This document shows, piece by piece, positions 1 through 64,000 of a DNA stretch of 64,000 bases. How positions within the stretch are numbered: the first letter of the stretch is position 1; every line of letters begins with the position of its first letter. The stretch is from Pedobacter ureilyticus. Lineage in GTDB: Bacteria; Bacteroidota; Bacteroidia; Sphingobacteriales; Sphingobacteriaceae. Below the pieces are notes generated by a model. That model made no database searches. It was not told where the DNA came from and saw only the letters and a program-made list of their open reading frames with translations. Both the position numbers and the translations under genes were made by a program. Location: assembly GCF_005925345.1 (NCBI RefSeq), contig NZ_SSHJ01000010.1:62001-126000 (forward strand), read 5' to 3'.

Positions 1-2
1 CT

Positions 3-746
3 TCTGACGTACACTATGTAACATTTGCGCCAGATACCACCAAAATTGTGGATTACAGGTTAAAATATGGCAATAGTGCCTTACTACTTCCCACTAAGAG
101 TTATTTATTTTACAAGCCCATAGTGGCCATTCCGGCCGGCAGCAATGTTTCTGAAGCAGCGGTGCTTAACCTTAGTTTCCAAACTACTTTAAGACCACTT
201 AGTACTTACGTGCTGCCTTTAACGATTACTTCTGTTGATGGAAAGCCGCAAGATCCTGTAAAAAGAAGAGTAGTGTATTACGTTTTCAATACTGGCGAAG
301 CACTATATGTAGATCATACCGGCTACGCACCTACCGCTACGGCATCTTCAACTGCAGGTTCAAATGCAGCCAGCAGAGCCATAGACGCAAACACAGGCGG
401 AACCTACTGGGCCAGCGCCACAACTGCAGCTTTGCCACAATGGCTCAACATTGATTATGGCCGCAACGTTACCTTTTCTGGTTTAGATTACTTCTTCCCA
501 ACTGCGGTAACCCCAGCTGTTGGAGGTTATACTACCTCTGCTAAAATAGAAACCAGTACAGATAACACCAATTGGACCGATAGAGGAACCTATGCGATAG
601 ACGTTAATAACGCAGCTAAAAAGCAAACATTAAATTTACCCGCACCAGCTACTGGTAGATATGTGCGCTTTACTATTTTGGCTGCCACACCATACTCTAA
701 TACGTTTAGCATTGGCTTTGTGGCTGGCATTCTACTTAGGAATTAA
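3..746 (+). CDS. DUF1735 / F5-8 type C (discoidin) surface lipoprotein, 5' truncated
   Basis: The reading frame is open to the left edge, so the gene starts outside the window; the GTG at 48 is only an internal valine codon. The first ~80 visible residues fit the end of a DUF1735-type beta-sandwich, with the motif IPAGSN followed by a run ending in YVLPLTI, typical of the N-terminal half of surface lipoproteins encoded near SusC/SusD pairs. Residues ~100-232 form a galactose-binding-like F5/8 type C fold (ATASSTAGSNAASRAIDAN near its start, TGRYVRFTI near its end), which in this setting usually binds glycan. No catalytic domain is visible in the part present. It probably closes a SusCD operon lying to the left. 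The next gene starts 32 bases downstream. The family call is by motif recognition; the exact glycan is unknown. Confidence 0.8.
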   Translation, partial: SDVHYVTFAPDTTKIVDYRLKYGNSALLLPTKSYLFYKPIVAIPAGSNVSEAAVLNLSFQTTLRPLSTYVLPLTITSVDGKPQDPVKRRVVYYVFNTGEALYVDHTGYAPTATASSTAGSNAASRAIDANTGGTYWASATTAALPQWLNIDYGRNVTFSGLDYFFPTAVTPAVGGYTTSAKIETSTDNTNWTDRGTYAIDVNNAAKKQTLNLPAPATGRYVRFTILAATPYSNTFSIGFVAGILLRN

Positions 747-778
747 TCATTCTTAACTAATTCACAAAAAACACACAA

Positions 779-1903
779 ATGAAAAAATTATTCTTAATGT
801 TGTCGCTGCTGCCATTCTTGGCGGCAGCTCAACAAGCTTACACCCTTACCGCTAAGTTGCCAAACCTTAAAACGCCATCAAAAGCTTACCTAGCGTTTGT
901 TAAAAACGGCGCTTGGGTAGAAACTGATTCTACCGAAGTGAAGAACGGAAAATTTCAATTTACTGGACAATTAGACGAACCAAAAAATGTAATTGTTGCC
1001 GTTAGACCTGCAAACGCAACAAGCAATTCGCAGAGAGACTATATCGGTTTTATTTTAGAAAATGCTAAAGTTACTTTAGAGAGCCAAACCACCTTAGCCG
1101 ATGCAACGGTAAGCGGCTCGCTTGCAGAAAAAGAAGATAAGGAACGCGAAGCGATGGTTAGACCCTTGACCGCAAAAATCATGTCGTTACAAAAAGAATA
1201 TGGCAAAAAAAATGCGGCAGGCGAGTACGAAAAATCACTTGAGGACAGAAAAATGGCGGGAGATAGCATCTCTAAATTGGTAGCCGAAATTAAAAGCACC
1301 AACAGAAAATTTGCAGAAACCCACCTGAATTCTTACGCTGGGCTAGCTGCCTACAACCTTTATGTGCTCGATAGCAAATTTGTAGCTAAAGAAGAAGAGC
1401 CGCTCTTCCACAGGTTTTCTGCAGCTTTAAAATCATCGCCGCTAGGCAAACGTACCCTAGAAAAAATTGAAATTGGAAAGCGCAGGCAAGAAGGCTCAAA
1501 AGCTACCGATTTTACACAGAACGACCAAAACGGCAAACCTTTTACCCTGTCGTCATTAAGAGGGAAATATGTTTTGGTAGATTTTTGGGCAAGTTGGTGT
1601 ATACCTTGCAGAGCTGAAAACCCTAATGTGGTTAAGGCCTATAATGCGCTTAAAGGAGATAAATTTGAGATTGTTAGCGTATCTCTTGATGCCGGAAAAG
1701 AACAATGGTTGGCAGCAATTGAAACTGACGGTATGCCCTGGATACACGTAAGTGATTTAAAATATTGGAAAAACGAAGTGGCTTTGATGTACGGCATTAA
1801 CTCTGTGCCACAGAACATCCTTTTAGATCCGAACGGAGTGATTGTAGCCAAGAATTTAAGAGGCGAAAACCTTACCGAGTTATTAAAAAAATACATCAAG
1901 TAA
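779..1903 (+). CDS. TlpA-like thioredoxin-fold protein with DUF4369-type N-terminal domain
   Basis: A 374-residue exported protein with a signal peptide of about 17 residues ending LAAAQQ. Residues ~20-115 form a beta-rich DUF4369-like domain and ~120-240 a helical linker. The C-terminal ~130 residues form an AhpC/TSA-TlpA thioredoxin fold. The redox motif is WCIPC with cysteines 274 and 277, and a cis-proline loop (SVPQNI) follows later. The family acts in the periplasm as a thiol-disulfide reductase, often beside glycan loci; the physiological partner is unknown. The ATG at 779 is the only start giving a proper signal peptide. The next gene, 22 bases downstream, is a clear paralogue, so the two are probably co-transcribed. 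Confidence 0.9.
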   Translation: MKKLFLMLSLLPFLAAAQQAYTLTAKLPNLKTPSKAYLAFVKNGAWVETDSTEVKNGKFQFTGQLDEPKNVIVAVRPANATSNSQRDYIGFILENAKVTLESQTTLADATVSGSLAEKEDKEREAMVRPLTAKIMSLQKEYGKKNAAGEYEKSLEDRKMAGDSISKLVAEIKSTNRKFAETHLNSYAGLAAYNLYVLDSKFVAKEEEPLFHRFSAALKSSPLGKRTLEKIEIGKRRQEGSKATDFTQNDQNGKPFTLSSLRGKYVLVDFWASWCIPCRAENPNVVKAYNALKGDKFEIVSVSLDAGKEQWLAAIETDGMPWIHVSDLKYWKNEVALMYGINSVPQNILLDPNGVIVAKNLRGENLTELLKKYIK

Positions 1904-1925
1904 TACCCACCGAAATAGAACTGAT

Positions 1926-3041
1926 ATGAAAAAAATAATTTTAGCCGCATTAATATCATCTGCAATTACCGCAAAAGCGCAAGATAAATTTAACATTACT
2001 GGCACCCTTTCTGGCGTTGGAAATGACAAAATGATTTTGCTATCGTTTACCAATAGTGAAGGCAAAAGTGCCAAGGACAGCGCTAATGTTATCAATGGCA
2101 AATTTGCCATTTCGGGAACAACAGCCTACGGCAACAGGGCTTATTTAGAACTTAAACCTATTGTAAAAGATACAAGCAAGAGAAGAACGGTAGATTACAA
2201 AGAGTTCTATCTTGAAAAAGGAAACACTACTGTTGCCGGCACAGATAAAATTGCTACCGCAACCATTTCTGGTACTAAAGTACAAGCCGAAAATTTGGCT
2301 TACCATGCACAAATGGACCCCCTACAGGCCGAATACAAAAAAATAGTAGATCGTTTTTACAAAGCTAGGGCAGCGAAAGATTCTGTGGAGCTTAAAAAGA
2401 TTTCAGAAGATGCAAAACCGCTGATGGCAAAAATGGAATCAACATTAGATGATTTCATTAAAAACAACCCAGACTCGTACATGACAGCCGATTTAGTTTT
2501 GGGCAATAGAATGGCTGTGGTTGATTTGGAAAAGTTTGAACCCATTTACAACACATTGAGCAAAAGAGTACTTGCCAGCTTTACGGGTAAAAAAATAACC
2601 GACAAGTACAACAAGGCAAAAAACATTGCAATTGGTAAAGAAGTAGATTTTACGTTGCCTGATGTTAAAGGGAACGAGTTCAAATTATCTTCGCTTAAAG
2701 GAAAATATGTGTTGGTAGATTTTTGGGCTAGTTGGTGCGTGCCTTGTAGAGCAGAAAATCCACACCTATTAAAAGCTTACGGAGAACTGAAAGACAAAAA
2801 CTTTGAAATTGTTGGCGTTTCTTTAGACGATAAAAGAGAACCTTGGTTAAAGGCGGTAGCACAAGACAAACTTCCTTGGACACAAGTGAGCGATGTTAAA
2901 GGCTTCAAAACCGAGGTAGCCGTGAGGTTTGGAATTTCGGCCATTCCGCAAAACTTCTTGATAGACCCAAGCGGAAAAATCATTGCTAAAGATTTACGAG
3001 GCGAAGACGTAAACAAAAAAATAGCAAGCTACATTAAATAA
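1926..3041 (+). CDS. TlpA-like thioredoxin-fold protein, tandem paralogue
   Basis: A 371-residue paralogue of the preceding gene with the same architecture: signal peptide (ends AITAKAQ), DUF4369-like domain, helical linker and C-terminal TlpA-type thioredoxin domain. The active site is WCVPC with cysteines 271 and 274, and the cis-proline loop reads AIPQNF. The thioredoxin domains of the two proteins are far more alike (shared YVLVDFWASWC) than their N-terminal domains. This suggests gene duplication with divergence of the partner-recognition part. It is probably the last gene of its operon, since a hairpin followed by a T-rich stretch lies ~125 bases downstream at 3168-3187. Confidence 0.9.
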   Translation: MKKIILAALISSAITAKAQDKFNITGTLSGVGNDKMILLSFTNSEGKSAKDSANVINGKFAISGTTAYGNRAYLELKPIVKDTSKRRTVDYKEFYLEKGNTTVAGTDKIATATISGTKVQAENLAYHAQMDPLQAEYKKIVDRFYKARAAKDSVELKKISEDAKPLMAKMESTLDDFIKNNPDSYMTADLVLGNRMAVVDLEKFEPIYNTLSKRVLASFTGKKITDKYNKAKNIAIGKEVDFTLPDVKGNEFKLSSLKGKYVLVDFWASWCVPCRAENPHLLKAYGELKDKNFEIVGVSLDDKREPWLKAVAQDKLPWTQVSDVKGFKTEVAVRFGISAIPQNFLIDPSGKIIAKDLRGEDVNKKIASYIK

Positions 3042-3061
3042 CTTGATTTATGGGTTTTAAT

Positions 3062-3085
3062 CGTCATTGAGAGGCACCAAGCAAT
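3062..3085. repeat. Degenerate copy of the palindromic repeat found at 50906-50973
   Basis: These 24 bases (CGTCATTGAGAGGCACCAAG and onward) match the left arm of the perfect palindrome at 50906-50933 at all but two positions. The matching right arm is not present here, so this looks like a decayed half element. Confidence 0.5.
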
Positions 3086-3167
3086 TCTATTTTAAGCGAA
3101 TAACCTATATCAATCTTATTAGGAGCTATTTACACAGAAAATAAAAACAGGTTAGTAAAAACAAGGG

Positions 3168-3200
3168 GGCGAACTGGATGGTTCGCCTCTTTATTTTCTT
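3168..3200. terminator. Probable bidirectional intrinsic terminator
   Basis: GGCGAAC at 3168-3174 pairs perfectly with GTTCGCC at 3181-3187 across a 6-base loop and is followed by TCTTTATTTTCTT. It lies between the convergent TlpA paralogue and the DUF2200 gene. On the minus strand the hairpin is followed by a T-rich run as well, so it could stop transcription from both sides. Confidence 0.7.
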
Positions 3201-3544
3201 AAGATTTTTTCCATGGCTTTACCTTTTGCCAACTCATCTACCAGCTTATCCAAATAGCGCACTTGGCGCATCACTTCATCTTCAATTTCTTCGATACGAT
3301 AGCCGCAAATTACACCGGTAATTTTTGTGGCATTTTCATGGAGCTGAGCTTGTGCAAAAAAGTCTTCGAAATTAGTTTTGGCATCAATGTGTTGTTGCAA
3401 ACCCTTCTCGTTGTAACCAGTTAGCCAATGGATTACTTCGTGCAATTCTGCCACGGTGCGGCCTTTCTTTTCTACCTTGGTAACATAGTGTGGATACACA
3501 CTAGCAAAAGACATTTTGTACACTCTCTCGTTGTTACTTTTCAT
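3191..3544 (-). CDS. DUF2200 family protein
   Basis: A 117-residue cytoplasmic protein without signal peptide or membrane segment. The start of the mature protein ([15 protein letters not shown]) and the block [19 protein letters not shown] are hallmarks of the DUF2200 family, whose members are usually 110-120 residues; this one is full length. The biochemical function of the family is not established. It is a single gene converging on the TlpA pair, and the MFS gene on the same strand ends 64 bases upstream of its start. Confidence 0.85.
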
Positions 3545-3607
3545 TTTTTAAAAATCTTTATATCAAAATTAATCAAAATTTTTAAGCAAGCTTTACAAGA
3601 ACTGTTG

Positions 3608-5011
3608 CTATTCTTTTGCTCTCATATTTTCTCCATCCTTAAAATGTAACCTCCTAAAAACCAATCCAGAAAGGATAGTTAAACCACCAATAACCAAAAA
3701 AGTATACCGAAAAGCATTATGAATTTCATTATGGATCAATTTTACATCCCCTTGGAAAATTTTTAGTACAATTAGTCCAAAGGCAACACCAAAACCAATA
3801 GCTAATTGCTGGTTTACCGAAGCCAAAGAGTTACCACTGCTGGTATGATAATGTCTTAGATCGGCAATAGAGATAGAATTCATTGCCGTGAACTGTATAG
3901 AATTGAAAAAGCCTAGCAAAGCGATGATAGGCATATACCAATAAATTGAAGTATGTATAACCGGAATGGCCATGCAACAAATCAAAACCCCAATCATAAA
4001 AGTATTGACCATTAACGTGGTACGATAACCAAATTTATTTAATATTTTGATGACGTTAGACTTGGCCAACATAGCCGTAAGCGCCATTGGCGCAACAATC
4101 CAGCCAGAGGTTACAGCAGACTGACCAAAAGCGATTTGTATCATCATAGGCAACAACAACGGCACCGAACTAATGCCCAAGCGTGTAGCCAAACTACCTA
4201 CAATGCCCACCCTAAACGTACGCACCTGAAATAAGTTTAAAGGAAAAATAGGGTTACGATCTTTACTGGCATGGCGATAATAAAAATACAGCATTAAAAA
4301 ACCAAGAAAAAACACCGATAGCACGGGGGTAATGTGTGCCGTGTTACCAAACATTTCTAACGCTACCGACAAGAGTAAAGAAGCCGCAGCAAAAATCAAG
4401 AAACCTTTCAAATCAAAATCTATGATGCTAGATTTATAGTCGGGCATATATTTGATGCTCAACACAATACCTAGCAAACCAATGGGAATGTTAATTAGAA
4501 AAATCCAATGCCAGGACAGGTAATCTACCATATAGCCACCCACCAATGGTCCCAAAACCGGGCCAATTAAAGCGGGGATGATGGCAAAGTTCATGGCTTT
4601 TAGCAGCTCGTTTTTAGGAAAAGTTTTAATGAGTGCCAATTTGCCTACGGGGGTCATTAAGCTACCACCAATACCTTGTAAAACACGTGCAAACACCAAT
4701 TGCATTAAATTTTGCGAAAGCGAACAAAACAGAGAGCCCGCGGCAAATAAGATGAGCGAGGCGATAAAAATCTTTCTCGTACCGAATTTATCGGCCAAAA
4801 AACCGCTTACCGGCATAAAAAGTGCCAGGGTAAGCACATAGCTGATAATGGCATTCTGCATATTAAGCGGCGATTCGTTTAAATCTTGGGCAATGGTTGG
4901 CAGCGAAGTATTCAAGATGGTAGAATCCAACATCTGCATAAAAATGGATGTTGCCAAGATAATGGGCAGCAGCTTTTTAGTGGTTTCGATATTGGTAGGA
5001 GATTGATTCAT
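3608..5011 (-). CDS. MFS multidrug efflux transporter, DHA2 (EmrB/MdtD-like) family
   Basis: A 467-residue integral membrane protein with many strongly hydrophobic helices over its whole length. The N-terminal block MQMLDSTILNTSLPTIAQDL is the signature of the drug:proton antiporter-2 group (EmrB, MdtD), and LADKFGTRKIF is the MFS motif A loop. Length matches E. coli MdtD (about 470). Members export drugs or toxic metabolites using the proton gradient across the inner membrane; the substrate here cannot be read from sequence. No membrane-fusion protein or outer-membrane channel lies beside it, so it may act as a stand-alone inner-membrane pump. A 366-base gap separates it from the gene upstream. 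Confidence 0.88.
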   Translation of the reverse strand: MNQSPTNIETTKKLLPIILATSIFMQMLDSTILNTSLPTIAQDLNESPLNMQNAIISYVLTLALFMPVSGFLADKFGTRKIFIASLILFAAGSLFCSLSQNLMQLVFARVLQGIGGSLMTPVGKLALIKTFPKNELLKAMNFAIIPALIGPVLGPLVGGYMVDYLSWHWIFLINIPIGLLGIVLSIKYMPDYKSSIIDFDLKGFLIFAAASLLLSVALEMFGNTAHITPVLSVFFLGFLMLYFYYRHASKDRNPIFPLNLFQVRTFRVGIVGSLATRLGISSVPLLLPMMIQIAFGQSAVTSGWIVAPMALTAMLAKSNVIKILNKFGYRTTLMVNTFMIGVLICCMAIPVIHTSIYWYMPIIALLGFFNSIQFTAMNSISIADLRHYHTSSGNSLASVNQQLAIGFGVAFGLIVLKIFQGDVKLIHNEIHNAFRYTFLVIGGLTILSGLVFRRLHFKDGENMRAKE

Positions 5012-5377
5012 CCGTTGCTAGCTTTTAGAAATGCGTTTGCAAATTACGAAGTAAAAAACGCATTGTACGATTTTGTTTTAGTGAAGATTTTTATACTGCA
5101 TTACTCTTTATTCAACCACAGGAACAATAACACCAAGCACAGGAAAAAATAATTAACCACAAAGACACAAAGAACACAAAGTTTTTAGACTGCGTATATA
5201 CCTCTGAAAAGAAAACTATTGTGGCTAATCTGTAGCCTAAATCAATAGATATAAATTTCAACCTCTGGTTGGTGTTATCACCAATCCGGACGAATCAAGC
5301 ATGTGATGTGGTTGGCGATAACACCAACTACAGGAACAACCACAAGAAGAAATGGATTTTTTCATTTACGCGTTAGC
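5012..5377. other. Intergenic stretch with low-complexity motif and nested hairpin
   Basis: No credible gene lies in these 366 bases. They contain a CACAAAG-rich low-complexity tract (~5153-5183) of a kind common between Bacteroidota genes. Near the right end is the large imperfect palindrome described at 5262-5334. Confidence 0.5.
5262..5334. repeat. Imperfect 23-base inverted repeat, palindromic element
   Basis: The left arm 5262-5284 and the right arm 5312-5334 are reverse complements at 20 of 23 positions, with a 27-base loop. The core GTTGGTGTTATC pairs with GATAACACCAAC. The left arm is itself a small palindrome (TTGGTG-TTAT-CACCAA). It lies in non-coding DNA downstream of the 185-residue membrane protein gene. 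It may be a REP-like extragenic element; a transcript-end role is possible, but no T-run follows. Confidence 0.55.
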
Positions 5378-5935
5378 TTAGTATTCGAAATTATATCCCG
5401 AACGTTCTAAATACAATGCTACAAAAAACAAGCCCCAAACCATAGCTCCTAACACAATAAGGATGTACTGCCTGATATTAAAATTGGTCTGTTCAACTAT
5501 AACGAGTTCAGCCGAATTACGTTTTGCGAAATTGAGTGCATTAAATGCCGGCATAAAAAAAGCAGCGCTTATAATTGAGGTTAACCACATTGGACCAGGC
5601 AAATAGGATAACAAGCTAAAAACAATAATCCCTAAAAATAAAAGTATTGGCGAATAATTGGATTGGTAGCCTTTAGTTTTTGCAAAAACAAGTGTTCTTT
5701 CAAATAAGGAAATTAGAAATAATACTGCGAACAATGCTCTTAATGCAGGAAAAATATCAAGCCGTTGCTTTTGCTGATAGAACCTCCAGGCCTTGTACGA
5801 CCACCAAATGGGATACAAACCTGACGAAATGATGGATAAAAAGATAAACTTGTTTTCACTAATGAGATATTGCACCTCTACTTGCGTATCTTTCTGTGTA
5901 TTGACATCTTCAGTATCAAAAAATTGATTTTCCAT
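5378..5935 (-). CDS. Four-helix membrane protein of unknown function
   Basis: A 185-residue protein with an ~25-residue polar N-terminus and about four hydrophobic helices. The pattern SENKFIFLSIISSGLYPIWW followed by YKAWRFYQ resembles the DUF4234-like group of small membrane proteins, where a K-F-I/V-L-S-x-x-S/T-x-G-x-Y-P/E motif precedes a W-rich turn. There is no catalytic motif. It lies on the same strand as the MHS-family transporter, 68 bases downstream of it, so the two may share a transcript. Function unknown. Confidence 0.65.
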   Translation of the reverse strand: MENQFFDTEDVNTQKDTQVEVQYLISENKFIFLSIISSGLYPIWWSYKAWRFYQQKQRLDIFPALRALFAVLFLISLFERTLVFAKTKGYQSNYSPILLFLGIIVFSLLSYLPGPMWLTSIISAAFFMPAFNALNFAKRNSAELVIVEQTNFNIRQYILIVLGAMVWGLFFVALYLERSGYNFEY

Positions 5936-6003
5936 GCTAATTTAGACTTTAGTATTTCATTGGTATTACCGAGCTCTCAAATCCAACGCCAATTTATAAA
6001 AAG

Positions 6004-7323
6004 TCAATCTTTATTCAGCAATGAATTTTTCTTGGTGTCTTTCATGAAAATATAAACAATCAATGAGAAAGCGATACAACCGGTAATATACCAATAGTAA
6101 TAATGTTCTACCTGATGCTGCTTAAACCACAGCGCCACGTATTCGGCCGAACCACCAAAAACCGCTACAGTAATTGCGTAGGGTAAGCCAACGCCCAGTG
6201 CTCTAATATTGGTTGGAAACAACTCTGCTTTAACCACTGCATTAATTGACGTGTATCCAGAAACGATAATCAATGCGGCAATGAGGTAGGCAAATGCCTC
6301 CCATAAGTTTGTGGTTTTACCCAAAGCTGTTAACAACGGCACAGTAAATAGCGTACCCAAAATGCCAAAACCCAGCAGCAAAGGCCTACGGCCAATTTTA
6401 TCAGAGAGCAAGCCAAAAAATGGTTGTAAACAGGCAAAAATGAGCAAAGACAGAAAGGAGATTAACGTTGCCTCTTGCTTACTCAGCAGCACAGTATTTA
6501 CCAAAAATTTTTGCATGTAAGTGGTATAAGTGTAGAATGCCAGCGTACCTCCGAGGGTCAATCCAACTACTGTAAGCAACGCTTTGGGGTGTTTCAACAG
6601 CTCTCCTACCGAACCTTTTTTACTTTTTTGTTCCCGCAACTTTTCGCTACTTTTTTCAAACGATTCTGTTTCGTGCAAACTTTTTCTGAGGTATAATGCA
6701 ATTACCGAAAGTACGGCTCCAATTACAAAGGGAATGCGCCAGCCCCATTCATGCAGCTGCGCATCGGTTAACAGCCATTTTTGCAAAATAAGCTGAATGC
6801 CTAATGCGGTTAACTGCCCTCCTATCAACGTTACATACTGAAAACTCGAATAAAAGCCCCTTCTATCGGCAGTAGCCATCTCGCTTAAGTAAGTAGCCGA
6901 AACACCGTATTCGCCGCCAACGCTTAGCCCCTGCAACAACCGGGCAACGAGCAATAACAGGGGAGCAAAAACACCAATAGCTGCATAGTTAGGTGTTAAA
7001 GCAATCAGCAACGAACCAAAAGACATTAGTAAAACAGAGGTGGTCATTGCTTTTTTACGGCCCAGCTTATCGGCTATGGTGCCAAACAGCCAACCACCTA
7101 TGGGGCGCATTAAAAAACCAACTGCAAAAATGCCTGCCGTATTTAGCAACTGGGCCGTTTGATCTCCGTTAGGAAAAAATGACGCTGAAAAATAGATGGC
7201 AAAGGCGGCATAGGCATACCAATCGTACCATTCTACCAAATTGCCAATAGAACCGCCAACAATGGCTTTGATACGATTGCTTGTTGAAATTATTGGTGTT
7301 GTGGTACTTTTTTGTAAATCCAT
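6004..7323 (-). CDS. MFS transporter, metabolite:proton symporter (MHS/ProP-like) family
   Basis: A 439-residue, 12-helix inner-membrane transporter. The N-terminal GGSIGNLVEWYDWYAYAAFA is the signature of the MHS family (ProP, KgtP, ShiA). The loop FGTIADKLGRKKAM is MFS motif A, and a second copy (GLLSDKIGRRPLL) follows in the C-terminal half. Family members import small organic acids, proline/betaine or shikimate with protons. Which of these applies cannot be told, and the neighbours (a small membrane protein and the mannan locus) do not decide it. It lies 71 bases downstream of the esterase gene on the same strand, so a link to the mannan locus is possible but unsupported. Confidence 0.85.
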   Translation of the reverse strand: MDLQKSTTTPIISTSNRIKAIVGGSIGNLVEWYDWYAYAAFAIYFSASFFPNGDQTAQLLNTAGIFAVGFLMRPIGGWLFGTIADKLGRKKAMTTSVLLMSFGSLLIALTPNYAAIGVFAPLLLLVARLLQGLSVGGEYGVSATYLSEMATADRRGFYSSFQYVTLIGGQLTALGIQLILQKWLLTDAQLHEWGWRIPFVIGAVLSVIALYLRKSLHETESFEKSSEKLREQKSKKGSVGELLKHPKALLTVVGLTLGGTLAFYTYTTYMQKFLVNTVLLSKQEATLISFLSLLIFACLQPFFGLLSDKIGRRPLLLGFGILGTLFTVPLLTALGKTTNLWEAFAYLIAALIIVSGYTSINAVVKAELFPTNIRALGVGLPYAITVAVFGGSAEYVALWFKQHQVEHYYYWYITGCIAFSLIVYIFMKDTKKNSLLNKD

Positions 7324-7394
7324 GGATATGGAAAGATACGAGGTTGAAGCGTAAGTCGCAAAAAACAGGAGACATCAGCCGAAATAATACCCGC

Positions 7395-8459
7395 CTACCA
7401 ACTCATTTCTTTTTTTAGGTAAGCCGACAGCTCCGCTGCAATTTGCTCGTGCTCTGCCAAAGACGGGTGGCTACCGCAACCGCTACGATATTGCTTGGCA
7501 AAAAAGAAACTACCGATATTATTTTCTCCTTCTTTACGGAGCGAGTCTGTTACTGCGTTAATGTATTTTACTAAAGCAGCCTCCAGTTTTTCACTTGCCA
7601 TAGGACTGCTTAACAATACTATTTTGGCTTTAGGATAATGGCTACGTAACTTTTTCACAAAGTGTATATAGGCAGTAGTGAATTTTGTAGAATCTTGGAT
7701 ACCGTCATTCTGCCCCAAACAAATGGTGACCACATCGGGTTGATACCTACTAAAATCCCATGCAATGGTATCTCTTGCTAAGTTTATTTTATCAAAAACT
7801 TGTGGCATTATTATTTTTTTATCACAGCAACTATGCATTAGGCCAATACCAGAAACCGAAGAAAGATGCCATTGCGCATTTAAGCTCCTTGCAGTGGTAG
7901 GGCCATAGGCGAAGTAAGCATTGTGCTGATCGTGCCACGAAGTACCCGGCGTTTCACATTTCACTTCACTCTCGTCGCTTCCTGCACCACAGGTAATAGA
8001 GTCACCAATAAACTCCATTTTACGCACAGGTTTGGCATCGGGCTGTAATAGTTCTTCGCAAGTAAAGCCCACAATTTCGATATAACCATTTTCTGCCTCC
8101 GAGTTTTTACAAATGAGCACGGTATGGTTTCCCTGTGGAAGATTTTTTGCCAAAACAATGGTGTTTTCTTTACCGGTAAGCCGAATGCGATAAGCAGGCT
8201 GGTCATCTACTTTTATTTCCAAATAGTTGAGCACCTTACCCCACAACATTTCGTCATTAATTTTTACGGAACAAAAGCTACCGCTGAATTTAATCTGAAC
8301 ATAGGCGCCAGATGCCCAAGCTTTAGGCCGAGCCGGGTTGCTATAATCAAACCTGCCCGTATACTGCACAAAGCGATGGTTAGCTTCATAAAATTTGCCT
8401 TCCGTAGCAGAAACCTGCAAGCCTACTAAAATTAAGCAAAGCTGAAATAATTGTCTCAT
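7395..8459 (-). CDS. SGNH/CE2-type carbohydrate deacetylase, exported
   Basis: A 354-residue exported protein (signal peptide ~18 residues, ends QVSA). It has the two-domain plan of carbohydrate esterase family 2: an N-terminal jelly-roll (~20-135) and a C-terminal SGNH hydrolase fold. The nucleophile motif is GDSITCG with Ser154; GQND at 249-252 gives the oxyanion Asn; the catalytic His is probably H331 in GCGSHPS. The usual SGNH Asp just before this His is absent, as expected for CE2 enzymes, which use a Ser-His dyad. Characterised CE2 enzymes remove acetyl groups from xylan and glucomannan. Beside the GH26/GH130 locus the natural inference is deacetylation of acetylated (gluco)mannan before mannanase attack. 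It lies on the same strand as the AraC regulator, 133 bases downstream of it. Confidence 0.82.
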   Translation of the reverse strand: MRQLFQLCLILVGLQVSATEGKFYEANHRFVQYTGRFDYSNPARPKAWASGAYVQIKFSGSFCSVKINDEMLWGKVLNYLEIKVDDQPAYRIRLTGKENTIVLAKNLPQGNHTVLICKNSEAENGYIEIVGFTCEELLQPDAKPVRKMEFIGDSITCGAGSDESEVKCETPGTSWHDQHNAYFAYGPTTARSLNAQWHLSSVSGIGLMHSCCDKKIIMPQVFDKINLARDTIAWDFSRYQPDVVTICLGQNDGIQDSTKFTTAYIHFVKKLRSHYPKAKIVLLSSPMASEKLEAALVKYINAVTDSLRKEGENNIGSFFFAKQYRSGCGSHPSLAEHEQIAAELSAYLKKEMSW

Positions 8460-8592
8460 GTATGTATGTTGATTTGGTTGAACTTGGTTTCTTAGACTAA
8501 TGTCAGTCTAAAAGAGCTTTTCGAAGACTAATGATAAGAAATGTTTCAATAAGCTCAACATGACACATCGTTCAATAAACTGCCAATTTTAT

Positions 8593-9468
8593 TTAAACAA
8601 ATATGCGATGGCCCGAAAGGTTGTCCCTGAACTCTTTGGGCGTACATCCCTTTTTCTTTTTGAAGATGCGATTGAAATTGGAAATATTATTGAAACCACA
8701 ATTATAAGCCACTTCTGATACCGCTTCGGTGGTATCAATTAATTTCCTGGAAGCATGTCCCAAACGTATCTCTATCAAACTATCAATAAAACTCACACCC
8801 GTTCTGTTTTTAAAAAACCTGCTGAAAGACACTTCAGTCATGTTGGCAATACGAGCTACTTCTGCCAAAGATATTTGTTTATCAAAATTAAGGTTAATGT
8901 ATTCCATCACTTTTTCTACCCTTCTACTACTATAAGAAAACTCAGCCTGACTAAAAGTTGAATCCGACAATGTTCTCATACTTCGTGAGCTAGACAGATC
9001 GTGCAAAATAGACATCAGCTCTAAAACAGAATCGAAACCGTGCTGCTTGTTGAGCTTAATTAGGCGTGGGCCAATATTCTTGGCCGTTTCTTCAGAAAAG
9101 AGTATGCCGCACTTCGCTTTCTCAAACATGTCTCTAATGATCCGTAACTGATTGCGGCGCAGAAATTTTTCATCGAACAAATCTTTATGAAACTGAATGG
9201 TAACCTCGTGAATTTCCTTTCCATTTAATTTATGAGTTTCCCAAACATGGGGCAAATTAGCGCCAACAAGCACCAATTCTATATCGCCAATCTCTTCTAT
9301 ATGATCTCCAACTACCCTGCGGGCGCCACTGGCATTAACAATGTAGTTCAGTTCCATTTCTTCGTGATGATGTAATGGGAAATCGAAATCCCGCTTCTTT
9401 CGTTCAAAAATGGTAAAGCAATCGCCTGGAGTAAGCGGCGTAATTTCCTTGATTATATTTAATTGCAT
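8593..9468 (-). CDS. AraC-family transcriptional regulator with cupin sensor domain
   Basis: A 291-residue cytoplasmic regulator. The N-terminal ~100 residues form a cupin-like sugar-sensing domain (FPLHHHEEMELNYIV carries the histidines and glutamate). The last ~100 residues are the double helix-turn-helix of AraC/XylS: ISLAEVARIANMTEVSFSRF, then the second helix-turn-helix ending CGFNNISNFNRIFKKKKG. It is divergent from the SusC gene across a 227-base intergenic region that holds a well-formed promoter, the usual layout for the local activator of a glycan locus. The inducing sugar is probably a mannan-derived oligosaccharide or its 2-epimerised form, but this is inference from context. Confidence 0.88.
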   Translation of the reverse strand: MQLNIIKEITPLTPGDCFTIFERKKRDFDFPLHHHEEMELNYIVNASGARRVVGDHIEEIGDIELVLVGANLPHVWETHKLNGKEIHEVTIQFHKDLFDEKFLRRNQLRIIRDMFEKAKCGILFSEETAKNIGPRLIKLNKQHGFDSVLELMSILHDLSSSRSMRTLSDSTFSQAEFSYSSRRVEKVMEYINLNFDKQISLAEVARIANMTEVSFSRFFKNRTGVSFIDSLIEIRLGHASRKLIDTTEAVSEVAYNCGFNNISNFNRIFKKKKGCTPKEFRDNLSGHRIFV

Positions 9469-9643
9469 AGCATAAATGAATATAATATCAACTTTAAAGA
9501 TAAAATAATATCATAACCAAAGATAAGCTTTAAAAACCCTATTTATCAATAAAAAAGGCTATTACAAATACACAAACCCACACAGGATTACTAAAAACGA
9601 TATTGAAGCGATAAAAACATTATAAATGGATAAAATAGTATTA

Positions 9644-9673
9644 TTGATTACAACACAATGAAGACTAATTTTG
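9644..9673 (+). promoter_or_regulatory. Bacteroidota-type promoter of the mannan operon
   Basis: TTG at 9644-9646 is followed after exactly 19 bases by TAATTTTG at 9666-9673. This agrees with the Bacteroidota housekeeping consensus (TTTG, ~19 bases, TAnnTTTG). It ends 22 bases before the SusC start codon at 9696. The upstream DNA (9469-9643) is AT-rich and has several TATCA-containing words where AraC could bind. Confidence 0.6.
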
Positions 9674-9695
9674 ATATCAACCAAATAATATATTT

Positions 9696-12600
9696 ATGCT
9701 TAATAAACTAACCACTATTTTATTGGCAGTACTTGTATGTATGTTAATCACTACCTTGTGTTTTGCACAAGACAGAAAGTTAACAGGAAAGCTCGTGAAC
9801 GAAAGCGGTACTCCACTTCCAGGTGCTTCTGTAAGTATCAAAAATTCCAAAATTTCTACAATTACAAATGAGAATGGAAATTTCAGCCTTATGGCGCCCG
9901 CCAATGCGCAAACCTTGGTATTTTCTTATTTAGGGATGGAACCACAACAAGTAGCTATTGGCAGTACTACAAATTTCAATATCAGGCTTAAAGAAAGTGC
10001 CACCACATTATCAAATATTGTTGTGGTGGGTTATGGTACCGTTAAAAAAAGCGACCTAACTGGTTCTGTAGCCAGACTGGAACGAGAAGAATTTATTAGA
10101 GATGCTCCAACCAACATTTTGCAAGCCATGCAGGGCAAGATTGCCGGCGTAAATGTAACGCAAAACGATGGTGCTCCAGGTGCAGGTTTAAGTATCAGGA
10201 TTAGAGGATCTAACTCCTTTTTAGGAGGCACCGAGCCACTATATGTAATTGATGGTGTGCCGTTTAACAACTCTAGTTCTGGTTCTACTCCTATGTCTAT
10301 TGGCGACGACGAGAAACAAACGCTTAACGCCATGTCTTTCATCAACCCAGATGATATTGAAAGTGTAGACATCTTAAAAGACGCTTCGGCAACTGCAATT
10401 TATGGCTCTCGTGGTGCAAATGGGGTAGTTTTAATTACTACCAGAAAAGGGAAAAGTGGCAAAGACAGAATTGAAGCGAATTTTACAGCGGGCATGGCAC
10501 ATGTTTCTAAAAGACTGGACGTTTTAAACGCCGCCGAATATGCAACCTATCAGAACTTGGCCTATACCAACTCTAACATTTACACAGGCACAGCTTACAC
10601 CCTACCTTACAGGGGCGAAAATGTTCCAGACCCAAACAACCCCGGACAAACCTATTATGACAAAGGACCACAGGATTTTATTGGCGACAATAACAATTGG
10701 CAAGATAGAATTTTTCGCAGCGGCCTATACCAAAACTATTCGGTAAATATCAATGGTGGTACCGATGCTGGTACACACAGTATCACTTTTAATTACTTAG
10801 ACCAAGAAGGCACTATCCAAAACTCAGATTATAACAGGTTTGGCCTAGGTTTAAACTTAGGAAGAAACATCAGCAAAACCTTTAAAATTGGAACCAGCAC
10901 CTCACTAGCCAGCACGCTTACCAACGGCGTAAAAACGGGCACCGATAAATCTGATGCCGCTAGCGCAGGGGTTATTCGCTCGGCTTTAACGTTCCCGTCT
11001 ACCATATCAGATCCAATTGCTTATGATGGTGTTGGCGATGCCTTTATTACCAATCCGTACATCTACGTAAACGATGTACTAAACAAGGTAAGAGGGTTAA
11101 ATATTTTCTCTTCCAACTATCTGGAAGCAAGGTTTTTGAAAGATTTCAAATTTAGACAAAATGTGGGTTTTAATTATTCTAGCAGTGCCAGAGATCAATA
11201 TTACCCTACTAGTGTTTACGAAGGTTTTGCCATGAGAGGATGGGGCTTAAAGGCTGATAACATTTGGAATAACATTACCTCTGAGAGCATTCTTACTTAC
11301 GACAAAAAAATTGAAAAACACAGTTTGAACGTAATGGGTGCAGGAACTTTTGAACGCACCAACGGACAGAGCAAAAGAGCCGAAGCAAAAACCTTCCCTA
11401 ACGATAACCTACAAAATGAAAACCTTGCTGCCGGCGAAGTAATTATGCCAGTTGTTACCAATCGTTATCAATCTACCTTGATGTCATTTTTAGGGCGAGC
11501 GAACTACAGTTTCGATGATCGTTACCTCTTAACATTATCGTATCGCCAAGATGGCTCTAGTAAATTTGGTAAGAATAACAAATGGGCAGGTTTTCCTTCG
11601 GCCGCAGCAGCCTGGAAAATCTCTAACGAAGATTTCATGAAAAACGTAAAAACCATCAGCGATTTAAAATTACGTTTCAGCTATGGCAAAACAGGCAACC
11701 AAGGCATAGGTTCTTATGCATCTTTAGCAAAACTGAGTGTTTACAACTATGTTTTTGGCGGTGCCGTGCAAACAGGGTTAGCAAACGATATATTTGCTGG
11801 TCCGGCAAACGAAAAGCTAAAATGGGAAACTACCAGCGCTTATAATCTTGGCCTAGATGTGGGGCTCTTTAAAAACAGGCTAAACCTAACTATAGAAGCT
11901 TACAAAAAAATAACCGACGACCTATTACAAAACTTAACCATTCCATCATCAACAGGTTTTAAAACTAAATTGGTAAACTCTGGCTCTATAGAAAACAAGG
12001 GCTTAGAAGTAAGCTTAAACGGAACAGTAATTAAAGCAAAAGATTTCGAGTGGAGTTCAAACTTCAACATCTCCTTTAACAGGAATAAAATATTAAGCTT
12101 AAGTGCTGATGTAACCGAGCAATACGCCCGCAATATTTCTACTGGCGATGCGCCATTTATACAAACGGTAGGCAAACCCATAGGTGCGCTCTACGGCTAC
12201 GTAGAAGATGGCTATTATGACAACGAAGCCGAAGTAAGAAACGACCCACAATACACTAATCAGGGTGATGCCATTATTTTGCGTACCATTGGAGAAATCA
12301 AGTATAAAAACCTAGACGGCGACCCAACAAGCATGTCGCAAAGCGATAGAACCTTTATTGGCGATGTAAACCCCGATTACACTTTTGGTTTTACCAATAA
12401 CTTTAAATACAAGAGGTTTGATTTAAGTGTATTTGTAAATGGTGTACAAGGCAATGATATTATTAACATGAACACCAGGTTTAACGCTAACCTGGGCACC
12501 AACAAAAATATCACCCAAGAAATGGCCGACGGCGCTTGGGCTGCAGGCCAAGACAACAGCAATGCTACTGGACCAAAAATTATGCGTCAATTCTTTAGAA

Positions 12601-12869
12601 ACCTTTTGTTTAGCCGAAGATTTATTGAAGATGGTAGTTTTGTGAGGATTAAAAACGTGACCTTAGGTTACGATATCCCTATAAAATCTACCGTAATTTC
12701 GAGAATGCGGGTGGCTGTTGGGGTAAACAATCTGCTTACGTTTACCAATTATTCTGGCTTCGATCCAGAGATGAATAGTTACGGAGATAACCCTGCCCTA
12801 TTTGGTGTAGATTTAGGTGGATACCCAAACAACAGAACCTATAATTTTTCTTTACGTTGTAATTTTTAA
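9696..12869 (+). CDS. SusC/RagA TonB-dependent outer-membrane transporter (mannan locus)
   Basis: A 1057-residue protein with a signal peptide (~26 residues, ends CFAQ). Residues ~30-105 form a carboxypeptidase-regulatory-like domain (VNESGTPLPGASVSIKN). The TonB-plug domain begins near IVVVGYGTVKKSDLTGSV and includes YVIDGVPFNN and DASATAIYGSRGANGVVLIT, the SusC/RagA signatures. The remainder is a 22-strand barrel ending in an aromatic-rich strand (YNFSLRCNF). With its SusD partner 18 bases downstream it imports oligosaccharides across the outer membrane using TonB energy. Being at the head of the mannan operon, its cargo is inferred to be beta-manno- or glucomanno-oligosaccharides. No anti-sigma (FecR/DUF4974) domain is present. 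Confidence 0.95.
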   Translation: MLNKLTTILLAVLVCMLITTLCFAQDRKLTGKLVNESGTPLPGASVSIKNSKISTITNENGNFSLMAPANAQTLVFSYLGMEPQQVAIGSTTNFNIRLKESATTLSNIVVVGYGTVKKSDLTGSVARLEREEFIRDAPTNILQAMQGKIAGVNVTQNDGAPGAGLSIRIRGSNSFLGGTEPLYVIDGVPFNNSSSGSTPMSIGDDEKQTLNAMSFINPDDIESVDILKDASATAIYGSRGANGVVLITTRKGKSGKDRIEANFTAGMAHVSKRLDVLNAAEYATYQNLAYTNSNIYTGTAYTLPYRGENVPDPNNPGQTYYDKGPQDFIGDNNNWQDRIFRSGLYQNYSVNINGGTDAGTHSITFNYLDQEGTIQNSDYNRFGLGLNLGRNISKTFKIGTSTSLASTLTNGVKTGTDKSDAASAGVIRSALTFPSTISDPIAYDGVGDAFITNPYIYVNDVLNKVRGLNIFSSNYLEARFLKDFKFRQNVGFNYSSSARDQYYPTSVYEGFAMRGWGLKADNIWNNITSESILTYDKKIEKHSLNVMGAGTFERTNGQSKRAEAKTFPNDNLQNENLAAGEVIMPVVTNRYQSTLMSFLGRANYSFDDRYLLTLSYRQDGSSKFGKNNKWAGFPSAAAAWKISNEDFMKNVKTISDLKLRFSYGKTGNQGIGSYASLAKLSVYNYVFGGAVQTGLANDIFAGPANEKLKWETTSAYNLGLDVGLFKNRLNLTIEAYKKITDDLLQNLTIPSSTGFKTKLVNSGSIENKGLEVSLNGTVIKAKDFEWSSNFNISFNRNKILSLSADVTEQYARNISTGDAPFIQTVGKPIGALYGYVEDGYYDNEAEVRNDPQYTNQGDAIILRTIGEIKYKNLDGDPTSMSQSDRTFIGDVNPDYTFGFTNNFKYKRFDLSVFVNGVQGNDIINMNTRFNANLGTNKNITQEMADGAWAAGQDNSNATGPKIMRQFFRNLLFSRRFIEDGSFVRIKNVTLGYDIPIKSTVISRMRVAVGVNNLLTFTNYSGFDPEMNSYGDNPALFGVDLGGYPNNRTYNFSLRCNF

Positions 12870-12887
12870 CCTTAACAAAACAATTAT

Positions 12888-14558
12888 ATGAAAGCGATTT
12901 CAACCTATCTTAAGGCATCAGTTTTCGGCTTAGCTTTGTTAAGCACTGTTTCATGCAAAAAGGCTTTAGAAGAAAAACCTTACTCTTTTTATTCGCCAGA
13001 AAACTCCTATAACAATCAAAACGACGCTAGAGCCGCCATCAACGGCGTTTATAACGAATTATACTCTTGGGAGTTATTCCAACAACCGTTTTGGAACATG
13101 ACCGTATTAGACGATGACCACGTATCTGGAGCCGATTGGTATTTAGGTACTACAGGTGCTGGCAACCCGCAATCTTACTGGGGCGTTGATGGCCCTTGGG
13201 TGGGCTGCTATGCCATGATTGCCAGGGCAAATACGGTGATAGAAAACGTGCCCAACATTACCGATATCGATCCAGATGTCCAGAAGCGTATTATGGGTGA
13301 AGCTTATTTCCTACGTGGTTGGGCTTACTTCCAACTCGTTCAGTTGTACGGCGGCGTACCTATCAAGCTAAAAGCGCTATCGGCCAACAATCCAGAAACC
13401 AATGTACCAAGAGCTACCGTAAAAGAAACCTACGATGTAGTGATTTCGGATTTCAAATCAGCAGAAACCAATCTTTTCCCGTTAGGGCATGCCAAAGCTG
13501 GCGAACCGGGCAGAGTAAACCAAGGAGTAGCCAAAGCTTTTTTAGCCAAAACCTACCTAACTATGGCTTCGGGAGCATCTACAGGCAATGTTACCGTACG
13601 TGGGGGAACAGACAACGGCTACTACACTTACACAAAAAATGTAGTAGCAGGCTTAGAAGGTTTAGATGCTAGAGCATATTACACCTTAGCAAGAGACAAA
13701 GCACAAGAAGTAATTGACAGTGAAAAATACTCCCTCACAGAAAGCTGGAAAGAACTATGGAGCATAGCTGGCAGGAATAACAAGGAGCAAATGTGGGAGC
13801 TACAATCTTTAGCTGGCACCGTATTCATCAATAATCTTCATAACTATTTCTCGGCTCGCTCTACCTTTGGTGTAGGTGCGGTATGGACTACCAATAACCA
13901 TTACAACGACTACGATGTTTTAGACGAACGAGTGCTAGATGGTATTACCCATAATTATCAGACACTGCAAGGTACTTATATTTTCTACCCATCGTGGCAA
14001 GCGGCACAATACAAAGTGGTTGGCGGTATTACCTACAACAATACAGGAAGCACAACCGCAGAACGAGCTTACACCATTAAATATTCGAGTGTAGCGGATC
14101 CGAGTGTGGCTAATAGCGATGCTTTTTACCCACTATTGCGCTATGCTGAAGTTTATTTAATGATAGCCGAAGCTGAAAACGAAATTAATGGCGCTAATGC
14201 CAATGCCTATGAAGCACTAAATAAAGTGAGGCTACGTTCTTTTCCGTTGTACACTCCAGCTCCGCCACTACCGCAAACCCCAATACCAGTACCAGAAGCC
14301 TACGCTCCTGCAAACATGACACCCGAGCAATTTCGCAGTTTTGTACTGGCAGAAAGAGCTAGAGAATTTAACATGGAAGGCATAAGACGTTTTGACTTAA
14401 TGCGCTGGGGAATTTACCTGCAGGTGATGAATAAAATTGGAACCGGACAGAACAACATCTCAAAAGTGCGTCAAGCGAAAAATTTGTTGCTTCCTATACC
14501 GCTCAACGAAATCAACTCAAACACCGCCCTAAAAGGCAAAAACAACCCTAATTGGTAA
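12888..14558 (+). CDS. SusD/RagB surface glycan-binding lipoprotein (mannan locus)
   Basis: A 556-residue lipoprotein with lipobox Cys23 (LLSTVSC). The N-terminal block with NDARAAINGVYNELY and the helix GEAYFLRGWAYFQLVQLYGG are classic RagB/SusD TPR signatures. The C-terminal segment FVLAERAREFNMEGIRRFDL is the conserved SusD C-terminal motif. It caps the SusC barrel on the cell surface and helps deliver oligosaccharides. It is followed 19 bases later by the TIG-domain lipoprotein gene. Length and motifs indicate an intact protein. Confidence 0.95.
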   Translation: MKAISTYLKASVFGLALLSTVSCKKALEEKPYSFYSPENSYNNQNDARAAINGVYNELYSWELFQQPFWNMTVLDDDHVSGADWYLGTTGAGNPQSYWGVDGPWVGCYAMIARANTVIENVPNITDIDPDVQKRIMGEAYFLRGWAYFQLVQLYGGVPIKLKALSANNPETNVPRATVKETYDVVISDFKSAETNLFPLGHAKAGEPGRVNQGVAKAFLAKTYLTMASGASTGNVTVRGGTDNGYYTYTKNVVAGLEGLDARAYYTLARDKAQEVIDSEKYSLTESWKELWSIAGRNNKEQMWELQSLAGTVFINNLHNYFSARSTFGVGAVWTTNNHYNDYDVLDERVLDGITHNYQTLQGTYIFYPSWQAAQYKVVGGITYNNTGSTTAERAYTIKYSSVADPSVANSDAFYPLLRYAEVYLMIAEAENEINGANANAYEALNKVRLRSFPLYTPAPPLPQTPIPVPEAYAPANMTPEQFRSFVLAERAREFNMEGIRRFDLMRWGIYLQVMNKIGTGQNNISKVRQAKNLLLPIPLNEINSNTALKGKNNPNW

Positions 14559-14577
14559 TTTACGAAATTTTTTCAAG

Positions 14578-15600
14578 ATGAAAATGATCAAAAAACATAT
14601 AAATGCAAGCATAATTTTGCTCACATTTATGGCTATTAGTGCTTGTAAAAAAGATAGCAGCGAAAACACTGCTCCACCCACTTTAAGTTCTGTAACTACT
14701 CTTAACGATAGAAGTACCTCATTGCAATCTATCGGTTATGGCGAGTGGATCATCATCAAGGGCACCAATTTGAGCACTACTTCCGAAGTAGATTTCAATG
14801 GTACTTTGGCTGCCGACTCGCTAACCTACGCTGACGATAACACCATTACGGTAAAAATCCCAGCCAATCTTACAGATCCAATTAACAATCCGATTAAAGT
14901 AACCACCAAATATGGTACAGCAACCCTCAACTTCCAAATTAAGCAACCAGGCCCACAAATCGATGATTTTAGTCCTGGCGCAGGCAACGTAGATGACGAA
15001 ATTACCATTGACGGCAATTATTACAAAGGAATAACCGGCGTAACCATTAATGGAGTAGCGGCAACCATCGTATCTAGCACCCAAACTCAAGTAAAAATTA
15101 AAGTACCAACAGGTGGAACTTTTGGGCAGGTGGTAATCACCACACCTGTTGGCTCGGTAACAGCCACTAAAACCTTTGGCTTAAAACATGTAATTTACGA
15201 CGACGGCTTTAAGAATTCTTGGACCAATACTTCGTACTCTACCACTTCGCTTAATTTAGCCAGTACTACCAACACAAGACGAGGAACCTCTGCCATTGAC
15301 GTGACGCATAAATCGTTCTCTGCTGTACGTTTCAGGTTAGTTTCCAAATTCTCGACAGTAGGCTACAGCATGGTTAAAATATCAATGTTTGGAGGCCCTG
15401 GAACACAAGGCAAAAAAGTAAGAATAACAGTTTCTCCAGCCGCAGGAAACTATGAACTCTTACTTAACGAAGGCAAATGGACCGACTACCAAGTACCATT
15501 CATCAACATTGGCAATCCTGCAACTATTGAGTACATCACTTTTCAAGAGTTTAGTGGCTTTGCCTCGCAAATATTTATTGATGATGTAGGCTTTTATTAA
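14578..15600 (+). CDS. IPT/TIG-domain surface glycan-binding lipoprotein
   Basis: A 340-residue lipoprotein with lipobox Cys23 (AISACKK). Two immunoglobulin-like IPT/TIG modules follow, about residues 33-118 (GEWIIIKGTNLSTTSEVDFN) and 120-205 (GAGNVDDEITIDGNYYKGIT). The C-terminal ~130 residues form a beta-rich module with CBM-like character, ending FIDDVGFY. Its place directly after SusD fits a SusE/SGBP-type accessory binding protein that captures polysaccharide at the cell surface. There is no catalytic motif. Mannan binding is inferred from context only. Confidence 0.85.
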   Translation: MKMIKKHINASIILLTFMAISACKKDSSENTAPPTLSSVTTLNDRSTSLQSIGYGEWIIIKGTNLSTTSEVDFNGTLAADSLTYADDNTITVKIPANLTDPINNPIKVTTKYGTATLNFQIKQPGPQIDDFSPGAGNVDDEITIDGNYYKGITGVTINGVAATIVSSTQTQVKIKVPTGGTFGQVVITTPVGSVTATKTFGLKHVIYDDGFKNSWTNTSYSTTSLNLASTTNTRRGTSAIDVTHKSFSAVRFRLVSKFSTVGYSMVKISMFGGPGTQGKKVRITVSPAAGNYELLLNEGKWTDYQVPFINIGNPATIEYITFQEFSGFASQIFIDDVGFY

Positions 15601-15610
15601 GGAAAACACC

Positions 15611-16699
15611 ATGCAGCCAAAAGTATTCTTGTCTATCTGCTGTTTACTATTTACATTATTGGGGTTTGCTCAAAAAACCAAAAATGTTGTAGTTATCACA
15701 TTTGATGGCTACCGCTGGAAAGAACTTTTTGATGGCGCAGACTCAAGCAATCTTTTTGGCAAGAAATTTACTTCACAAGACTCCGCATGGCGTGTAAGTA
15801 AATATTGGGGTAAAACTACCGAAGAAAGAAGGGCAAAACTGATGCCCTTCTTTTGGAATACCATTGCTAAAAATGGACAAATTTACGGCAATCGCAACTT
15901 TAGCAACAAGGTAGATGTAACCAACAAATACTGGTTTTCTTACCCTGGCTACAATGAGATTTTCACAGGATATCCCGACACTTTAGTAAATTCTAATTCG
16001 CATCCCGCAAATCATAACGTAAACGTTTTGGAGTTTTTAAATAAGATACCCGCTTACAAAGACAAGATTGCCACTTACACATCATGGGATACATTCAGTA
16101 AAATCCTTAACCAAGAAAGGGCTGGTTTTCCTATCAATGCAGGCTACAACAATGTAAAGGGCGAAAACCTAAGCGATGTACAAAAAATGCTGAACGATTT
16201 ACAATGGTGGCTGCCCAAAGATTATGGGCAAGGACAAAGACACGACGCCATTACTTACACTTTAGCCAAAGAACACGTTAAACTACATCATCCTCGAGTA
16301 TTGCAAATTAGTTTTATAGAAACCGATGCTTTGGCACACAGTGGAAAATATGACTACTACCTAGATGCCGCCAATTACAATGATAAAATGATTGCCGATT
16401 TATGGAATTTCATGCAGAACGACCCATTTTACAAAGACCAAACTACTTTTATCATTACTGGAGACCATGGCAGAGGCTACGGAGATAATTGGCAGCACCA
16501 CTATTACAGCGTACCCCACTCTAACGAGATTTTCTTGGCAGCTATGGGTCCAGATACGCAACCTTTGGGAGAAATCAAACAAAAAGGACAACTATACCAA
16601 AACCAAATTGCACAAACTATTGCCGCATTTTTAGGGATTAAATTTGAAAACGGACATCCCATAGGCAAACCCATTACTAGCGTTTTACCAAAACTTTAA
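15611..16699 (+). CDS. Alkaline-phosphatase-superfamily phosphodiesterase-like enzyme, exported
   Basis: A 362-residue exported protein (signal peptide ends LGFAQ). Alkaline phosphatase superfamily features are clear: VVVITFDGYRW supplies the first metal-binding Asp (D32), and FSYPGYNEIFTG aligns with the NPP nucleophile motif T-F-P-N, making Ser110 the likely nucleophile. GDHGRGYGDNW with HHYYSVPHS gives later metal ligands. Related enzymes hydrolyse phosphodiesters or phosphomonoesters and sometimes transfer phosphoethanolamine. It is embedded between the TIG lipoprotein and the mannanase (gaps of 10 and 12 bases), so it is certainly part of the mannan operon, yet none of the known steps of mannan breakdown needs it. 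Substrate unknown; a phosphorylated glycan decoration is one possibility. Confidence 0.75.
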   Translation: MQPKVFLSICCLLFTLLGFAQKTKNVVVITFDGYRWKELFDGADSSNLFGKKFTSQDSAWRVSKYWGKTTEERRAKLMPFFWNTIAKNGQIYGNRNFSNKVDVTNKYWFSYPGYNEIFTGYPDTLVNSNSHPANHNVNVLEFLNKIPAYKDKIATYTSWDTFSKILNQERAGFPINAGYNNVKGENLSDVQKMLNDLQWWLPKDYGQGQRHDAITYTLAKEHVKLHHPRVLQISFIETDALAHSGKYDYYLDAANYNDKMIADLWNFMQNDPFYKDQTTFIITGDHGRGYGDNWQHHYYSVPHSNEIFLAAMGPDTQPLGEIKQKGQLYQNQIAQTIAAFLGIKFENGHPIGKPITSVLPKL

Positions 16700-16711
16700 A
16701 GCCGATACTAC

Positions 16712-17836
16712 ATGAAGAATACCCTTTTGCTATTTTTACTATTTGCTTGCATCAGCCCTGCTTTTGCACAAAAACTGAGTAATGATAAAGCTACGTCCAT
16801 CACTAAAACACTTTATCAAAACCTATATCAGCTAAGTAAAAACCATATCCTTTTTGGTCACCAAGACGATTTAGCCTATGGCGTTGGTTGGAAATACCAA
16901 GCTGGCAGAAGCGATATTAAGGATGTTGTCAGCGATTACCCAGCGATATACGGATGGGACATCAGCAAGATAGAACATCAATCTGACAAGAACATTGATG
17001 GCGTACCTTTTAACAAAATGCGGGAATTCATCAAAGCTGCCTATCAAAAAGGTGCAGTTATTACCATCAGTTGGCATTTCGACAATCCACTTACTGGCGG
17101 TTCTTCGTGGGATACTACTCGCAACACCGTAAAATCTATTCTGCCCAACGGCAAGAAACATCAGCTTTATAAAACTTGGCTAGATAGAGCAGCAACGTTT
17201 TTACACAGCTTAAAAGGAAGCAAAGGAGAAGCAATTCCTGTTTTGTTCAGGCCATTTCACGAACTTACCGGCAACTGGTTTTGGTGGGGCAGCCACGGTA
17301 CTACGCCCCAAGAAATGAAAGCAATTTGGCAATTCACTACCAATTATCTAAGGCACACGAAGAAATTGGACCAGCTCATCATGGTTTACAATACCAACGA
17401 TTTTAAGACAGAAGCTGATTTTTTAAGGAGCTACCCCGGCGATGATTATGTAGATGTGCTGAGTTTCGACACCTATCAATTCGACCTCAATAAAAAACAA
17501 GATTTTATAGATGCAATTAAAAAACAATCAGAAATAGTAACCAAGCTAGCCAAGGAGAAGAAAAAATTAGCAGCTTTTGCCGAAACAGGTTTCGAAAACA
17601 TTCCAGACCCAAGTTGGTGGACAGAGACATTATGGCCTGCCATTAAAGACTATCCACTTTCTTATGTGTTGGTGTGGCGCAATGCAGGCTACATGCCAGC
17701 AACCAAAAAAATGCATTACTATGCGCCCTATAAAGGGCAGCTGTCGGCTAAAGATTTTAAGAAATTCTACCAAAACAAAGAAGTGCTATTTGAAAAGACA
17801 TTAAGAACCAAAAAAATATACCAAACCAAAAAATGA
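16712..17836 (+). CDS. GH26 endo-beta-1,4-mannanase
   Basis: A 374-residue exported enzyme. The signal peptide ends PAFAQ; Cys13 in LFAC could also be read as a short lipobox, so periplasmic versus lipid-anchored location is open. The GH26 (beta/alpha)8 hallmarks are clear: WHFDNPLTGG, the acid/base Glu184 in LFRPFHELTGNWFWWG, and the nucleophile Glu291 in AAFAETGFEN. GH26 enzymes cut beta-1,4-mannan or glucomannan, and Bacteroides homologues in this gene context release mannobiose. The stop codon overlaps the symporter start by 4 bases (ATGA at 17833), so translation is coupled. This is the only glycanase in the locus. Confidence 0.93.
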   Translation: MKNTLLLFLLFACISPAFAQKLSNDKATSITKTLYQNLYQLSKNHILFGHQDDLAYGVGWKYQAGRSDIKDVVSDYPAIYGWDISKIEHQSDKNIDGVPFNKMREFIKAAYQKGAVITISWHFDNPLTGGSSWDTTRNTVKSILPNGKKHQLYKTWLDRAATFLHSLKGSKGEAIPVLFRPFHELTGNWFWWGSHGTTPQEMKAIWQFTTNYLRHTKKLDQLIMVYNTNDFKTEADFLRSYPGDDYVDVLSFDTYQFDLNKKQDFIDAIKKQSEIVTKLAKEKKKLAAFAETGFENIPDPSWWTETLWPAIKDYPLSYVLVWRNAGYMPATKKMHYYAPYKGQLSAKDFKKFYQNKEVLFEKTLRTKKIYQTKK

Positions 17837-19659
17837 ACCTACAATTAATAGACATTGCCATTCTCGTCGTTTACCTTATAACCATGGTAATGATTGGCTT
17901 TTATATGAAAAACAAGGCCAAGCAAGACAAAGAAAGTTACCTCATGGGTGGCAAAAAACTGCCTTGGTATATGCTCGGACTAAGTGATGCTAGCGATATG
18001 TTCGACATAAGCGGCACCATGTGGATGGTTTCTCTTTGCTTCGTATACGGCTTTAAAAGCATTTGGATACCTTGGTTATGGCCGGTATTTAACCAAGTTT
18101 TTATGATGATGTTTCTATCCAAATGGCTAAGAAGATCTAATGCCACTACTGGTGCCGAATGGTTAAAAACAAGATTTGGAATAACTGGAAAAGGCGTAAC
18201 AGGCTCTCATGCTATCGTAATTGCATTTGCATTGATTAGCTGCCTAGGCTTCTTAGCTTATGGTTTTGTTGGCTTGGGTAAATTCATTGAAATTTTTATT
18301 CCTTGGGAATACGTACAGCACTATATACCTTTTACTGTACCTGCTAAATATGTACCGCATTTTTACGGCATTGTATTTACGCTTTTTGCCATGTTTTATT
18401 CTATACTAGGCGGCATGCACAGTATAGTTTTGGGCGATGCCATTAAATATGCTATCATGACTTTAGCTTGCATAGCTATCGGTGTAATTGCGATAATACA
18501 TTTACAAACCCAAACGCTTAATGTACCTACCGGATGGAATACCCCTTTCTTTAGCTGGAAATTAGACATGGACTGGAGCGCCATTGCCGCAGATGCCAAT
18601 AAAAAAATAGAAGAAGATGGTTTCAGCTTGTTTGGTGCTTTCTTTATGATGATGTTATTAAAAGGCGTTTTTGCTTCTCTAGCAGGCCCAGCACCAAATT
18701 ACGACATGCAGAAAATTTTAAGTACTCGTAGCCCAAAAGAAGCCAGCAAAATGACAGGTTTTGTGAGTATTGTGTTACTGCCAATCCGCTATTCTATGGT
18801 AACGGGCTTAACGGTTTTGGCACTACTTTACTATAATCAATTGTACTTAAAAGGGCCAGATGGGGTTACCGATTTTGAAAGAATTTTACCCGCAACCATT
18901 AACAACTTTTTACCAGTGGGAGTTTTAGGCCTGGTACTAACCGGATTACTTGGCGCCTTTATGGGTACGTTTAGTGGCACCTTAAACGCAGCACAAGCCT
19001 ACATTGTAAACGATATTTACCTCAAGTACATTAATCCAGCGGCAGCAACAAAAAAAATCATTTACATGAATTACATTGTGGGGGTTGTAGTAGTGGCCGC
19101 AGGAATAGGTTTTGGTTTTTTAACCAAAGATGTAAACAACATTTTGCAATGGATTGTAGGAGGCCTGTATGGCGGTTATGTTGCCGCTAACTGCTTAAAA
19201 TGGTATTGGTGGCGTTTTAATGCAAATGGCTTCTTTTGGGGCATGTTTGTTGGCGTTGGCGCAGCATTATTGATGCCTTACGTAACTACCGGACTACCTC
19301 TATTTTGGTGGCCGGCGCTCTTCCTCTTATCTCTAGCCGGCTGTTTAATTGGCACTTACACCGCCCCTGCTACCGACATTAATGTGCTAAAATCTTTTTA
19401 TGGCACCGTAAAACCATGGGGCTTTTGGCAGCCCATACATCAATTAGTAGTGGCAGAAAATCCCTCTTTTCAGCAAAACAAAAATTTTAAACTCGATATG
19501 TTTAACGTAGCCATTGGCATTGTTGCTCAATTGTGCCTAACCATATTTCCAATGTATTTAATTACAGGCATGTATGTGCCATTACTAGTAACCATAGCCA
19601 TTTTAGTAGTTATCGTTACCATTTTAAAAAGAACCTGGTGGAATAGATTAGAAGATTAA
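17833..19659 (+). CDS. Sodium:solute symporter (SSS family), predicted mannobiose importer
   Basis: A 608-residue inner-membrane protein with about 14 hydrophobic helices. The N-terminal [21 protein letters not shown] and [19 protein letters not shown] are typical of sodium/sugar symporters in Bacteroidota PULs, and the loop with [20 protein letters not shown] supports the SSS fold. It sits between GH26 and GH130, as the transporter in the B. fragilis mannobiose operon does. The inference is therefore import of mannobiose across the inner membrane with sodium. It overlaps the mannanase by 4 bases and is followed after 4 bases by the GH130 gene, showing a tightly packed operon. Confidence 0.9.
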
Positions 19660-19663
19660 GATT

Positions 19664-20887
19664 ATGAACACGAATTTCAAAGAGCGCATCTTGCAAATGG
19701 CTTCAGCGCAAACTCAATTGTTAGAAAAACAAAATACACCAATTAATTTTAGTAATGGCGTTTATCAACGCTATCAAAACCCCGTGCTTACGGCTAAACA
19801 TATTCCGTTTAATTGGAAATACGATCTTAACGAGCTTACCAATCCATTTTTGATAGAACGCTTTGGCATCAATGCGGTGTTAAACCCAGGTGCAATAAAG
19901 TGGAATGGAAAATATATTTTGATGGCAAGAGTAGAAGGTATAGACCGAAAGTCTTTTTTTGCCATTGCCGAAAGCCCCAATGGGATAGACAATTTCAAGT
20001 TTTGGGACTACCCCATTGAAATGCCCGAAACAGAAAATCCAGACACCAACGTTTACGATATCAGATTGGTAGCACATGAGGATGGTTGGATTTATGGCTT
20101 ATTCTGCACCGAAAGAAGAGATCCGAAAGCCAGTGAAGGCGACCAATCTGCAGCTATTGCACAATGCGGCATTGCCCGTACCAAAGATTTAAAGAACTGG
20201 GAACGCTTGGCCGACCTTAAAACAAATTCGCCACAGCAACGTAATGTGGTTTTACATCCAGAATTTGTGGCTGGTTGCTACGCCTTTTATACGCGACCGC
20301 AAGATAGTTTTATAGAAGCAGGTAAAGGCGGAGGCATTGGTTTTGGCTTATCTAAATCTATCGAAAACGCAACGGTCGACGAAGAAATTGTTATCGATAA
20401 AAAAGTTTACCATACGGTTTACGAAGCCAAAAACGGACAAGGACCTGCCCCAATCAAAACCGAAAAAGGATGGCTGCACTTGGCTCATGGGGTAAGAAAT
20501 ACCGCAGCCGGATTACGCTATGTACTCTATATGTTTATGACAGACCTGAAGGATGTTACCAAGGTAATTCATAAACCTGCCGGATATTTTATTGCCCCAG
20601 AGGAAGATGAGCGAATTGGCGACGTTTCTAACGTAGTGTTTTGCAACGGATGGATTACAGATGAAGATGGAAAAGTTTATATTTACTATGCTTCATCAGA
20701 CACCCGCATACATGTAGCCACAAGCACGATTGAACAACTGTTAGATTACGTAACCAATAACCCCGAAGATGGATTAAGATCGGCCTGTACCGTACAAACC
20801 ATTATCGAGATTATTGAGGCCAATAAAAGCGTGCCTGCAAAACCTGATAACACCTTACATTTGAATGGACAAACAGCACACCCTTAA
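19664..20887 (+). CDS. GH130 4-O-beta-D-mannosyl-D-glucose phosphorylase
   Basis: A 407-residue cytoplasmic protein without signal peptide and with the five-bladed propeller signatures of GH130: [20 protein letters not shown], then [11 protein letters not shown] with Asp132 as the likely proton donor (the equivalent Asp is 131 in the B. fragilis enzyme), RNVVLHPEF, and the [12 protein letters not shown] block near the C-terminus. The length (about 400) fits subfamily GH130_1. Known members phosphorolyse Man-beta-1,4-Glc to mannose-1-phosphate and glucose. Together with the epimerase starting at the very next base, it completes the intracellular mannobiose route. The subfamily assignment is from motif memory and context. 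Confidence 0.9.
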
Positions 20888-22078
20888 ATGCAAGCACTTA
20901 CAAATTTTAAACAAGCGTTAGAAACAGAATTACAAAATTTGCTCAGTTGGTGGTCTACACATACTTTAGACCAGCAGCTTGGCGGTTTTTATGGCCAAAT
21001 TAACAACGCAAATCAGGCTACAAATTCTCCAAAAGGCTTGGTGCTAAATGCCAGAATACTATATACTTTTTCGTCGGCATACCTACTAAGAAACAATAAT
21101 GAAGAACTAGAAATTGCCCACAGGGCTTACCATTACTTACTTGATTTTTTTGCAGACCAAAAAGAGGGTGGTTTTTTTTGGTCACTCACACCCCAAGGAC
21201 AAACATTAGATCAAAAAAAGCAAGTTTATGGGCAAGCCTTCGCTATTTATGCTTTAGCAGAGTATTATAAAGCAACCTCAAATCAATTGGCTCTCGCAGC
21301 GGCAAAAAAAACTTACGATCTATTAGAGAAACATAGCTACGACAAAGCTCACTCGGGTTACATAGAGGCTCACACAAGAGATTGGCAACCTATCGCCGAT
21401 TTACGTTTAAGTGAAAAAGATCAAAATGATCAAAAATCGATGAATACGCACCTGCACATCACCGAAGCTTACGCTAATCTATATAGCGTATGGAATGACG
21501 AAGGTTTAAAAACGGCTATACAAAAGCTCTTAACTAACTTTAAGACCAACATCATCCATCCAAAAACTGGACATTTACAATTGTTTTTTGACATAGATTG
21601 GGAAGTAAAATCTACCCTGGTTTCTTTTGGACACGATATAGAGGCTGCTTGGCTTTTGCTAGAAGCGGCAGAAATCATTAATAACAAAGAAGAAATCCAA
21701 GACTTTAAAATATTAGCTTTAAAAATGGCCGATGCAGCTTCGCGAGGTTTGCACAAAAGTGGTGGCTTAACATACGAATTTAACCCAACTAACCAACAAT
21801 ACATTAACGAATTTCATTGGTGGCCGCAAGCAGAGGCTATGGTGGGCTTCTTTAACGCTTGGCAAATATCGGGCAACGAAAATTATTTAAACGCCACATT
21901 TAAAGCTTGGAACTTCATTAAAACCTATTTAAAAGACAATGAAAATGGCGAATGGTTTTGGGGAGTATACGAAGATCATTCTATAATGAAAAACGAAGAC
22001 AAAGCTGGATTTTGGAAATGCCCTTATCACAACGGCAGAGCTTGTATCGAAATTATTAAACGCATAGATCAAATCTAA
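20888..22078 (+). CDS. Cellobiose/mannobiose 2-epimerase (AGE family)
   Basis: A 396-residue cytoplasmic (alpha/alpha)6-barrel enzyme. The catalytic and substrate-binding residues of the N-acylglucosamine/cellobiose 2-epimerase family are visible: His188/His190 in MNTHLHITEAYANLY, His249 in SFGHDIEAAWLL, His310 in EFHWWPQAEA and His381 in PYHNGRACIEI. It converts mannobiose to mannosylglucose, the substrate of the GH130 enzyme encoded immediately upstream; the ATG begins at the base following the GH130 stop codon. Full length for the family (about 390-410). It is the last gene of the mannan operon; no clear hairpin terminator follows. Confidence 0.92.
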   Translation: MQALTNFKQALETELQNLLSWWSTHTLDQQLGGFYGQINNANQATNSPKGLVLNARILYTFSSAYLLRNNNEELEIAHRAYHYLLDFFADQKEGGFFWSLTPQGQTLDQKKQVYGQAFAIYALAEYYKATSNQLALAAAKKTYDLLEKHSYDKAHSGYIEAHTRDWQPIADLRLSEKDQNDQKSMNTHLHITEAYANLYSVWNDEGLKTAIQKLLTNFKTNIIHPKTGHLQLFFDIDWEVKSTLVSFGHDIEAAWLLLEAAEIINNKEEIQDFKILALKMADAASRGLHKSGGLTYEFNPTNQQYINEFHWWPQAEAMVGFFNAWQISGNENYLNATFKAWNFIKTYLKDNENGEWFWGVYEDHSIMKNEDKAGFWKCPYHNGRACIEIIKRIDQI

Positions 22079-22315
22079 CTTACCAAAAACTTGGGGTTAT
22101 ATATTGTAAACGTCCATCACAATGCTCGGCTTCTTCTGCTGTAGCCTTTAACTTGTCGTACAGTCTGTTTTCCAACAACTAAACCGTTACACAAAAAGGC
22201 CGTTTCTAATCCGTATTTTTTACTTACTTTTATTTACGGATGGCTCAAAGGCCAATCCTCAACAAACAAAACAATTCATTAATTAATCCGTTGCCTTAAA
22301 CGATAACCGTCATTT
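22079..22315. other. Intergenic region with a possible minus-strand coding relic
   Basis: No intact gene. On the minus strand two overlapping frames (about 22080-22210) read as protein-like text of 35-40 codons (for example a run with KYGLETAFLCNGLVVGKQ, and another ending EEAEHCDGRL and onward to a TAA), each lacking a proper start. This might be the frameshifted remnant of a gene, but I cannot name the family. The promoter of the molybdoenzyme operon must also lie here; no good TAnnTTTG element stands out. Confidence 0.25.
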
Positions 22316-22909
22316 ATGAAGCAGGAATACAATTTTTCGCGTAGGTTTTTCCTTAAAACCTCGTCGGCACTTGGTGCCTTGGCTTTTATCCCCAAAGGAG
22401 TGAAAGCCTTTTACGAAGAGGTTAAAAACTTTATTGTTCCAGCCAAGGAGCAAATTCCTTTAAAGGTTTCTATCAACAAAAAAAGTTACGCCATCAAGGC
22501 GGATACACGAACTACCCTTTTAGATTTATTACGTGAAGACTTGAACCTAACCGGCGCCAAAAAAGGTTGCGACCACGGCCAATGTGGTGCTTGCACCGTT
22601 CATGTAGATGGCCAGCGAGTATTAAGCTGCCTTACCTTGGCGGCTACTTTACCGGGCAAGGAAGTGACTACGATAGAAGGTTTGGCTAATGGAGATCAGC
22701 TGCATCCCATGCAAGAAGCGTTTATTGCCTGTGATGGATTTCAATGTGGCTACTGTACACCGGGGCAAATCATGTCGGCTGTGGCTTGCGTAAAAGAAGG
22801 CCATACCAAATCGATAGCAGAAATTAAAGAGTTTATGAGTGGCAACCTTTGCAGGTGTGGTGCTTATAACGGAATTGTAGAATCTATCCAAAAAGTAGCT
22901 GCACAATGA
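22316..22909 (+). CDS. Aldehyde oxidoreductase [2Fe-2S] subunit, Tat-exported (PaoA/YagT-like)
   Basis: A 197-residue protein with a twin-arginine signal (SRRFFLK followed by a short hydrophobic stretch), so the folded complex is exported to the periplasm. The plant-type ferredoxin cluster site is GCDHGQCGAC with a later Cys in RVLSC. The second cluster site is FQCGYCTPGQ plus NLCRCGAYNG. This is the iron-sulfur subunit of a xanthine-dehydrogenase-family molybdenum hydroxylase. The stop overlaps the next ATG by 4 bases, coupling it to the FAD subunit. Architecture and order match E. coli PaoABC, which oxidises aromatic aldehydes; the substrate here is unproven. Confidence 0.92.
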   Translation: MKQEYNFSRRFFLKTSSALGALAFIPKGVKAFYEEVKNFIVPAKEQIPLKVSINKKSYAIKADTRTTLLDLLREDLNLTGAKKGCDHGQCGACTVHVDGQRVLSCLTLAATLPGKEVTTIEGLANGDQLHPMQEAFIACDGFQCGYCTPGQIMSAVACVKEGHTKSIAEIKEFMSGNLCRCGAYNGIVESIQKVAAQ

Positions 22910-23883
22910 GACCATTTCTATTTTCAAAATCTTCGGCGGCTAACCAGGCATTAGCAAAGAAAAACCACAGCACGCAGTTTATTGCTGGCGGCACCAACTT
23001 GGTCGATCTGATGAAAAAGCATATTGCCAATCCAGAAAGCTTGGTAGATATTTCATCGGCTTTGCCCAATAAAGTTGAAAATACGACAAAAGGCATTAGC
23101 ATCGGCGCCATGATGCGCAATAGCGCTACAGCGAATGATGCTATTATTTTAGCTAAATTCCCTTTGGTAGCTAAGGCTATTTTAGCTGGTGCCTCGCCAC
23201 AAATACGCAACATGGCCAGTGCTGCTGGTAATTTATTGCAGCGTACTCGTTGCCCCTATTTCTATGATGTAACCACACCTTGCAACAAGCGTCAACCCGG
23301 CTCTGGCTGTAGTGCTATAAATGGCGAAAACAGAATGAGTGCCGTTGCTGGTTACAGCGAACAATGTGTGGCGGTACATCCATCAGATTTATGTGTGGCC
23401 TTAGCAGCACTAGACGCAAGCGTAGTCGTTAACGATAAAGACGGAAAAACGCAAACAATAGCATTTCAAGATTTCCATCGCTTACCGGGAAATACCCCAC
23501 AAAAAGATAACAACTTGCCGGCGAATGCACTGATCAGAGCCATTGAAATTGCAGCTAATCCATTCGCTAAAAACAACGCTTATGTAAAGCTACGCGATCG
23601 CGATAGCTACGCTTTTGCATTGGTCTCTGTAGCTGCGGCCTTGCATTTAAATGGCGATAAAATTGTGGAAGCAAGATTGGCTTCGGGTGGGGTGGCGCAT
23701 AAACCTTGGCGTTGGCTAGCGGCCGAAAAATACCTGAAAGGCAAAACGGCCAACATCGCAAATTTTGAAGCAGCAGCCAATATCGCTATTAAAGACCTAA
23801 AGCCGCTCTCACATAATGGTTTCAAAATCCCGATGCTAAAAGGGGCTATTGAAACCGCATTAAAACAATGCTTGGATCTTTAA
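22906..23883 (+). CDS. Aldehyde oxidoreductase FAD-binding subunit (PaoB/YagS-like)
   Basis: A 325-residue protein of the CO-dehydrogenase flavoprotein/FAD-binding PCMH type. FIAGGTNLVDLMK is the FAD pyrophosphate-binding loop, and IRNMASAAGNLLQRTRCPYF the second FAD motif. A loop with four cysteines follows (RCPYF, TPCNK, GSGCS, SEQCV). In E. coli PaoB such an insertion holds an extra [4Fe-4S] cluster, so the same is likely here. No signal peptide: it would be co-exported with the Tat-bearing subunit. It overlaps the upstream gene by 4 bases; the large subunit follows after 45 bases. Confidence 0.9.
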   Translation: MRPFLFSKSSAANQALAKKNHSTQFIAGGTNLVDLMKKHIANPESLVDISSALPNKVENTTKGISIGAMMRNSATANDAIILAKFPLVAKAILAGASPQIRNMASAAGNLLQRTRCPYFYDVTTPCNKRQPGSGCSAINGENRMSAVAGYSEQCVAVHPSDLCVALAALDASVVVNDKDGKTQTIAFQDFHRLPGNTPQKDNNLPANALIRAIEIAANPFAKNNAYVKLRDRDSYAFALVSVAAALHLNGDKIVEARLASGGVAHKPWRWLAAEKYLKGKTANIANFEAAANIAIKDLKPLSHNGFKIPMLKGAIETALKQCLDL

Positions 23884-23928
23884 TCGTTGTTCGATACTCG
23901 AGAAGCGAAAAAAATATAAACAAAAAAT

Positions 23929-26145
23929 ATGGGATTTTTTGACGAAACTTTTGATTTAATGGCACCTAACGACAGACGTGTAGAAGGCGTAGCCAAAGTA
24001 ACTGGCGCTGGCAAATACGCTGCAGAATATAAAGTTGATGGACTTTGCCATGCAGTTTTAGTAGGCAGTACCATAGCGGCTGGCACAATTAAAAATATTA
24101 ATGTCGACAACGCTAAGCAAGTAAGTGGCATTTTGGATATCGTAACACATTTGAACAAACCTTTAGTGCCTGGTTTGGCAGATGAAGCCAAGATTAAAGA
24201 AGCCAGACTGGGGCTAGCTATTTTTCATACCGATAAAATCTTTTTCAAAGGGCAGCCTATAGCCATGGTCATTGCAGAAACTTTAGAAGATGCTACTTAT
24301 GCCGCTTCTCTAATTACTGCAGAATACGAAAAAACCGATGCCCACGTAGATTTTGATGCGGCGCTTAAAAAAGTACCTCTTACACCCGCAGGCAAAGAAC
24401 GCGGTAATATTGAAACTTTAAACAAAGCCACGCAAACGGTAGAGGCCGAATACAACATTAAAGCCGAGGTGCACAACCCCATGGAAATGCATGCCACCAT
24501 TGCCGAGTGGAAAGCTGATGACAAACTGAAACTTTTCGACAAGAACCAAGGCGTAAATAGCGTACAGCGCACTTTTGCCAAGTTATTCAACATCCCTACA
24601 GACAACATTGAAGTAATTAGTGAGTTTGTAGGTGGTGGTTTTGGTTCTGGTTTAAGGGTTTGGCCCCATGCCTTGGCTTGCATTATGGCGGCAAAACAGG
24701 TTAAACGCCCAGTAAAACTGATGTTAACTAGACCACAGATGTTTTATTCGGTGGGCTATCGCCCTGCGGCCTGGCAAAAAATTAAATTGGGCGCCAACAG
24801 CGATGGTAAGTTTGTAGGCATCCACCATCAAGCTAAAAATGGCACTTCGGTTTACGAAAATTTTAACGAGGGCATTACTCGTGTAACCAGATTAATTTAT
24901 CATTTCGATAATTTAAAGACGGAAGCGGCTACCGTTCCCTTAAATTTATCTACCCCTACTTGGATGCGTGGCCCTGGTGACTGTACCGGAGATTTTGCCA
25001 TAGAAAGTGCCATTGACGAATTGAGCTACAAGCTTAACATGGATCCTGTAGCGCTGCGAATGAAGAACTTGGCCTTAGACAAACATCCAGATAACGGAAT
25101 GCCGTGGTCTACCAATTACATTAACGAGTGCATTGAAAAAGGTGCCCAAATGATAGGATGGAAAGATAGGAAACCAGCGCACTCGCAAACTATTGATGGC
25201 GATTGGAGCATTGGTTATGGCATGGCCGTAGGTGCTTGGAATGCCGGCAGAGGCAATGCCAGCGCAGGTATACAAATGCAGAAAGACGGCGCTATTATCG
25301 TACAAACGGCAATGACCGATATTGGAACCGGAACCGGAGTTTCGATGCAGAACATCGCCCACGAACAGACGGGAATTTCTAAAAGCAAAATTAATATTGA
25401 ATTGGGCAACTCTAACCTGCCGCCTGCGCCTAGTCAGGGTGGCAGTAATGGTTTGTCTTCTATTGGTGGAGCCGTAGTGGCCGCCGTGAGTGCGCTAAAA
25501 TTGAAGTTGGCAGGTTATGCTGCGGGGCAAAATGAGGCGTATCAAAACGCTGCACCTGCTGATATTTTGCTATCGGATAGCGGCATTTCATTGAAAACAC
25601 CAAATGAGCAGTTCATCAGCTATGCTGCCCTTTGGGAAAAAAACAATTTAGATGTATTGGAAGTGGAAGCCAGCTCTGGCCCGGGAGCAGAACGGCAAAA
25701 ATATGCCTTTTGCTCTTCGGCGGCGCATTTCTGCAAGCTTAGGGTAAACCGAAAAACCGGCAAGGTAAAACTAGAAAGAATGGTAACAGTGGCTGATGGC
25801 GGCAAAATCATCAGCGAAAAAGCGGCAGCAAACCAAATGTCGGGTGCAGCGGTGGGCGGCATTGGTATGGCTTTAATGGAAGAACAACAAACGGATGAAC
25901 GTTTAGGCACCTTGGTGGGTAACGATTTTGCGGGGTATCATTTCCCGGTGAATTCAGATGCGCCCATTATTGAAGTGGCTTTTGTGAACAAACCAGATCC
26001 TAATATCAATCCGCAGGGCTCTAAGGGCTTAGGCGAAGTGGGCATTATTGGTACGGCGGCAGCTATTGCCAATGCCATTTACAATGCTACTGGTAAAAGG
26101 TTGAGAGATTTACCCATTACGCCAGACAAGGTGTTGTTGGGGTAA
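23929..26145 (+). CDS. Aldehyde oxidoreductase molybdopterin-binding subunit (PaoC/YagR-like)
   Basis: A 738-residue catalytic subunit of the xanthine dehydrogenase family. RRVEGVAKVTGAGKYAAEY opens the a/b hammerhead domain. GGGFGSGLRVWPHA and WMRGPGDCTGDFAIES are molybdenum-cofactor loops. The catalytic glutamate is Glu703 in GSKGLGEVGIIG near the C-terminus. Length fits PaoC (about 730) rather than the larger cytosolic enzymes. It hydroxylates aldehydes or N-heterocycles. No accessory XdhC/PaoD-like insertase is seen directly downstream, where the strand reverses, so maturation must rely on a gene elsewhere. Confidence 0.92.
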   Translation: MGFFDETFDLMAPNDRRVEGVAKVTGAGKYAAEYKVDGLCHAVLVGSTIAAGTIKNINVDNAKQVSGILDIVTHLNKPLVPGLADEAKIKEARLGLAIFHTDKIFFKGQPIAMVIAETLEDATYAASLITAEYEKTDAHVDFDAALKKVPLTPAGKERGNIETLNKATQTVEAEYNIKAEVHNPMEMHATIAEWKADDKLKLFDKNQGVNSVQRTFAKLFNIPTDNIEVISEFVGGGFGSGLRVWPHALACIMAAKQVKRPVKLMLTRPQMFYSVGYRPAAWQKIKLGANSDGKFVGIHHQAKNGTSVYENFNEGITRVTRLIYHFDNLKTEAATVPLNLSTPTWMRGPGDCTGDFAIESAIDELSYKLNMDPVALRMKNLALDKHPDNGMPWSTNYINECIEKGAQMIGWKDRKPAHSQTIDGDWSIGYGMAVGAWNAGRGNASAGIQMQKDGAIIVQTAMTDIGTGTGVSMQNIAHEQTGISKSKINIELGNSNLPPAPSQGGSNGLSSIGGAVVAAVSALKLKLAGYAAGQNEAYQNAAPADILLSDSGISLKTPNEQFISYAALWEKNNLDVLEVEASSGPGAERQKYAFCSSAAHFCKLRVNRKTGKVKLERMVTVADGGKIISEKAAANQMSGAAVGGIGMALMEEQQTDERLGTLVGNDFAGYHFPVNSDAPIIEVAFVNKPDPNINPQGSKGLGEVGIIGTAAAIANAIYNATGKRLRDLPITPDKVLLG

Positions 26146-26155
26146 TTTTTCTAGA

Positions 26156-26237
26156 AAGACTTACGAAGTTTAACTTAATAATTCATTTTCAATTGTTGAA
26201 ATCAACAGCTTAGCCGTTTGGTAACTTCGTAAGTCTT
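26156..26237. repeat. Long inverted repeat between convergent genes
   Basis: AAGACTTACGAAGTT at 26156-26170 is an exact reverse complement of 26223-26237, with a 52-base spacer. The spacer itself contains the small palindrome TGTTGA-AA-TCAACA. It begins 11 bases after the molybdoenzyme stop codon and ends 6 bases before the stop of the converging gene. It could serve as a two-way transcript end or be a REP/MITE-like element. Confidence 0.65.
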
Positions 26238-26242
26238 ATATG

Positions 26243-26593
26243 CTACCAACTTTCTTCGGCAGCATCTCTACGTTCGGCATCACTAAGGCCACCTTTGGTA
26301 TTGGTATTAATTTTACCATCAGCTTCAGCAGATTCATTTCGCTCCTGCTCTGTTAAACCACTATTTAAAACTCCACTTGCAGAAGCGTCTGGATTGGTAG
26401 TCGTTAAATTTTGGAGGTCATTTTCTGCAGCTTGAGCACGCTCTTTATCGCTTAAACCGTTAAGTATATTTTCTTGAGATTTGATATCCACCTTGGGATT
26501 AACTTCTTGTTTTTTATCAGCTTTAGCCGTTTCGTTTTCTATTTGTTCATCTGCCCTATCGTTAAGAAACGATAATTTACCTTGATTATCCAT
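26243..26593 (-). CDS. Small acidic repeat protein, function unknown
   Basis: About 116 residues if translation starts at the methionine of MDNQGKLSFLNDRADEQ. An upstream in-frame start at 26638 is possible, but its extra 15 residues look unlike the rest. The protein is hydrophilic, rich in E, D, K, N and A, without cysteine, signal or membrane segment. It carries three spaced copies of a ~14-residue motif: GLSDKERAQAAEND, GLTEQERNESAEAD and GLSDAERRDAAEESW. Such composition suggests a largely disordered or stress-associated cytoplasmic protein. I do not recognise a named family. It is convergent with the molybdoenzyme operon. Confidence 0.6.
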   Translation of the reverse strand: MDNQGKLSFLNDRADEQIENETAKADKKQEVNPKVDIKSQENILNGLSDKERAQAAENDLQNLTTTNPDASASGVLNSGLTEQERNESAEADGKINTNTKGGLSDAERRDAAEESW

Positions 26594-26695
26594 ATTTATA
26601 GTTTTTAAGTTACTTAGGCGATTAACGCCTCTCAACAACTAATAACTTTTTGCTAGAAAATGTTTTGCCAAAATTTGAGTATTGGCAGAGTTGGG

Positions 26696-27535
26696 TTAGA
26701 TGGCCTTGCCGCATTTAGCACAAAAGTTATCTTTATCGCTATGGATTGGCGCATAACAGTAGTTGCACTTTCGTTTGGCCTCTTCTGTAGCTCTAGCCAT
26801 TTCTACAGAAACAATTCCGGTAGGCACTGCAATAATACCGTAACCAATAATCATTAAAATGCTTGCCAAAAATTGCCCCAACGGACTTTGAGGAGAAATA
26901 TCTCCGTAGCCAACCGTGGTTATGGTTACAATAGCCCAATAAATAGAAACCGGTATACTGGTAAAACCGCTGGCATCGCCTTCGATGATGTACATCAGTG
27001 TGCCGATTATGGTGACCAAGGTAACCACGCTAGATAGAAAAACCACAATTTTGTACAAACTTGCCTTTAATGCGCTTTTCAACACCCTGCCTTCGTACAT
27101 AAAACGGGTTAATTTAAGTATCCTAAAAACCCTTAACAGCCTAAATGCCCTTACTACAACCAAATATTGTGCTCCACTAAAAAACAAACTGAGATAGCTC
27201 GGTAAAAAGGCAATAAGATCAATTAATCCGTAAAACGAAAAAATATATCGCCAAGGTTTATGTGTACTATAAACTCTTAAAATATACTCAAGGGTAAATA
27301 AGCTGGTAAAAATCCACTCTGCTGTTTGTATAAGCTCAGCGTGCCGGTTTCTAAATTCGGCTACGCTTTCTAGAAATACCGAAAGAATGCTCAGCAGAAT
27401 GGTGATAAGCAGCGCTAAATCAAACAGTTTACCCGCTGAGGTGTCTGCTCTGAAAATAACAATGTAGATTTTCTTTCTTAAAATATCGTTGCTACGTGTT
27501 TTCATGCTAAATACGTGATAAAGCACAAAATACAT
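26696..27535 (-). CDS. Voltage-gated-type potassium channel with C-terminal zinc ribbon
   Basis: A 279-residue membrane protein with six transmembrane segments. The S4-like helix is FRLLRVFRILKLTRFM with regularly spaced arginines, and the selectivity filter is TITTVGYGD at about residue 210. After the pore helix the short cytoplasmic tail ends in a zinc ribbon with CNYC and CAKCGKAI. Bacterial Kv-like channels (ion_trans family) of this length are common; the zinc ribbon tail is an addition seen in some. An inner start, Met11 (27505), is equally plausible. It presumably conducts potassium across the inner membrane. A 119-base gap separates it from the Hsp70-like gene on the same strand. Confidence 0.88.
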   Translation of the reverse strand: MYFVLYHVFSMKTRSNDILRKKIYIVIFRADTSAGKLFDLALLITILLSILSVFLESVAEFRNRHAELIQTAEWIFTSLFTLEYILRVYSTHKPWRYIFSFYGLIDLIAFLPSYLSLFFSGAQYLVVVRAFRLLRVFRILKLTRFMYEGRVLKSALKASLYKIVVFLSSVVTLVTIIGTLMYIIEGDASGFTSIPVSIYWAIVTITTVGYGDISPQSPLGQFLASILMIIGYGIIAVPTGIVSVEMARATEEAKRKCNYCYAPIHSDKDNFCAKCGKAI

Positions 27536-27654
27536 AATCTTAAAATAAAATCATTGGCATTGGCTATTTTGGCTTGCAAAACAAACCTGGCCTTTAATCT
27601 ATCCCCTAAGTTTTTTTCAGTGTACTACCCAAAAAAAGACGAAGTATATCGAGC

Positions 27655-28923
27655 TTATTCCTTAAATAAATAGCCGCTATGAGCTAAGCCAACGGCAACA
27701 CTTTTAAAGTTATCTCCCGAGTTTAACTTAAGATGTGGGAATTTGCTTTTAAATAAATTTTGAATACTGACCACCATAGAAGTACCACCAGTTAAAAACA
27801 AACTATCTATCTTATGTACATCAATTTGGTTCTGTTGCATAAATTCTTCCAAATAAGTCGCAATCCTAGCTACATCTTTTTGTATAATTTGTTCGTACTC
27901 CCCTAAAGAAACCTGTTCTTCAATCTCTATTTCCATTTTATGATAGGCAAACCGTGCTTGTTGCTCGCTAGATAACGTAATTTTTGCATGCTCAATAGCT
28001 TGAAATACCGAATAACCCAAGTTGTTCTCAATTAGTGTTATCAAGTTTTTAAACTTCTTGTCTTTGCCAGAAAAATAATAGTAATCATCAATGTCTTTTC
28101 TAATACGTTGACCGTTAAAAAAGTTCATTTGTTCCCACGAGCAAATATTTGCGAACAATGATTTTGGCACCGTAAGTACTTTGCCTGGTGTAGCTTCGTA
28201 AGTGGTGTTTTTACCAAAATAAGGTGTTCCTCTTTCCCACATAAAGGCCGAATCGAAACTATCACCCCCTACGTAAATACCGCCAGTAGCCATCATGTCA
28301 TTTTTACGGTCTTTACTTCCAACTTTTGCAGGATCTAAAACCAAATAAGTAAAATCTGTGGTACCGCCGCCTAAATCTCCAACTAAAACGTGCTCCTTTT
28401 TTGCAAGGGTTTTCTCATAGGCAAAAGCTGCCCCGATAGGTTCAAACTGAAAACGGACATCGGTAAACCCTGCAAGCGCAGCAGCTTTGTTTAGTCTATT
28501 TTGTGCCAAGGTGTCTTTTTGTACATTGTCGTCATCAAAAAACACAGGCCTTCCAATAATGGCTTTTTGTATATTCTGACCAACAATTGCATCGGCTCTG
28601 CTTTTTAATTCCTTTAAAATAATAGCTACCAAATCTGAAGCATTATACTTCCTGTTGTGAATACGAGTTTCCGTAAAGCTGCTTCGAGAAAGAACTTGTT
28701 TAACTGACTTAATGAAACGACCTCTCATGCCATCGTTAAGGTAAGCGTTGATAGCTTCTTCGCCAACTACGTAATTTTTTTCTTCGCCAGTATTTAGCTG
28801 GTGATAGAAATAAATTAACGAGGGAATGATGATGGTGCTATGAATTTCTTTCGAATTTTCGTCGTAAATAGCCAAAGCAGAATTGGTAGTACCAAAGTCG
28901 ATACCATATAAAAATCGGTTCAT
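27655..28923 (-). CDS. Hsp70-family ATPase (YegD-like)
   Basis: A 422-residue protein consisting of an actin/Hsp70 ATPase domain and lacking the DnaK substrate-binding half. The phosphate-1 motif is YGIDFGTTNSALAIYD, phosphate-2 is VLVGDLGGGTTDFTYL, and the adenosine motif is SLFLTGGTSMV. The length resembles E. coli YegD (450). These short Hsp70-like proteins are uncharacterised chaperone relatives. No GrpE or DnaJ gene lies nearby. It is divergent from the Crp/Fnr gene, with 165 bases between them. Confidence 0.85.
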   Translation of the reverse strand: MNRFLYGIDFGTTNSALAIYDENSKEIHSTIIIPSLIYFYHQLNTGEEKNYVVGEEAINAYLNDGMRGRFIKSVKQVLSRSSFTETRIHNRKYNASDLVAIILKELKSRADAIVGQNIQKAIIGRPVFFDDDNVQKDTLAQNRLNKAAALAGFTDVRFQFEPIGAAFAYEKTLAKKEHVLVGDLGGGTTDFTYLVLDPAKVGSKDRKNDMMATGGIYVGGDSFDSAFMWERGTPYFGKNTTYEATPGKVLTVPKSLFANICSWEQMNFFNGQRIRKDIDDYYYFSGKDKKFKNLITLIENNLGYSVFQAIEHAKITLSSEQQARFAYHKMEIEIEEQVSLGEYEQIIQKDVARIATYLEEFMQQNQIDVHKIDSLFLTGGTSMVVSIQNLFKSKFPHLKLNSGDNFKSVAVGLAHSGYLFKE

Positions 28924-29088
28924 AAGAAGCAGCTAAAACAATAAAAATTTGCGGGCAACGAAGGTAAAAAAAATATCGCTTCTTCTTTAGGTCAAGTCAA
29001 ATTTATCCAAAAAAATTGCTATCCAGCCCTTTAACTTTACCATTCAACCTTTACATTTCAAGTAAACATAATTCCCTAACTTTACGCT

Positions 29089-29712
29089 ATGCAAAATCTC
29101 GACCAGGTAGAAGAACTCAAATCATCGCCAGAATTAATCAAAAAACTGTACGAAAACAGTATCATGAAGCATTATGCAGCCGGCAGTGTGATTTTGAACG
29201 AAAATGCACACATCAGGGCCATCCCTATTGTAACCAAGGGCAGCATGAAGGTGATCCGTACCGAAGAAGACGGACGTGAGATTTTATTGTACTACATTAA
29301 AGCTGGCGAGAGTTGTATCATGTCTTTTTTGGGTGGCATGCACAATGAAACCAGCAAGGTAAAAGCCGAAGTAGAAGAAGATGCCGAAATCTTGTTTTTG
29401 CCCACAGATAAAGTTTCGCTGTTTATTAAAGAATATCCGCAGTGGTTGGATTATATTTTTCGCTTGTACCACAAACGTTTTGAAGAATTGTTAGCAATTG
29501 TAAATGCCATTGCTTTTAAAAAGGTTGACGAGCGTTTGCTTAACCTACTGCATAAAAAAGCAGAACTTACCGACAACAGGATCATTGCCATTACACACGA
29601 ACAACTGGCCAACGAATTAGGTACCGCTCGTGTAGTGGTGTCTCGCCTGCTCAAACAACTAGAAGACCAGGGCACGGTAAAGTTGGGCAGAAATAAAATC
29701 ACCCTTGTGTAA
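29089..29712 (+). CDS. Crp/Fnr-family transcriptional regulator of the sulfur locus
   Basis: A 207-residue regulator: a cyclic-nucleotide-binding-type beta-barrel (~25-120), a dimer helix and a C-terminal winged helix-turn-helix (ITHEQLANELGTARVVVSRL). No FNR-type N-terminal cysteine cluster is present. Its single Cys is in ESCIMSFLGGMHNE, a position that could act as a redox or persulfide sensor in this subfamily. It stands directly before the TauE/SafE gene. The proposed target is the 17-base motif found upstream of three sulfur genes in this window (29708, 31158, 51013). A sequence like TAACTTTAC lies close before the ATG and may be its own -7 region. Confidence 0.88.
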   Translation: MQNLDQVEELKSSPELIKKLYENSIMKHYAAGSVILNENAHIRAIPIVTKGSMKVIRTEEDGREILLYYIKAGESCIMSFLGGMHNETSKVKAEVEEDAEILFLPTDKVSLFIKEYPQWLDYIFRLYHKRFEELLAIVNAIAFKKVDERLLNLLHKKAELTDNRIIAITHEQLANELGTARVVVSRLLKQLEDQGTVKLGRNKITLV

Positions 29713-29752
29713 CTAAAGTAGCGGTATTGTTTTTCCATTTGTAATAGCTTTG
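29708..29752 (+). promoter_or_regulatory. Crp/Fnr-type operator and -7 element of the TauE/SafE gene
   Basis: TGTAACTAAAGTAGCGG at 29708-29724 is followed, after 24 bases, by TTTG (part of TAGCTTTG, 29745-29752). It overlaps the end of the regulator gene. The same motif at the same spacing precedes 31228 and 51084. No TTG is present 19 bases before the -7 element; the motif lies at about -41, as for class II activation. Confidence 0.65.
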
Positions 29753-29769
29753 AACCATCAACGTAAAAC

Positions 29770-30558
29770 ATGGAAACAACAGGATACTTCGCTTCAATTT
29801 TGATAGGCATATCACTTGGTTTAATTGGCGGCGGCGGCAGCATTTTAACCGTGCCCGTTTTGGTTTACCTCTTTGCTCTTGATACCGTTTTAGCCACCAC
29901 CTATTCGTTATTTGTTGTAGGTTCTACTAGCCTTGTTGGCTCATTCTCCTATTTCAAAAAAGGATTAATAGATTTAAAAACCGCCATTTATTTCGGGCTT
30001 CCATCTATAGCTACCGTATTTTTAACAAGACAGTTCTTGCTGCCAGCCATACCCGAAAAGGTAATTTACTTGGATAACTTTTTATTAACCAGATCCATTT
30101 TGTTGATGGTTATTTTTGCAGTGCTGATGGTTTTTGCGGCCTACAGCATGATTAAAAGCGACAAAGAAAATGAGGAAACACAGGCAAAAAACACAACTTT
30201 ATGGGTAATGTTACAGGGTGCTGCGGTGGGCGTGGTAACGGGTTTAATTGGCGCTGGCGGTGGATTTTTAATTATCCCTGCTTTGGTTAATCTATTGAAA
30301 CTGCCCATTAAAACCGCCATTGGCACCTCACTAATGATCATTGCTGTAAATTCGCTTGCGGGTTTTGGTTTTTCATTGGGCCAGCAACAAATTCAGTGGC
30401 TTTTTTTGTTCAGCGTTACTACGCTTGCAATTGTGGGTATCTTTATCGGCAGCTATCTATCAACCAAAATAGAAGGCAAAAAATTAAAACCCGCTTTTGG
30501 TTGGTTTGTACTGGTTATGGGTGTTTATATTTTGATGAAAGAAATAGTGTTAAAATAG
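29770..30558 (+). CDS. TauE/SafE-family sulfite/sulfur anion exporter
   Basis: A 262-residue membrane protein with about eight helices. GISLGLIGGGGSILTVPVLV near the N-terminus and its echo VGVVTGLIGAGGGFLIIPAL in the second half are the two glycine-rich repeats of the TauE/SafE family. Members move sulfite, sulfoacetate or related organosulfur anions. Its place after the Crp/Fnr regulator and before the persulfide dioxygenase suggests export of sulfite made by persulfide oxidation. The start follows the TAGCTTTG element by 17 bases. Confidence 0.88.
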   Translation: METTGYFASILIGISLGLIGGGGSILTVPVLVYLFALDTVLATTYSLFVVGSTSLVGSFSYFKKGLIDLKTAIYFGLPSIATVFLTRQFLLPAIPEKVIYLDNFLLTRSILLMVIFAVLMVFAAYSMIKSDKENEETQAKNTTLWVMLQGAAVGVVTGLIGAGGGFLIIPALVNLLKLPIKTAIGTSLMIIAVNSLAGFGFSLGQQQIQWLFLFSVTTLAIVGIFIGSYLSTKIEGKKLKPAFGWFVLVMGVYILMKEIVLK

Positions 30559-30584
30559 CGCATTTATCGAACTTGGTTAATACA

Positions 30585-30823
30585 CCAACTCCAGCCTTAG
30601 CAAAACATCTCCGTTTACCTAAAATCGGCCTTGGCCTGTTCGGGTAGCAATAATCAGCCTACATTCCGACTTTAATAGAACAGGGCGCAGCCGTGGCTTT
30701 TTTGTCTACTTTTTCAGCTACTGGAAAAAGTAGAACCCGCGGTAGCGACAGAACCAACAATAGTTGCAAAGGCTAATGTCTTAACCCTTAAATTTATTTT
30801 TTTATCCAACTCACGCTAAAATA
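30585..30823. repeat. Interspersed repeat, copy A
   Basis: About 240 bases repeated at 30892-31147. The first ~200 bases are about 90% identical by eye, and a later shared block (AACTCACGCTAAAATA) extends the match. It contains a perfect 10-base stem, CTACTTTTTC (30706-30715) with GAAAAAGTAG (30724-30733), around an 8-base loop. No open frame is conserved, so it is a non-coding repeat. Confidence 0.7.
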
Positions 30824-30891
30824 TGGTATCTATATTTTGATTAAGGAAACTATTTTGAAGTAACGTGATTTTTGCCAACTTGCGTAACAGG

Positions 30892-31147
30892 CCAACTCTA
30901 GCCTTAGCAAAACATCTTCGTTTACCTAAAATCGGCCTTGGCCTGTTCGGGTAGCAATAATAAGCCTACATTCTGACTTTAATAGAACAGGACGCAGCCG
31001 TGGCTTTTTTGTCTACTTTTTCAGCTACTGGAAAAAGTAGAACCCGCGGTGGCGACAGAACCAGCAGTTGCAAAGACTAATGTTTTAATCCTAAAATTGG
31101 ATTATGATCCTTACACGTATTTTATCTATCGAACTCACGCTAAAATA
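30892..31147. repeat. Interspersed repeat, copy B
   Basis: Second copy of the unit at 30585-30823, offset 307 bases at its start. The stem CTACTTTTTC/GAAAAAGTAG is preserved exactly (31013-31022 with 31031-31040), whereas flanking positions have drifted. This suggests that the hairpin is the constrained part. Confidence 0.7.
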
Positions 31148-31157
31148 CTTTAACTTA

Positions 31158-31202
31158 TGTAACCAAAGTAACTGTACTACAAAATTATTAGCCGCAAATT
31201 TG
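31158..31202 (+). promoter_or_regulatory. Crp/Fnr-type operator and -7 element of the persulfide dioxygenase gene
   Basis: TGTAACCAAAGTAACTG at 31158-31174 is followed after 24 bases by TTTG (part of CAAATTTG, 31195-31202); the start codon is 25 bases further on. The motif is nearly identical to that at 51013 and identical in spacing. GTAAC occurs twice, 9 bases apart. Confidence 0.7.
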
Positions 31203-31227
31203 TATCAACATTTAAATCATAAAACTT

Positions 31228-32619
31228 ATGTTTTTTCAACACGTATACGATAAAAGCTTAGCCCAGGCGAGCTACATCATTGGTTGCCAAGCCAAAGGCG
31301 AAGCTATGGTAATTGACGCCCAACGGGATGTGGATATTTACCTCAATATAGCTGCCCAAAACAATCTAAAAATCACGCACATCGCCGAAACGCACATCCA
31401 TGCCGATTTTTTGGCAGGCTCTAGAGAACTAGCTGCCCTTACCGGCGCTCAACTCTACTTATCTGATGAGGGTGGAACAGATTGGCAATACGAATTTGAG
31501 CATGTTGGCCTAAAACATGGCGATGTGATTAATGTAGGAAACTTAACTTTAGAGGTTTTACATACCCCGGGACATACACCAGAAAGCATCAGCTTTTTAC
31601 TTACCGACCATCCGGCTACTAGCGAACCTGTAATGATTTTTACTGGCGATTTTGTTTTTGTAGGTGATATAGGCCGACCAGATTTGCTGGAAAAAGCAGC
31701 GGGATTGGCAGGCACGCAAGAAAAAGGGGCCAAACAGATGTACCAATCCATACAACATTTTGCCACATTGGCTCCTTTCATTCAAGTTTGGCCGGGCCAC
31801 GGTGCGGGCTCTGCTTGCGGTAAGGCTTTGGGAGCGGTGCCAAGCTCCACCGTAGGTTACGAAAAAATTAGGAACTGGGCTTTCCAATACCAAAATGATG
31901 AGCCTGGTTTTATGGATTATCTATTGGAAGGCCAACCCGAGCCACCCAAATACTTTGCCATGATGAAACACCTTAACAAGGTAGAAAGGCCATTGCTAGT
32001 TGAAGTGCCAAAACACAGCCAATTATCAACCGATGCTTTTAAAAAAGCTTACACAGATGGCCTAAAAGTAATTGATACCCGCAACAAAGTTGATTTTGCC
32101 AAAGGTTTTATTCCAGGTAGCATCAACATACAACACAACAATAGTTTAGCTACTTGGGCAGGATGGATTTTAAACTACCAAGAGCAGTTTATTTTGGTGG
32201 CCGATGCCAGCGAAATGGAAGAAATTACCAGAAAATTAATGCGTATTGGCTTAGATAATATTTATGGTTTTATCAACAATGTTGATGGTTTAGACATTGA
32301 GCTACAAACTGCAGATGTAATTGACCTAGCAACTTTTAAAACATTTTTGGGCAAGGATGATGTGCAAATTGTGGATGTACGTGGAAAAACAGAATATGAA
32401 GCAGGCCACATTGAAGGTGCCGAGCACGTTTTTTTAGGTACTTTACAAGATAACCTGGACAAAATCAGCAAGGATAAACAAGTGGTTATTCATTGCCAAA
32501 GTGGCGATCGTGCAGCTATAGCTTATTCTATTTTAAGGAGAAACGGTTTTGATGAGGTAAAAAACTTCTCGGGCGGCATGAAAGAATGGTTGGCAAATGG
32601 CGGTGAAACGGTAAATTGA
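31228..32619 (+). CDS. Persulfide dioxygenase-rhodanese fusion (MBL fold + two rhodanese domains)
   Basis: A 463-residue cytoplasmic protein. Residues ~1-245 form a metallo-beta-lactamase fold of the ETHE1/CstB type: ETHIHADFLAG, LHTPGHTPES, TGDFVFVGDIGRPD. The canonical HxHxDH reads HxHxDF, acceptable because this subfamily binds a single iron through other ligands. A first rhodanese domain (~255-355) lacks the active cysteine (FILVADASEMEE). The second (~360-463) has Cys423 in VVIHCQSGDRAA. CstB-like fusions oxidise persulfides and process thiosulfate. With the exporter and thiol carriers around it, it forms the core of a reactive-sulfur detoxification set. Confidence 0.9.
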   Translation: MFFQHVYDKSLAQASYIIGCQAKGEAMVIDAQRDVDIYLNIAAQNNLKITHIAETHIHADFLAGSRELAALTGAQLYLSDEGGTDWQYEFEHVGLKHGDVINVGNLTLEVLHTPGHTPESISFLLTDHPATSEPVMIFTGDFVFVGDIGRPDLLEKAAGLAGTQEKGAKQMYQSIQHFATLAPFIQVWPGHGAGSACGKALGAVPSSTVGYEKIRNWAFQYQNDEPGFMDYLLEGQPEPPKYFAMMKHLNKVERPLLVEVPKHSQLSTDAFKKAYTDGLKVIDTRNKVDFAKGFIPGSINIQHNNSLATWAGWILNYQEQFILVADASEMEEITRKLMRIGLDNIYGFINNVDGLDIELQTADVIDLATFKTFLGKDDVQIVDVRGKTEYEAGHIEGAEHVFLGTLQDNLDKISKDKQVVIHCQSGDRAAIAYSILRRNGFDEVKNFSGGMKEWLANGGETVN

Positions 32620-32763
32620 TGAGTTTGAGCAGGGCTGAAAATCACGACAATATCAAACCCAAAAAACTCGTAAAACGAATGGCATTATAGGTTGAAGAAT
32701 TAGTATAACAGCGCCTCGAAAGTATCAAAACTGTAGACTGTTTATCACATAGTGAGCGGGGTT

Positions 32764-33411
32764 TCAAATAAGGTTCCGCTTTTTGGCCAACGCTACCGCT
32801 TCAATTTTAGAGTGCACCTGTAATTTTTGGTAAATATTCTCAATGTGCCTTCTCACAGTTGAGGGCGAAATAAATAAATTCTCCGCAATGGCGGTGTAAG
32901 GAAGCCCTTTGGAAAGCTGTTCCAATACTTCAATTTCCCGGGCAGTCAGGGTAATGGCGTCTGAATTTTCGGGTGGCGTAATCAGTGGATGGCGCAGTAA
33001 TTTTAAGGTTTTCATCGCAATGGACGGCGTCATCACCGCACCACCTTCCAAAGTTTGCACAATGGCATCGTGCAGCTCTTTTGGCGGTGTTTCTTTCAGC
33101 AAATAACCATCGGCTCCGGCTTGTATTGCATTAAAGATATTTTCGTCATCATCAAAAACGGTGAGCATAATGATTTTGATCTGCGGATATTTTTGTTTGA
33201 CCAATTTTGTCGTTTCAATGCCGTTTTGATGGGGCATTTCAATGTCCATCAGAATGAGGTCGGTGCGTTTATCGGTCTGCAATTTTTCCATACATTGAAC
33301 GCCGTCATTTGCCGTGAAGGAAAGTTGTATATCTTCAAAAAGCGACAATTTATCTTTCACGCTTTTGATGAGAAAATTATTGTCTTCGATGATGGCTATT
33401 TTTGTTTTCAT
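32764..33411 (-). CDS. LuxR/NarL-type response regulator
   Basis: A 215-residue response regulator. The receiver domain carries the acidic pair in IAIIEDNN and the phospho-acceptor Asp56 in LILMDIEMPHQNG. The C-terminal helix-turn-helix (LTAREIEVLEQLSKGLPYTA, then FISPSTVRRHIENIYQKL) is of the LuxR/GerE class. It is the last gene of a minus-strand operon with a 605-residue TPR histidine kinase and an interposed membrane protein, and so is that kinase's likely partner. Targets are unknown; the secreted-protein genes upstream on the same strand are candidates. Confidence 0.92.
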   Translation of the reverse strand: MKTKIAIIEDNNFLIKSVKDKLSLFEDIQLSFTANDGVQCMEKLQTDKRTDLILMDIEMPHQNGIETTKLVKQKYPQIKIIMLTVFDDDENIFNAIQAGADGYLLKETPPKELHDAIVQTLEGGAVMTPSIAMKTLKLLRHPLITPPENSDAITLTAREIEVLEQLSKGLPYTAIAENLFISPSTVRRHIENIYQKLQVHSKIEAVALAKKRNLI

Positions 33412-33431
33412 TCCTCGATGTTTTAAACTTG

Positions 33432-34109
33432 CTATCGGTTTGTGTTGAGCGATATCCTTTCACTTAATTTTTCAATAACGGCCTCTTTTTCAATTAATTC
33501 AGAAATTTTCATTTCAAATGTTTTGATGTTCGAAAGTCTTGGAAAGGATAGTTTTCCTTTTGCAAAAGACTGACTAACTAATAAATTGACATAATTAAAA
33601 ATCAAAATGAATTTTTGAAGGTTATCCGTTTCAATTACTTTAAGACCAATGAGTTTCGCTGTGCGTTCGTTGATAATATAGCTCGTTCCGCGAATAATTA
33701 ATTCATCTTCATTGGTATTTCTTTTCTCCTCAATTAATTTTAAAAGTCCCTGCAAAAACTTAGAAAGAATAAAATTTGTCCTTTGCTTGCCATTCATTTT
33801 TCTATCAATGACAAAAAAATAATCGAAAAGCGTACCTCCGTGTATTTTCATTATTCCTTTTTTGGGTATTTCTGCCAATAAAAGAGAGGAAAGATAAACA
33901 ACCCTCCCGCTTTCTTTGAGCGAAGGTGCATCAAAAAAGGGTGCAACCAACGAAATGATGACAGGCAGCGCAATAAAAATCAGCAAATACATTTTAGTCC
34001 ACCAAGACAAAATAATAATTAATAATAGTATTGTCAAAGTAATTAAGCCGACTAAAACCTGAATACGTGTTTGTTCTTTTTTAGTTTTCTGGTAAAAACG
34101 ATGCTCCAA
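33432..34109 (-). CDS. Membrane-anchored protein of unknown function between kinase and regulator
   Basis: A 225-residue protein with two adjacent hydrophobic segments near the N-terminus (about residues 15-58) and a soluble C-terminal ~160 residues rich in K, E and N. There is no recognisable domain or catalytic motif. It lies 20 bases upstream of the response-regulator gene and 104 bases downstream of the kinase gene, so it is likely part of the same signalling unit, perhaps as an auxiliary sensor or modulator. That role is inferred from position only. Confidence 0.6.
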   Translation of the reverse strand: MEHRFYQKTKKEQTRIQVLVGLITLTILLLIIILSWWTKMYLLIFIALPVIISLVAPFFDAPSLKESGRVVYLSSLLLAEIPKKGIMKIHGGTLFDYFFVIDRKMNGKQRTNFILSKFLQGLLKLIEEKRNTNEDELIIRGTSYIINERTAKLIGLKVIETDNLQKFILIFNYVNLLVSQSFAKGKLSFPRLSNIKTFEMKISELIEKEAVIEKLSERISLNTNR

Positions 34110-34213
34110 TATTTTCTATTTTTCTCAAATTTGTTTCTCAGTTTCTTTCAACCTCAGGGTGACTGCTTTTCTTTTTCGGTTCTAAAATAATGGTAATTTT
34201 AGATACAAATTGT

Positions 34214-36031
34214 TTAGCAATTGACAATGAAATTTACTTCTGTTCCCTTACCCATTTCCGATTGCAGTTTCAATTCGCTGTTTAATTCCAAAGCTCTTTT
34301 TCGCATATTCAATAATCCATTTCCGGGTTCGATTTCGCTTTCCTGAAAACCTTTTCCGTCATCTTTTACCTGAAATTTAAGGGCTGAATTTTCTTTGGAA
34401 ATAAGAATTTCGATCTGGTTTGCTTCTGCATATTTAAAAGCATTGTTTGTAGCTTCCTGAATTATTCTGAAAATATTCAATCCCTGAATGCCTGTAAAAA
34501 CTTCGGTTTCCGACACATCATCGGCAATTTGTAATTCAATCTGGGTATCGCTTTGCGACTGTTTCGCTTTTTCGATGAAATTAGCAATCCGACTTTCTAA
34601 ATCTTTAATGGTAATGCCTTGTTTGTTCATTGCCCAAATGGTATCCCGAAGTTCCTGAATGGTTTCTTTGGCAAAGGAACCGATGTTGCTCAATCTGCCG
34701 ATCAGGTTTTCGTCTTTGTCCTTCACATAATATTTAATGGTGTCGATGGCGGAAATGATAAAGCTCAATTGTGCTCCGATATTGTCGTGCAAGTCCCGAG
34801 AGATCGACAAACGCTGTTCCTGTAATTTGTTTTGATTTTCAATTTTTTGAAGTGCCAGTTTCATTTCGTTTTCCTGTTTTTCACGAAGGTTTTTCAGCAC
34901 CTGTTGTTTGTAAAACAGAAAACCCATCAAACCGATGATCACAACCAATGCAACCAAACCAAAAATCCAGAAATTACGGTTGGTCAATTTTGCCTGTTGT
35001 TGCAGGATTTGATTTTCTTTTTCTGCCGTTTCGTATTTGGTGGAAATATCTTCTACATCTTTCAGTTTTTGAGCCGTGTACAAACTATCGTTCAGTACAT
35101 TAAACGATTTCAAACTCTCAAAAGCTTTTTGATAATTGCCCAGCGCTTCGTAATTGCCGGTAATCTGTTCGTAATTGTATTTTTGAATGTCGGTAAATTT
35201 AATTTTTCGGGCTAAAACATTGCTTTGTTCAAAATATTCATTAGAAAGTTGGTGCTGATTAGTTTCTTTATAAAATTCGCCCAAAGCCGTATAATTGAGC
35301 ATCAAAGCAAAGTCATCGTCCAGTTTTTTACGAATTTCCAATGCTTGTTTCAGATAGCTTTCCGATTTTTTATAATCTTTGATCAACAATTGATTGTAAC
35401 CCAAAAACTCCAATGCGTAACCAATCCCTACACTATCATTTCGCTGTTGCTGAATGCGCAATGATTTTTCGAAACGAATGTTCGCTTCCTTATAATCCTG
35501 AAAATCATCCCTGAAAACCACCCCGCTTTCATTGTTGATGCGGGCAATTCCTTCGAGATTGTTTTCATTTTCATACAACTTTAAAGCCTTGTCGTAAAAT
35601 TCCAACGCTCTTTTCGGTTGTTTTAATTTGCGGTACATCCTCGCCATATCATCATACAACAAACCCAACTTCTCGCTATTGCCTGACTTTTCCAACAAAG
35701 AAAGTGCTTGGTAATAAAAGACCGATGCGCTGTCGATTTTTCCTTTCTTTCCATAAGAAAGCCCGATATAGCGTAAAAATTCACCCTGATTAACTTTGTC
35801 GTTTTCGACTTTTGCCAATTCCAAACCCCATTTTGAAAGTTGAATGGTTGCATCAAAATCTTTTTGGTAAATCTTTTTCAGATGATCCTGCAACACCGAA
35901 ATTTTCTTCGGATAGGCTTTTTGCTGCTGTATGATTTGCTGGATGCTGTCAACCGTTTTTTGGGTTTGGGCAAATGCAGTTAACGAAATTAAACTGATAA
36001 ATGCAAGGTAAATGATGTACTTAATTTTCAT
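34214..36031 (-). CDS. TPR-containing sensor histidine kinase (HisKA_3 type)
   Basis: A 605-residue protein with a signal peptide (ends AFAQ) and a periplasmic array of about six TPR repeats (~40-330; for example QPKRALEFYDKALKLYEN). One transmembrane helix follows (~350-372), then a short coiled coil. The HisKA_3 dimerisation domain carries the phospho-accepting His in SISRDLHDNIGAQLSFI near residue 414. The HATPase_c domain shows EATNNAFKYAEA, DDGKGFQE and GNGLLNMRKRA. It is paired with the NarL-type regulator downstream. Such TPR kinases are typical of Bacteroidota; the signal sensed is unknown. Confidence 0.92.
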   Translation of the reverse strand: MKIKYIIYLAFISLISLTAFAQTQKTVDSIQQIIQQQKAYPKKISVLQDHLKKIYQKDFDATIQLSKWGLELAKVENDKVNQGEFLRYIGLSYGKKGKIDSASVFYYQALSLLEKSGNSEKLGLLYDDMARMYRKLKQPKRALEFYDKALKLYENENNLEGIARINNESGVVFRDDFQDYKEANIRFEKSLRIQQQRNDSVGIGYALEFLGYNQLLIKDYKKSESYLKQALEIRKKLDDDFALMLNYTALGEFYKETNQHQLSNEYFEQSNVLARKIKFTDIQKYNYEQITGNYEALGNYQKAFESLKSFNVLNDSLYTAQKLKDVEDISTKYETAEKENQILQQQAKLTNRNFWIFGLVALVVIIGLMGFLFYKQQVLKNLREKQENEMKLALQKIENQNKLQEQRLSISRDLHDNIGAQLSFIISAIDTIKYYVKDKDENLIGRLSNIGSFAKETIQELRDTIWAMNKQGITIKDLESRIANFIEKAKQSQSDTQIELQIADDVSETEVFTGIQGLNIFRIIQEATNNAFKYAEANQIEILISKENSALKFQVKDDGKGFQESEIEPGNGLLNMRKRALELNSELKLQSEMGKGTEVNFIVNC

Positions 36032-36045
36032 CCGTTTCTATTATT

Positions 36046-36852
36046 TCAATAAATTTTATTGGCTACATTTCGCAAAATGGTTATTTGTTGAATGGCTATT
36101 TGGTTCAATTTTATCAATCTTTCCTTTTGAAGAATTTTTTCATTAATCAAAACAGCATTTAGACTTTCCATATTCGACAAACAAATTAATTCATTAATTG
36201 AGGCATAGTCTCGGATGTTTCCCTTCAAACCTTTATTATCTTCTCGCCATTGTTTGGCTGTTTTTCCAAACAACGCCATATTCAATACATCAGCTTCATT
36301 TGCTTAAATGATGGAAATATCTTTGGCAGTCAACTCTTTTGGAATAAGGTTTTGCTTGATAGCATCGGTATGAATATGATAATTGAGTTTTGATAATTCC
36401 CTTTTAGCTGTCCATCCAAGGTATTTTTGCTCTTCCTCTTTCAAGCGTTGAAACTCGGTGATTAAATACAATTTAAAAGGAACGCTTATCGCTGAGCCGA
36501 ATTCAAAAGCAATATCTTTATGAGCATACGTTCCTCCGTATTTTCCTCTTTTAACAACCAATCCTATTGCATCTGTTTTTTCAATCCACTCAGATGCACT
36601 TAAAACAAAATTTGGTAACCCTGCCTGCATTTTAAAGTGGTCAGAACCCACCACTTTAAAATTTGGATTATTGATTTGCTCCCAAGTGCTCAAATACTCT
36701 AACGCATAGCGTGTTCTTAGCCAATTTTTAATAATATCAGCTGCACGACTTTCTCCTTCTTTAGCATTTGCCATATCAGTAAGTGAGATATAGTCTTGTT
36801 CCTGAACCTTTATAATTGTAATTTCCGCCTCATTTACACTGATTTTTGCCAT
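36046..36852 (-). pseudogene. KilA-N domain gene interrupted by one in-frame TAA
   Basis: The 5' part (36304-36852) encodes 182 residues with a KilA-N DNA-binding domain (ISLTDMANAKEG, then FVLSASEWIEKT and GKYGGTYAHKDIAFEF). It ends at a TAA (36304-36306). The frame continues without shift: the next codons give ANEADVLNMALFGKTAKQW and run to a natural stop at 36046. That tail (LANMES-like SNMESLNAVLI and KERLIKLNQIAIQQ) is the normal C-terminus of this family, where a tyrosine usually stands before the A/N-N-E-A-D block. One change, TAT or TAC to TAA, explains the break. The gene may be inactivated, produce a truncated protein, or reflect a sequencing error. It lies just upstream of the kinase gene. 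Confidence 0.8.
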
Positions 36853-36941
36853 AGATAGATGCTTTTCCGAGAAAGAAGAATTTAATTATTTACTCATCAA
36901 ATTCACTCCTTTCATTATATGCTGTTAAATTAATAAAAAAA

Positions 36942-37259
36942 TCAACCAGAACTTTCTTCGGATTTGAAAATTTTCAGGATGGATTGCAGATAAACCTGCA
37001 ACGATTGTAATATTTCTACTGAATTCGGCGAAATGGAAGACGGGTTTTCTGAGTGGGTAAAGAGTTCATCCAACTCTTGCCAACGTTGTTCTACCGATTG
37101 GTTCATCGATTGTTGAAGCGGGTTTGGTTTTTCTTCAATGAATTTTCCTGAACGGTTTTCCAGCGTGAGTGCATAATCATTTAAAACCTTTTTCAACAAA
37201 GGAATGAGCAGCAATATCAACCCAATAATCACGATAAAAAGTAAAGCCAACGCCACCAT
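36942..37259 (-). CDS. Small single-pass membrane protein
   Basis: A 105-residue protein with one N-terminal transmembrane helix (residues ~2-24, very rich in L, I and V) and a soluble tail predicted to be helical. There is no recognisable domain. Its start codon lies one base after the stop codon of the 353-residue gene on the same strand, so the two are translationally linked. Function unknown; it may form a complex with its partner, which has a single C-terminal helix. Confidence 0.6.
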   Translation of the reverse strand: MVALALLFIVIIGLILLLIPLLKKVLNDYALTLENRSGKFIEEKPNPLQQSMNQSVEQRWQELDELFTHSENPSSISPNSVEILQSLQVYLQSILKIFKSEESSG

Positions 37260-37260
37260 T

Positions 37261-38322
37261 TTATTGTCCTTTTCGTTTTTTGATTTTACGCCATTTTACA
37301 AACCCCCAAATCAAAATGGCAAGCAAAGCAACAATAATCAGAAACGGAGCGATGATGACAAATATCGTGAGCAAACCCGGCAAAGCCCCGCCAATGGTGC
37401 TTTTTACTTCGTATGGATTGCCTAATTCTACTTCTATATACGTAAGTTCATCGAACGAAATTCGGCTGAGTTCATCAATGGCGTCGAATAGTTTCTCTGA
37501 CTGAGCATTATGCTTCGCAAAGTCGAAATTTTCTATTTTTTCGTAGTAAGCAGCTACGAGATTATCAGCGGGAGTTGGCGAAAAATTGGTTTTGCTTCCG
37601 GCAAACAGTTGGTATTTTTCATTGAATTTAAAGTTAAATCCACCCGACAAGCCTTGTAAATTTTCCGTTGTTAATCCGTCTTTCAGTTGCACATAAAAAT
37701 TTCCTTTTTCGATGGGTTGCTTCCAAACACTGCCGCTTTCCAAAAGATAGATAAATGCATTTCGGTTTTCTAAATTGTAACCTTTGCGTACTTGGGCATC
37801 GTTGGTATTCACGATGAAATATACTTCTACTGTCTGAATTTCATTCGGTGCAAAAGCCATTTGCCAAACCATCCAATTGTAGCTGAACGGATTTACATTT
37901 CCGTCGTTATGATTGAGTTCTGGATGATGTTCTTTGATTAAATCTAACCAACGTTCTTTGGCATTGATTTTAAATTGACTTAAACTGTCGAGGGTAATTT
38001 GGTTCAGATCCGTTTCGCCACCCGAATAGATGCCGTTTACCGGATAACCCATCTTAAATTGCAGGTTTTCGTTGCTCGTATTTTTAAAAACATAGCTTCC
38101 TTTTACCACGGCAAAACCTTTATAAAGCTGAATGTAAATGCGTTCCTGCTGCATCTGCACTTTCTTGAAACTCAGGCTGTCCTCGGGATACAACATCGTA
38201 AAAACCTTTCCTCCGGCGTTCCAAATGCCCGGTTGCGCAGCATTGGCAAAGGTTTTCTGCGCAGAAAAAATGCTGATAAAAATAAGGAATAAGTTCAGGT
38301 ATTTTTGTATAGTATTTTTCAT
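37261..38322 (-). CDS. Exported membrane-anchored protein, DUF4424-like
   Basis: A 353-residue protein with a signal peptide (ends KTFANA), a large extracytoplasmic region, one transmembrane helix near residues 318-340 and a short basic tail (KWRKIKKRKG). The N-terminal region (GGKVFTMLYPEDSLSFKKVQ, then AVVKGSYVFKNTSNENLQFK) resembles DUF4424-type beta-sandwich proteins, where a phrase on stabilised 'Y-x-F-x-N' and 'MGYPV' recurs. No catalytic residues are evident. It is one of three consecutive genes with gaps of 1 and 11 bases, so an operon is likely. Confidence 0.65.
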   Translation of the reverse strand: MKNTIQKYLNLFLIFISIFSAQKTFANAAQPGIWNAGGKVFTMLYPEDSLSFKKVQMQQERIYIQLYKGFAVVKGSYVFKNTSNENLQFKMGYPVNGIYSGGETDLNQITLDSLSQFKINAKERWLDLIKEHHPELNHNDGNVNPFSYNWMVWQMAFAPNEIQTVEVYFIVNTNDAQVRKGYNLENRNAFIYLLESGSVWKQPIEKGNFYVQLKDGLTTENLQGLSGGFNFKFNEKYQLFAGSKTNFSPTPADNLVAAYYEKIENFDFAKHNAQSEKLFDAIDELSRISFDELTYIEVELGNPYEVKSTIGGALPGLLTIFVIIAPFLIIVALLAILIWGFVKWRKIKKRKGQ

Positions 38323-38333
38323 ATCAATCGGAA

Positions 38334-39356
38334 TTAGGGAAGTTGAGATTTTTCTAACAAGGCTTCGAAAATGTGTAGCTTTTTATGCTGAAAATCCGTA
38401 TTTCCCGTGACAGTTCCGTCGGCATAAGTGATTTGAAAAAAGCCAATTCCTGCAATCTTTTTAGTTTTTATATCCACTTCTGCTTCGGCAATGATATTTT
38501 TATGTTCGTCATGGAGAAATACCAACATTCGATAAGGTTTCAACTCTTCCGGATTTTTGGCATACGCCTGCAAAGTCTGTTCGGAATATTCCTGCAAATC
38601 AAAAGGCAAATTGTCTTTCGGCGCTTCGGCATCAAAACGCTGAATGCCTTTCAATAACTTGCCTTGAGCGGTGCTGTCTTCGATGAGTTTAAATTTGATT
38701 TCGATTGCAATATCATCCATCGCATCTTTCAGATAAGCCGTTGCGTAGAAATAACTTTGCGGTTCTACAAAAGACAAAATTTCACGGTCTTCGAGATAAA
38801 AATAGTTGGTAATAATATCGTTTTCGCCCGGAACTTTTTGGCGATGGATTTCTTTGTATAAATTTCCATTCCGGCTGTAATACCTTTCTGTGCTGGATTT
38901 TACGCCATCAATTTCTGCATTGATTAAGTTTAATTGTTTGTTTTGGTATTGAAAGTCGATATAACTTTTCGCTCCGTCTTTAAATCGAATTTTTTCTTTG
39001 GTTACGCGGTTTTCTTTGTCGTATTCGTAGGTATAAGTCCGGTTCAGGTACGGATTGCTGTGTTCCCAGACTTCCTGATGCAAACGACCTTTTTTGTAAA
39101 TCGTTTTTGATTTCGCCCAGCTGTCATCCAGAAAACTTTGGTTTTCGTAGCTTTCCAGATTTCCATCGGCATTGAAAACACGGATTAGTTTTTCGACCTT
39201 TTCTACGTTTTCGCCGTCAAAGCTGTAATAAATTTGTTCTACTTTTTTCACCTGCTTTTTGTAGCCATAATCCCGGTAGCTGATATCGGGCAGGGATTGA
39301 GCATTAACCTTGGTTGCTACAACACAAATAAATAATAAAAGTATTTGATATTTCAT
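38334..39356 (-). CDS. Secreted YD-repeat-like protein, paralogue 1
   Basis: A 340-residue secreted protein (signal peptide ends KVNAQ). The middle has tandem beta-hairpin units of the YD/RHS-like kind (TYEYDKENRVTKEKIRFKDG, FQYQNKQLNLINAEIDG). The C-terminal block QITYADGTVTGNTDFQHKKL recurs in altered form (NYADGTQSGSTDYD) in the gene at 43567, which indicates common descent. No cysteine cluster, enzyme motif or membrane segment. Its start overlaps the stop of the next upstream gene by 4 bases. Function unknown. Confidence 0.7.
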   Translation of the reverse strand: MKYQILLLFICVVATKVNAQSLPDISYRDYGYKKQVKKVEQIYYSFDGENVEKVEKLIRVFNADGNLESYENQSFLDDSWAKSKTIYKKGRLHQEVWEHSNPYLNRTYTYEYDKENRVTKEKIRFKDGAKSYIDFQYQNKQLNLINAEIDGVKSSTERYYSRNGNLYKEIHRQKVPGENDIITNYFYLEDREILSFVEPQSYFYATAYLKDAMDDIAIEIKFKLIEDSTAQGKLLKGIQRFDAEAPKDNLPFDLQEYSEQTLQAYAKNPEELKPYRMLVFLHDEHKNIIAEAEVDIKTKKIAGIGFFQITYADGTVTGNTDFQHKKLHIFEALLEKSQLP

Positions 39357-41560
39357 TTTCTACCTAATTTTTGGTTAGCCATTTTAGCAATATATGCCCT
39401 GGCTTCAGGGTATTTTTTGGTTACAATAGCCAAACTTTCTTTGAAAGAATTTTTATGAATGTTAGCGATAAAATAGTAGGATGCATTTTTATCCTTTTGG
39501 TAAATGAGGTAAAATAGATCGGCAAATGCCGTATAAATCTCTACCGTATTTTGGGCTGTTTGTATCCACTGGTACTGTAGGCGATGGTTATATTTATTAA
39601 TTTGATCATAAGTTCTGGTTTCTGCATTAGCAAACAACTTTAAAAAACTTTCTGCTTCAAACTGAAGGTGCGATGGGGTGGCAAAAGCCGTAGGTTGGTT
39701 TTCGGGTTCATCAAAAACACTTTTTAGCGCATTGCTAACCCTATTGTAAAGATCATTTGCGCTAAGGTCTAAACGATACATTACCTTTTCTCTTGTGCTG
39801 CTATTATAATAACCTTGGCCATTGCAAATGGTACAGGTTACGGTTTCATATCCGTCTAAAACCTGCTTATTTGATGTATATATTTTAATTGGTTTTAAAT
39901 AACCAGATCGATCTTGATCAGTAATGATGGTTCTGCCTTTAGTGTCTTTCCAATAAACATCTTCGGTAACGTTTTTATATTTTTTTACCACTTTTGTTTT
40001 AGAACAGCCTACTCTTATCGGTTTACTAAATTCACTTTGATAGTAAACATTGCCTATATTTTTATCCAACACTACATTACGCTCATCACCTTTAACAACT
40101 AATTTTTTGTCCTTATCGACACCTAATACACTTACCCATCGGTTTAGTTTTTCTATAAAAACTTTTGGATTACTTTTGAAGTTAATTTCGCTTTGCGGGA
40201 TTTTTTCGTAAAACTGTAAGGTATCAATAGGGCTTACATTGGTCTGCAAGTATGTAAACCCTGCTATGGGCGATTTGGCCCATATATTTCTGTAAGGATC
40301 TACATCTTTTTTACCATAAAACATCCCGGGACTAAACTCCCTTCCATCAACCAGTTTACCATTTGCAAAAATCCCAGCTTGGGCATAAAGGTTAAAAACT
40401 AGCGGGCTTGCGGTAGTAGTGCCCCAAAAGTTAGTATTACCTTTTAGTCGATACCCTAACCCTTCCAACTGTCCGTTTTTAAATAAGCCCACCTCAAAAA
40501 GCAGTTCTTTTGCTGGTGTGGGACTAGCTGAGGTGGTATATTTTACGCCGTATCCGTTAACAGGGTTGGTGCTGTAATTCCCTAACAACTCTGGATAAGG
40601 AAAGTTGGCCGACTGTGTACCGTTCTTAAACATCAAATCACCTGTATATGCAGCTACAGCTAACTGTTGTTGTAGCCATGATAGATTAGGCATTTCTGCG
40701 GCTTTTGCAGGTATAATCTTTTCGATATTACCCCCGATAACGAGTACCCATTCATATTTTCCGCTCAATGAACGAAACAATACCGAACCTTGTGGCATGG
40801 AAGCAACAGGCCCGAAAAAGCCGATATATTGCTCTTGATTTTGAGTAGTAAAAATACCCAAATGTGGAGTGCCTTTATATAAGCCTTTTGTGGTGCGATT
40901 AATGATTTCGCCATTGGCTCGTGAAGAAACTGTAGCATCAAAAACCCAAGGACTTAAAACTTTTGTGATTTCATTTTTTCTAAATCTGCTGTTTGTTTTG
41001 TCTAGAAACCCATGAAAAATTGGCTTTTCTTTACCCTCATAGCCATCTACTATCACATAATTACCATGATTTTCTTGCTTGCGGGCATACATTATACTGC
41101 CGTCTTTATGATAAATGGTGGCATCAAATTTTACCTTGTAGGGCTCATTGCCATCCATATCAGTTAAGTTGCAAAACAATTGATTATTTTCTAGGTAACG
41201 GACATCGCTTTGCGGCATAACTTCAATGTTTGAAACTTTGTAGCCACTCCCATAGCCAACAACTTTATTTTTTTCGTAATTGATTTTGGCAGCAGCGTAA
41301 AGCTTTTCGCCATTAATAATGAAAACCACTTTATCGTGCTTTTTGCCACTTCTGTAGCTGGTAAAATACTTACCGCCATCTACACTTACAATTATTTTGC
41401 TCTCATTGCTTTTAAATGTTCTAGCCGCATCGATTGTTTTCAGATATTCTGGATCGATGTAATCTAAATCTCCAAATACATTTTGCCAAGCTTTATTTTG
41501 CGCCTGCACAAGGCTCGCACCTAATAAAAACACGATTAAAAAAATATAAGCTTTCATCAT
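39353..41560 (-). CDS. Large secreted protein with MORN-like repeats and a CxxCxG site
   Basis: A 735-residue secreted protein (signal peptide ends LVQAQ). The central part has MORN-like turns (VGLFKNGQLEGLGYRLKG, QAGIFANGKLVDGREF). Near residue 575 lies a single DnaJ-like zinc half-site, TCTICNGQGYYN. The C-terminal ~150 residues are helical. I do not recognise the whole as a named family. It overlaps the downstream 340-residue gene by 4 bases and is preceded by another secreted-protein gene 64 bases upstream. It may be part of an envelope-associated complex; this is a guess from location only. Confidence 0.65.
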   Translation of the reverse strand: MMKAYIFLIVFLLGASLVQAQNKAWQNVFGDLDYIDPEYLKTIDAARTFKSNESKIIVSVDGGKYFTSYRSGKKHDKVVFIINGEKLYAAAKINYEKNKVVGYGSGYKVSNIEVMPQSDVRYLENNQLFCNLTDMDGNEPYKVKFDATIYHKDGSIMYARKQENHGNYVIVDGYEGKEKPIFHGFLDKTNSRFRKNEITKVLSPWVFDATVSSRANGEIINRTTKGLYKGTPHLGIFTTQNQEQYIGFFGPVASMPQGSVLFRSLSGKYEWVLVIGGNIEKIIPAKAAEMPNLSWLQQQLAVAAYTGDLMFKNGTQSANFPYPELLGNYSTNPVNGYGVKYTTSASPTPAKELLFEVGLFKNGQLEGLGYRLKGNTNFWGTTTASPLVFNLYAQAGIFANGKLVDGREFSPGMFYGKKDVDPYRNIWAKSPIAGFTYLQTNVSPIDTLQFYEKIPQSEINFKSNPKVFIEKLNRWVSVLGVDKDKKLVVKGDERNVVLDKNIGNVYYQSEFSKPIRVGCSKTKVVKKYKNVTEDVYWKDTKGRTIITDQDRSGYLKPIKIYTSNKQVLDGYETVTCTICNGQGYYNSSTREKVMYRLDLSANDLYNRVSNALKSVFDEPENQPTAFATPSHLQFEAESFLKLFANAETRTYDQINKYNHRLQYQWIQTAQNTVEIYTAFADLFYLIYQKDKNASYYFIANIHKNSFKESLAIVTKKYPEARAYIAKMANQKLGRK

Positions 41561-41624
41561 TGTTTATGTTTAAAGAACTGTATTAGCCCTATTATAAAAA
41601 CGCCGTTTAATTTTCGGCCCTGGT

Positions 41625-43466
41625 TTAATTGAGTTGGTATATTTTATCGCTATTAAAAAAATAGAAACTGCCATTTTCGCCCACTACTGGCGTACGTGGT
41701 GTAGAAGTGGTAAAGCTCCGGCCAGTTGGTGCGTTGTAGGTAATCCTCGCTTTTAATTCGCCTGTTATGCCATTGCGTTCATACACATCGTAATACAATT
41801 GACTACCGCCATTGTGGTTAAAATTAACCAACTTACCATCGTTTAATTCGGCACTAAAGACAATTACCGGATCGGAGGTGCTTTGCCAGGTTTTACCAAA
41901 ATCGGTCGAATAATTTTTGAAGATGAGACCGCCAGTAGTGCTAGAAATATAGCTGAGGAAACCATCTTTGGTAAAGGTAGATGGGCCAGACCCAGCTTTA
42001 CTATCGTAAGCTGCATTGGGTAGCAATGTCCAAGTTTTCAGATCAATACTGCTTAGCATTTTAAACGAATTTGAATAACTGGTACCATAAGTGCTGGTGT
42101 AAGTATCCACAGTTTTGCACATGCCGTAATAGGTGTTGCCAATTTTTTTCACTTCAACCAAATTATTGGTTATCGGCGAAACTATTTTTTCCCATGTATC
42201 GCCGTGATTTGCAGTGTACATGAGCACATTATTTCCTGACACAAAAGCCTTATTGCCATCTTGATACACAAAGTTGAAATGCCCACTAACAGATAAAAAC
42301 TTGTTTGTATTTGTATTGCGATCGTAACATAGTACGGTATCTGCACCCGGAGATGCTTCGCCGTTGTAATAACTGTAAGCCGGTTCTATGGGATAAATTG
42401 CATATACTTTAGTTGCAGTAATGTAGGCATTTTTAAAGTCGCGGGCTTCTTTGAGTAAACCATTGATGTTTTCTGTTTTTGCTGCACTGATTTTTTTTGC
42501 CGTCAGCGGATGCATTTCGTAAGTATAAGCCCCTTTACAAACCGTATAAGTAGACCTTGGATAGGCTGCCATATTTCCGTCAGTAATTTTAAACATTACC
42601 GGTTTACCCCCATACCTTAAAATAGTGGCAAATACATCGCCATTTTGGTTGATTTCTATCTTTTTAGGATTTTCGTAATTCTGTGTATAGGGATTTGGCC
42701 AATTGAAAGTTCGAAGCGCATTTTTTTGCCCAATTTGATAAACATGATATCCAATTTGATCGGCAATAACCAATTGATTATAGCCGTTGAAATGAAATTT
42801 AGAAGGTTGAGAGACATTATTACTGGTAAAGTACAAGCGAACAATGTTAAAAGGATGAAAAACCCATTCGTTACTGCGGGGCTGATGAATACTTAAACCT
42901 TTGTGATTGATAAATGCAATGCCACCGTTCTGGTCTTGTCCGCAATATTTGCCCAAGGTATCTGCTTGGTTGTTAACCACAGTAGTTTGTCCGTTTAGGG
43001 TATTGATCAGCGTGACTTTATTGGTGTTGATAAATGGATTAAAATCGTAGATATAATCGTCTTTTCCTAAAATAAACTCGCCTCCGGTTATGTTATACGA
43101 AAAACCCGCATCAGCAGCGCCCAATTTGCTAAACTGTCTGGCACCGGTTTGGGGGTCATACACATAAAACCCTTTATCGTTTACGGCAAAAACTTCTTTA
43201 ACCGATTTAAGTTCTTGCCAGGTGGCGCCAGCATCTTTGGTATATTGAAATTGCTTGTTTTCTGAATTGGTTCTAATCAGGGCATAATTACCATCAAAAG
43301 AGGGGATAAAATTAGCTGCATCATTAAACAACTGCCCACCGAAAACCTCTTGCACCGCCCCATTACGATCTTGCAGTTCATCTGTTTTTTGTGGATCGAT
43401 TGTAGATTTTTTGCAGGCTGACAAGAGTAAGATCAGCCCCGTAAATAATAAGCTCAGATTTTTCAT
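41625..43466 (-). CDS. Lipoprotein with BNR/Asp-box-like beta-propeller
   Basis: A 613-residue lipoprotein with lipobox Cys18 (LLLSACKK). Repeated strands carry Asp-box/BNR-like phrases: QFQYTKDAGATWQEL, MYTANHGDTWEKIVSP and NYSTDFGKTWQSTSDP. This fits a sialidase-fold or YCF48-like propeller, probably without sialidase activity because the Arg triad is not evident. The anchor points to an outer-membrane or periplasmic location. It lies on the same strand as the secreted-protein set but stands alone, with 100 bases before it and 64 after. Confidence 0.7.
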   Translation of the reverse strand: MKNLSLLFTGLILLLSACKKSTIDPQKTDELQDRNGAVQEVFGGQLFNDAANFIPSFDGNYALIRTNSENKQFQYTKDAGATWQELKSVKEVFAVNDKGFYVYDPQTGARQFSKLGAADAGFSYNITGGEFILGKDDYIYDFNPFINTNKVTLINTLNGQTTVVNNQADTLGKYCGQDQNGGIAFINHKGLSIHQPRSNEWVFHPFNIVRLYFTSNNVSQPSKFHFNGYNQLVIADQIGYHVYQIGQKNALRTFNWPNPYTQNYENPKKIEINQNGDVFATILRYGGKPVMFKITDGNMAAYPRSTYTVCKGAYTYEMHPLTAKKISAAKTENINGLLKEARDFKNAYITATKVYAIYPIEPAYSYYNGEASPGADTVLCYDRNTNTNKFLSVSGHFNFVYQDGNKAFVSGNNVLMYTANHGDTWEKIVSPITNNLVEVKKIGNTYYGMCKTVDTYTSTYGTSYSNSFKMLSSIDLKTWTLLPNAAYDSKAGSGPSTFTKDGFLSYISSTTGGLIFKNYSTDFGKTWQSTSDPVIVFSAELNDGKLVNFNHNGGSQLYYDVYERNGITGELKARITYNAPTGRSFTTSTPRTPVVGENGSFYFFNSDKIYQLN

Positions 43467-43566
43467 ATATGTATAATCTTGTTTTCAGTTGTGATATGGA
43501 ATAGCCAGATTATATTCATTTGTGTTTGTGTTTAGGCAATCATGGCTATTTCACAATTACCATTGT

Positions 43567-44526
43567 TTACTTGATATTTTTCACTTTGTGTTCAAAAATC
43601 ATATCGTAATCGGTACTGCCACTTTGGGTTCCATCAGCGTAGTTCAGCTGCCTAAAAACAAGTCTTCGCTGGGGGCCAAAACGCTTGTCTATTTGTAGGC
43701 GTTTGGTCCAATCGCCTTGCATATTTTGCGACTGAGCGGGAATATCGAAAGTGACAATAGCTATTTTTTTATCCCTCAACGCCCCTATTTCATTACGAAA
43801 AGCCGACGGATTTTCTTGTTTAACTTTACGAAGCGTGATGAGGTAAGTTAAAGGTTCTTCATTAATTTCGGTTTCAAAATGAATGCGGCGATAGCTATCG
43901 TGTAGATTTACTACAGCTTTGCCCTTAACAAAAGAAGCTAACAACTCATCGCCATCATACACAAAAACGGTTTCGGTAAGGGTTCCTTTAGCACTCGTTT
44001 CTATTTCGGTAACAGTATTTTTTCGGTGGTCGAAAAGGGCTTGTTTCTTGCTCCCATTTTGATAAGTGCGTTGAATAGCTGTAACCATGCCGCTGTTGTC
44101 GTATTGATAAGTGTCGGTAAAGTTGGTGTAAACGCCAGTGGCGGTAACTTTTTGCAAAACTCCATTGGCATTATAATGTAGTTTTTGTGTAGCATTAAAG
44201 TTTTTGGCTGTGGCTAGTGTATTGATGCTGTCTAACTTGCCATCTTTATAGACATAATTGTGCGCAGTTTCACTGGCATATTTACCAAAAATACGCGTGT
44301 ACTTTTGGATAAGGTGCCCTTCTGTATTAAAAGAAATTACTTCTGCCATGGTAGGCTCATAACCCAAACTATCGCTTCTGTAGTAGGCAACTTTGGCAAA
44401 ATTAGGTTGTTGCTGAAAGCTAAATGACTGCCAGTATGTTTTTGGTGGCGAGAGGTGTTCTGCCTCTTGCGCCTTCAGTCCAAAACCAAGCAAAAGAAGT
44501 GCTAAAGTTGTTGTTAATTTCATCAT
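43567..44526 (-). CDS. Secreted YD-repeat-like protein, paralogue 2
   Basis: About 320 residues starting at MMKLTTTLALLLLGFGLKAQ, which gives a proper signal peptide; the in-frame start at 44583 would add 19 polar residues and bury the signal, so I prefer 44526. Beta-hairpin units such as DTYQYDNSGMVTAIQRTYQN resemble YD repeats. The C-terminus LNYADGTQSGSTDYDMIFEH matches the end of the protein at 38334. It starts 8 bases after the stop of the 300-residue gene upstream, so the two are probably co-transcribed. Function unknown. Confidence 0.7.
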   Translation of the reverse strand: MMKLTTTLALLLLGFGLKAQEAEHLSPPKTYWQSFSFQQQPNFAKVAYYRSDSLGYEPTMAEVISFNTEGHLIQKYTRIFGKYASETAHNYVYKDGKLDSINTLATAKNFNATQKLHYNANGVLQKVTATGVYTNFTDTYQYDNSGMVTAIQRTYQNGSKKQALFDHRKNTVTEIETSAKGTLTETVFVYDGDELLASFVKGKAVVNLHDSYRRIHFETEINEEPLTYLITLRKVKQENPSAFRNEIGALRDKKIAIVTFDIPAQSQNMQGDWTKRLQIDKRFGPQRRLVFRQLNYADGTQSGSTDYDMIFEHKVKNIK

Positions 44527-44534
44527 CTGTGTGT

Positions 44535-45437
44535 TTAGTTTCGGTACTCCATTACTCTTCGGGTAAGTTTGGTGTATTGCCATTTACCGCTTTTCATTTG
44601 GTAGGTTTTGCGTTCGGTCCAGTTTCCTTTTGCATCATATTGGTATTCATAACGTTCTATATCTTTTCCATTTCTCTGTATGCGTTCCAACTCCTGATAG
44701 TCAAATTCGTCTCCTGCAAGGTCTACTTTACGGGTTTTGTAATTGTATTTGGTTTCATCGCTTATTCCCAGATTGATTACATAGTTGGCTAATTTTTTAC
44801 CGTTCTTATCTAATAGTAAACTGTCTGTCTGGTCTAATATGTCATCTACATACAATTTGGATAGCTGAAGCGTAGTGCCATCCTTATTGGCTTTGTACCA
44901 AAATGCTGTGCGTTTTACCACCGAGTTTTGAGGATTGTAAACGGTTTCTTGCGTATAATCGTCATCATTTCCTTCGTATTTTACTTCAAAAACATCTGGC
45001 TCGGGCACATTTAGCAAATAGCGCTTTACCTTTATTTTTTCTACATCAAAACCGCCATAAGTATACTGCCAGTCTTCAACGGTTTTTAATGTATTTGGAT
45101 TGATAATTTGTACCGATTTTAATTTCTTGGAATGCGCATCGGCGTAATTAAATCTGATATCAAAATCGGCATAACTGTTATTGTAATTTACGAATTGATA
45201 ATCGGTCAGTTGAAAGTTATTGTTCCATATTACATGGGTTTCCAAAAGGGGATGTTCTTCGCTTTCCTCAACAGTTAGTTCTTTTATGGTAAGACTTTTT
45301 ACTTGCGAAAAATCAATCAGATCTACTTGGTTTCTAAAATCCCATTGGGTAGGATAATAAGAAATATAGTTTTGAGAAAAAGCAGTATTTGTCATCAAAC
45401 AAGCGGCAACTAAAAGGATAATTTTTATTGTTTTCAT
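44535..45437 (-). CDS. Secreted YD-repeat-like protein, paralogue 3
   Basis: About 300 residues starting at MKTIKIILLVAACLMTNTAF, which is a clean signal peptide. The in-frame start at 45503 adds 22 residues without this property. The C-terminal unit ERYEYQYDAKGNWTERKTYQ is the standard Y-x-Y-D-x-x-G-N-W-T motif of RHS-like repeats, and further units precede it (VKYEGNDDDYTQETVYN). No enzymatic motif. It forms a likely operon with paralogue 2 (8-base gap); 133 bases separate it from paralogue 4 upstream. Confidence 0.7.
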   Translation of the reverse strand: MKTIKIILLVAACLMTNTAFSQNYISYYPTQWDFRNQVDLIDFSQVKSLTIKELTVEESEEHPLLETHVIWNNNFQLTDYQFVNYNNSYADFDIRFNYADAHSKKLKSVQIINPNTLKTVEDWQYTYGGFDVEKIKVKRYLLNVPEPDVFEVKYEGNDDDYTQETVYNPQNSVVKRTAFWYKANKDGTTLQLSKLYVDDILDQTDSLLLDKNGKKLANYVINLGISDETKYNYKTRKVDLAGDEFDYQELERIQRNGKDIERYEYQYDAKGNWTERKTYQMKSGKWQYTKLTRRVMEYRN

Positions 45438-45570
45438 CTTTTTTATTTTATAGTCGGGGCAAATCGAAATCTTTAAGCTTAGTGCTTTCCTGTACAGTAG
45501 CATAAAAATCTAAGGCAAGGAAGAGCACGAGCAAAATATATTTTAGGCCAAGTTTAATTTTATAACCCCA

Positions 45571-47307
45571 TTAATTTGTTTTATTGCTATAAGCGCCACT
45601 GTATTTTTGAAGCCGTTCTTTCGATTTTTTACGAACGAAATCTCTTTGCTCATCGGTTAGGTTAGGTAGTAACTTTATTAAAGCCACACGCTGTGGCATC
45701 TTCATTAATAACTCAAAAGCGGCATCTGGACTTTTTGTGTAAACCTCTTTAAATATCGCAGCGCTAGACTCAATTATTTTCTCGGCAGCGTAACCTTTTT
45801 GTTCCCAACTTTTCAGCTGGTTTTCCATATAACTTTTCAATCCGTTCAAGTTCGTTCTGTACGCTGCCATATAGGCTGCAGCTTCGGCAGACAAACCGCT
45901 GTAAGGATCAACATTGTTAGCCGTTGAATTGGCAACTCTAGCGCTGTTTTGTACGGTATGATTGCCATTTACAGTAGACGTATGGGTTGTGGTAGACACA
46001 TTATCTTTAATACCCAAATAACTGAAAAGTCCATCTACAAACATCCCAACTTGGTTGTTGTAGAGTTTTCTAATTGTTTCATTTGGAGACTGTGGGTAAA
46101 GCATAATTGCTTTGCCATTCTTAGTTAGTATAGCGCTAATTAACTCAATAGTTAAATGGTTATCGCTAATGGTGTATCTAATATTGGCAGTGCCTTTATC
46201 TTGCTCCGAAATTTTTTGCGTCCATATTCCATCAATTTGATAGGTTTTGGTTGCTCCGCCTACAAAGCTGTAAGTCCCCATTTTTTTCAGGTTGTCGATA
46301 TATTTATTGAGGGCAACTAAAGCCGTTTCTTTAGTGTATTTTCCGTTAAATAACCGAGATTGCGAGCCTTCCTTAACAATTGTTGAGGCAGTATTAGCAG
46401 CAACCGTATTTTTCTGTGCTTGATTTGGCTGTATTATACTCAGTATATTCTTATAATAGGTAACATTTACTGAATATCTACTTTTTTTCAGTTTAATTAA
46501 AAATTGGCTTCTCAGGTTTTGATATTGATCAAGCATTACGTTTACAAACTCCTTATTAAATGCCTCCAAACCGGCTTCATCAAAAGAAAACTTCTTCGGG
46601 TTAATAGATATCTGTTCTCTTTTTTGTCTGACAAAAGAGGAGGTAATTAAAGGAATGCTCCCTCTTGATGCTAATTTTCCGTTCTTGTAAATGTGCATTA
46701 CGATATCCCACCCACCTTCACTTCGCTTGGTATAGGTAAACTTAAATTCCTCGACCTCCATAACGCCTGTTGCAACGTGCGGTTCCGTAATTTTTTCGGA
46801 AATTACCTGCCCCAAAGTATTGTAGGTAAATTCTTGGCTGTAATTCTCCTTTCCGTTTTGGTCTTTAGCAGTACATAAAGTGAGCCGTTTGTTTTTGTCA
46901 TAAGTATAAGTATATCTACCTTGGCTGATAACCAACCCTTCGCTATTCACTTTAATCGTCGCTGGATATTCGCTTGTTTTATTTCCTTTGCTATCAAGAA
47001 ACGCATAGGTTTCCTTAATTAAGTTTCCTTTCGTGTCGTACTGGTAAGTATATAATATCTTGCTATGGCCTCCCGGCTGGGAAGTGATTTTTTCTACCAA
47101 TTTTCCCTGCTCATTAAAGTAGAGATAAAAGATTTCCCTGCTCATACTTTCTGCTTTAAACTCTTTTATTGGCCCTTTAACATTATAGTGATTGGCAGTA
47201 TAAAAAACAGGGACAGGATTTAAAGGTGCATTCGCCCAATCTATATATTGTGCATAACCACTAATAGCGGTAAAAATCGTGAGCAGAAATGTGATTATTG
47301 CTTTCAT
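45571..47307 (-). CDS. Secreted YD-repeat-like protein with helical C-terminal domain, paralogue 4
   Basis: A 578-residue secreted protein (signal peptide ends SGYAQ). The first ~240 residues hold several YD-like units (LYTYQYDTKGNLIKETYAFL, GRYTYTYDKNKRLTLCTAKD, SQEFTYNTLGQVISEKI). Residues ~320-440 look like a lipocalin- or plug-like beta domain, and the last ~100 are helical (EAAAYMAAYRTNLNGLKSYM). It is the largest of the YD set. It lies 18 bases downstream of the six-helix membrane protein gene, so the two may be linked. Function unknown. Confidence 0.68.
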   Translation of the reverse strand: MKAIITFLLTIFTAISGYAQYIDWANAPLNPVPVFYTANHYNVKGPIKEFKAESMSREIFYLYFNEQGKLVEKITSQPGGHSKILYTYQYDTKGNLIKETYAFLDSKGNKTSEYPATIKVNSEGLVISQGRYTYTYDKNKRLTLCTAKDQNGKENYSQEFTYNTLGQVISEKITEPHVATGVMEVEEFKFTYTKRSEGGWDIVMHIYKNGKLASRGSIPLITSSFVRQKREQISINPKKFSFDEAGLEAFNKEFVNVMLDQYQNLRSQFLIKLKKSRYSVNVTYYKNILSIIQPNQAQKNTVAANTASTIVKEGSQSRLFNGKYTKETALVALNKYIDNLKKMGTYSFVGGATKTYQIDGIWTQKISEQDKGTANIRYTISDNHLTIELISAILTKNGKAIMLYPQSPNETIRKLYNNQVGMFVDGLFSYLGIKDNVSTTTHTSTVNGNHTVQNSARVANSTANNVDPYSGLSAEAAAYMAAYRTNLNGLKSYMENQLKSWEQKGYAAEKIIESSAAIFKEVYTKSPDAAFELLMKMPQRVALIKLLPNLTDEQRDFVRKKSKERLQKYSGAYSNKTN

Positions 47308-47325
47308 TTTATGGCGTATTTGAGA

Positions 47326-47967
47326 TTAACTGTTGTTTGGTTTTGGCATGACGTTGTCTGAAGCGGTTAGCTTTTGCATCAACATTTTTAAGAATAGAAA
47401 CGGAAGCACAATCAGCAAGGAGCCCCAGCGGTTTTCGGGCGTAAAGGTTTCGGGATAATTTTTCACTACAAAAAACATGACCACGCCACCAACAATGATA
47501 GAAATATGCAGCACAATAGCATTGGGACTAAAAGCACCCAAATAAATGCGTACGGGCTGTTGTGTTTTATGCAGAAAAACTCTTTCTATTAAAATAAAAA
47601 TAAGGTTGCCATTAAAAAACCAGTTCTGGAAAAACAAAACCTGCATATTGGCATAGATAATATCTTGATGATTTGAACCGGCAATGAAGCCAAAAAACAC
47701 CACGATAAACACCCAATAAATGCCCATTAAGAACAAGCTGCCAAATTCGAACTGTCCATCTTTTTCGCGGATGGCATTTTTGTTCCAATTTCTGTAACTA
47801 AAATCTACCACTAGCTGTATCAAAGCGCTCCACCAAAAGAAATAAATCAGGTAAAAAACGGTGGTTTGCCCGTTAAGCACCGATAACAAGGTGAGGCTTA
47901 AAAAGATGATAAAATCCCACTTCCTGTAGTTTTTTACTTGGCGGTTAATGGTGGCTTGCAGCGACAT
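47326..47967 (-). CDS. Six-helix integral membrane protein of unknown function
   Basis: A 213-residue protein with about six hydrophobic segments separated by short loops; a basic stretch (RNWNKNAIREKDGQ) lies after the second helix. No signature I can tie with confidence to a named transporter or enzyme. It lies between the secreted 322-residue protein gene (41 bases upstream) and YD-like paralogue 4 (18 bases downstream) on the same strand, so it may belong to the same transcript. A role in anchoring or exporting the secreted proteins would be speculation. Confidence 0.6.
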   Translation of the reverse strand: MSLQATINRQVKNYRKWDFIIFLSLTLLSVLNGQTTVFYLIYFFWWSALIQLVVDFSYRNWNKNAIREKDGQFEFGSLFLMGIYWVFIVVFFGFIAGSNHQDIIYANMQVLFFQNWFFNGNLIFILIERVFLHKTQQPVRIYLGAFSPNAIVLHISIIVGGVVMFFVVKNYPETFTPENRWGSLLIVLPFLFLKMLMQKLTASDNVMPKPNNS

Positions 47968-48008
47968 AGTTTAATGTTTTTAACTTAAATTTAAGAAAAT
48001 CAAAAACA

Positions 48009-48977
48009 CTATCTATAATATTTGGATTGGAATTCGTTGAGGTGGTGTTTCAAAAATACGTCAATAGCCTGCTCCACTCCTTTTTTGTATTTATCTGCAT
48101 CTGCAGGAACAATTGCTGCTTTGGCTGTGGCTTTGTTTTTTGCTGTATATAATGTTCCAAAAGCGGTTTTTGTTCCCCAGTTATCGTAATCGGAAGCTAC
48201 ATAATTGGTGATTTTTTCTTCCTTAATTACACCATCTACGTCTAAATCTTTTTTCAGTACACCCTGATATTCTGCCAAAGGAGAGCCTCCGATTTTATTT
48301 CGTCCTACAATAAAATGGGCAATGGTATTGTCTTCTGACAAAACCAAATTAGTTTTGGCAACTACATTTGCGCCAATCCCACTTTTACTTGAGCCGCTGG
48401 CTTTAACAAATTCTACATACAATTCTACCCTAACCACGGCAGCATCTTGGAGTTCTTTAGAAAGCTTGGTGGTATTTTCTGTTGCACCTTTTTCTTTGTA
48501 GAAGAAGCCGACGTTTTGCGGATGAACGGTTAAAGTACCTTCTTCCTTATGATAAGGGCTCATTTTTAAGTTGGTACTGTATTGATAGTCTTTGTAAAAT
48601 TCGGTGTTTTTTGCTTCATCTGCTTTCATTACATTAAAACCCTTGGCTTTTAAGTCGGCTATAAATTGAGCATAGGCATCATTAGTAATGTGCTGAAGTG
48701 TTGCTTCAGGAATATCCAAACCTACCGCAAGTGAAGCTTTTGCGGCACCCATTACCGCTCCAAATATTCCAGAACCACCTTTTTTGGTGGCAGATTTTTC
48801 GCTATACACCTGATAATGCACAGCAAAATCGGCGATATATACATTTTTGTTATCAAATTTTGCTTTTCCCAAACTTACAGGACCGGTTTTTCCAGGCTTA
48901 AAATCGCCTAAAGTTTGTGCATTAACAAAATAAATAGACATACAACATACCGTAGTAGCAATTATTTTCAGTTTCAT
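48009..48977 (-). CDS. Secreted protein of unknown function
   Basis: A 322-residue protein with a signal peptide (ends IYFVNAQ) and no cysteines in the mature part. The chain is a mixed alpha/beta domain. A glycine/alanine patch (KKGGSGIFGAVMGAAKASLA) near residue 70 could be a loop or a membrane-interacting segment. I do not recognise the family. It heads the minus-strand block and faces the methyltransferase gene across 241 bases. Confidence 0.6.
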   Translation of the reverse strand: MKLKIIATTVCCMSIYFVNAQTLGDFKPGKTGPVSLGKAKFDNKNVYIADFAVHYQVYSEKSATKKGGSGIFGAVMGAAKASLAVGLDIPEATLQHITNDAYAQFIADLKAKGFNVMKADEAKNTEFYKDYQYSTNLKMSPYHKEEGTLTVHPQNVGFFYKEKGATENTTKLSKELQDAAVVRVELYVEFVKASGSSKSGIGANVVAKTNLVLSEDNTIAHFIVGRNKIGGSPLAEYQGVLKKDLDVDGVIKEEKITNYVASDYDNWGTKTAFGTLYTAKNKATAKAAIVPADADKYKKGVEQAIDVFLKHHLNEFQSKYYR

Positions 48978-49218
48978 AACTTTTAGTTTAAATGTTTATA
49001 TGCAATATTAGCTACAACGCTTGGGTTTATGAATAGGGCAAATGCCCCATTTTGTGGTAGAAAAATTATTAAAACAAAAGCTAAGGGGACTGTAGCTAGC
49101 AGATTGCGTAACAACTTTTAATTTCTGATAAACATGATCAAATACGCACAATAATTATGGATTACCGCTTAGTTTAGTGCAACTTTGTGCTATATAAATC
49201 GAAGATCAGAATAACATC

Positions 49219-49812
49219 ATGCAGCAACAAAATCAACTCGATCAATCTTTTTGGAACAGCCGTTGGCAAAACCAACAAACAGGTTGGGATATTGGCATGG
49301 CCTCGCCAGCAATTATCGCTTACATGGCACAATACCTAAATAAAAATGCTGCCATTTTAATACCCGGCTGTGGTAATGCACATGAGGCGAATTGGCTACT
49401 AGAAAACGGTTTTACCAATATTACTTTGATTGATATTGCACCAAAAGCAGTGGCAATGCTGAAGGCAAAATATGATAAAACCCCAGTCATAAACGTAATT
49501 TTGGGCGATTTTTTTGAGCATACAGGTCAGTACGATTTAATCATAGAACAAACCTTTTTCTGTGCCATTGATCCTAAATTGCGGGAAAAATACGTAGCAC
49601 AATCATCAGCTTTGCTTAAACCTAAGGGCAAAATTATAGGTTTGCTTTTTAGTATTGATTTTGAAAGAAATGGCCCGCCTTTTGGCGGAAATACAAGCGA
49701 GTACCAAGCGCTTTTTGAAAAACATTTTTCTATTAAAGCCATAGAAAATTGTTACAACAGCATTAAACCTAGAGCAAATACCGAAGTTTTTATCAACTTT
49801 GTGAAGAAGTAA
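49219..49812 (+). CDS. TPMT-family SAM-dependent methyltransferase
   Basis: A 197-residue protein of the thiopurine methyltransferase fold. The N-terminal SFWNSRWQNQQTGWDIGMAS is the family hallmark (W-x-x-R-W-x-x-x-x-T-G-W-D), and ILIPGCGNAHEANWLLENGF holds the SAM-binding glycine-rich loop. Family members methylate thiols, selenium, tellurium or halides, which fits a locus of thioredoxins and sulfur carriers. The thioredoxin gene follows 30 bases later on the same strand. A TGCAACTTTG stretch just upstream (49178-49187) may be its -7 region; the 17-base sulfur motif is absent here. Confidence 0.88.
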   Translation: MQQQNQLDQSFWNSRWQNQQTGWDIGMASPAIIAYMAQYLNKNAAILIPGCGNAHEANWLLENGFTNITLIDIAPKAVAMLKAKYDKTPVINVILGDFFEHTGQYDLIIEQTFFCAIDPKLREKYVAQSSALLKPKGKIIGLLFSIDFERNGPPFGGNTSEYQALFEKHFSIKAIENCYNSIKPRANTEVFINFVKK

Positions 49813-49842
49813 TTGGCTTATCAAATCAATTAAATATCACGT

Positions 49843-50136
49843 ATGACTTTTCAAGAAATCATTAATCAAGATAAACCCGTTTTGATAGACTTTTTTGCCG
49901 AATGGTGTGGGCCATGTAAAATGATGGCGCCTATGCTAGATGACCTGAAAAAAAGGGTTGGCGATAAAGCGAGCATCATTAAAATAGATGTAGATAAAAA
50001 TAAGCAGGCCGCTGCAGCCTACCGGGTAAGTGGTGTACCTACACTCATACTGTTTAAAAAAGGTGAAATCCGCTGGCGGCAGTCGGGTGTAATTCCAGTT
50101 GCTGATTTAGAAAGATTAATTAACGAAAACTTATAA
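49843..50136 (+). CDS. Thioredoxin
   Basis: A 97-residue, single-domain cytoplasmic thioredoxin with the canonical site EWCGPCK (Cys22, Cys25) and the cis-proline loop [13 protein letters not shown]. Length is normal for thioredoxins lacking extensions. Lying four bases before the rhodanese-thioredoxin lipoprotein gene and amid sulfur genes, it most likely serves to reduce persulfides or disulfides formed during sulfur handling rather than being the housekeeping copy. Confidence 0.93.
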
Positions 50137-50140
50137 ATCG

Positions 50141-50851
50141 ATGTATAAAAGTATTTTAATTTTTATTGCAGCTATTGTGCTTAGCAGCTGCAGCAATGCT
50201 CAAACTAATGCAAGCCCTACCCGTCTTTCGGCTACAGCATTTGCCGAGCAACTTAAAAAGGATGCTGATGCGCAATTACTTGATGTACGTACGCCAAGTG
50301 AGTTTAAAAATGGGCATATCCAAAATGCCATCAACGCAAATATTAACGATAAACATTTTGAAGAGCAAGTTGCCGCACTAGATAAAACAAAACCAGTTTA
50401 CGTGTATTGTTTAAGCGGCGGCAGAAGCAAAAATGCCGTAAAACAATTGAGCGCTGCAGGTTTTAACAATGTTGTAGAATTACCTGGCGGGATGATGGAA
50501 TGGCGGGCCAACAACCTCCCAGAAAGCAAAGATGCGAATGTACCAGCAGTTAAGGGAATGAATTTGGCGCAATATGAAAATCTCTTAAAATCAGACAAAT
50601 TGGTGCTGGTTGATTTTTATGCTGATTGGTGTGCACCATGTAAAGAAATGAAACCCTATTTAGATCGGATTGCTAAAGATATGGCTGATAAAGTTGTGAT
50701 TTTGCGCATTGATGCCGATGCCAATACCGAACTTTGCAAAAGCCTAAAAATTGAAGCACTACCTGTGCTTAAGCTCTATAAAAAAGAAAAATTGGTTTGG
50801 GATAATTTAGGTTTTGTTGATGAGGCTACGGTACGTAAGCAGTTGAAGTAA
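50141..50851 (+). CDS. Rhodanese-thioredoxin fusion lipoprotein
   Basis: A 236-residue lipoprotein with lipobox Cys17 (VLSSCSN), so it acts outside the cytoplasm. Residues ~30-125 form a rhodanese domain with active Cys90 in VYCLSGGRSKN. Residues ~135-236 form a thioredoxin domain with WCAPC (Cys164, Cys167) and the cis-proline loop EALPVLKLYKK. A single chain can thus take up sulfane sulfur as a persulfide and release it by its own thioredoxin. The domain pairing and the neighbours point to extracytoplasmic thiosulfate or polysulfide handling. It starts 4 bases after the thioredoxin stop. Confidence 0.9.
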   Translation: MYKSILIFIAAIVLSSCSNAQTNASPTRLSATAFAEQLKKDADAQLLDVRTPSEFKNGHIQNAINANINDKHFEEQVAALDKTKPVYVYCLSGGRSKNAVKQLSAAGFNNVVELPGGMMEWRANNLPESKDANVPAVKGMNLAQYENLLKSDKLVLVDFYADWCAPCKEMKPYLDRIAKDMADKVVILRIDADANTELCKSLKIEALPVLKLYKKEKLVWDNLGFVDEATVRKQLK

Positions 50852-50905
50852 GGTACGTTTCGGATGATTTAACACTCATTTTTAACCACAGAACACAAAA
50901 ACTTT

Positions 50906-50973
50906 CGTCATTGCGAGGCACGAAGCAATCTTAAAGCGATAGTTGTAAGATTGCTTCGTGCCTCGCAATGACG
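50906..50973. repeat. Perfect 28-base palindromic element
   Basis: Left arm 50906-50933 and right arm 50946-50973 are exact reverse complements over 28 bases with a 12-base loop. The outer sequence begins CGTCATTGCGAGGCACGAAG. It lies between the rhodanese-thioredoxin and YeeE genes. A degenerate half copy is at 3062-3085. This form (dispersed, palindromic, intergenic) suggests a REP/MITE-like element. Confidence 0.8.
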
Positions 50974-51012
50974 GGTTAAGGCGCAAACATACACCAAAGA
51001 TAATTTTCCTTC

Positions 51013-51057
51013 TGTAACCAAAGTAACCGAACTTCCCATTTTGATATTGCACCTTTG
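51013..51057 (+). promoter_or_regulatory. Crp/Fnr-type operator and -7 element of the YeeE operon
   Basis: TGTAACCAAAGTAACCG at 51013-51029, then 24 bases, then TTTG (part of CACCTTTG, 51050-51057); the start codon at 51084 is 26 bases further on. Motif and spacing match 29708 and 31158. It lies 40 bases after the palindromic element. Confidence 0.7.
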
Positions 51058-51083
51058 TAACATAAGAAAAACCGTACCTCAAT

Positions 51084-51647
51084 ATGTTAGATTTTTTAAA
51101 GCAACCTTGGCCTTGGTACATCGCTGGCCCACTAATTGGATTAACCGTGCCAGCCTTATTGATATTGGGCAACAAGTCGTTTGGCATTAGCTCATCGCTA
51201 AGGCATATTTGTGCGGCTTGCCTACCAGCCAACATTCCATTTTTTAAATACGATTGGAAAAAAGAAGCCTGGAACCTGTTTTTTGTATTTGGCATATTGT
51301 TAGGTGGGGCTATTGCGATCCATTTTTTATCAAACCCCAACCCTATCGAGGTAAATCCAAAATTAGCTACAGAATTAGCAGCTTATGGCATTACAGATTA
51401 CAATAACTTAATACCGCAAGACATTATGAACTGGCCTGCATTATTAACGCTAAAAGGCTTTTTATTAATGGTTGTTGGTGGTTTTTTGGTAGGTTTTGGC
51501 ACACGTTATGCCGGCGGTTGCACCAGTGGCCACGCCATTATGGGTTTATCGAACTTACAATGGCCTTCGTTAGTAGCCACCATTTGTTTTATGATTGGTG
51601 GTTTTATCATGGCCAATTTAATTTTACCTCACATTTTAGCCCTTTAA
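51084..51647 (+). CDS. YeeE/YedE-family sulfur transporter half (N-terminal type)
   Basis: A 187-residue membrane protein with four to five helices. [20 protein letters not shown] carries the glycine-cysteine motif of the YeeE/YedE (TsuA) family, in which conserved cysteines relay thiosulfate through the membrane. Full-length TsuA proteins hold two such halves in one chain; here they are two genes. The second half starts 4 bases downstream. The pair probably imports thiosulfate or another sulfane-sulfur compound. The start ATG lies 26 bases after the -7 element. Confidence 0.88.
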
Positions 51648-51651
51648 TGTT

Positions 51652-52146
51652 TTGAAAAATCAAGAAAATACAGATTTTGAAGTAAGATCTTTAGATGCCA
51701 TTTGCATCAACGAAAGTCATTTAACCCACAAATGGTATCACAACCTTAAATACTTAGTTGTGGGCGTGTTGTTCGGTATTGTTTTCGTAAAATCTGAAGT
51801 AGTCAGCTGGTTCCGCATTCAAGAAATGTTTCGCTTGCAATCCTTTCACATGTATGGCATTATTGGTAGCGCAATTGTAGTGGGCATGGCATCAATTTGG
51901 CTCATCAAAAAATTCAATATCAAAACCATTTACGGCGAAAGCATCGAGTTTCATGATAAAACTTTTAACAAAGGCCAAATTTACGGCGGTTTGTTGTTTG
52001 GCTTAGGCTGGGCGGTTACAGGCGCTTGTCCAGGACCGCTATTTGCACAAATTGGCACAGGTGCAACGGTAATTGTGGTTACGCTTTTGAGTGCCATTGC
52101 AGGTACTTGGGTATATGGTTTATTGAGAGATAAGCTGCCGCATTAA
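51652..52146 (+). CDS. YeeE/YedE-family sulfur transporter half (C-terminal type)
   Basis: A 164-residue membrane protein with four helices. GLGWAVTGACPGPLFAQIG holds the family glycine-cysteine motif. The only fitting start is TTG at 51652, since the nearest in-frame upstream codons reach a stop (51637-51639) without ATG or GTG; the ATG at 51647 leads directly into a stop. Translation is probably coupled to the partner gene ending at 51647. This is the last gene of the sulfur locus. Confidence 0.85.
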   Translation: MKNQENTDFEVRSLDAICINESHLTHKWYHNLKYLVVGVLFGIVFVKSEVVSWFRIQEMFRLQSFHMYGIIGSAIVVGMASIWLIKKFNIKTIYGESIEFHDKTFNKGQIYGGLLFGLGWAVTGACPGPLFAQIGTGATVIVVTLLSAIAGTWVYGLLRDKLPH

Positions 52147-52209
52147 AACATTTTGAACCTAATCATATTTCTTAGCCAGTAAGGCTATTTAAAAAACAAG
52201 TAAGATTTC

Positions 52210-52234
52210 CTGACTACGTTACTTAACGTGTCAG
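52210..52234. terminator. Hairpin downstream of the YeeE operon, possible terminator
   Basis: CTGAC (52210-52214) pairs with GTCAG (52230-52234), and ACGTT (52216-52220) with AACGT (52225-52229), around ACTT with one bulged T. It is followed by A-rich rather than T-rich sequence on the plus strand, so an intrinsic terminator is not certain. Confidence 0.4.
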
Positions 52235-52658
52235 AAAAACTACTTTTAAGAATACTGTAGATATAGGGCCAAATGTCTTCTAAAGAAATCGGCAATGCTT
52301 GATGTAAACTTTGTTATCAAAAACTCACCTCTAAAATGTATCGAGAGCGCAATTGAGTACAATTGGTTGACTCACCATATCAAACCTTAGATAGCATTCC
52401 GTCAATCTTTTAAGACCAACATGCTTTTAAAATTCCATGTGGTAATCAAAATTAACATGTTTCTATCAAGTAAATTACAGGTCACTCTATTATAACAAGT
52501 TAATGCGATATAAGGCTAAAAAAACAACAATAAATTGTTATCAACTTCGCAAAAAAAGCAATCAATTGTAAAAAAAACTTAATTAAGAACATTTCTGTTT
52601 TTCTCATTACTAAAAAACAAATCAAATGCTAATGTATTTCCCGTATGCGCCAAAAAAA

Positions 52659-52710
52659 TATAGCAAAATAATGTCATTATATAATATATCAATAGCATTA
52701 TTTTGCTATA
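52659..52710. promoter_or_regulatory. Perfect 15-base inverted repeat upstream of the orphan response regulator
   Basis: TATAGCAAAATAATG at 52659-52673 is the exact reverse complement of 52696-52710; the spacer is 22 AT-rich bases. The right arm ends 64 bases before the ATG at 52775. It may be an operator for the LuxR-type regulator or a stem in the leader; neither is proven. Confidence 0.4.
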
Positions 52711-52774
52711 ACTAAGCTCGAAAACCACAAGCAAGAAAACTACTCCGCACTTTTATGATATATTTGGTTCGTTT

Positions 52775-53407
52775 ATGAGAAAAAACGACGCTATTGCTAT
52801 CATTTTTGACGACCATCTTTTATTTGCAGATTCATTTTCTGCGCTAATCGAACGGTTGGAACTTTTCAGCTCGGTACATGCCTTTAGCGAAGAGAAGGAG
52901 CTTACCCATTTCCTTATCAAGCACCACCATTCTCCCATTTATTTATTTTTAGATTATTACCTCAAACAAAAAAATGGGCTACCGTTAATTAACGAGGCTA
53001 GGAGATTAAATAAACACATTACCATTATCATTATGAGCTCGGTAGTTAGTCCAACGGCAATTACCAATATCTTAAGCTACAGTCCTAATGGTTTTGTAAG
53101 TAAGTCTTCGGGGTTCAGTACCATTTTAGAATGCCTCAATACAATCTCAAAAGGCGAGCAATACATCTCTCCTACCATTAGCGATATTGTGTTAAATTCT
53201 AATTTAACAAAAAAGCTACTATTTACGGCTAGAGAACTTGAGCTTTTGCAATATTTTGCACGTGGATTTTCCATTGCTCAAACCGCAGAGCAAACCCATT
53301 TAAGTAGACACACCATTGTGGCACATCGTCGTAAGATGATGGCTAAGGTAAACGTAAATTCCATTACAGAACTGCTTTCTTATGCCCGTGACCAGGAGTT
53401 GATTTGA
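52775..53407 (+). CDS. Orphan LuxR/NarL-type response regulator
   Basis: A 210-residue response regulator. The receiver domain has the acidic pair in IIFDDHLLFADS and Asp60 in LFLDYYLKQKNG as phosphorylation site. The C-terminal LuxR-type helix-turn-helix reads FTARELELLQYFARGFSIAQ, then LSRHTIVAHRRKMM. No kinase gene is adjacent, so its partner lies elsewhere or it acts without one. The 436 bases that follow hold no gene. Targets are unknown; the inverted repeat at 52659-52710 is a candidate self-regulatory site. Confidence 0.88.
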   Translation: MRKNDAIAIIFDDHLLFADSFSALIERLELFSSVHAFSEEKELTHFLIKHHHSPIYLFLDYYLKQKNGLPLINEARRLNKHITIIIMSSVVSPTAITNILSYSPNGFVSKSSGFSTILECLNTISKGEQYISPTISDIVLNSNLTKKLLFTARELELLQYFARGFSIAQTAEQTHLSRHTIVAHRRKMMAKVNVNSITELLSYARDQELI

Positions 53408-53843
53408 TACAATCCGAAATTAACTAATCATTAACCTAAAAATTTTACTCTTGCCGAGTGGCTCTAGCTTTTTTCACTTGTTGTACTAAAATAAAACTAT
53501 ATGCTATGCTTTTTATTAAACTTCGTTTACCATTGATAAAAAAGTCCAAAACTTTAATAAACAAAAAAAGGCAGCTACTATTAAAGTACACTGCCTATTC
53601 ATAGGTAATTGATAATTTCTTAAGGATATTTTGTTAAAGAATAACAATATTCCGTGAGTATAGGTAATTATAAAAAGCTCTGATAGTTACCTTAATATGA
53701 TGTTGCAACAAAAGTCGGTGTAGTGAGGAGATATATTCGGATAATAACCGTTTATAAACGTTTACAAACTTATAAATGTCTTTTTCCTGCCTTTTTTCAC
53801 ATAATTTGTTCGTATTTTTAGTTATTACAAACCGATAAAACCT
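53408..53843. other. Non-coding region, nothing clearly identified
   Basis: AT-rich DNA between the response regulator and the zinc-ribbon gene. A weak stem (AGGCAG ... CTGCCT near 53570-53600) and the symmetrical stretch TTTATAA ... TTATAAA at 53751-53776 are the only structures seen. No reading frame of note. Confidence 0.4.
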
Positions 53844-54191
53844 ATGAGTCGATTTTGTTTAGATTGCCATACCGAGATCAAAGGGCGGGCAGATAAGAAG
53901 TTTTGCGATGACCAGTGTAGAAACAATTACAACAATAAACGTAAGAGTGAAGACGGAGAATCAATCAGAAGAATAAATCAAATCTTAAACAAAAACAGGA
54001 AATTGTTAAAAGAGGAGAGCAATAATGGTAATAACAAAGTAAAAAAAGAGAGCTTGGCCAAGAAAGGTTTTGATTTTGATTACCATACACACTACTATCT
54101 TGCCGAAACAGGAAACGTGTATGTTTTTTGCTATGAATATGGATACATGTTTTCTCAAAACGACGAAGTTATCTTATTGAAAAAGGAATAG
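53844..54191 (+). CDS. Small zinc-ribbon protein (DUF2116-like)
   Basis: A 115-residue basic protein. The N-terminus has a treble-clef-like zinc site with CLDCH and CDDQCRNNYNNKRK, as in DUF2116-type and MYM-like zinc ribbons; the K/R-rich stretch following suggests nucleic-acid contact. The C-terminal half (FDFDYHTHYYLAETGNVYVF) is an extra beta unit seen in other short Bacteroidota proteins of this kind. It stands alone. Function unknown; a regulatory role is plausible but unsupported. Confidence 0.7.
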   Translation: MSRFCLDCHTEIKGRADKKFCDDQCRNNYNNKRKSEDGESIRRINQILNKNRKLLKEESNNGNNKVKKESLAKKGFDFDYHTHYYLAETGNVYVFCYEYGYMFSQNDEVILLKKE

Positions 54192-54245
54192 CAGTTCTAC
54201 TATAGGCGTGTGTTTTAATTTCTGTTAACAATATATTTATGATCA

Positions 54246-54998
54246 ATGGATACCGAGATAATGCAAGAAATATTAATCATTACTGGCGGAAGCAAAGGAA
54301 TTGGAAGAGGTATTATAGCTTCGTATTTGTCTAATGGCACAAGCGTATTTGCTATCTCTAGAACAGTTAATACAGAATTAACCAAAAAAGGTGTAACCCA
54401 AATAGCGCTAGACCTTACGCAAACAAACCAGCTAGAAGCGACATTGATTAACATCTTTAACTTACTTGATAAAGCGAAATTGCGTAAAATTACCTTGATT
54501 AATAATGCGGGCACATTGGGCAGCGTTGCAACTTTAGACCGGCTAAATCCAGATATAATTGAAAAAACGATAAGATTAAACACCACCGTTCCATTTATAT
54601 TAAGCTCACTTTTCATTAATTATTTTAAAGATTGGGAAGTTGAGAAATCAATTATCAATATCACCTCTGGCGCTGCATTAAAACCTTATTTTGGGTGGTC
54701 AGTATATTGCAGCAGCAAAGCTGCCATAAATATGCTAACCCAAACCGCTGCCGCAGAGCAAACTGACGCTAAGTATCCCGTTAAAGTACTCGCAATTGCC
54801 CCAGGTGTGGTAGACACAGATATGCAAACCGAAATCCGCCGGAGCGATAAAAGTAATTTTAAAGATATAGAACGATTTATAGCCCTTAAAGAAGATAATG
54901 CTCTAAACGATGCTTTAACCGTTGGAAAAAAGATTTTTGAAATAGATAACGACCATTCTCTGCCAAGCGGCGCAATTTTAAGGATAGAAGGCAGTTAG
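54246..54998 (+). CDS. Short-chain dehydrogenase/reductase (SDR), sepiapterin/benzil reductase-like
   Basis: A 250-residue Rossmann-fold oxidoreductase. The cofactor loop is ITGGSKGIGRGI (TGxxxGIG), LINNAG is the NNAG motif, and the catalytic Tyr and Lys are in YCSSKAAINML (YxxxK), with the Ser in INITSGAAL. The segment GVVDTDMQTEIRR is typical of sepiapterin-reductase-like members (YueD, dihydropteridine-type). The product may begin at Met6 (54261), which would leave the usual short N-terminus. Substrate unknown. The lipoprotein gene follows 64 bases later. Confidence 0.88.
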   Translation: MDTEIMQEILIITGGSKGIGRGIIASYLSNGTSVFAISRTVNTELTKKGVTQIALDLTQTNQLEATLINIFNLLDKAKLRKITLINNAGTLGSVATLDRLNPDIIEKTIRLNTTVPFILSSLFINYFKDWEVEKSIINITSGAALKPYFGWSVYCSSKAAINMLTQTAAAEQTDAKYPVKVLAIAPGVVDTDMQTEIRRSDKSNFKDIERFIALKEDNALNDALTVGKKIFEIDNDHSLPSGAILRIEGS

Positions 54999-55062
54999 CT
55001 CTTTGTCACAAACATTTTTCGAATTTCAATGTTCTTCTAGTCAACTAAAATGAGATGACGAA

Positions 55063-55524
55063 ATGAGAATTATTGGTGCATTGATAATCTCGGCAGGTTT
55101 ATTTGCTTGCCAAGAAAGAACTAAAGTAACCGGCCAAAAAGAACAAGCAGATACCGTGGCAGGCAATATTCCAGTAGCACAACAAGTTTGCTATTCTTAT
55201 ATTAAAGATAAAGACACTGCCCAGCTAACTTTAATTACAACAGGCATGGTATCTACAGGCGAGTTGAACTATAACTGGTTTGAAAAAGATCAAAACACGG
55301 GAAGCATAGCGGGCGAAATGCGAGGCGATACGTTGGTAGCAAACTACACTTTCAATGCCGAAGGTAAACAATCGGTACGTGAAGTAGTATTTCTTAAAAA
55401 AGGAGACCAATTGCTAGAAGGTTTTGGTGATGTTGAAGAGAAGGAAGGCAGAGTTAGATTTAAGGATTTAGCCAAAGTGCAATTCAATAACAAAATTGTT
55501 TTCGAAAAGGTAGCCTGCAAATAG
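55063..55524 (+). CDS. Small lipoprotein of unknown function
   Basis: A 153-residue lipoprotein with lipobox Cys16 (GLFACQE). The mature part is a small beta-barrel-like domain (CYSYIKDKDTAQLTLITTG, then GSIAGEMRGDTLVANYTFNA, VREVVFLKKGDQLLEGFGDV), similar in plan to META/lipocalin-like lipoproteins widespread in Bacteroidota. There is no catalytic motif. It lies between the SDR and the membrane-receptor gene without sign of co-transcription. Confidence 0.7.
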   Translation: MRIIGALIISAGLFACQERTKVTGQKEQADTVAGNIPVAQQVCYSYIKDKDTAQLTLITTGMVSTGELNYNWFEKDQNTGSIAGEMRGDTLVANYTFNAEGKQSVREVVFLKKGDQLLEGFGDVEEKEGRVRFKDLAKVQFNNKIVFEKVACK

Positions 55525-55593
55525 TAGAGAATACCGGTAGAGCTAACGGCAATGTAATTTAGCTGTGTGTTAAATTACTTCTTATATAGTTTG

Positions 55594-55620
55594 TGTAGCT
55601 TTGTAAGCTCTTACAAAACT
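55594..55620 (+). promoter_or_regulatory. -7 element with overlapping 18-base palindrome before the 7TM-DISM fusion gene
   Basis: TAGCTTTG at 55596-55603 fits the Bacteroidota -7 consensus. Overlapping it is TTTGTAAG (55600-55607), CT, CTTACAAA (55610-55617), a symmetric 18-base site that ends 5 bases before the ATG at 55623. No TTG lies 19 bases upstream. A protein bound here would cover the transcription start, as expected for autorepression. Confidence 0.5.
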
Positions 55621-55622
55621 AT

Positions 55623-57524
55623 ATGGCTAAAACTGTATTGCATGTTTGCACTTTCCTGTTATTTCTTATCTGCAACTTCTTTTGCTCGGTTTCACATGCC
55701 CAAAAAGTAGTAGAGATAACTGATGATCTGGATCAACACATCTTCAATTTTTCGGAAATAGAGGTTTTAGAAGATCCCAAAGCACAATTCACTTTTGAAC
55801 AGGTCAGCAGTGCTCCGTTCGCTAGTAAATTTAAACCAAGCATAAAAAGCACACCTCAAACTGCAAATTTCAACACCACTTATTGGTATAAAATCAATAT
55901 CAAGCATAATAGCAATGCAGAAAATAGATTCTTGCTTGAACTTTTCGACCAAACGATAGATCATCTTACTATTTACGTTCCTAACAACAATGGAGACTAC
56001 GAAGTAAAAGAATTAGGTGATCGATTACAGTTCAAACATCGAGACCTATCTCACAAGAATTTCGAAATTTATATCGATAACGACCATAACGAGATCCAAA
56101 CCTATTACTTTAAAATACAGTCTTCGCAAATAGCTGATGTAATTATTGTGCTCAGGTCTGTAAACTGGTTCATTTCTTATGCACTAGACGAATATTTCTA
56201 TTTTGGAATATTTTACGGCATGATCTTGGTTTTCAGTTTTTATAACCTAATCATGTACATCGCCATACGGCAGAAACAATATTTGTTTTATGTGCTATAT
56301 AACTTAAGCGTAGGTTTATTTGAGATGAGCTCAGACGGTATTGCCTATCAGTATCTGTGGCCAAATTCGCCCAATTGGAACCAAATTGCTTATGCCTTTT
56401 TTCTATATGCCACCAGTATTTTTGCACTTTTATTTACCAGAGAACTACTCTTTGTAAAAGCTAAAGCCCCTAAGCTTAACCAAGTAATTATTGCTGTTAT
56501 TGCTGCTAGATCTTTATTTTTCTTGTATTGTTTATTTTTAGACCAAGAATTATTTAGCTACAAGTTTTTGGAGTTTGTGCCTTTAACGGTTGCTTTTTTT
56601 ACTGGAATTTATATTTTTAAGCGGGGTTACCAGCCTGCTCGTTTCTTTGTTTTAGGCTACAGCTTTTTATTTTTTGGCTTTACACTCAAATTTTTGATCA
56701 TGTTAGGTATAGCATGGTTAAACTTTGGTGTAATTACTTATTACAGCTTAAGCTTTTGTTTTGTATTAGAAATGGTTTTCTTGTCTTTTGCCATTGGCGA
56801 TAAAGTACGTATCCTTAAACAGAAAAAGGAAAAAGCACAGCGGCAAATAATCCAACAAATGAGTGTAAATGCTAAACTTAAAGATAAGCTAAATCAGGAG
56901 TTGGAGGTACAGGTACAGGAACGTACAAAAGAAGTTTTTAATAAATCGATAATTATCGAGACCCAAAATGAGGAATTGCTGCGAGCTAACGAACAACTGA
57001 AACAGCAAGCTGAAGAAATCTCAAGAATGAATGTGCTCTTGGAGCAAGACAATCAAGAGCTACAGACCAACGTAGAAAAAATCACCAGAGATCGGGTAAT
57101 GTCTGCAGACGTGGATTTCGAAGAGTTTAGTAAAATCTATCCTGATAAGGAAAGCTGTGATAGTTTTTTGGCCGATCTAAAATGGAGAAATGGCTATACT
57201 TGTAAGAAATGTAAGAATGATCATTTCTACGCTGGGCATACACCTTATAGTAGGCGTTGTAGTAAATGCGACTATGATGAATCGGTAACGAGTTACACCA
57301 TTTTTCATAACACACGCATTCCCATCAATAAAGCATTTTACATGATTTTCCTTATTTACTCTACCAAAGGTAAAATCTCTTCTCATAAGCTTGCCGAGCT
57401 GTTAAACATTAGGCAAAGTACCTGTTGGACTTACGGAACGCGGGTAAAAACGGTGATGGAAGAACGAAAATCTATCCTTAAAAAATCAAACAAAAACGGT
57501 TGGAGCTTATTAGTTTTAGATTAA
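55623..57524 (+). CDS. 7TM-DISM receptor fused to IS1595-type transposase zinc-ribbon/HTH domain
   Basis: A 633-residue fusion. Residues 1-27: signal peptide (ends SHAQ). Residues ~28-180: periplasmic 7TMR-DISMED2-like beta-sandwich (TTYWYKINIKHN). Residues ~190-400: seven transmembrane helices of the 7TM-DISM type (FGIFYGMILVFSFYNLIMYI starts the first). Residues ~400-495: coiled coil, where such receptors usually carry a kinase, cyclase or LuxR domain. Residues ~500-633: the N-terminal module of IS1595-family transposases: DFEEFSKIYPDKESC, zinc ribbon with Cys527/530 (YTCKKCK) and Cys546/549 (RRCSKCDY), then SVTSYTIFHNTRIPINKAFY and a helix-turn-helix (KISSHKLAELLNIRQSTCW). The DDE catalytic domain is missing; the protein ends naturally. 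Likely a membrane-bound DNA-binding regulator of the SusC/SusD/GH3 locus that begins 265 bases downstream. Confidence 0.85.
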   Translation: MAKTVLHVCTFLLFLICNFFCSVSHAQKVVEITDDLDQHIFNFSEIEVLEDPKAQFTFEQVSSAPFASKFKPSIKSTPQTANFNTTYWYKINIKHNSNAENRFLLELFDQTIDHLTIYVPNNNGDYEVKELGDRLQFKHRDLSHKNFEIYIDNDHNEIQTYYFKIQSSQIADVIIVLRSVNWFISYALDEYFYFGIFYGMILVFSFYNLIMYIAIRQKQYLFYVLYNLSVGLFEMSSDGIAYQYLWPNSPNWNQIAYAFFLYATSIFALLFTRELLFVKAKAPKLNQVIIAVIAARSLFFLYCLFLDQELFSYKFLEFVPLTVAFFTGIYIFKRGYQPARFFVLGYSFLFFGFTLKFLIMLGIAWLNFGVITYYSLSFCFVLEMVFLSFAIGDKVRILKQKKEKAQRQIIQQMSVNAKLKDKLNQELEVQVQERTKEVFNKSIIIETQNEELLRANEQLKQQAEEISRMNVLLEQDNQELQTNVEKITRDRVMSADVDFEEFSKIYPDKESCDSFLADLKWRNGYTCKKCKNDHFYAGHTPYSRRCSKCDYDESVTSYTIFHNTRIPINKAFYMIFLIYSTKGKISSHKLAELLNIRQSTCWTYGTRVKTVMEERKSILKKSNKNGWSLLVLD

Positions 57525-57572
57525 AATCCTCTAAATTTTAACCTAAATACATTTTTTCAAAAAAAAGATGCT

Positions 57573-57682
57573 AAGGTGCTCAAGCGTATCAACCTAGCTA
57601 ACTAATCTCCTTTTTAAACAACCTTTATGTGCTGAAAATCAGCATTAAGCAAGACTAGCTAGCAAGGTGCTATAGCGTATCA
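57573..57682 (+). promoter_or_regulatory. Paired AAGGTGCTnnAGCGTATCA sites upstream of the second SusC gene
   Basis: Two direct repeats, 57573-57592 and 57664-57683, agree at 18 of 20 positions and share the core AGCGTATCA. The cores start 208 and 117 bases before the SusC ATG. A similar pair precedes the GH3 gene at nearly the same distances. The probable core promoter lies further down (TAACTTTA at 57754-57761, with TTG 21 bases before it). Confidence 0.55.
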
Positions 57683-57789
57683 AAAAAGTTATAAATGCTT
57701 GTTTTACAGTATTTTATGAAAAATTTCACTTGCATTTAACATACAAATGAACTTAACTTTACCATCGCTAAATATTAACTGTAAAAAAG

Positions 57790-60702
57790 ATGAACAAAAA
57801 AATTACACTACTAGCGGCGTGTATTTTTAGTTTCATGAGTTATGTCATGGGACAAGAGATTACAATCGCAGGTCAAGTAAAAGATCAACAAGGTCTGCCT
57901 CTACCAGGGGTTTCAGTGAGAGTTAAGGGCACTAGTCTTGGGGCATCAACAGAAGCAAATGGAGCTTATAAGTTGAAAGCAAAAGCCGATGCCATACTTA
58001 CTTTTTCATTTATAGGTTTCAAAACTATTGAGCAGCCTATCAACAACAGAACTACCATTAACGTAACACTTGCCGAAGACGACAACAAACTTAACGAGGT
58101 TGTGGTAGTTGGGTACGGTACAACCACCAAGAAGGATTTAACTACTGCCGTTGTTTCTGTATCAGCAAAGGATTTAGAAAATCAACCCATTACCAATCCG
58201 TTACAAGCCATACAAGGTAGAGCTGCGGGGGTACAAGTAACATCTCAATCTGGTAAACCAGGATCTGGGATAGCCATCAGCATTCGTGGTAATACCTCCA
58301 TTACGGCTTCTAACAGTCCCTTATATGTAATTGATGGGGTTACTTCTCGAGATGCTAGTTTCTTAAATGCCAACGACATCGAAACGATGACCATTTTAAA
58401 AGATGCATCTGCTGCAGCTATTTATGGTTCTAGCGGTGCTAATGGGGTGGTTTTAATTACAACCAAGAAAGGTTCTGCTAATAAGGTACAAGTGGGATTC
58501 AATGCTTTTACCGGTTTTTCTAACTTTTGGCAAACTCAAGATGTGCTGAATAGAGACCAATACATTGCTTTGATGACCGAATTGGGTTATAGTAGTTTTG
58601 GTGGCAGCGAAAATACAGACTGGCAAGAAGAAACATTTGGTACAGGAACTCAAAACCAGTATCAAGTATCACTATCTGGCGGTGTAAAAGGTGGTCAATA
58701 CTATTTCTCTACTGGTTATCAACAAGATAAAGGGGTAGTAGCTCCAGCAAAGTTAGATCGCATTACCGCTAACTTTAATGGTTCTCAAAACCTAACCCCT
58801 TGGCTAAAATTAACGGGTAACGCCATTCTTACTTCAAGCAAATCTATTGATGTTGGCGATAACAGTAGCGTATCTCGTGGGGGTGTTATTTTAGGGGCAT
58901 TAACCACGCCTCCAACAATTGGTATTTTTGAACCTAATGGCCAGTACACCACTATTCCAAACGCTGGCGGGTGGGACAATCCATTGGCCTTAGCTTTTGG
59001 TTCTAATAACTTAAACCGAAATTTTAGATTTATTGGTGCATTTGGTGCGCAGGTGAATTTCACTAAAGATTTGTACTTTAAATCTACCATTAGTACTAAT
59101 TCCAATAAGAATTTCTATCGCTACTTTACCGATAACTTTTTAACCACTTACGGACGTCAAGAGCGTGGTGTTTATCGTGATAACACTACTAATGATCATG
59201 TTTGGCTAAACGAAAACATCTTAAACTACACCAAAAACGTGGGTAAAAATGCGTTTACGGCAACGGGAGGTTACACCATACAAGCGTCAGATTGGAAGTA
59301 CAACAACAATGAACTTACCCGATTTTTCGATACCTCTGGCAATCCAATAGAGCCTTCGGTAGCATTAACCCTTCCTCAGCGTGCGCAATGGAGCAAACGC
59401 TCTTACTTGGCTCGTATTACTTATGCTTACGATAATAAATACCTTTTCAGTTCTAACTTTAGGGCCGATGGTTCTTCTAGGTTTGCGAAGGAAAATCGTT
59501 TCGGTTACTTCCCTTCTGTATCTGCTGGATGGAGAATTTCTGCTGAGAACTTTATGAAAGATAGCAAAAGCATTAATGATTTGAAACTTCGTGGAAGCTG
59601 GGGTAAAGTAGGTAACGATGAAGGAATTGGAGACTACGCTTACATGAAATTATACAGCATAAATGCCCAAGGTGATTATAACTTGCAAAACCCAGCCAAT
59701 GATGATTTATCGTGGGAAAAAACCACGCAGACCAACATTGGTTTAGACTTAACCATGTTTAACAACCGCTTAACTTTTACTGCCGATGCTTATTTAAAGA
59801 AAACTAACGACCTATTAATTAACGTACAATTAGCTCCGTCTTCTACTTTCAGTAGCCAGGCCTATAATGTAGGTGCAATGGAAAATAGAGGTTTAGAATT
59901 TATGCTATCAACTAAGAATGTTGATCGTGAAAAATTCAAATGGACTACCGATCTTAATTTCTCACTTAACCGAAATAAAGTGACAAGTTTGGGTACCACC
60001 ACTCAATCTTTAGATTTTGCAGGTATTTACGAACGTGATGCAGCAGTTAGAATTGTCACTGGCCGCCCGTTGGGCAGTTTTTATGGGTATGTATTTACAG
60101 GTGTAAACCCGGCCACGGGAGCCGCTCAATATGCAGACACCAACAACAATGGCATTACAGGTTCGGCAGACCCTGCTGATAGAACTTTTATTGGTTCGGC
60201 ACAGCCTAATTTTACTTATGGTTTAACCAATAATTTAACTTTTGGCAACTGGAATTTCAACTTCTTTTTCCAAGGGGTGCAGGGTAACCAGTTATTTAAT
60301 GCTTCTAGAATTGACTTAGAAGGAATGTTCGATTCTAAAAATCAATCGGCTGCGGTGTTAGATAGATGGACTGCGCCAGGTCAAATTACAAATGTTCCTA
60401 AAGCTTTATTTCAAAGCTCAGAAAACTCTTTAACTTCTAGCCGCTTTGTAGAGGATGCTTCTTATTTGCGTTTAAAAACTGCAACCTTATCGTACAGCTT
60501 TGGTTCTGCCGCTTTAACTAAATTGAAGATGAGCAAGTTAACCTTGTTTGCTACGGGTTACAACATATTCACTTTTACCAAATACTCTGGTTTAGATCCA
60601 GAGGTAAATGTAAACTCGGCGAATGGCCCAGCTATGGGAGTTGATTACGGTACTTACCCACAATCAAGAAGTTTCTTGTTCGGTATTAATGTTGGATTTT
60701 AA
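57790..60702 (+). CDS. SusC/RagA TonB-dependent outer-membrane transporter (second glycan locus)
   Basis: A 970-residue protein with a signal peptide (ends VMGQ). The N-terminal carboxypeptidase-regulatory-like domain reads VKDQQGLPLPGVSVRVKGTS. The TonB plug begins near VVVVGYGTTTKKDLTTAVVS and includes PLYVIDGVTSRD and DASAAAIYGSSGANGVVLIT; the beta-barrel ends FLFGINVGF. It is shorter than the mannan-locus SusC (1057) and clearly a different subgroup. With the SusD gene 11 bases downstream it imports oligosaccharides. The following GH3 gene suggests beta-glucosidic cargo. Confidence 0.95.
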   Translation: MNKKITLLAACIFSFMSYVMGQEITIAGQVKDQQGLPLPGVSVRVKGTSLGASTEANGAYKLKAKADAILTFSFIGFKTIEQPINNRTTINVTLAEDDNKLNEVVVVGYGTTTKKDLTTAVVSVSAKDLENQPITNPLQAIQGRAAGVQVTSQSGKPGSGIAISIRGNTSITASNSPLYVIDGVTSRDASFLNANDIETMTILKDASAAAIYGSSGANGVVLITTKKGSANKVQVGFNAFTGFSNFWQTQDVLNRDQYIALMTELGYSSFGGSENTDWQEETFGTGTQNQYQVSLSGGVKGGQYYFSTGYQQDKGVVAPAKLDRITANFNGSQNLTPWLKLTGNAILTSSKSIDVGDNSSVSRGGVILGALTTPPTIGIFEPNGQYTTIPNAGGWDNPLALAFGSNNLNRNFRFIGAFGAQVNFTKDLYFKSTISTNSNKNFYRYFTDNFLTTYGRQERGVYRDNTTNDHVWLNENILNYTKNVGKNAFTATGGYTIQASDWKYNNNELTRFFDTSGNPIEPSVALTLPQRAQWSKRSYLARITYAYDNKYLFSSNFRADGSSRFAKENRFGYFPSVSAGWRISAENFMKDSKSINDLKLRGSWGKVGNDEGIGDYAYMKLYSINAQGDYNLQNPANDDLSWEKTTQTNIGLDLTMFNNRLTFTADAYLKKTNDLLINVQLAPSSTFSSQAYNVGAMENRGLEFMLSTKNVDREKFKWTTDLNFSLNRNKVTSLGTTTQSLDFAGIYERDAAVRIVTGRPLGSFYGYVFTGVNPATGAAQYADTNNNGITGSADPADRTFIGSAQPNFTYGLTNNLTFGNWNFNFFFQGVQGNQLFNASRIDLEGMFDSKNQSAAVLDRWTAPGQITNVPKALFQSSENSLTSSRFVEDASYLRLKTATLSYSFGSAALTKLKMSKLTLFATGYNIFTFTKYSGLDPEVNVNSANGPAMGVDYGTYPQSRSFLFGINVGF

Positions 60703-60713
60703 GATTTAAAGAG

Positions 60714-62129
60714 ATGAAACTAAATAAATATACTTTAGTAGCAATTGCAGCAGCGGCCTTTGGCTTGCAAAGCTGTAAAAAAGATTTCCTAGATAAACAG
60801 CCCTTTAACCAGGCAACTGCCGATGTGGCGTTTACTACCGCAGCTGGAGCCGAGAAACTGATGTCTGGGGTTTACGGTGGAATGTATAACGACTACCACA
60901 TTTGGGATTACATGATTAACGGCGATGTTACGGCAGATAATGCCTATGCTGGTGGCGATAATCCAGCAAATATTCAGATTGATTTATTTACCACTAACGC
61001 TACCAATGGAAACGTAGGACGCGATTGGGGCGGCTTGTACTCGAACATTAAAAATGCCAATGAAGTACTAGAAAATGTACCTAACATTCAGGATGCAGCT
61101 TTAGATGCAGGTGGCAGAAGAGCACAAATGATTGGAGAAGCAAAAGCGTTGAGAGCTTATTTCTATTTCCATTTGGTTCGTTTATGGGGGGCTGTGCCGC
61201 TGGTTCTAAAATCGCCTACTAGTTTAGAGGAAATGCAAAAACCACGTTCTACGGTAGATCAGGTTTATGCACAAATTATTAAAGATTTGGAAGAGGCCTT
61301 ACCAGATGTACGTACAACCGCTCCTAACAAGGGCTTCATTACCAAGGGTGTGGTAAATGCTTTATTGGCGAAGGTTTACGCCTCTAAGCCAACTCCAGAT
61401 TGGACAAAAGTAAACCAATATGCCGATGCAGTAATTGCTGGAGGCTATGCTCCCCTATCAAATTTTGACCATCTGTTTGATGGCGCACACAAGAATAACT
61501 CCGAATCTATTTGGGAAATGCAGTACGACGGGTGGGGTGGGCCCACTGGTCGTGGTAACTGGATGACAAGTGTAATTGTTGGTTCTGGCTGGAAACGTTT
61601 CTGTACGCCAACCAATGATTTGGTAGCAGCTTTTGATGCAGAAGGTGATGTGATCCGCAAGGCTTCTAGTATTTCATTTAAGAACGTTTCCACAGAAGGA
61701 TGGTCTGATGATTATTGGAGCAAGTCTAATTATCCATTCATCAATAAATACCGTAATGATGATTTGGCTAATTCTTACATTATTCGCTTAGCAGACATCA
61801 AATTGTTAAAAGCAGAAGCGTTGAATGAATTAACAGCAACCGGTTGGTCGGCAGCTAAAACCATTGTAGATGAAATTAGACTGCGTGTAAACTTGGGCGG
61901 CACACCAGCAAACAGTCAGGCGGCAATGCGTTTGGCCATAGAAAAAGAGCGCAGATTAGAACTCGCTTTCGAAGGCCACCGTTGGTTCGATTTGTTACGT
62001 ACCAATCGTGCTGTTGCAGTAATGAATGCACAAAGAGATGGTAATGGGGCATTGTTGTACAATATTTCTAATGCAAACTTGTTATTTCCAATTCCGCAAG
62101 CAGAGCGTGACCGCAACCCTAACTTATAG
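60714..62129 (+). CDS. SusD/RagB surface glycan-binding lipoprotein (second glycan locus)
   Basis: A 471-residue lipoprotein with lipobox Cys21 (FGLQSCKK). RagB/SusD signatures: GAEKLMSGVYGGMYNDYH near the N-terminus, IGEAKALRAYFYFHLVRLWG in the TPR region and IEKERRLELAFEGHRWFDLL near the C-terminus. It is the partner of the SusC protein encoded 11 bases upstream. A short hairpin (AGTATGGG, 62141-62148, with CCCATACT, 62159-62166) follows 12 bases after the stop and may reduce read-through into the GH3 gene. Confidence 0.95.
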   Translation: MKLNKYTLVAIAAAAFGLQSCKKDFLDKQPFNQATADVAFTTAAGAEKLMSGVYGGMYNDYHIWDYMINGDVTADNAYAGGDNPANIQIDLFTTNATNGNVGRDWGGLYSNIKNANEVLENVPNIQDAALDAGGRRAQMIGEAKALRAYFYFHLVRLWGAVPLVLKSPTSLEEMQKPRSTVDQVYAQIIKDLEEALPDVRTTAPNKGFITKGVVNALLAKVYASKPTPDWTKVNQYADAVIAGGYAPLSNFDHLFDGAHKNNSESIWEMQYDGWGGPTGRGNWMTSVIVGSGWKRFCTPTNDLVAAFDAEGDVIRKASSISFKNVSTEGWSDDYWSKSNYPFINKYRNDDLANSYIIRLADIKLLKAEALNELTATGWSAAKTIVDEIRLRVNLGGTPANSQAAMRLAIEKERRLELAFEGHRWFDLLRTNRAVAVMNAQRDGNGALLYNISNANLLFPIPQAERDRNPNL

Positions 62130-62140
62130 GTGAAGATTAT

Positions 62141-62166
62141 AGTATGGGTACTTTGTTGCCCATACT
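62141..62166. terminator. Hairpin after the second SusD gene, possible attenuator
   Basis: AGTATGGG (62141-62148) pairs perfectly with CCCATACT (62159-62166) across a 10-base loop. No T-run follows, so it may stabilise the SusCD transcript's 3' end or attenuate rather than terminate fully. Confidence 0.4.
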
Positions 62167-62194
62167 ACAATACTACTACAAGGCAATGTTTTTT

Positions 62195-62281
62195 AAGCGT
62201 ATTAGGAAATGTTTATTAAACGTTGAAAAGCTATTCTATAGCTTAATTTGGTCGGTTTTCGAAAGTGTTTTAAGCGTATCA
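62195..62281 (+). promoter_or_regulatory. Paired AAGCGTATYA sites upstream of the GH3 gene
   Basis: AAGCGTATTA at 62195-62204 and AAGCGTATCA at 62272-62281 begin 197 and 120 bases before the GH3 ATG. The pair before the SusC gene (208 and 117 bases) has the same core and nearly the same geometry, which suggests a shared regulator. Confidence 0.5.
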
Positions 62282-62391
62282 TACTTATATCGCCTTCCGC
62301 TCTAGATGAGGTTTAACGCTCACTGCACTTTTATTAAAGGAGGTTAACTGCTTATTTTTAAGGCATCAAATCACCTAAAATACACATATAT

Positions 62392-64000
62392 ATGAACATT
62401 AAAAATTTTAGTTTAGCGCTTGTTCTTGTTTTAGCCGGTACTTCCGTTTTTGCACAACAGAAAATGAGCAAAGAAGCTATCAATAAAAAAGTTGATGCGT
62501 TGCTAGCCAAAATGACCATTGAAGAAAAAGTAGGTCAAATGGCTCAAATTACTTTAGACGTAATTGGAAAAGGTAAAGATAGATACACTAGCGATGAGCC
62601 TTTTTCTTTAGATAAAAAAGAAACCGAAAAAGCTTTGCTACAATATCATATTGGTTCGGTGCTTAACACATCAAATAATAGGGCCAGAACTCCTCAGGTT
62701 TGGTACAACATCATCAACGAAATTCAAAATGTAGCCCTTAAACAAGGGAAAAATAAAATCCCCGTAATTTATGGAGTTGACGAAGTTCACGGTGCTACCT
62801 ACACTGCCGGTGCAACCATGTTCCCGCAACAGATTGGTCAGGCGGCAACTTTTAACCGAGCTTTGGTTAAAGAAGGAGCTAGCATCACTGCTTACGAAAC
62901 CCGTGCAAGTGCCATTCCTTGGAACTTCTCTCCTATTTTAGATTTAGGTGCCGATCCTCGTTTCCCTCGTCAATGGGAAAGTTTCGGAGAAGATCCATAT
63001 TTAGTTTCGCAATTAGGTGTACAAATGATTAAAGGTTTAGAAGGCGACGATAACGACGTTTCTAATCCTTTTAAAGTAGCTTCTTCTATCAAGCACTTTT
63101 TGGGCTATCAGGTTCCTGTTTCTGGTAAAGATAGAACGCCAGCCATCATTTCTGATCAAGCTTTGAGAGAATACCATTTGCCGGCTTTTAAAGCAGCGAT
63201 AGATGCTGGTGCAAAAACCATCATGATCAACTCTGGCCTAATCAATGGCGTGCCAGTGCATGCCAACTACAAAATACTGACCAGGTTATTGAGAGAAGAG
63301 TTAGGCTTTAAAGGCTTGGTAGTAACCGATTGGGGCGATATTGAAAATTTGCACAAACGAGATCGCGTAGCTAAAAACAATAAAGAAGCTGTAATGATGG
63401 CCATCAACGCAGGTATCGACATGTCGATGATTGCTTACAACTACGAGCCTTTCTGCGATGATTTAGTTGCTTTGGTGAAAGAAGGCAAGGTAAAGCAATC
63501 TCGCATTGATGATGCAGTAAGAAATATCTTAAAGGTTAAATATGAATTGGGTTTATTCGAAAAACCTGTGACACACATTAAAGATTATCCCAAGTTTGGA
63601 AGTAAAGAATTTGAAAATGCGGCTTATCAAACAGCGGCAGAATCGATCACTTTATTGAAGAATACGAACCATACTTTGCCTTTGAGTAAAACCGCAAAAG
63701 TTTTGGTTACTGGTCCAAACGCAAATTCGATGAGGACTTTAAATGGAGCTTGGACCTACTCATGGCAAGGCGAAAAAGTAGAAGAATTTGCCGCAAAATA
63801 CAATACCATTGTCAAAGCAATCCAAAACAAAGTCGGTGCAGCTAACGTAACTTATTTGCCCGGTGTAAGCTATAAAATGGATGGCAAATATTTCGAAGAT
63901 TTCGCTGACAAAATGGACGAAACCATCGCAGCAGCTAAAAATGCAGACGTAATTGTGCTTTGTTTAGGCGAAAACACTTACACAGAAACGCCGGGTAATT
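62392..64000 (+). CDS. GH3 beta-glucosidase (BglX-like), 3' truncated by window edge
   Basis: The frame opens at ATG 62392 and is still open at base 64000 (536 residues seen). It was found by direct translation. Signal peptide of ~22 residues (ends SVFAQ), so the enzyme is periplasmic. GH3 N-terminal domain features are clear: MTIEEKVGQMAQITLDVIGK, PVIYGVDEVHGATYTAGATM, FPRQWESFGEDPYLV, KHFLGYQVP, and the nucleophile Asp313 in LVVTDWGDIEN. The second domain starts near ESITLLKNTNHTLPLSK and holds the segment with LCLGENTYTETPG at the edge. BglX-like enzymes hydrolyse beta-glucosides, often laminari- or gentio-oligosaccharides. Its location behind SusCD suggests a beta-glucan or beta-glucoside locus continuing to the right. 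Confidence 0.95.
   Translation, partial: MNIKNFSLALVLVLAGTSVFAQQKMSKEAINKKVDALLAKMTIEEKVGQMAQITLDVIGKGKDRYTSDEPFSLDKKETEKALLQYHIGSVLNTSNNRARTPQVWYNIINEIQNVALKQGKNKIPVIYGVDEVHGATYTAGATMFPQQIGQAATFNRALVKEGASITAYETRASAIPWNFSPILDLGADPRFPRQWESFGEDPYLVSQLGVQMIKGLEGDDNDVSNPFKVASSIKHFLGYQVPVSGKDRTPAIISDQALREYHLPAFKAAIDAGAKTIMINSGLINGVPVHANYKILTRLLREELGFKGLVVTDWGDIENLHKRDRVAKNNKEAVMMAINAGIDMSMIAYNYEPFCDDLVALVKEGKVKQSRIDDAVRNILKVKYELGLFEKPVTHIKDYPKFGSKEFENAAYQTAAESITLLKNTNHTLPLSKTAKVLVTGPNANSMRTLNGAWTYSWQGEKVEEFAAKYNTIVKAIQNKVGAANVTYLPGVSYKMDGKYFEDFADKMDETIAAAKNADVIVLCLGENTYTETPGN

Follow-up and report, generated by a model that had tools for sequence, protein, structure and literature searches.

The window analysed here is a stretch of 64,000 nucleotides from the soil bacterium Pedobacter ureilyticus, and near its end it carries a gene for a membrane receptor followed, on the same strand, by genes for a SusC-like transporter, a SusD-like lipoprotein and a GH3 glycosidase (Table 1). 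An earlier reading made from the sequence only had proposed that one uninterrupted frame joins this receptor to the DNA-binding part of an IS1595-type transposase, with 265 bases between it and the SusC gene, and both statements hold, as the open reading frame encodes 633 amino acids with no internal stop and the gap has just that length. On the other side of the receptor gene are two genes, one for a short-chain dehydrogenase and the other for a 153-amino-acid protein with no Pfam match.

Table 1. Features of the receptor gene and the glycan locus behind it, in window coordinates
Feature	Position	Strand	Basis
Receptor-regulator gene, 633 aa: 7TM-DISM receptor with IS1595 zinc-ribbon/HTH head	55623..57524	+	ORF, Pfam, NCBIfam, homologues
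Periplasmic sensor domain 7TMR-DISMED2, residues 45-177	55755..56153	+	Pfam
7TM region, residues 190-394	56190..56804	+	Pfam, helices in full-length model
Long helix, presumed coiled coil, residues 397-496	56811..57110	+	Full-length model
Zinc ribbon, residues 508-551 (C527, C530, C546, C549; H539)	57144..57275	+	Pfam, alignments, model, covariation
HTH of IS1595 head, residues 563-617	57309..57473	+	NCBIfam, alignment, model
Candidate operator 1, GGTGCTCAAGCGTATCA	57575..57591	+	Leader comparison
Candidate operator 2, GGTGCTATAGCGTATCA, direct repeat of operator 1, 91 bp apart	57666..57682	+	Leader comparison
Probable SusC promoter, Bacteroidota type: TTG 57730-57732, TAACTTT 57754-57760	57730..57760	+	Leader comparison
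SusC-like TonB-dependent transporter (Plug, CarboxypepD_reg, barrel)	57790..60702	+	Domain scan
SusD-like lipoprotein	60714..62129	+	Domain scan
Candidate second operator pair, 77 bp apart, upstream of GH3	62188-62204 and 62265-62281	+	Relaxed match only
GH3 glycosidase (continues past window end); then GH30 outside window	62392..64000	+	

How well does each part of this composition hold? A hydrophobic segment (residues about 5-23, by hydropathy) precedes the sensor domain, which had been called DISMED2-like and which Pfam matches as 7TMR-DISMED2 (PF07696, E 7.1e-31), one of the two sensor domains, DISMED1 or DISMED2, of 7TMR-DISM receptors. The block of seven membrane helices characteristic of the same receptors is also present, as 7TMR-DISM_7TM (PF07695, E 3e-44). 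The signal peptide and the topology are predictions, from hydropathy, model and homology only. In the full-length model, which is weak overall (pLDDT 70.7), a helix runs from residue 375 to 463, with pLDDT below 50 at 451-454 and 456-496, and the long helix is presumed to form a coiled coil. The four cysteines of the zinc ribbon are at the claimed places and are invariant in 18 close and 26 diverse members. The ribbon itself, Zn_ribbon_IS1595 (PF12760), is matched in the Pfam scan at E 2.1e-4 with 21.6 bits, below the cut-off of 25.4, and scores 26.4 bits in the genome search, while the NCBIfam model transpos_IS1595 (NF033547) matches the HTH, whose recognition helix contains RQSTCW, with positions 1-56 of its 215. 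That the sub-threshold match is not chance follows from the profile of the receptor's C-terminal domain (A3), as this finds IS1595 proteins of about 300 amino acids (best 3.3e-38), and three of these whose heads are close (L170, L160, L164) pass the NCBIfam cut-off as IS1595 transposases and match a DDE domain too. The IS1595 identity of the head stands accordingly, and so does the claimed absence of the DDE domain, since PF12762 is unmatched up to E 1, positions 57-215 of NF033547 are unmatched and the frame stops at residue 633. Prediction of the C-terminal fold, a test set beforehand, gave a confident model (mean pLDDT 91.8) with two helices, the zinc ribbon, a three-helix HTH and a tail; structure searches with it returned generic HTH matches, which exclude no family, and no solved structure was matched at E 0.01 when searched by sequence with A1. 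Among the Pfam matches of the 633-residue protein there is no histidine kinase, receiver or AraC HTH.

If such a protein controls the genes beside it, its homologues could be expected to adjoin SusC genes, and they do. In a scan of one genome per species that found 141 relatives, the best 80, from Pedobacter, Mucilaginibacter, Chitinophaga, Dyadobacter, Siphonobacter and others, were kept as the locus set; 66 of these 80 have a same-strand SusC gene that begins 48-505 bp downstream, and 14 do not (L060, L072-L075, L078, L079, L082, L085-L087, L090, L092, L093). A second sample comprised 62 fusion genes, 61 of the 7TM type and one of a propeller type described below. SusC was the very next same-strand gene for 37 of the 62 and lay within 9 kb for 7 more, the rest having another same-strand gene next (13), an opposite gene (4) or the contig end (1). 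The two samples overlap partly, with 132 of 142 receptors distinct, and when pooled with the two genes of the P. ureilyticus genome (n=144) there is a same-strand downstream SusC in 112 and a GH30 in 91. All 144 have, on one strand or the other between about 4 kb upstream and 9.5 kb downstream, a relative of at least one of ten reference kinds of glycan protein, a figure with no background control for comparison. As the P. ureilyticus genome has 53 SusC genes over the cut-off in 4.98 Mb, the adjacency expected by chance is estimated as near 1 in 100 genes. Both of its fusions precede SusC, the paralogue (at C23) being followed by SusC, SusD, GH2 and GH88 genes. The three other 7TM-DISM genes of that genome over the cut-off are histidine kinases beside response-regulator genes and none has SusC downstream, one of them (L099) having a SusC about 4 kb upstream on the other strand.

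A 17-mer is present in two copies in the leaders that separate receptor from SusC, and the direct repeat GGTATTNAAGCGTATCA ahead of the SusC promoter is, from comparison of these leaders, the probable operator of the receptor. With a strict motif, at least two copies were found in 71 of 105 leaders, one in 13 and none in 21, the shuffled control giving 0-1 loci of 105. Over 138 loci, the 900 bp on the 3′ side of receptors hold 160 copies, every one oriented like the receptor gene, against 32 in 2.42 Mb elsewhere. With a relaxed core, WNCGTATYR, required twice for a pair, 80 of 97 distinct receptor-SusC leaders have the pair, 12 a single core and 5 none, compared with a shuffled mean of 0.01 of 105 loci (maximum 1). 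Five leaders, of distant receptors (L101, L104, L105, L106, L108), lack any core. Before removal of duplicates, the spacing of the pair was 87-94 bp in 82 of 88 cases and 76-79 bp in the other 6. Genome-wide, 10 of 151 family genomes contain the strict pair (reversed control, 0), and each of the 10 is among the 40 with the fusion; of 395 phylum genomes one contains it, also a receptor genome. Nine of the ten family pairs are directly behind the receptor and the tenth (G451, L113 locus) is 1.9 kb further on; at that locus insertion-like genes, IS3-like by eye, part receptor from SusC, and the pair stays beside SusC. Where SusC is absent, at L093 and L133, the pair lies between the receptor and the next glycosidase-like gene (GH30 locus). 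L100 has two pairs, a relaxed one directly behind the receptor and ahead of the first glycosidase-like gene, and a strict one ahead of SusC, with two other genes in between; a strict decoupling of operator and receptor at L100 is contradicted by the relaxed pair.

The second pair in the window could be chance, as the relaxed pair as such is not above the reversed control in the P. ureilyticus genome (6 vs 14); there are extra pairs, too, before a GH3 at L016 and before GH30 genes at L123 and at L092. No relaxed pair, which might have pointed to autoregulation, precedes any 7TM receptor gene. Separately, the leaders of three of the distant receptors (L104, L105, L108) have CGATTTCGGA in common, by eye, and it is a possible alternative operator. 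Could the operator be a relic of a transposon end? Close IS copies whose left end is visible (L169, L170, L187, L188) share TAGAATAAGGCGYTT or nearly so, and this matches the operator, aligned by hand at the best offset, at about 8 of 17 positions, which was judged not significant.

What would the operators do at the promoter? Promoters of Bacteroidota differ from the sigma-70 type, and the probable promoter of the window SusC is of the Bacteroidota type. In 62 of 80 leaders the second core and a promoter-like −7 element are separated by 79-81 or 90-92 bp (after shuffling, 2.0 leaders on average and 6 at most), while the distance to the start codon ranges between 25 and 408 bp when leaders of dissimilar SusC are compared. 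A place upstream of the −33 element is the usual one for an activator, so that the position of both operators there fits activation. The reverse sign, with the receptor a repressor that holds the SusC promoter off until released by ligand, would also put operators in the SusC leader; with both sites upstream of the −33 element, and the −7 element at favoured distances from the second site, repression is nevertheless unlikely.

Is it the receptor that reads these sites? The comparison covers 100 leaders with a core, including 8 duplicates, and in it H539 is present in the receptors of 83 of the 84 leaders with GGT in the operator vs 2 of the 16 without it. Of all alignment columns for residues 497-633, those of 547, 539 and 536 score highest, and all three are in the zinc ribbon. 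On a tree of residues 27-520, H539 changes 5 times and GGT 6 times, with 4 coincidences on the same branch of 198 branches, the exceptions being L155, L080 and L134_9675. Receptors of one family with a clearly different HTH (L104, L106, L107, L108) have no pair. Together with the confident head model, this covariation and these divergent receptors on balance support direct, bipartite reading of the operator by the receptor. It may be asked whether the pair instead belongs to another regulator, the receptor signalling indirectly or being merely linked to the locus. The assignment comes from sequence comparison, an intergenic pair is missing from the 900 bp behind 47 of the 144 receptor genes, and there is none at L101 and L103, where most of the recognition helix is retained; against this, all 11 genomes with a strict pair carry the receptor, and the branches on which H539 changes are also those of changes in the GGT half, which makes a separate regulator quite improbable.

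The head is also found on a different sensor. At L121 (15898-19167, minus strand) a protein of 1090 amino acids combines an HTCS-type beta-propeller sensor (Reg_prop/Y_Y_Y) with the same IS1595 head, and in it no histidine kinase, receiver or AraC HTH was matched. Among the 120 matches listed of 2066, this architecture is present in three database clusters (one that of L121, Desertivirga brevis, Daejeonella sp.), and the clade of propeller-protein heads (100/96) is nested among those of 7TM receptors. An operator pair precedes the L121 propeller gene, the one such receptor gene with a pair before it, and another precedes the gene after it. A DNA-binding head on a 7TM protein could in any case anchor DNA, and some databases label homologues 'chromosome partitioning protein ParA', a label without support from domain scans. 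Nonetheless, with the sites at glycan genes and at preferred distances from a promoter-like element, and with the same head on an HTCS-type sensor, it is highly unlikely that the receptor is mainly a membrane anchor for DNA, without ligand-controlled transcription.

Full-length homologues cover 87-100% of the query among the 120 matches listed of 1399, and with residues 495-633 as query a 7TM-DISM Pfam domain is present in all 120 matches listed of 1163. The C-terminal profile finds matches in 51 of the 395 phylum genomes and in 50 of the 151 family genomes; these are frames of about 620-720 amino acids (the fusions), one of 1101, others of about 300, and shorter ones; by our own count a matching frame of more than 600 is present in 40 of the 151 and 11 of the 395. 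Values of dN for the zinc-ribbon/HTH part are 0.037 and 0.051 against two relatives, and dS, returned as −1, was read as saturation, from which purifying selection on that part is deduced. In a tree of heads rooted at its midpoint, those of the receptors group on a single supported side (95/81), joined there by one short fragment (L158), and the IS1595 proteins fall outside it. As had been claimed, then, the gene is not an insertion scar: the sub-cut-off zinc-ribbon match might have suggested a transposase fragment fused by chance, or an annotation accident, and conservation at full length across many genera, with the low dN and the single clade of receptor heads, refutes it. Capture of the head from a transposase is the presumed direction, the tree being rooted at its midpoint; the IS1595-like proteins of genome G162 score best against the head, and the tree does not order the fork between them, other IS proteins and the receptors.

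Four side observations concern relatives of the head. Genome G162 has ten IS1595-like matches (L160-L168); the nine read are diverse, the usual DDE motifs are absent by eye and in two of them the DDE profile match begins only at position 27 or 37, and for these reasons they may be domesticated. Stand-alone proteins of about 155-200 amino acids with a zinc-ribbon/HTH head and no DDE (L198, L199, L201, L202, L203), in five genomes of one genus with gene order alike by eye, are perhaps a separate domestication; L198 matches positions 1-72 only of the IS1595 model. At L124 and L126, in two genomes, there are two receptor-head genes in tandem, 85 and 21 bp apart. The L091 record is titled Beijerinckiaceae, and its receptor groups in the tree with Filimonas (Chitinophagaceae); it is probably a mis-binned contig.

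Taken together, synteny, the confident head fold and the conserved operator pair support what the sequence-only reading had proposed, that the receptor would be a membrane-tethered regulator of the adjacent glycan-utilisation locus. We read it as a one-component activator and give this reading a probability of roughly 0.83. Sensor and DNA-binding domain are in one membrane protein, and conservation of the operator, with its covariation, points to specific DNA binding and control of the target promoter. In the mechanism envisaged, a glycan fragment would bind the periplasmic DISMED2 domain, and the change induced would pass through the 7TM block and long helix to the heads. Receptors, presumably dimerised via the long helix, would occupy the operator pair while still tethered to the membrane, the HTH reading the CGTATC half and the zinc ribbon the GGT half of each repeat, and their heads would activate SusC and SusD, with GH3 perhaps activated through the second pair. 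DISMED2 is described in PMC8846402 as predicted to sense carbohydrates, and this, with the GH3 and GH30 in the locus, suggests the class of ligand: the target glycan is probably beta-1,6-glucan and the ligand a beta-1,6-gluco-oligosaccharide. A further step is speculative and rather doubtful, namely that a receptor dimer grips the two asymmetric repeats, about 8.7 helical turns apart, and so forms a glycan-controlled promoter loop at the membrane, with a portable head that has an H539-for-GGT code. If so, the transposase habit of holding two DNA ends would have been reused by a receptor, and the head would be an output module moved between 7TM and propeller sensors.

The significance of activation by the receptor, if correct, is that it adds to the regulators of Bacteroidota glycan loci a class whose origin, a transposase head joined to a receptor, is unusual, and hints at a means of turning on glycan digestion that has not been described. 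The operator can be found in genomes and is directly testable; it predicts which glycan loci of Pedobacter, Mucilaginibacter, Chitinophaga, Dyadobacter and their relatives are under the control of these receptors, and with that it suggests the class of ligand that an orphan receptor family may sense. A portable head with a covarying residue also offers a natural system for the transition from transposase DNA-binding domain to transcription factor.

How does the receptor compare with systems already known? The known outputs of 7TMR-DISM receptors are kinases, cyclases, GGDEF and LuxR domains, and the three other 7TM-DISM genes over the cut-off in the same genome are ordinary histidine kinases; by Pfam the sensor and 7TM block here are those of the DISMED2 class, but the output is an IS1595 zinc-ribbon/HTH head. 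IS1595 transposases share that zinc ribbon and HTH, yet they have a DDE domain, whereas the receptor has none, is fused to a sensor, has conserved gene order and belongs to a clade of its own by its head. SusR-type PUL regulators are likewise single inner-membrane proteins that sense in the periplasm and bind DNA in the cytoplasm, at the susC locus; they work alike, and are set apart by their sensor and DNA-binding domains and by the direct-repeat operator of the receptor. HTCS do the same job in the same genomic place, and in three clusters an HTCS-type sensor carries the same head, but HTCS have a histidine kinase, receiver and AraC HTH, none of which was matched in the window receptor or the propeller protein. 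An ECF sigma/anti-sigma system with a TonB transducer has an N-terminal STN domain on its SusC and adjacent sigma and anti-sigma genes; here there is no STN domain among the domain matches of the window SusC, and the receptor's upstream neighbours are the dehydrogenase gene and the gene with no Pfam match. PMC10449523 gives an ECF/anti-sigma pair for a Chitinophaga locus. In the open-access papers searched no description of the receptor architecture or of the operator was found, in agreement with the original remark that no described regulator of this design was known. The parts are known, and the kin are the membrane-tethered one-component regulators; what is new, to us at least, is the combination, the operator and the covariation of its specificity.
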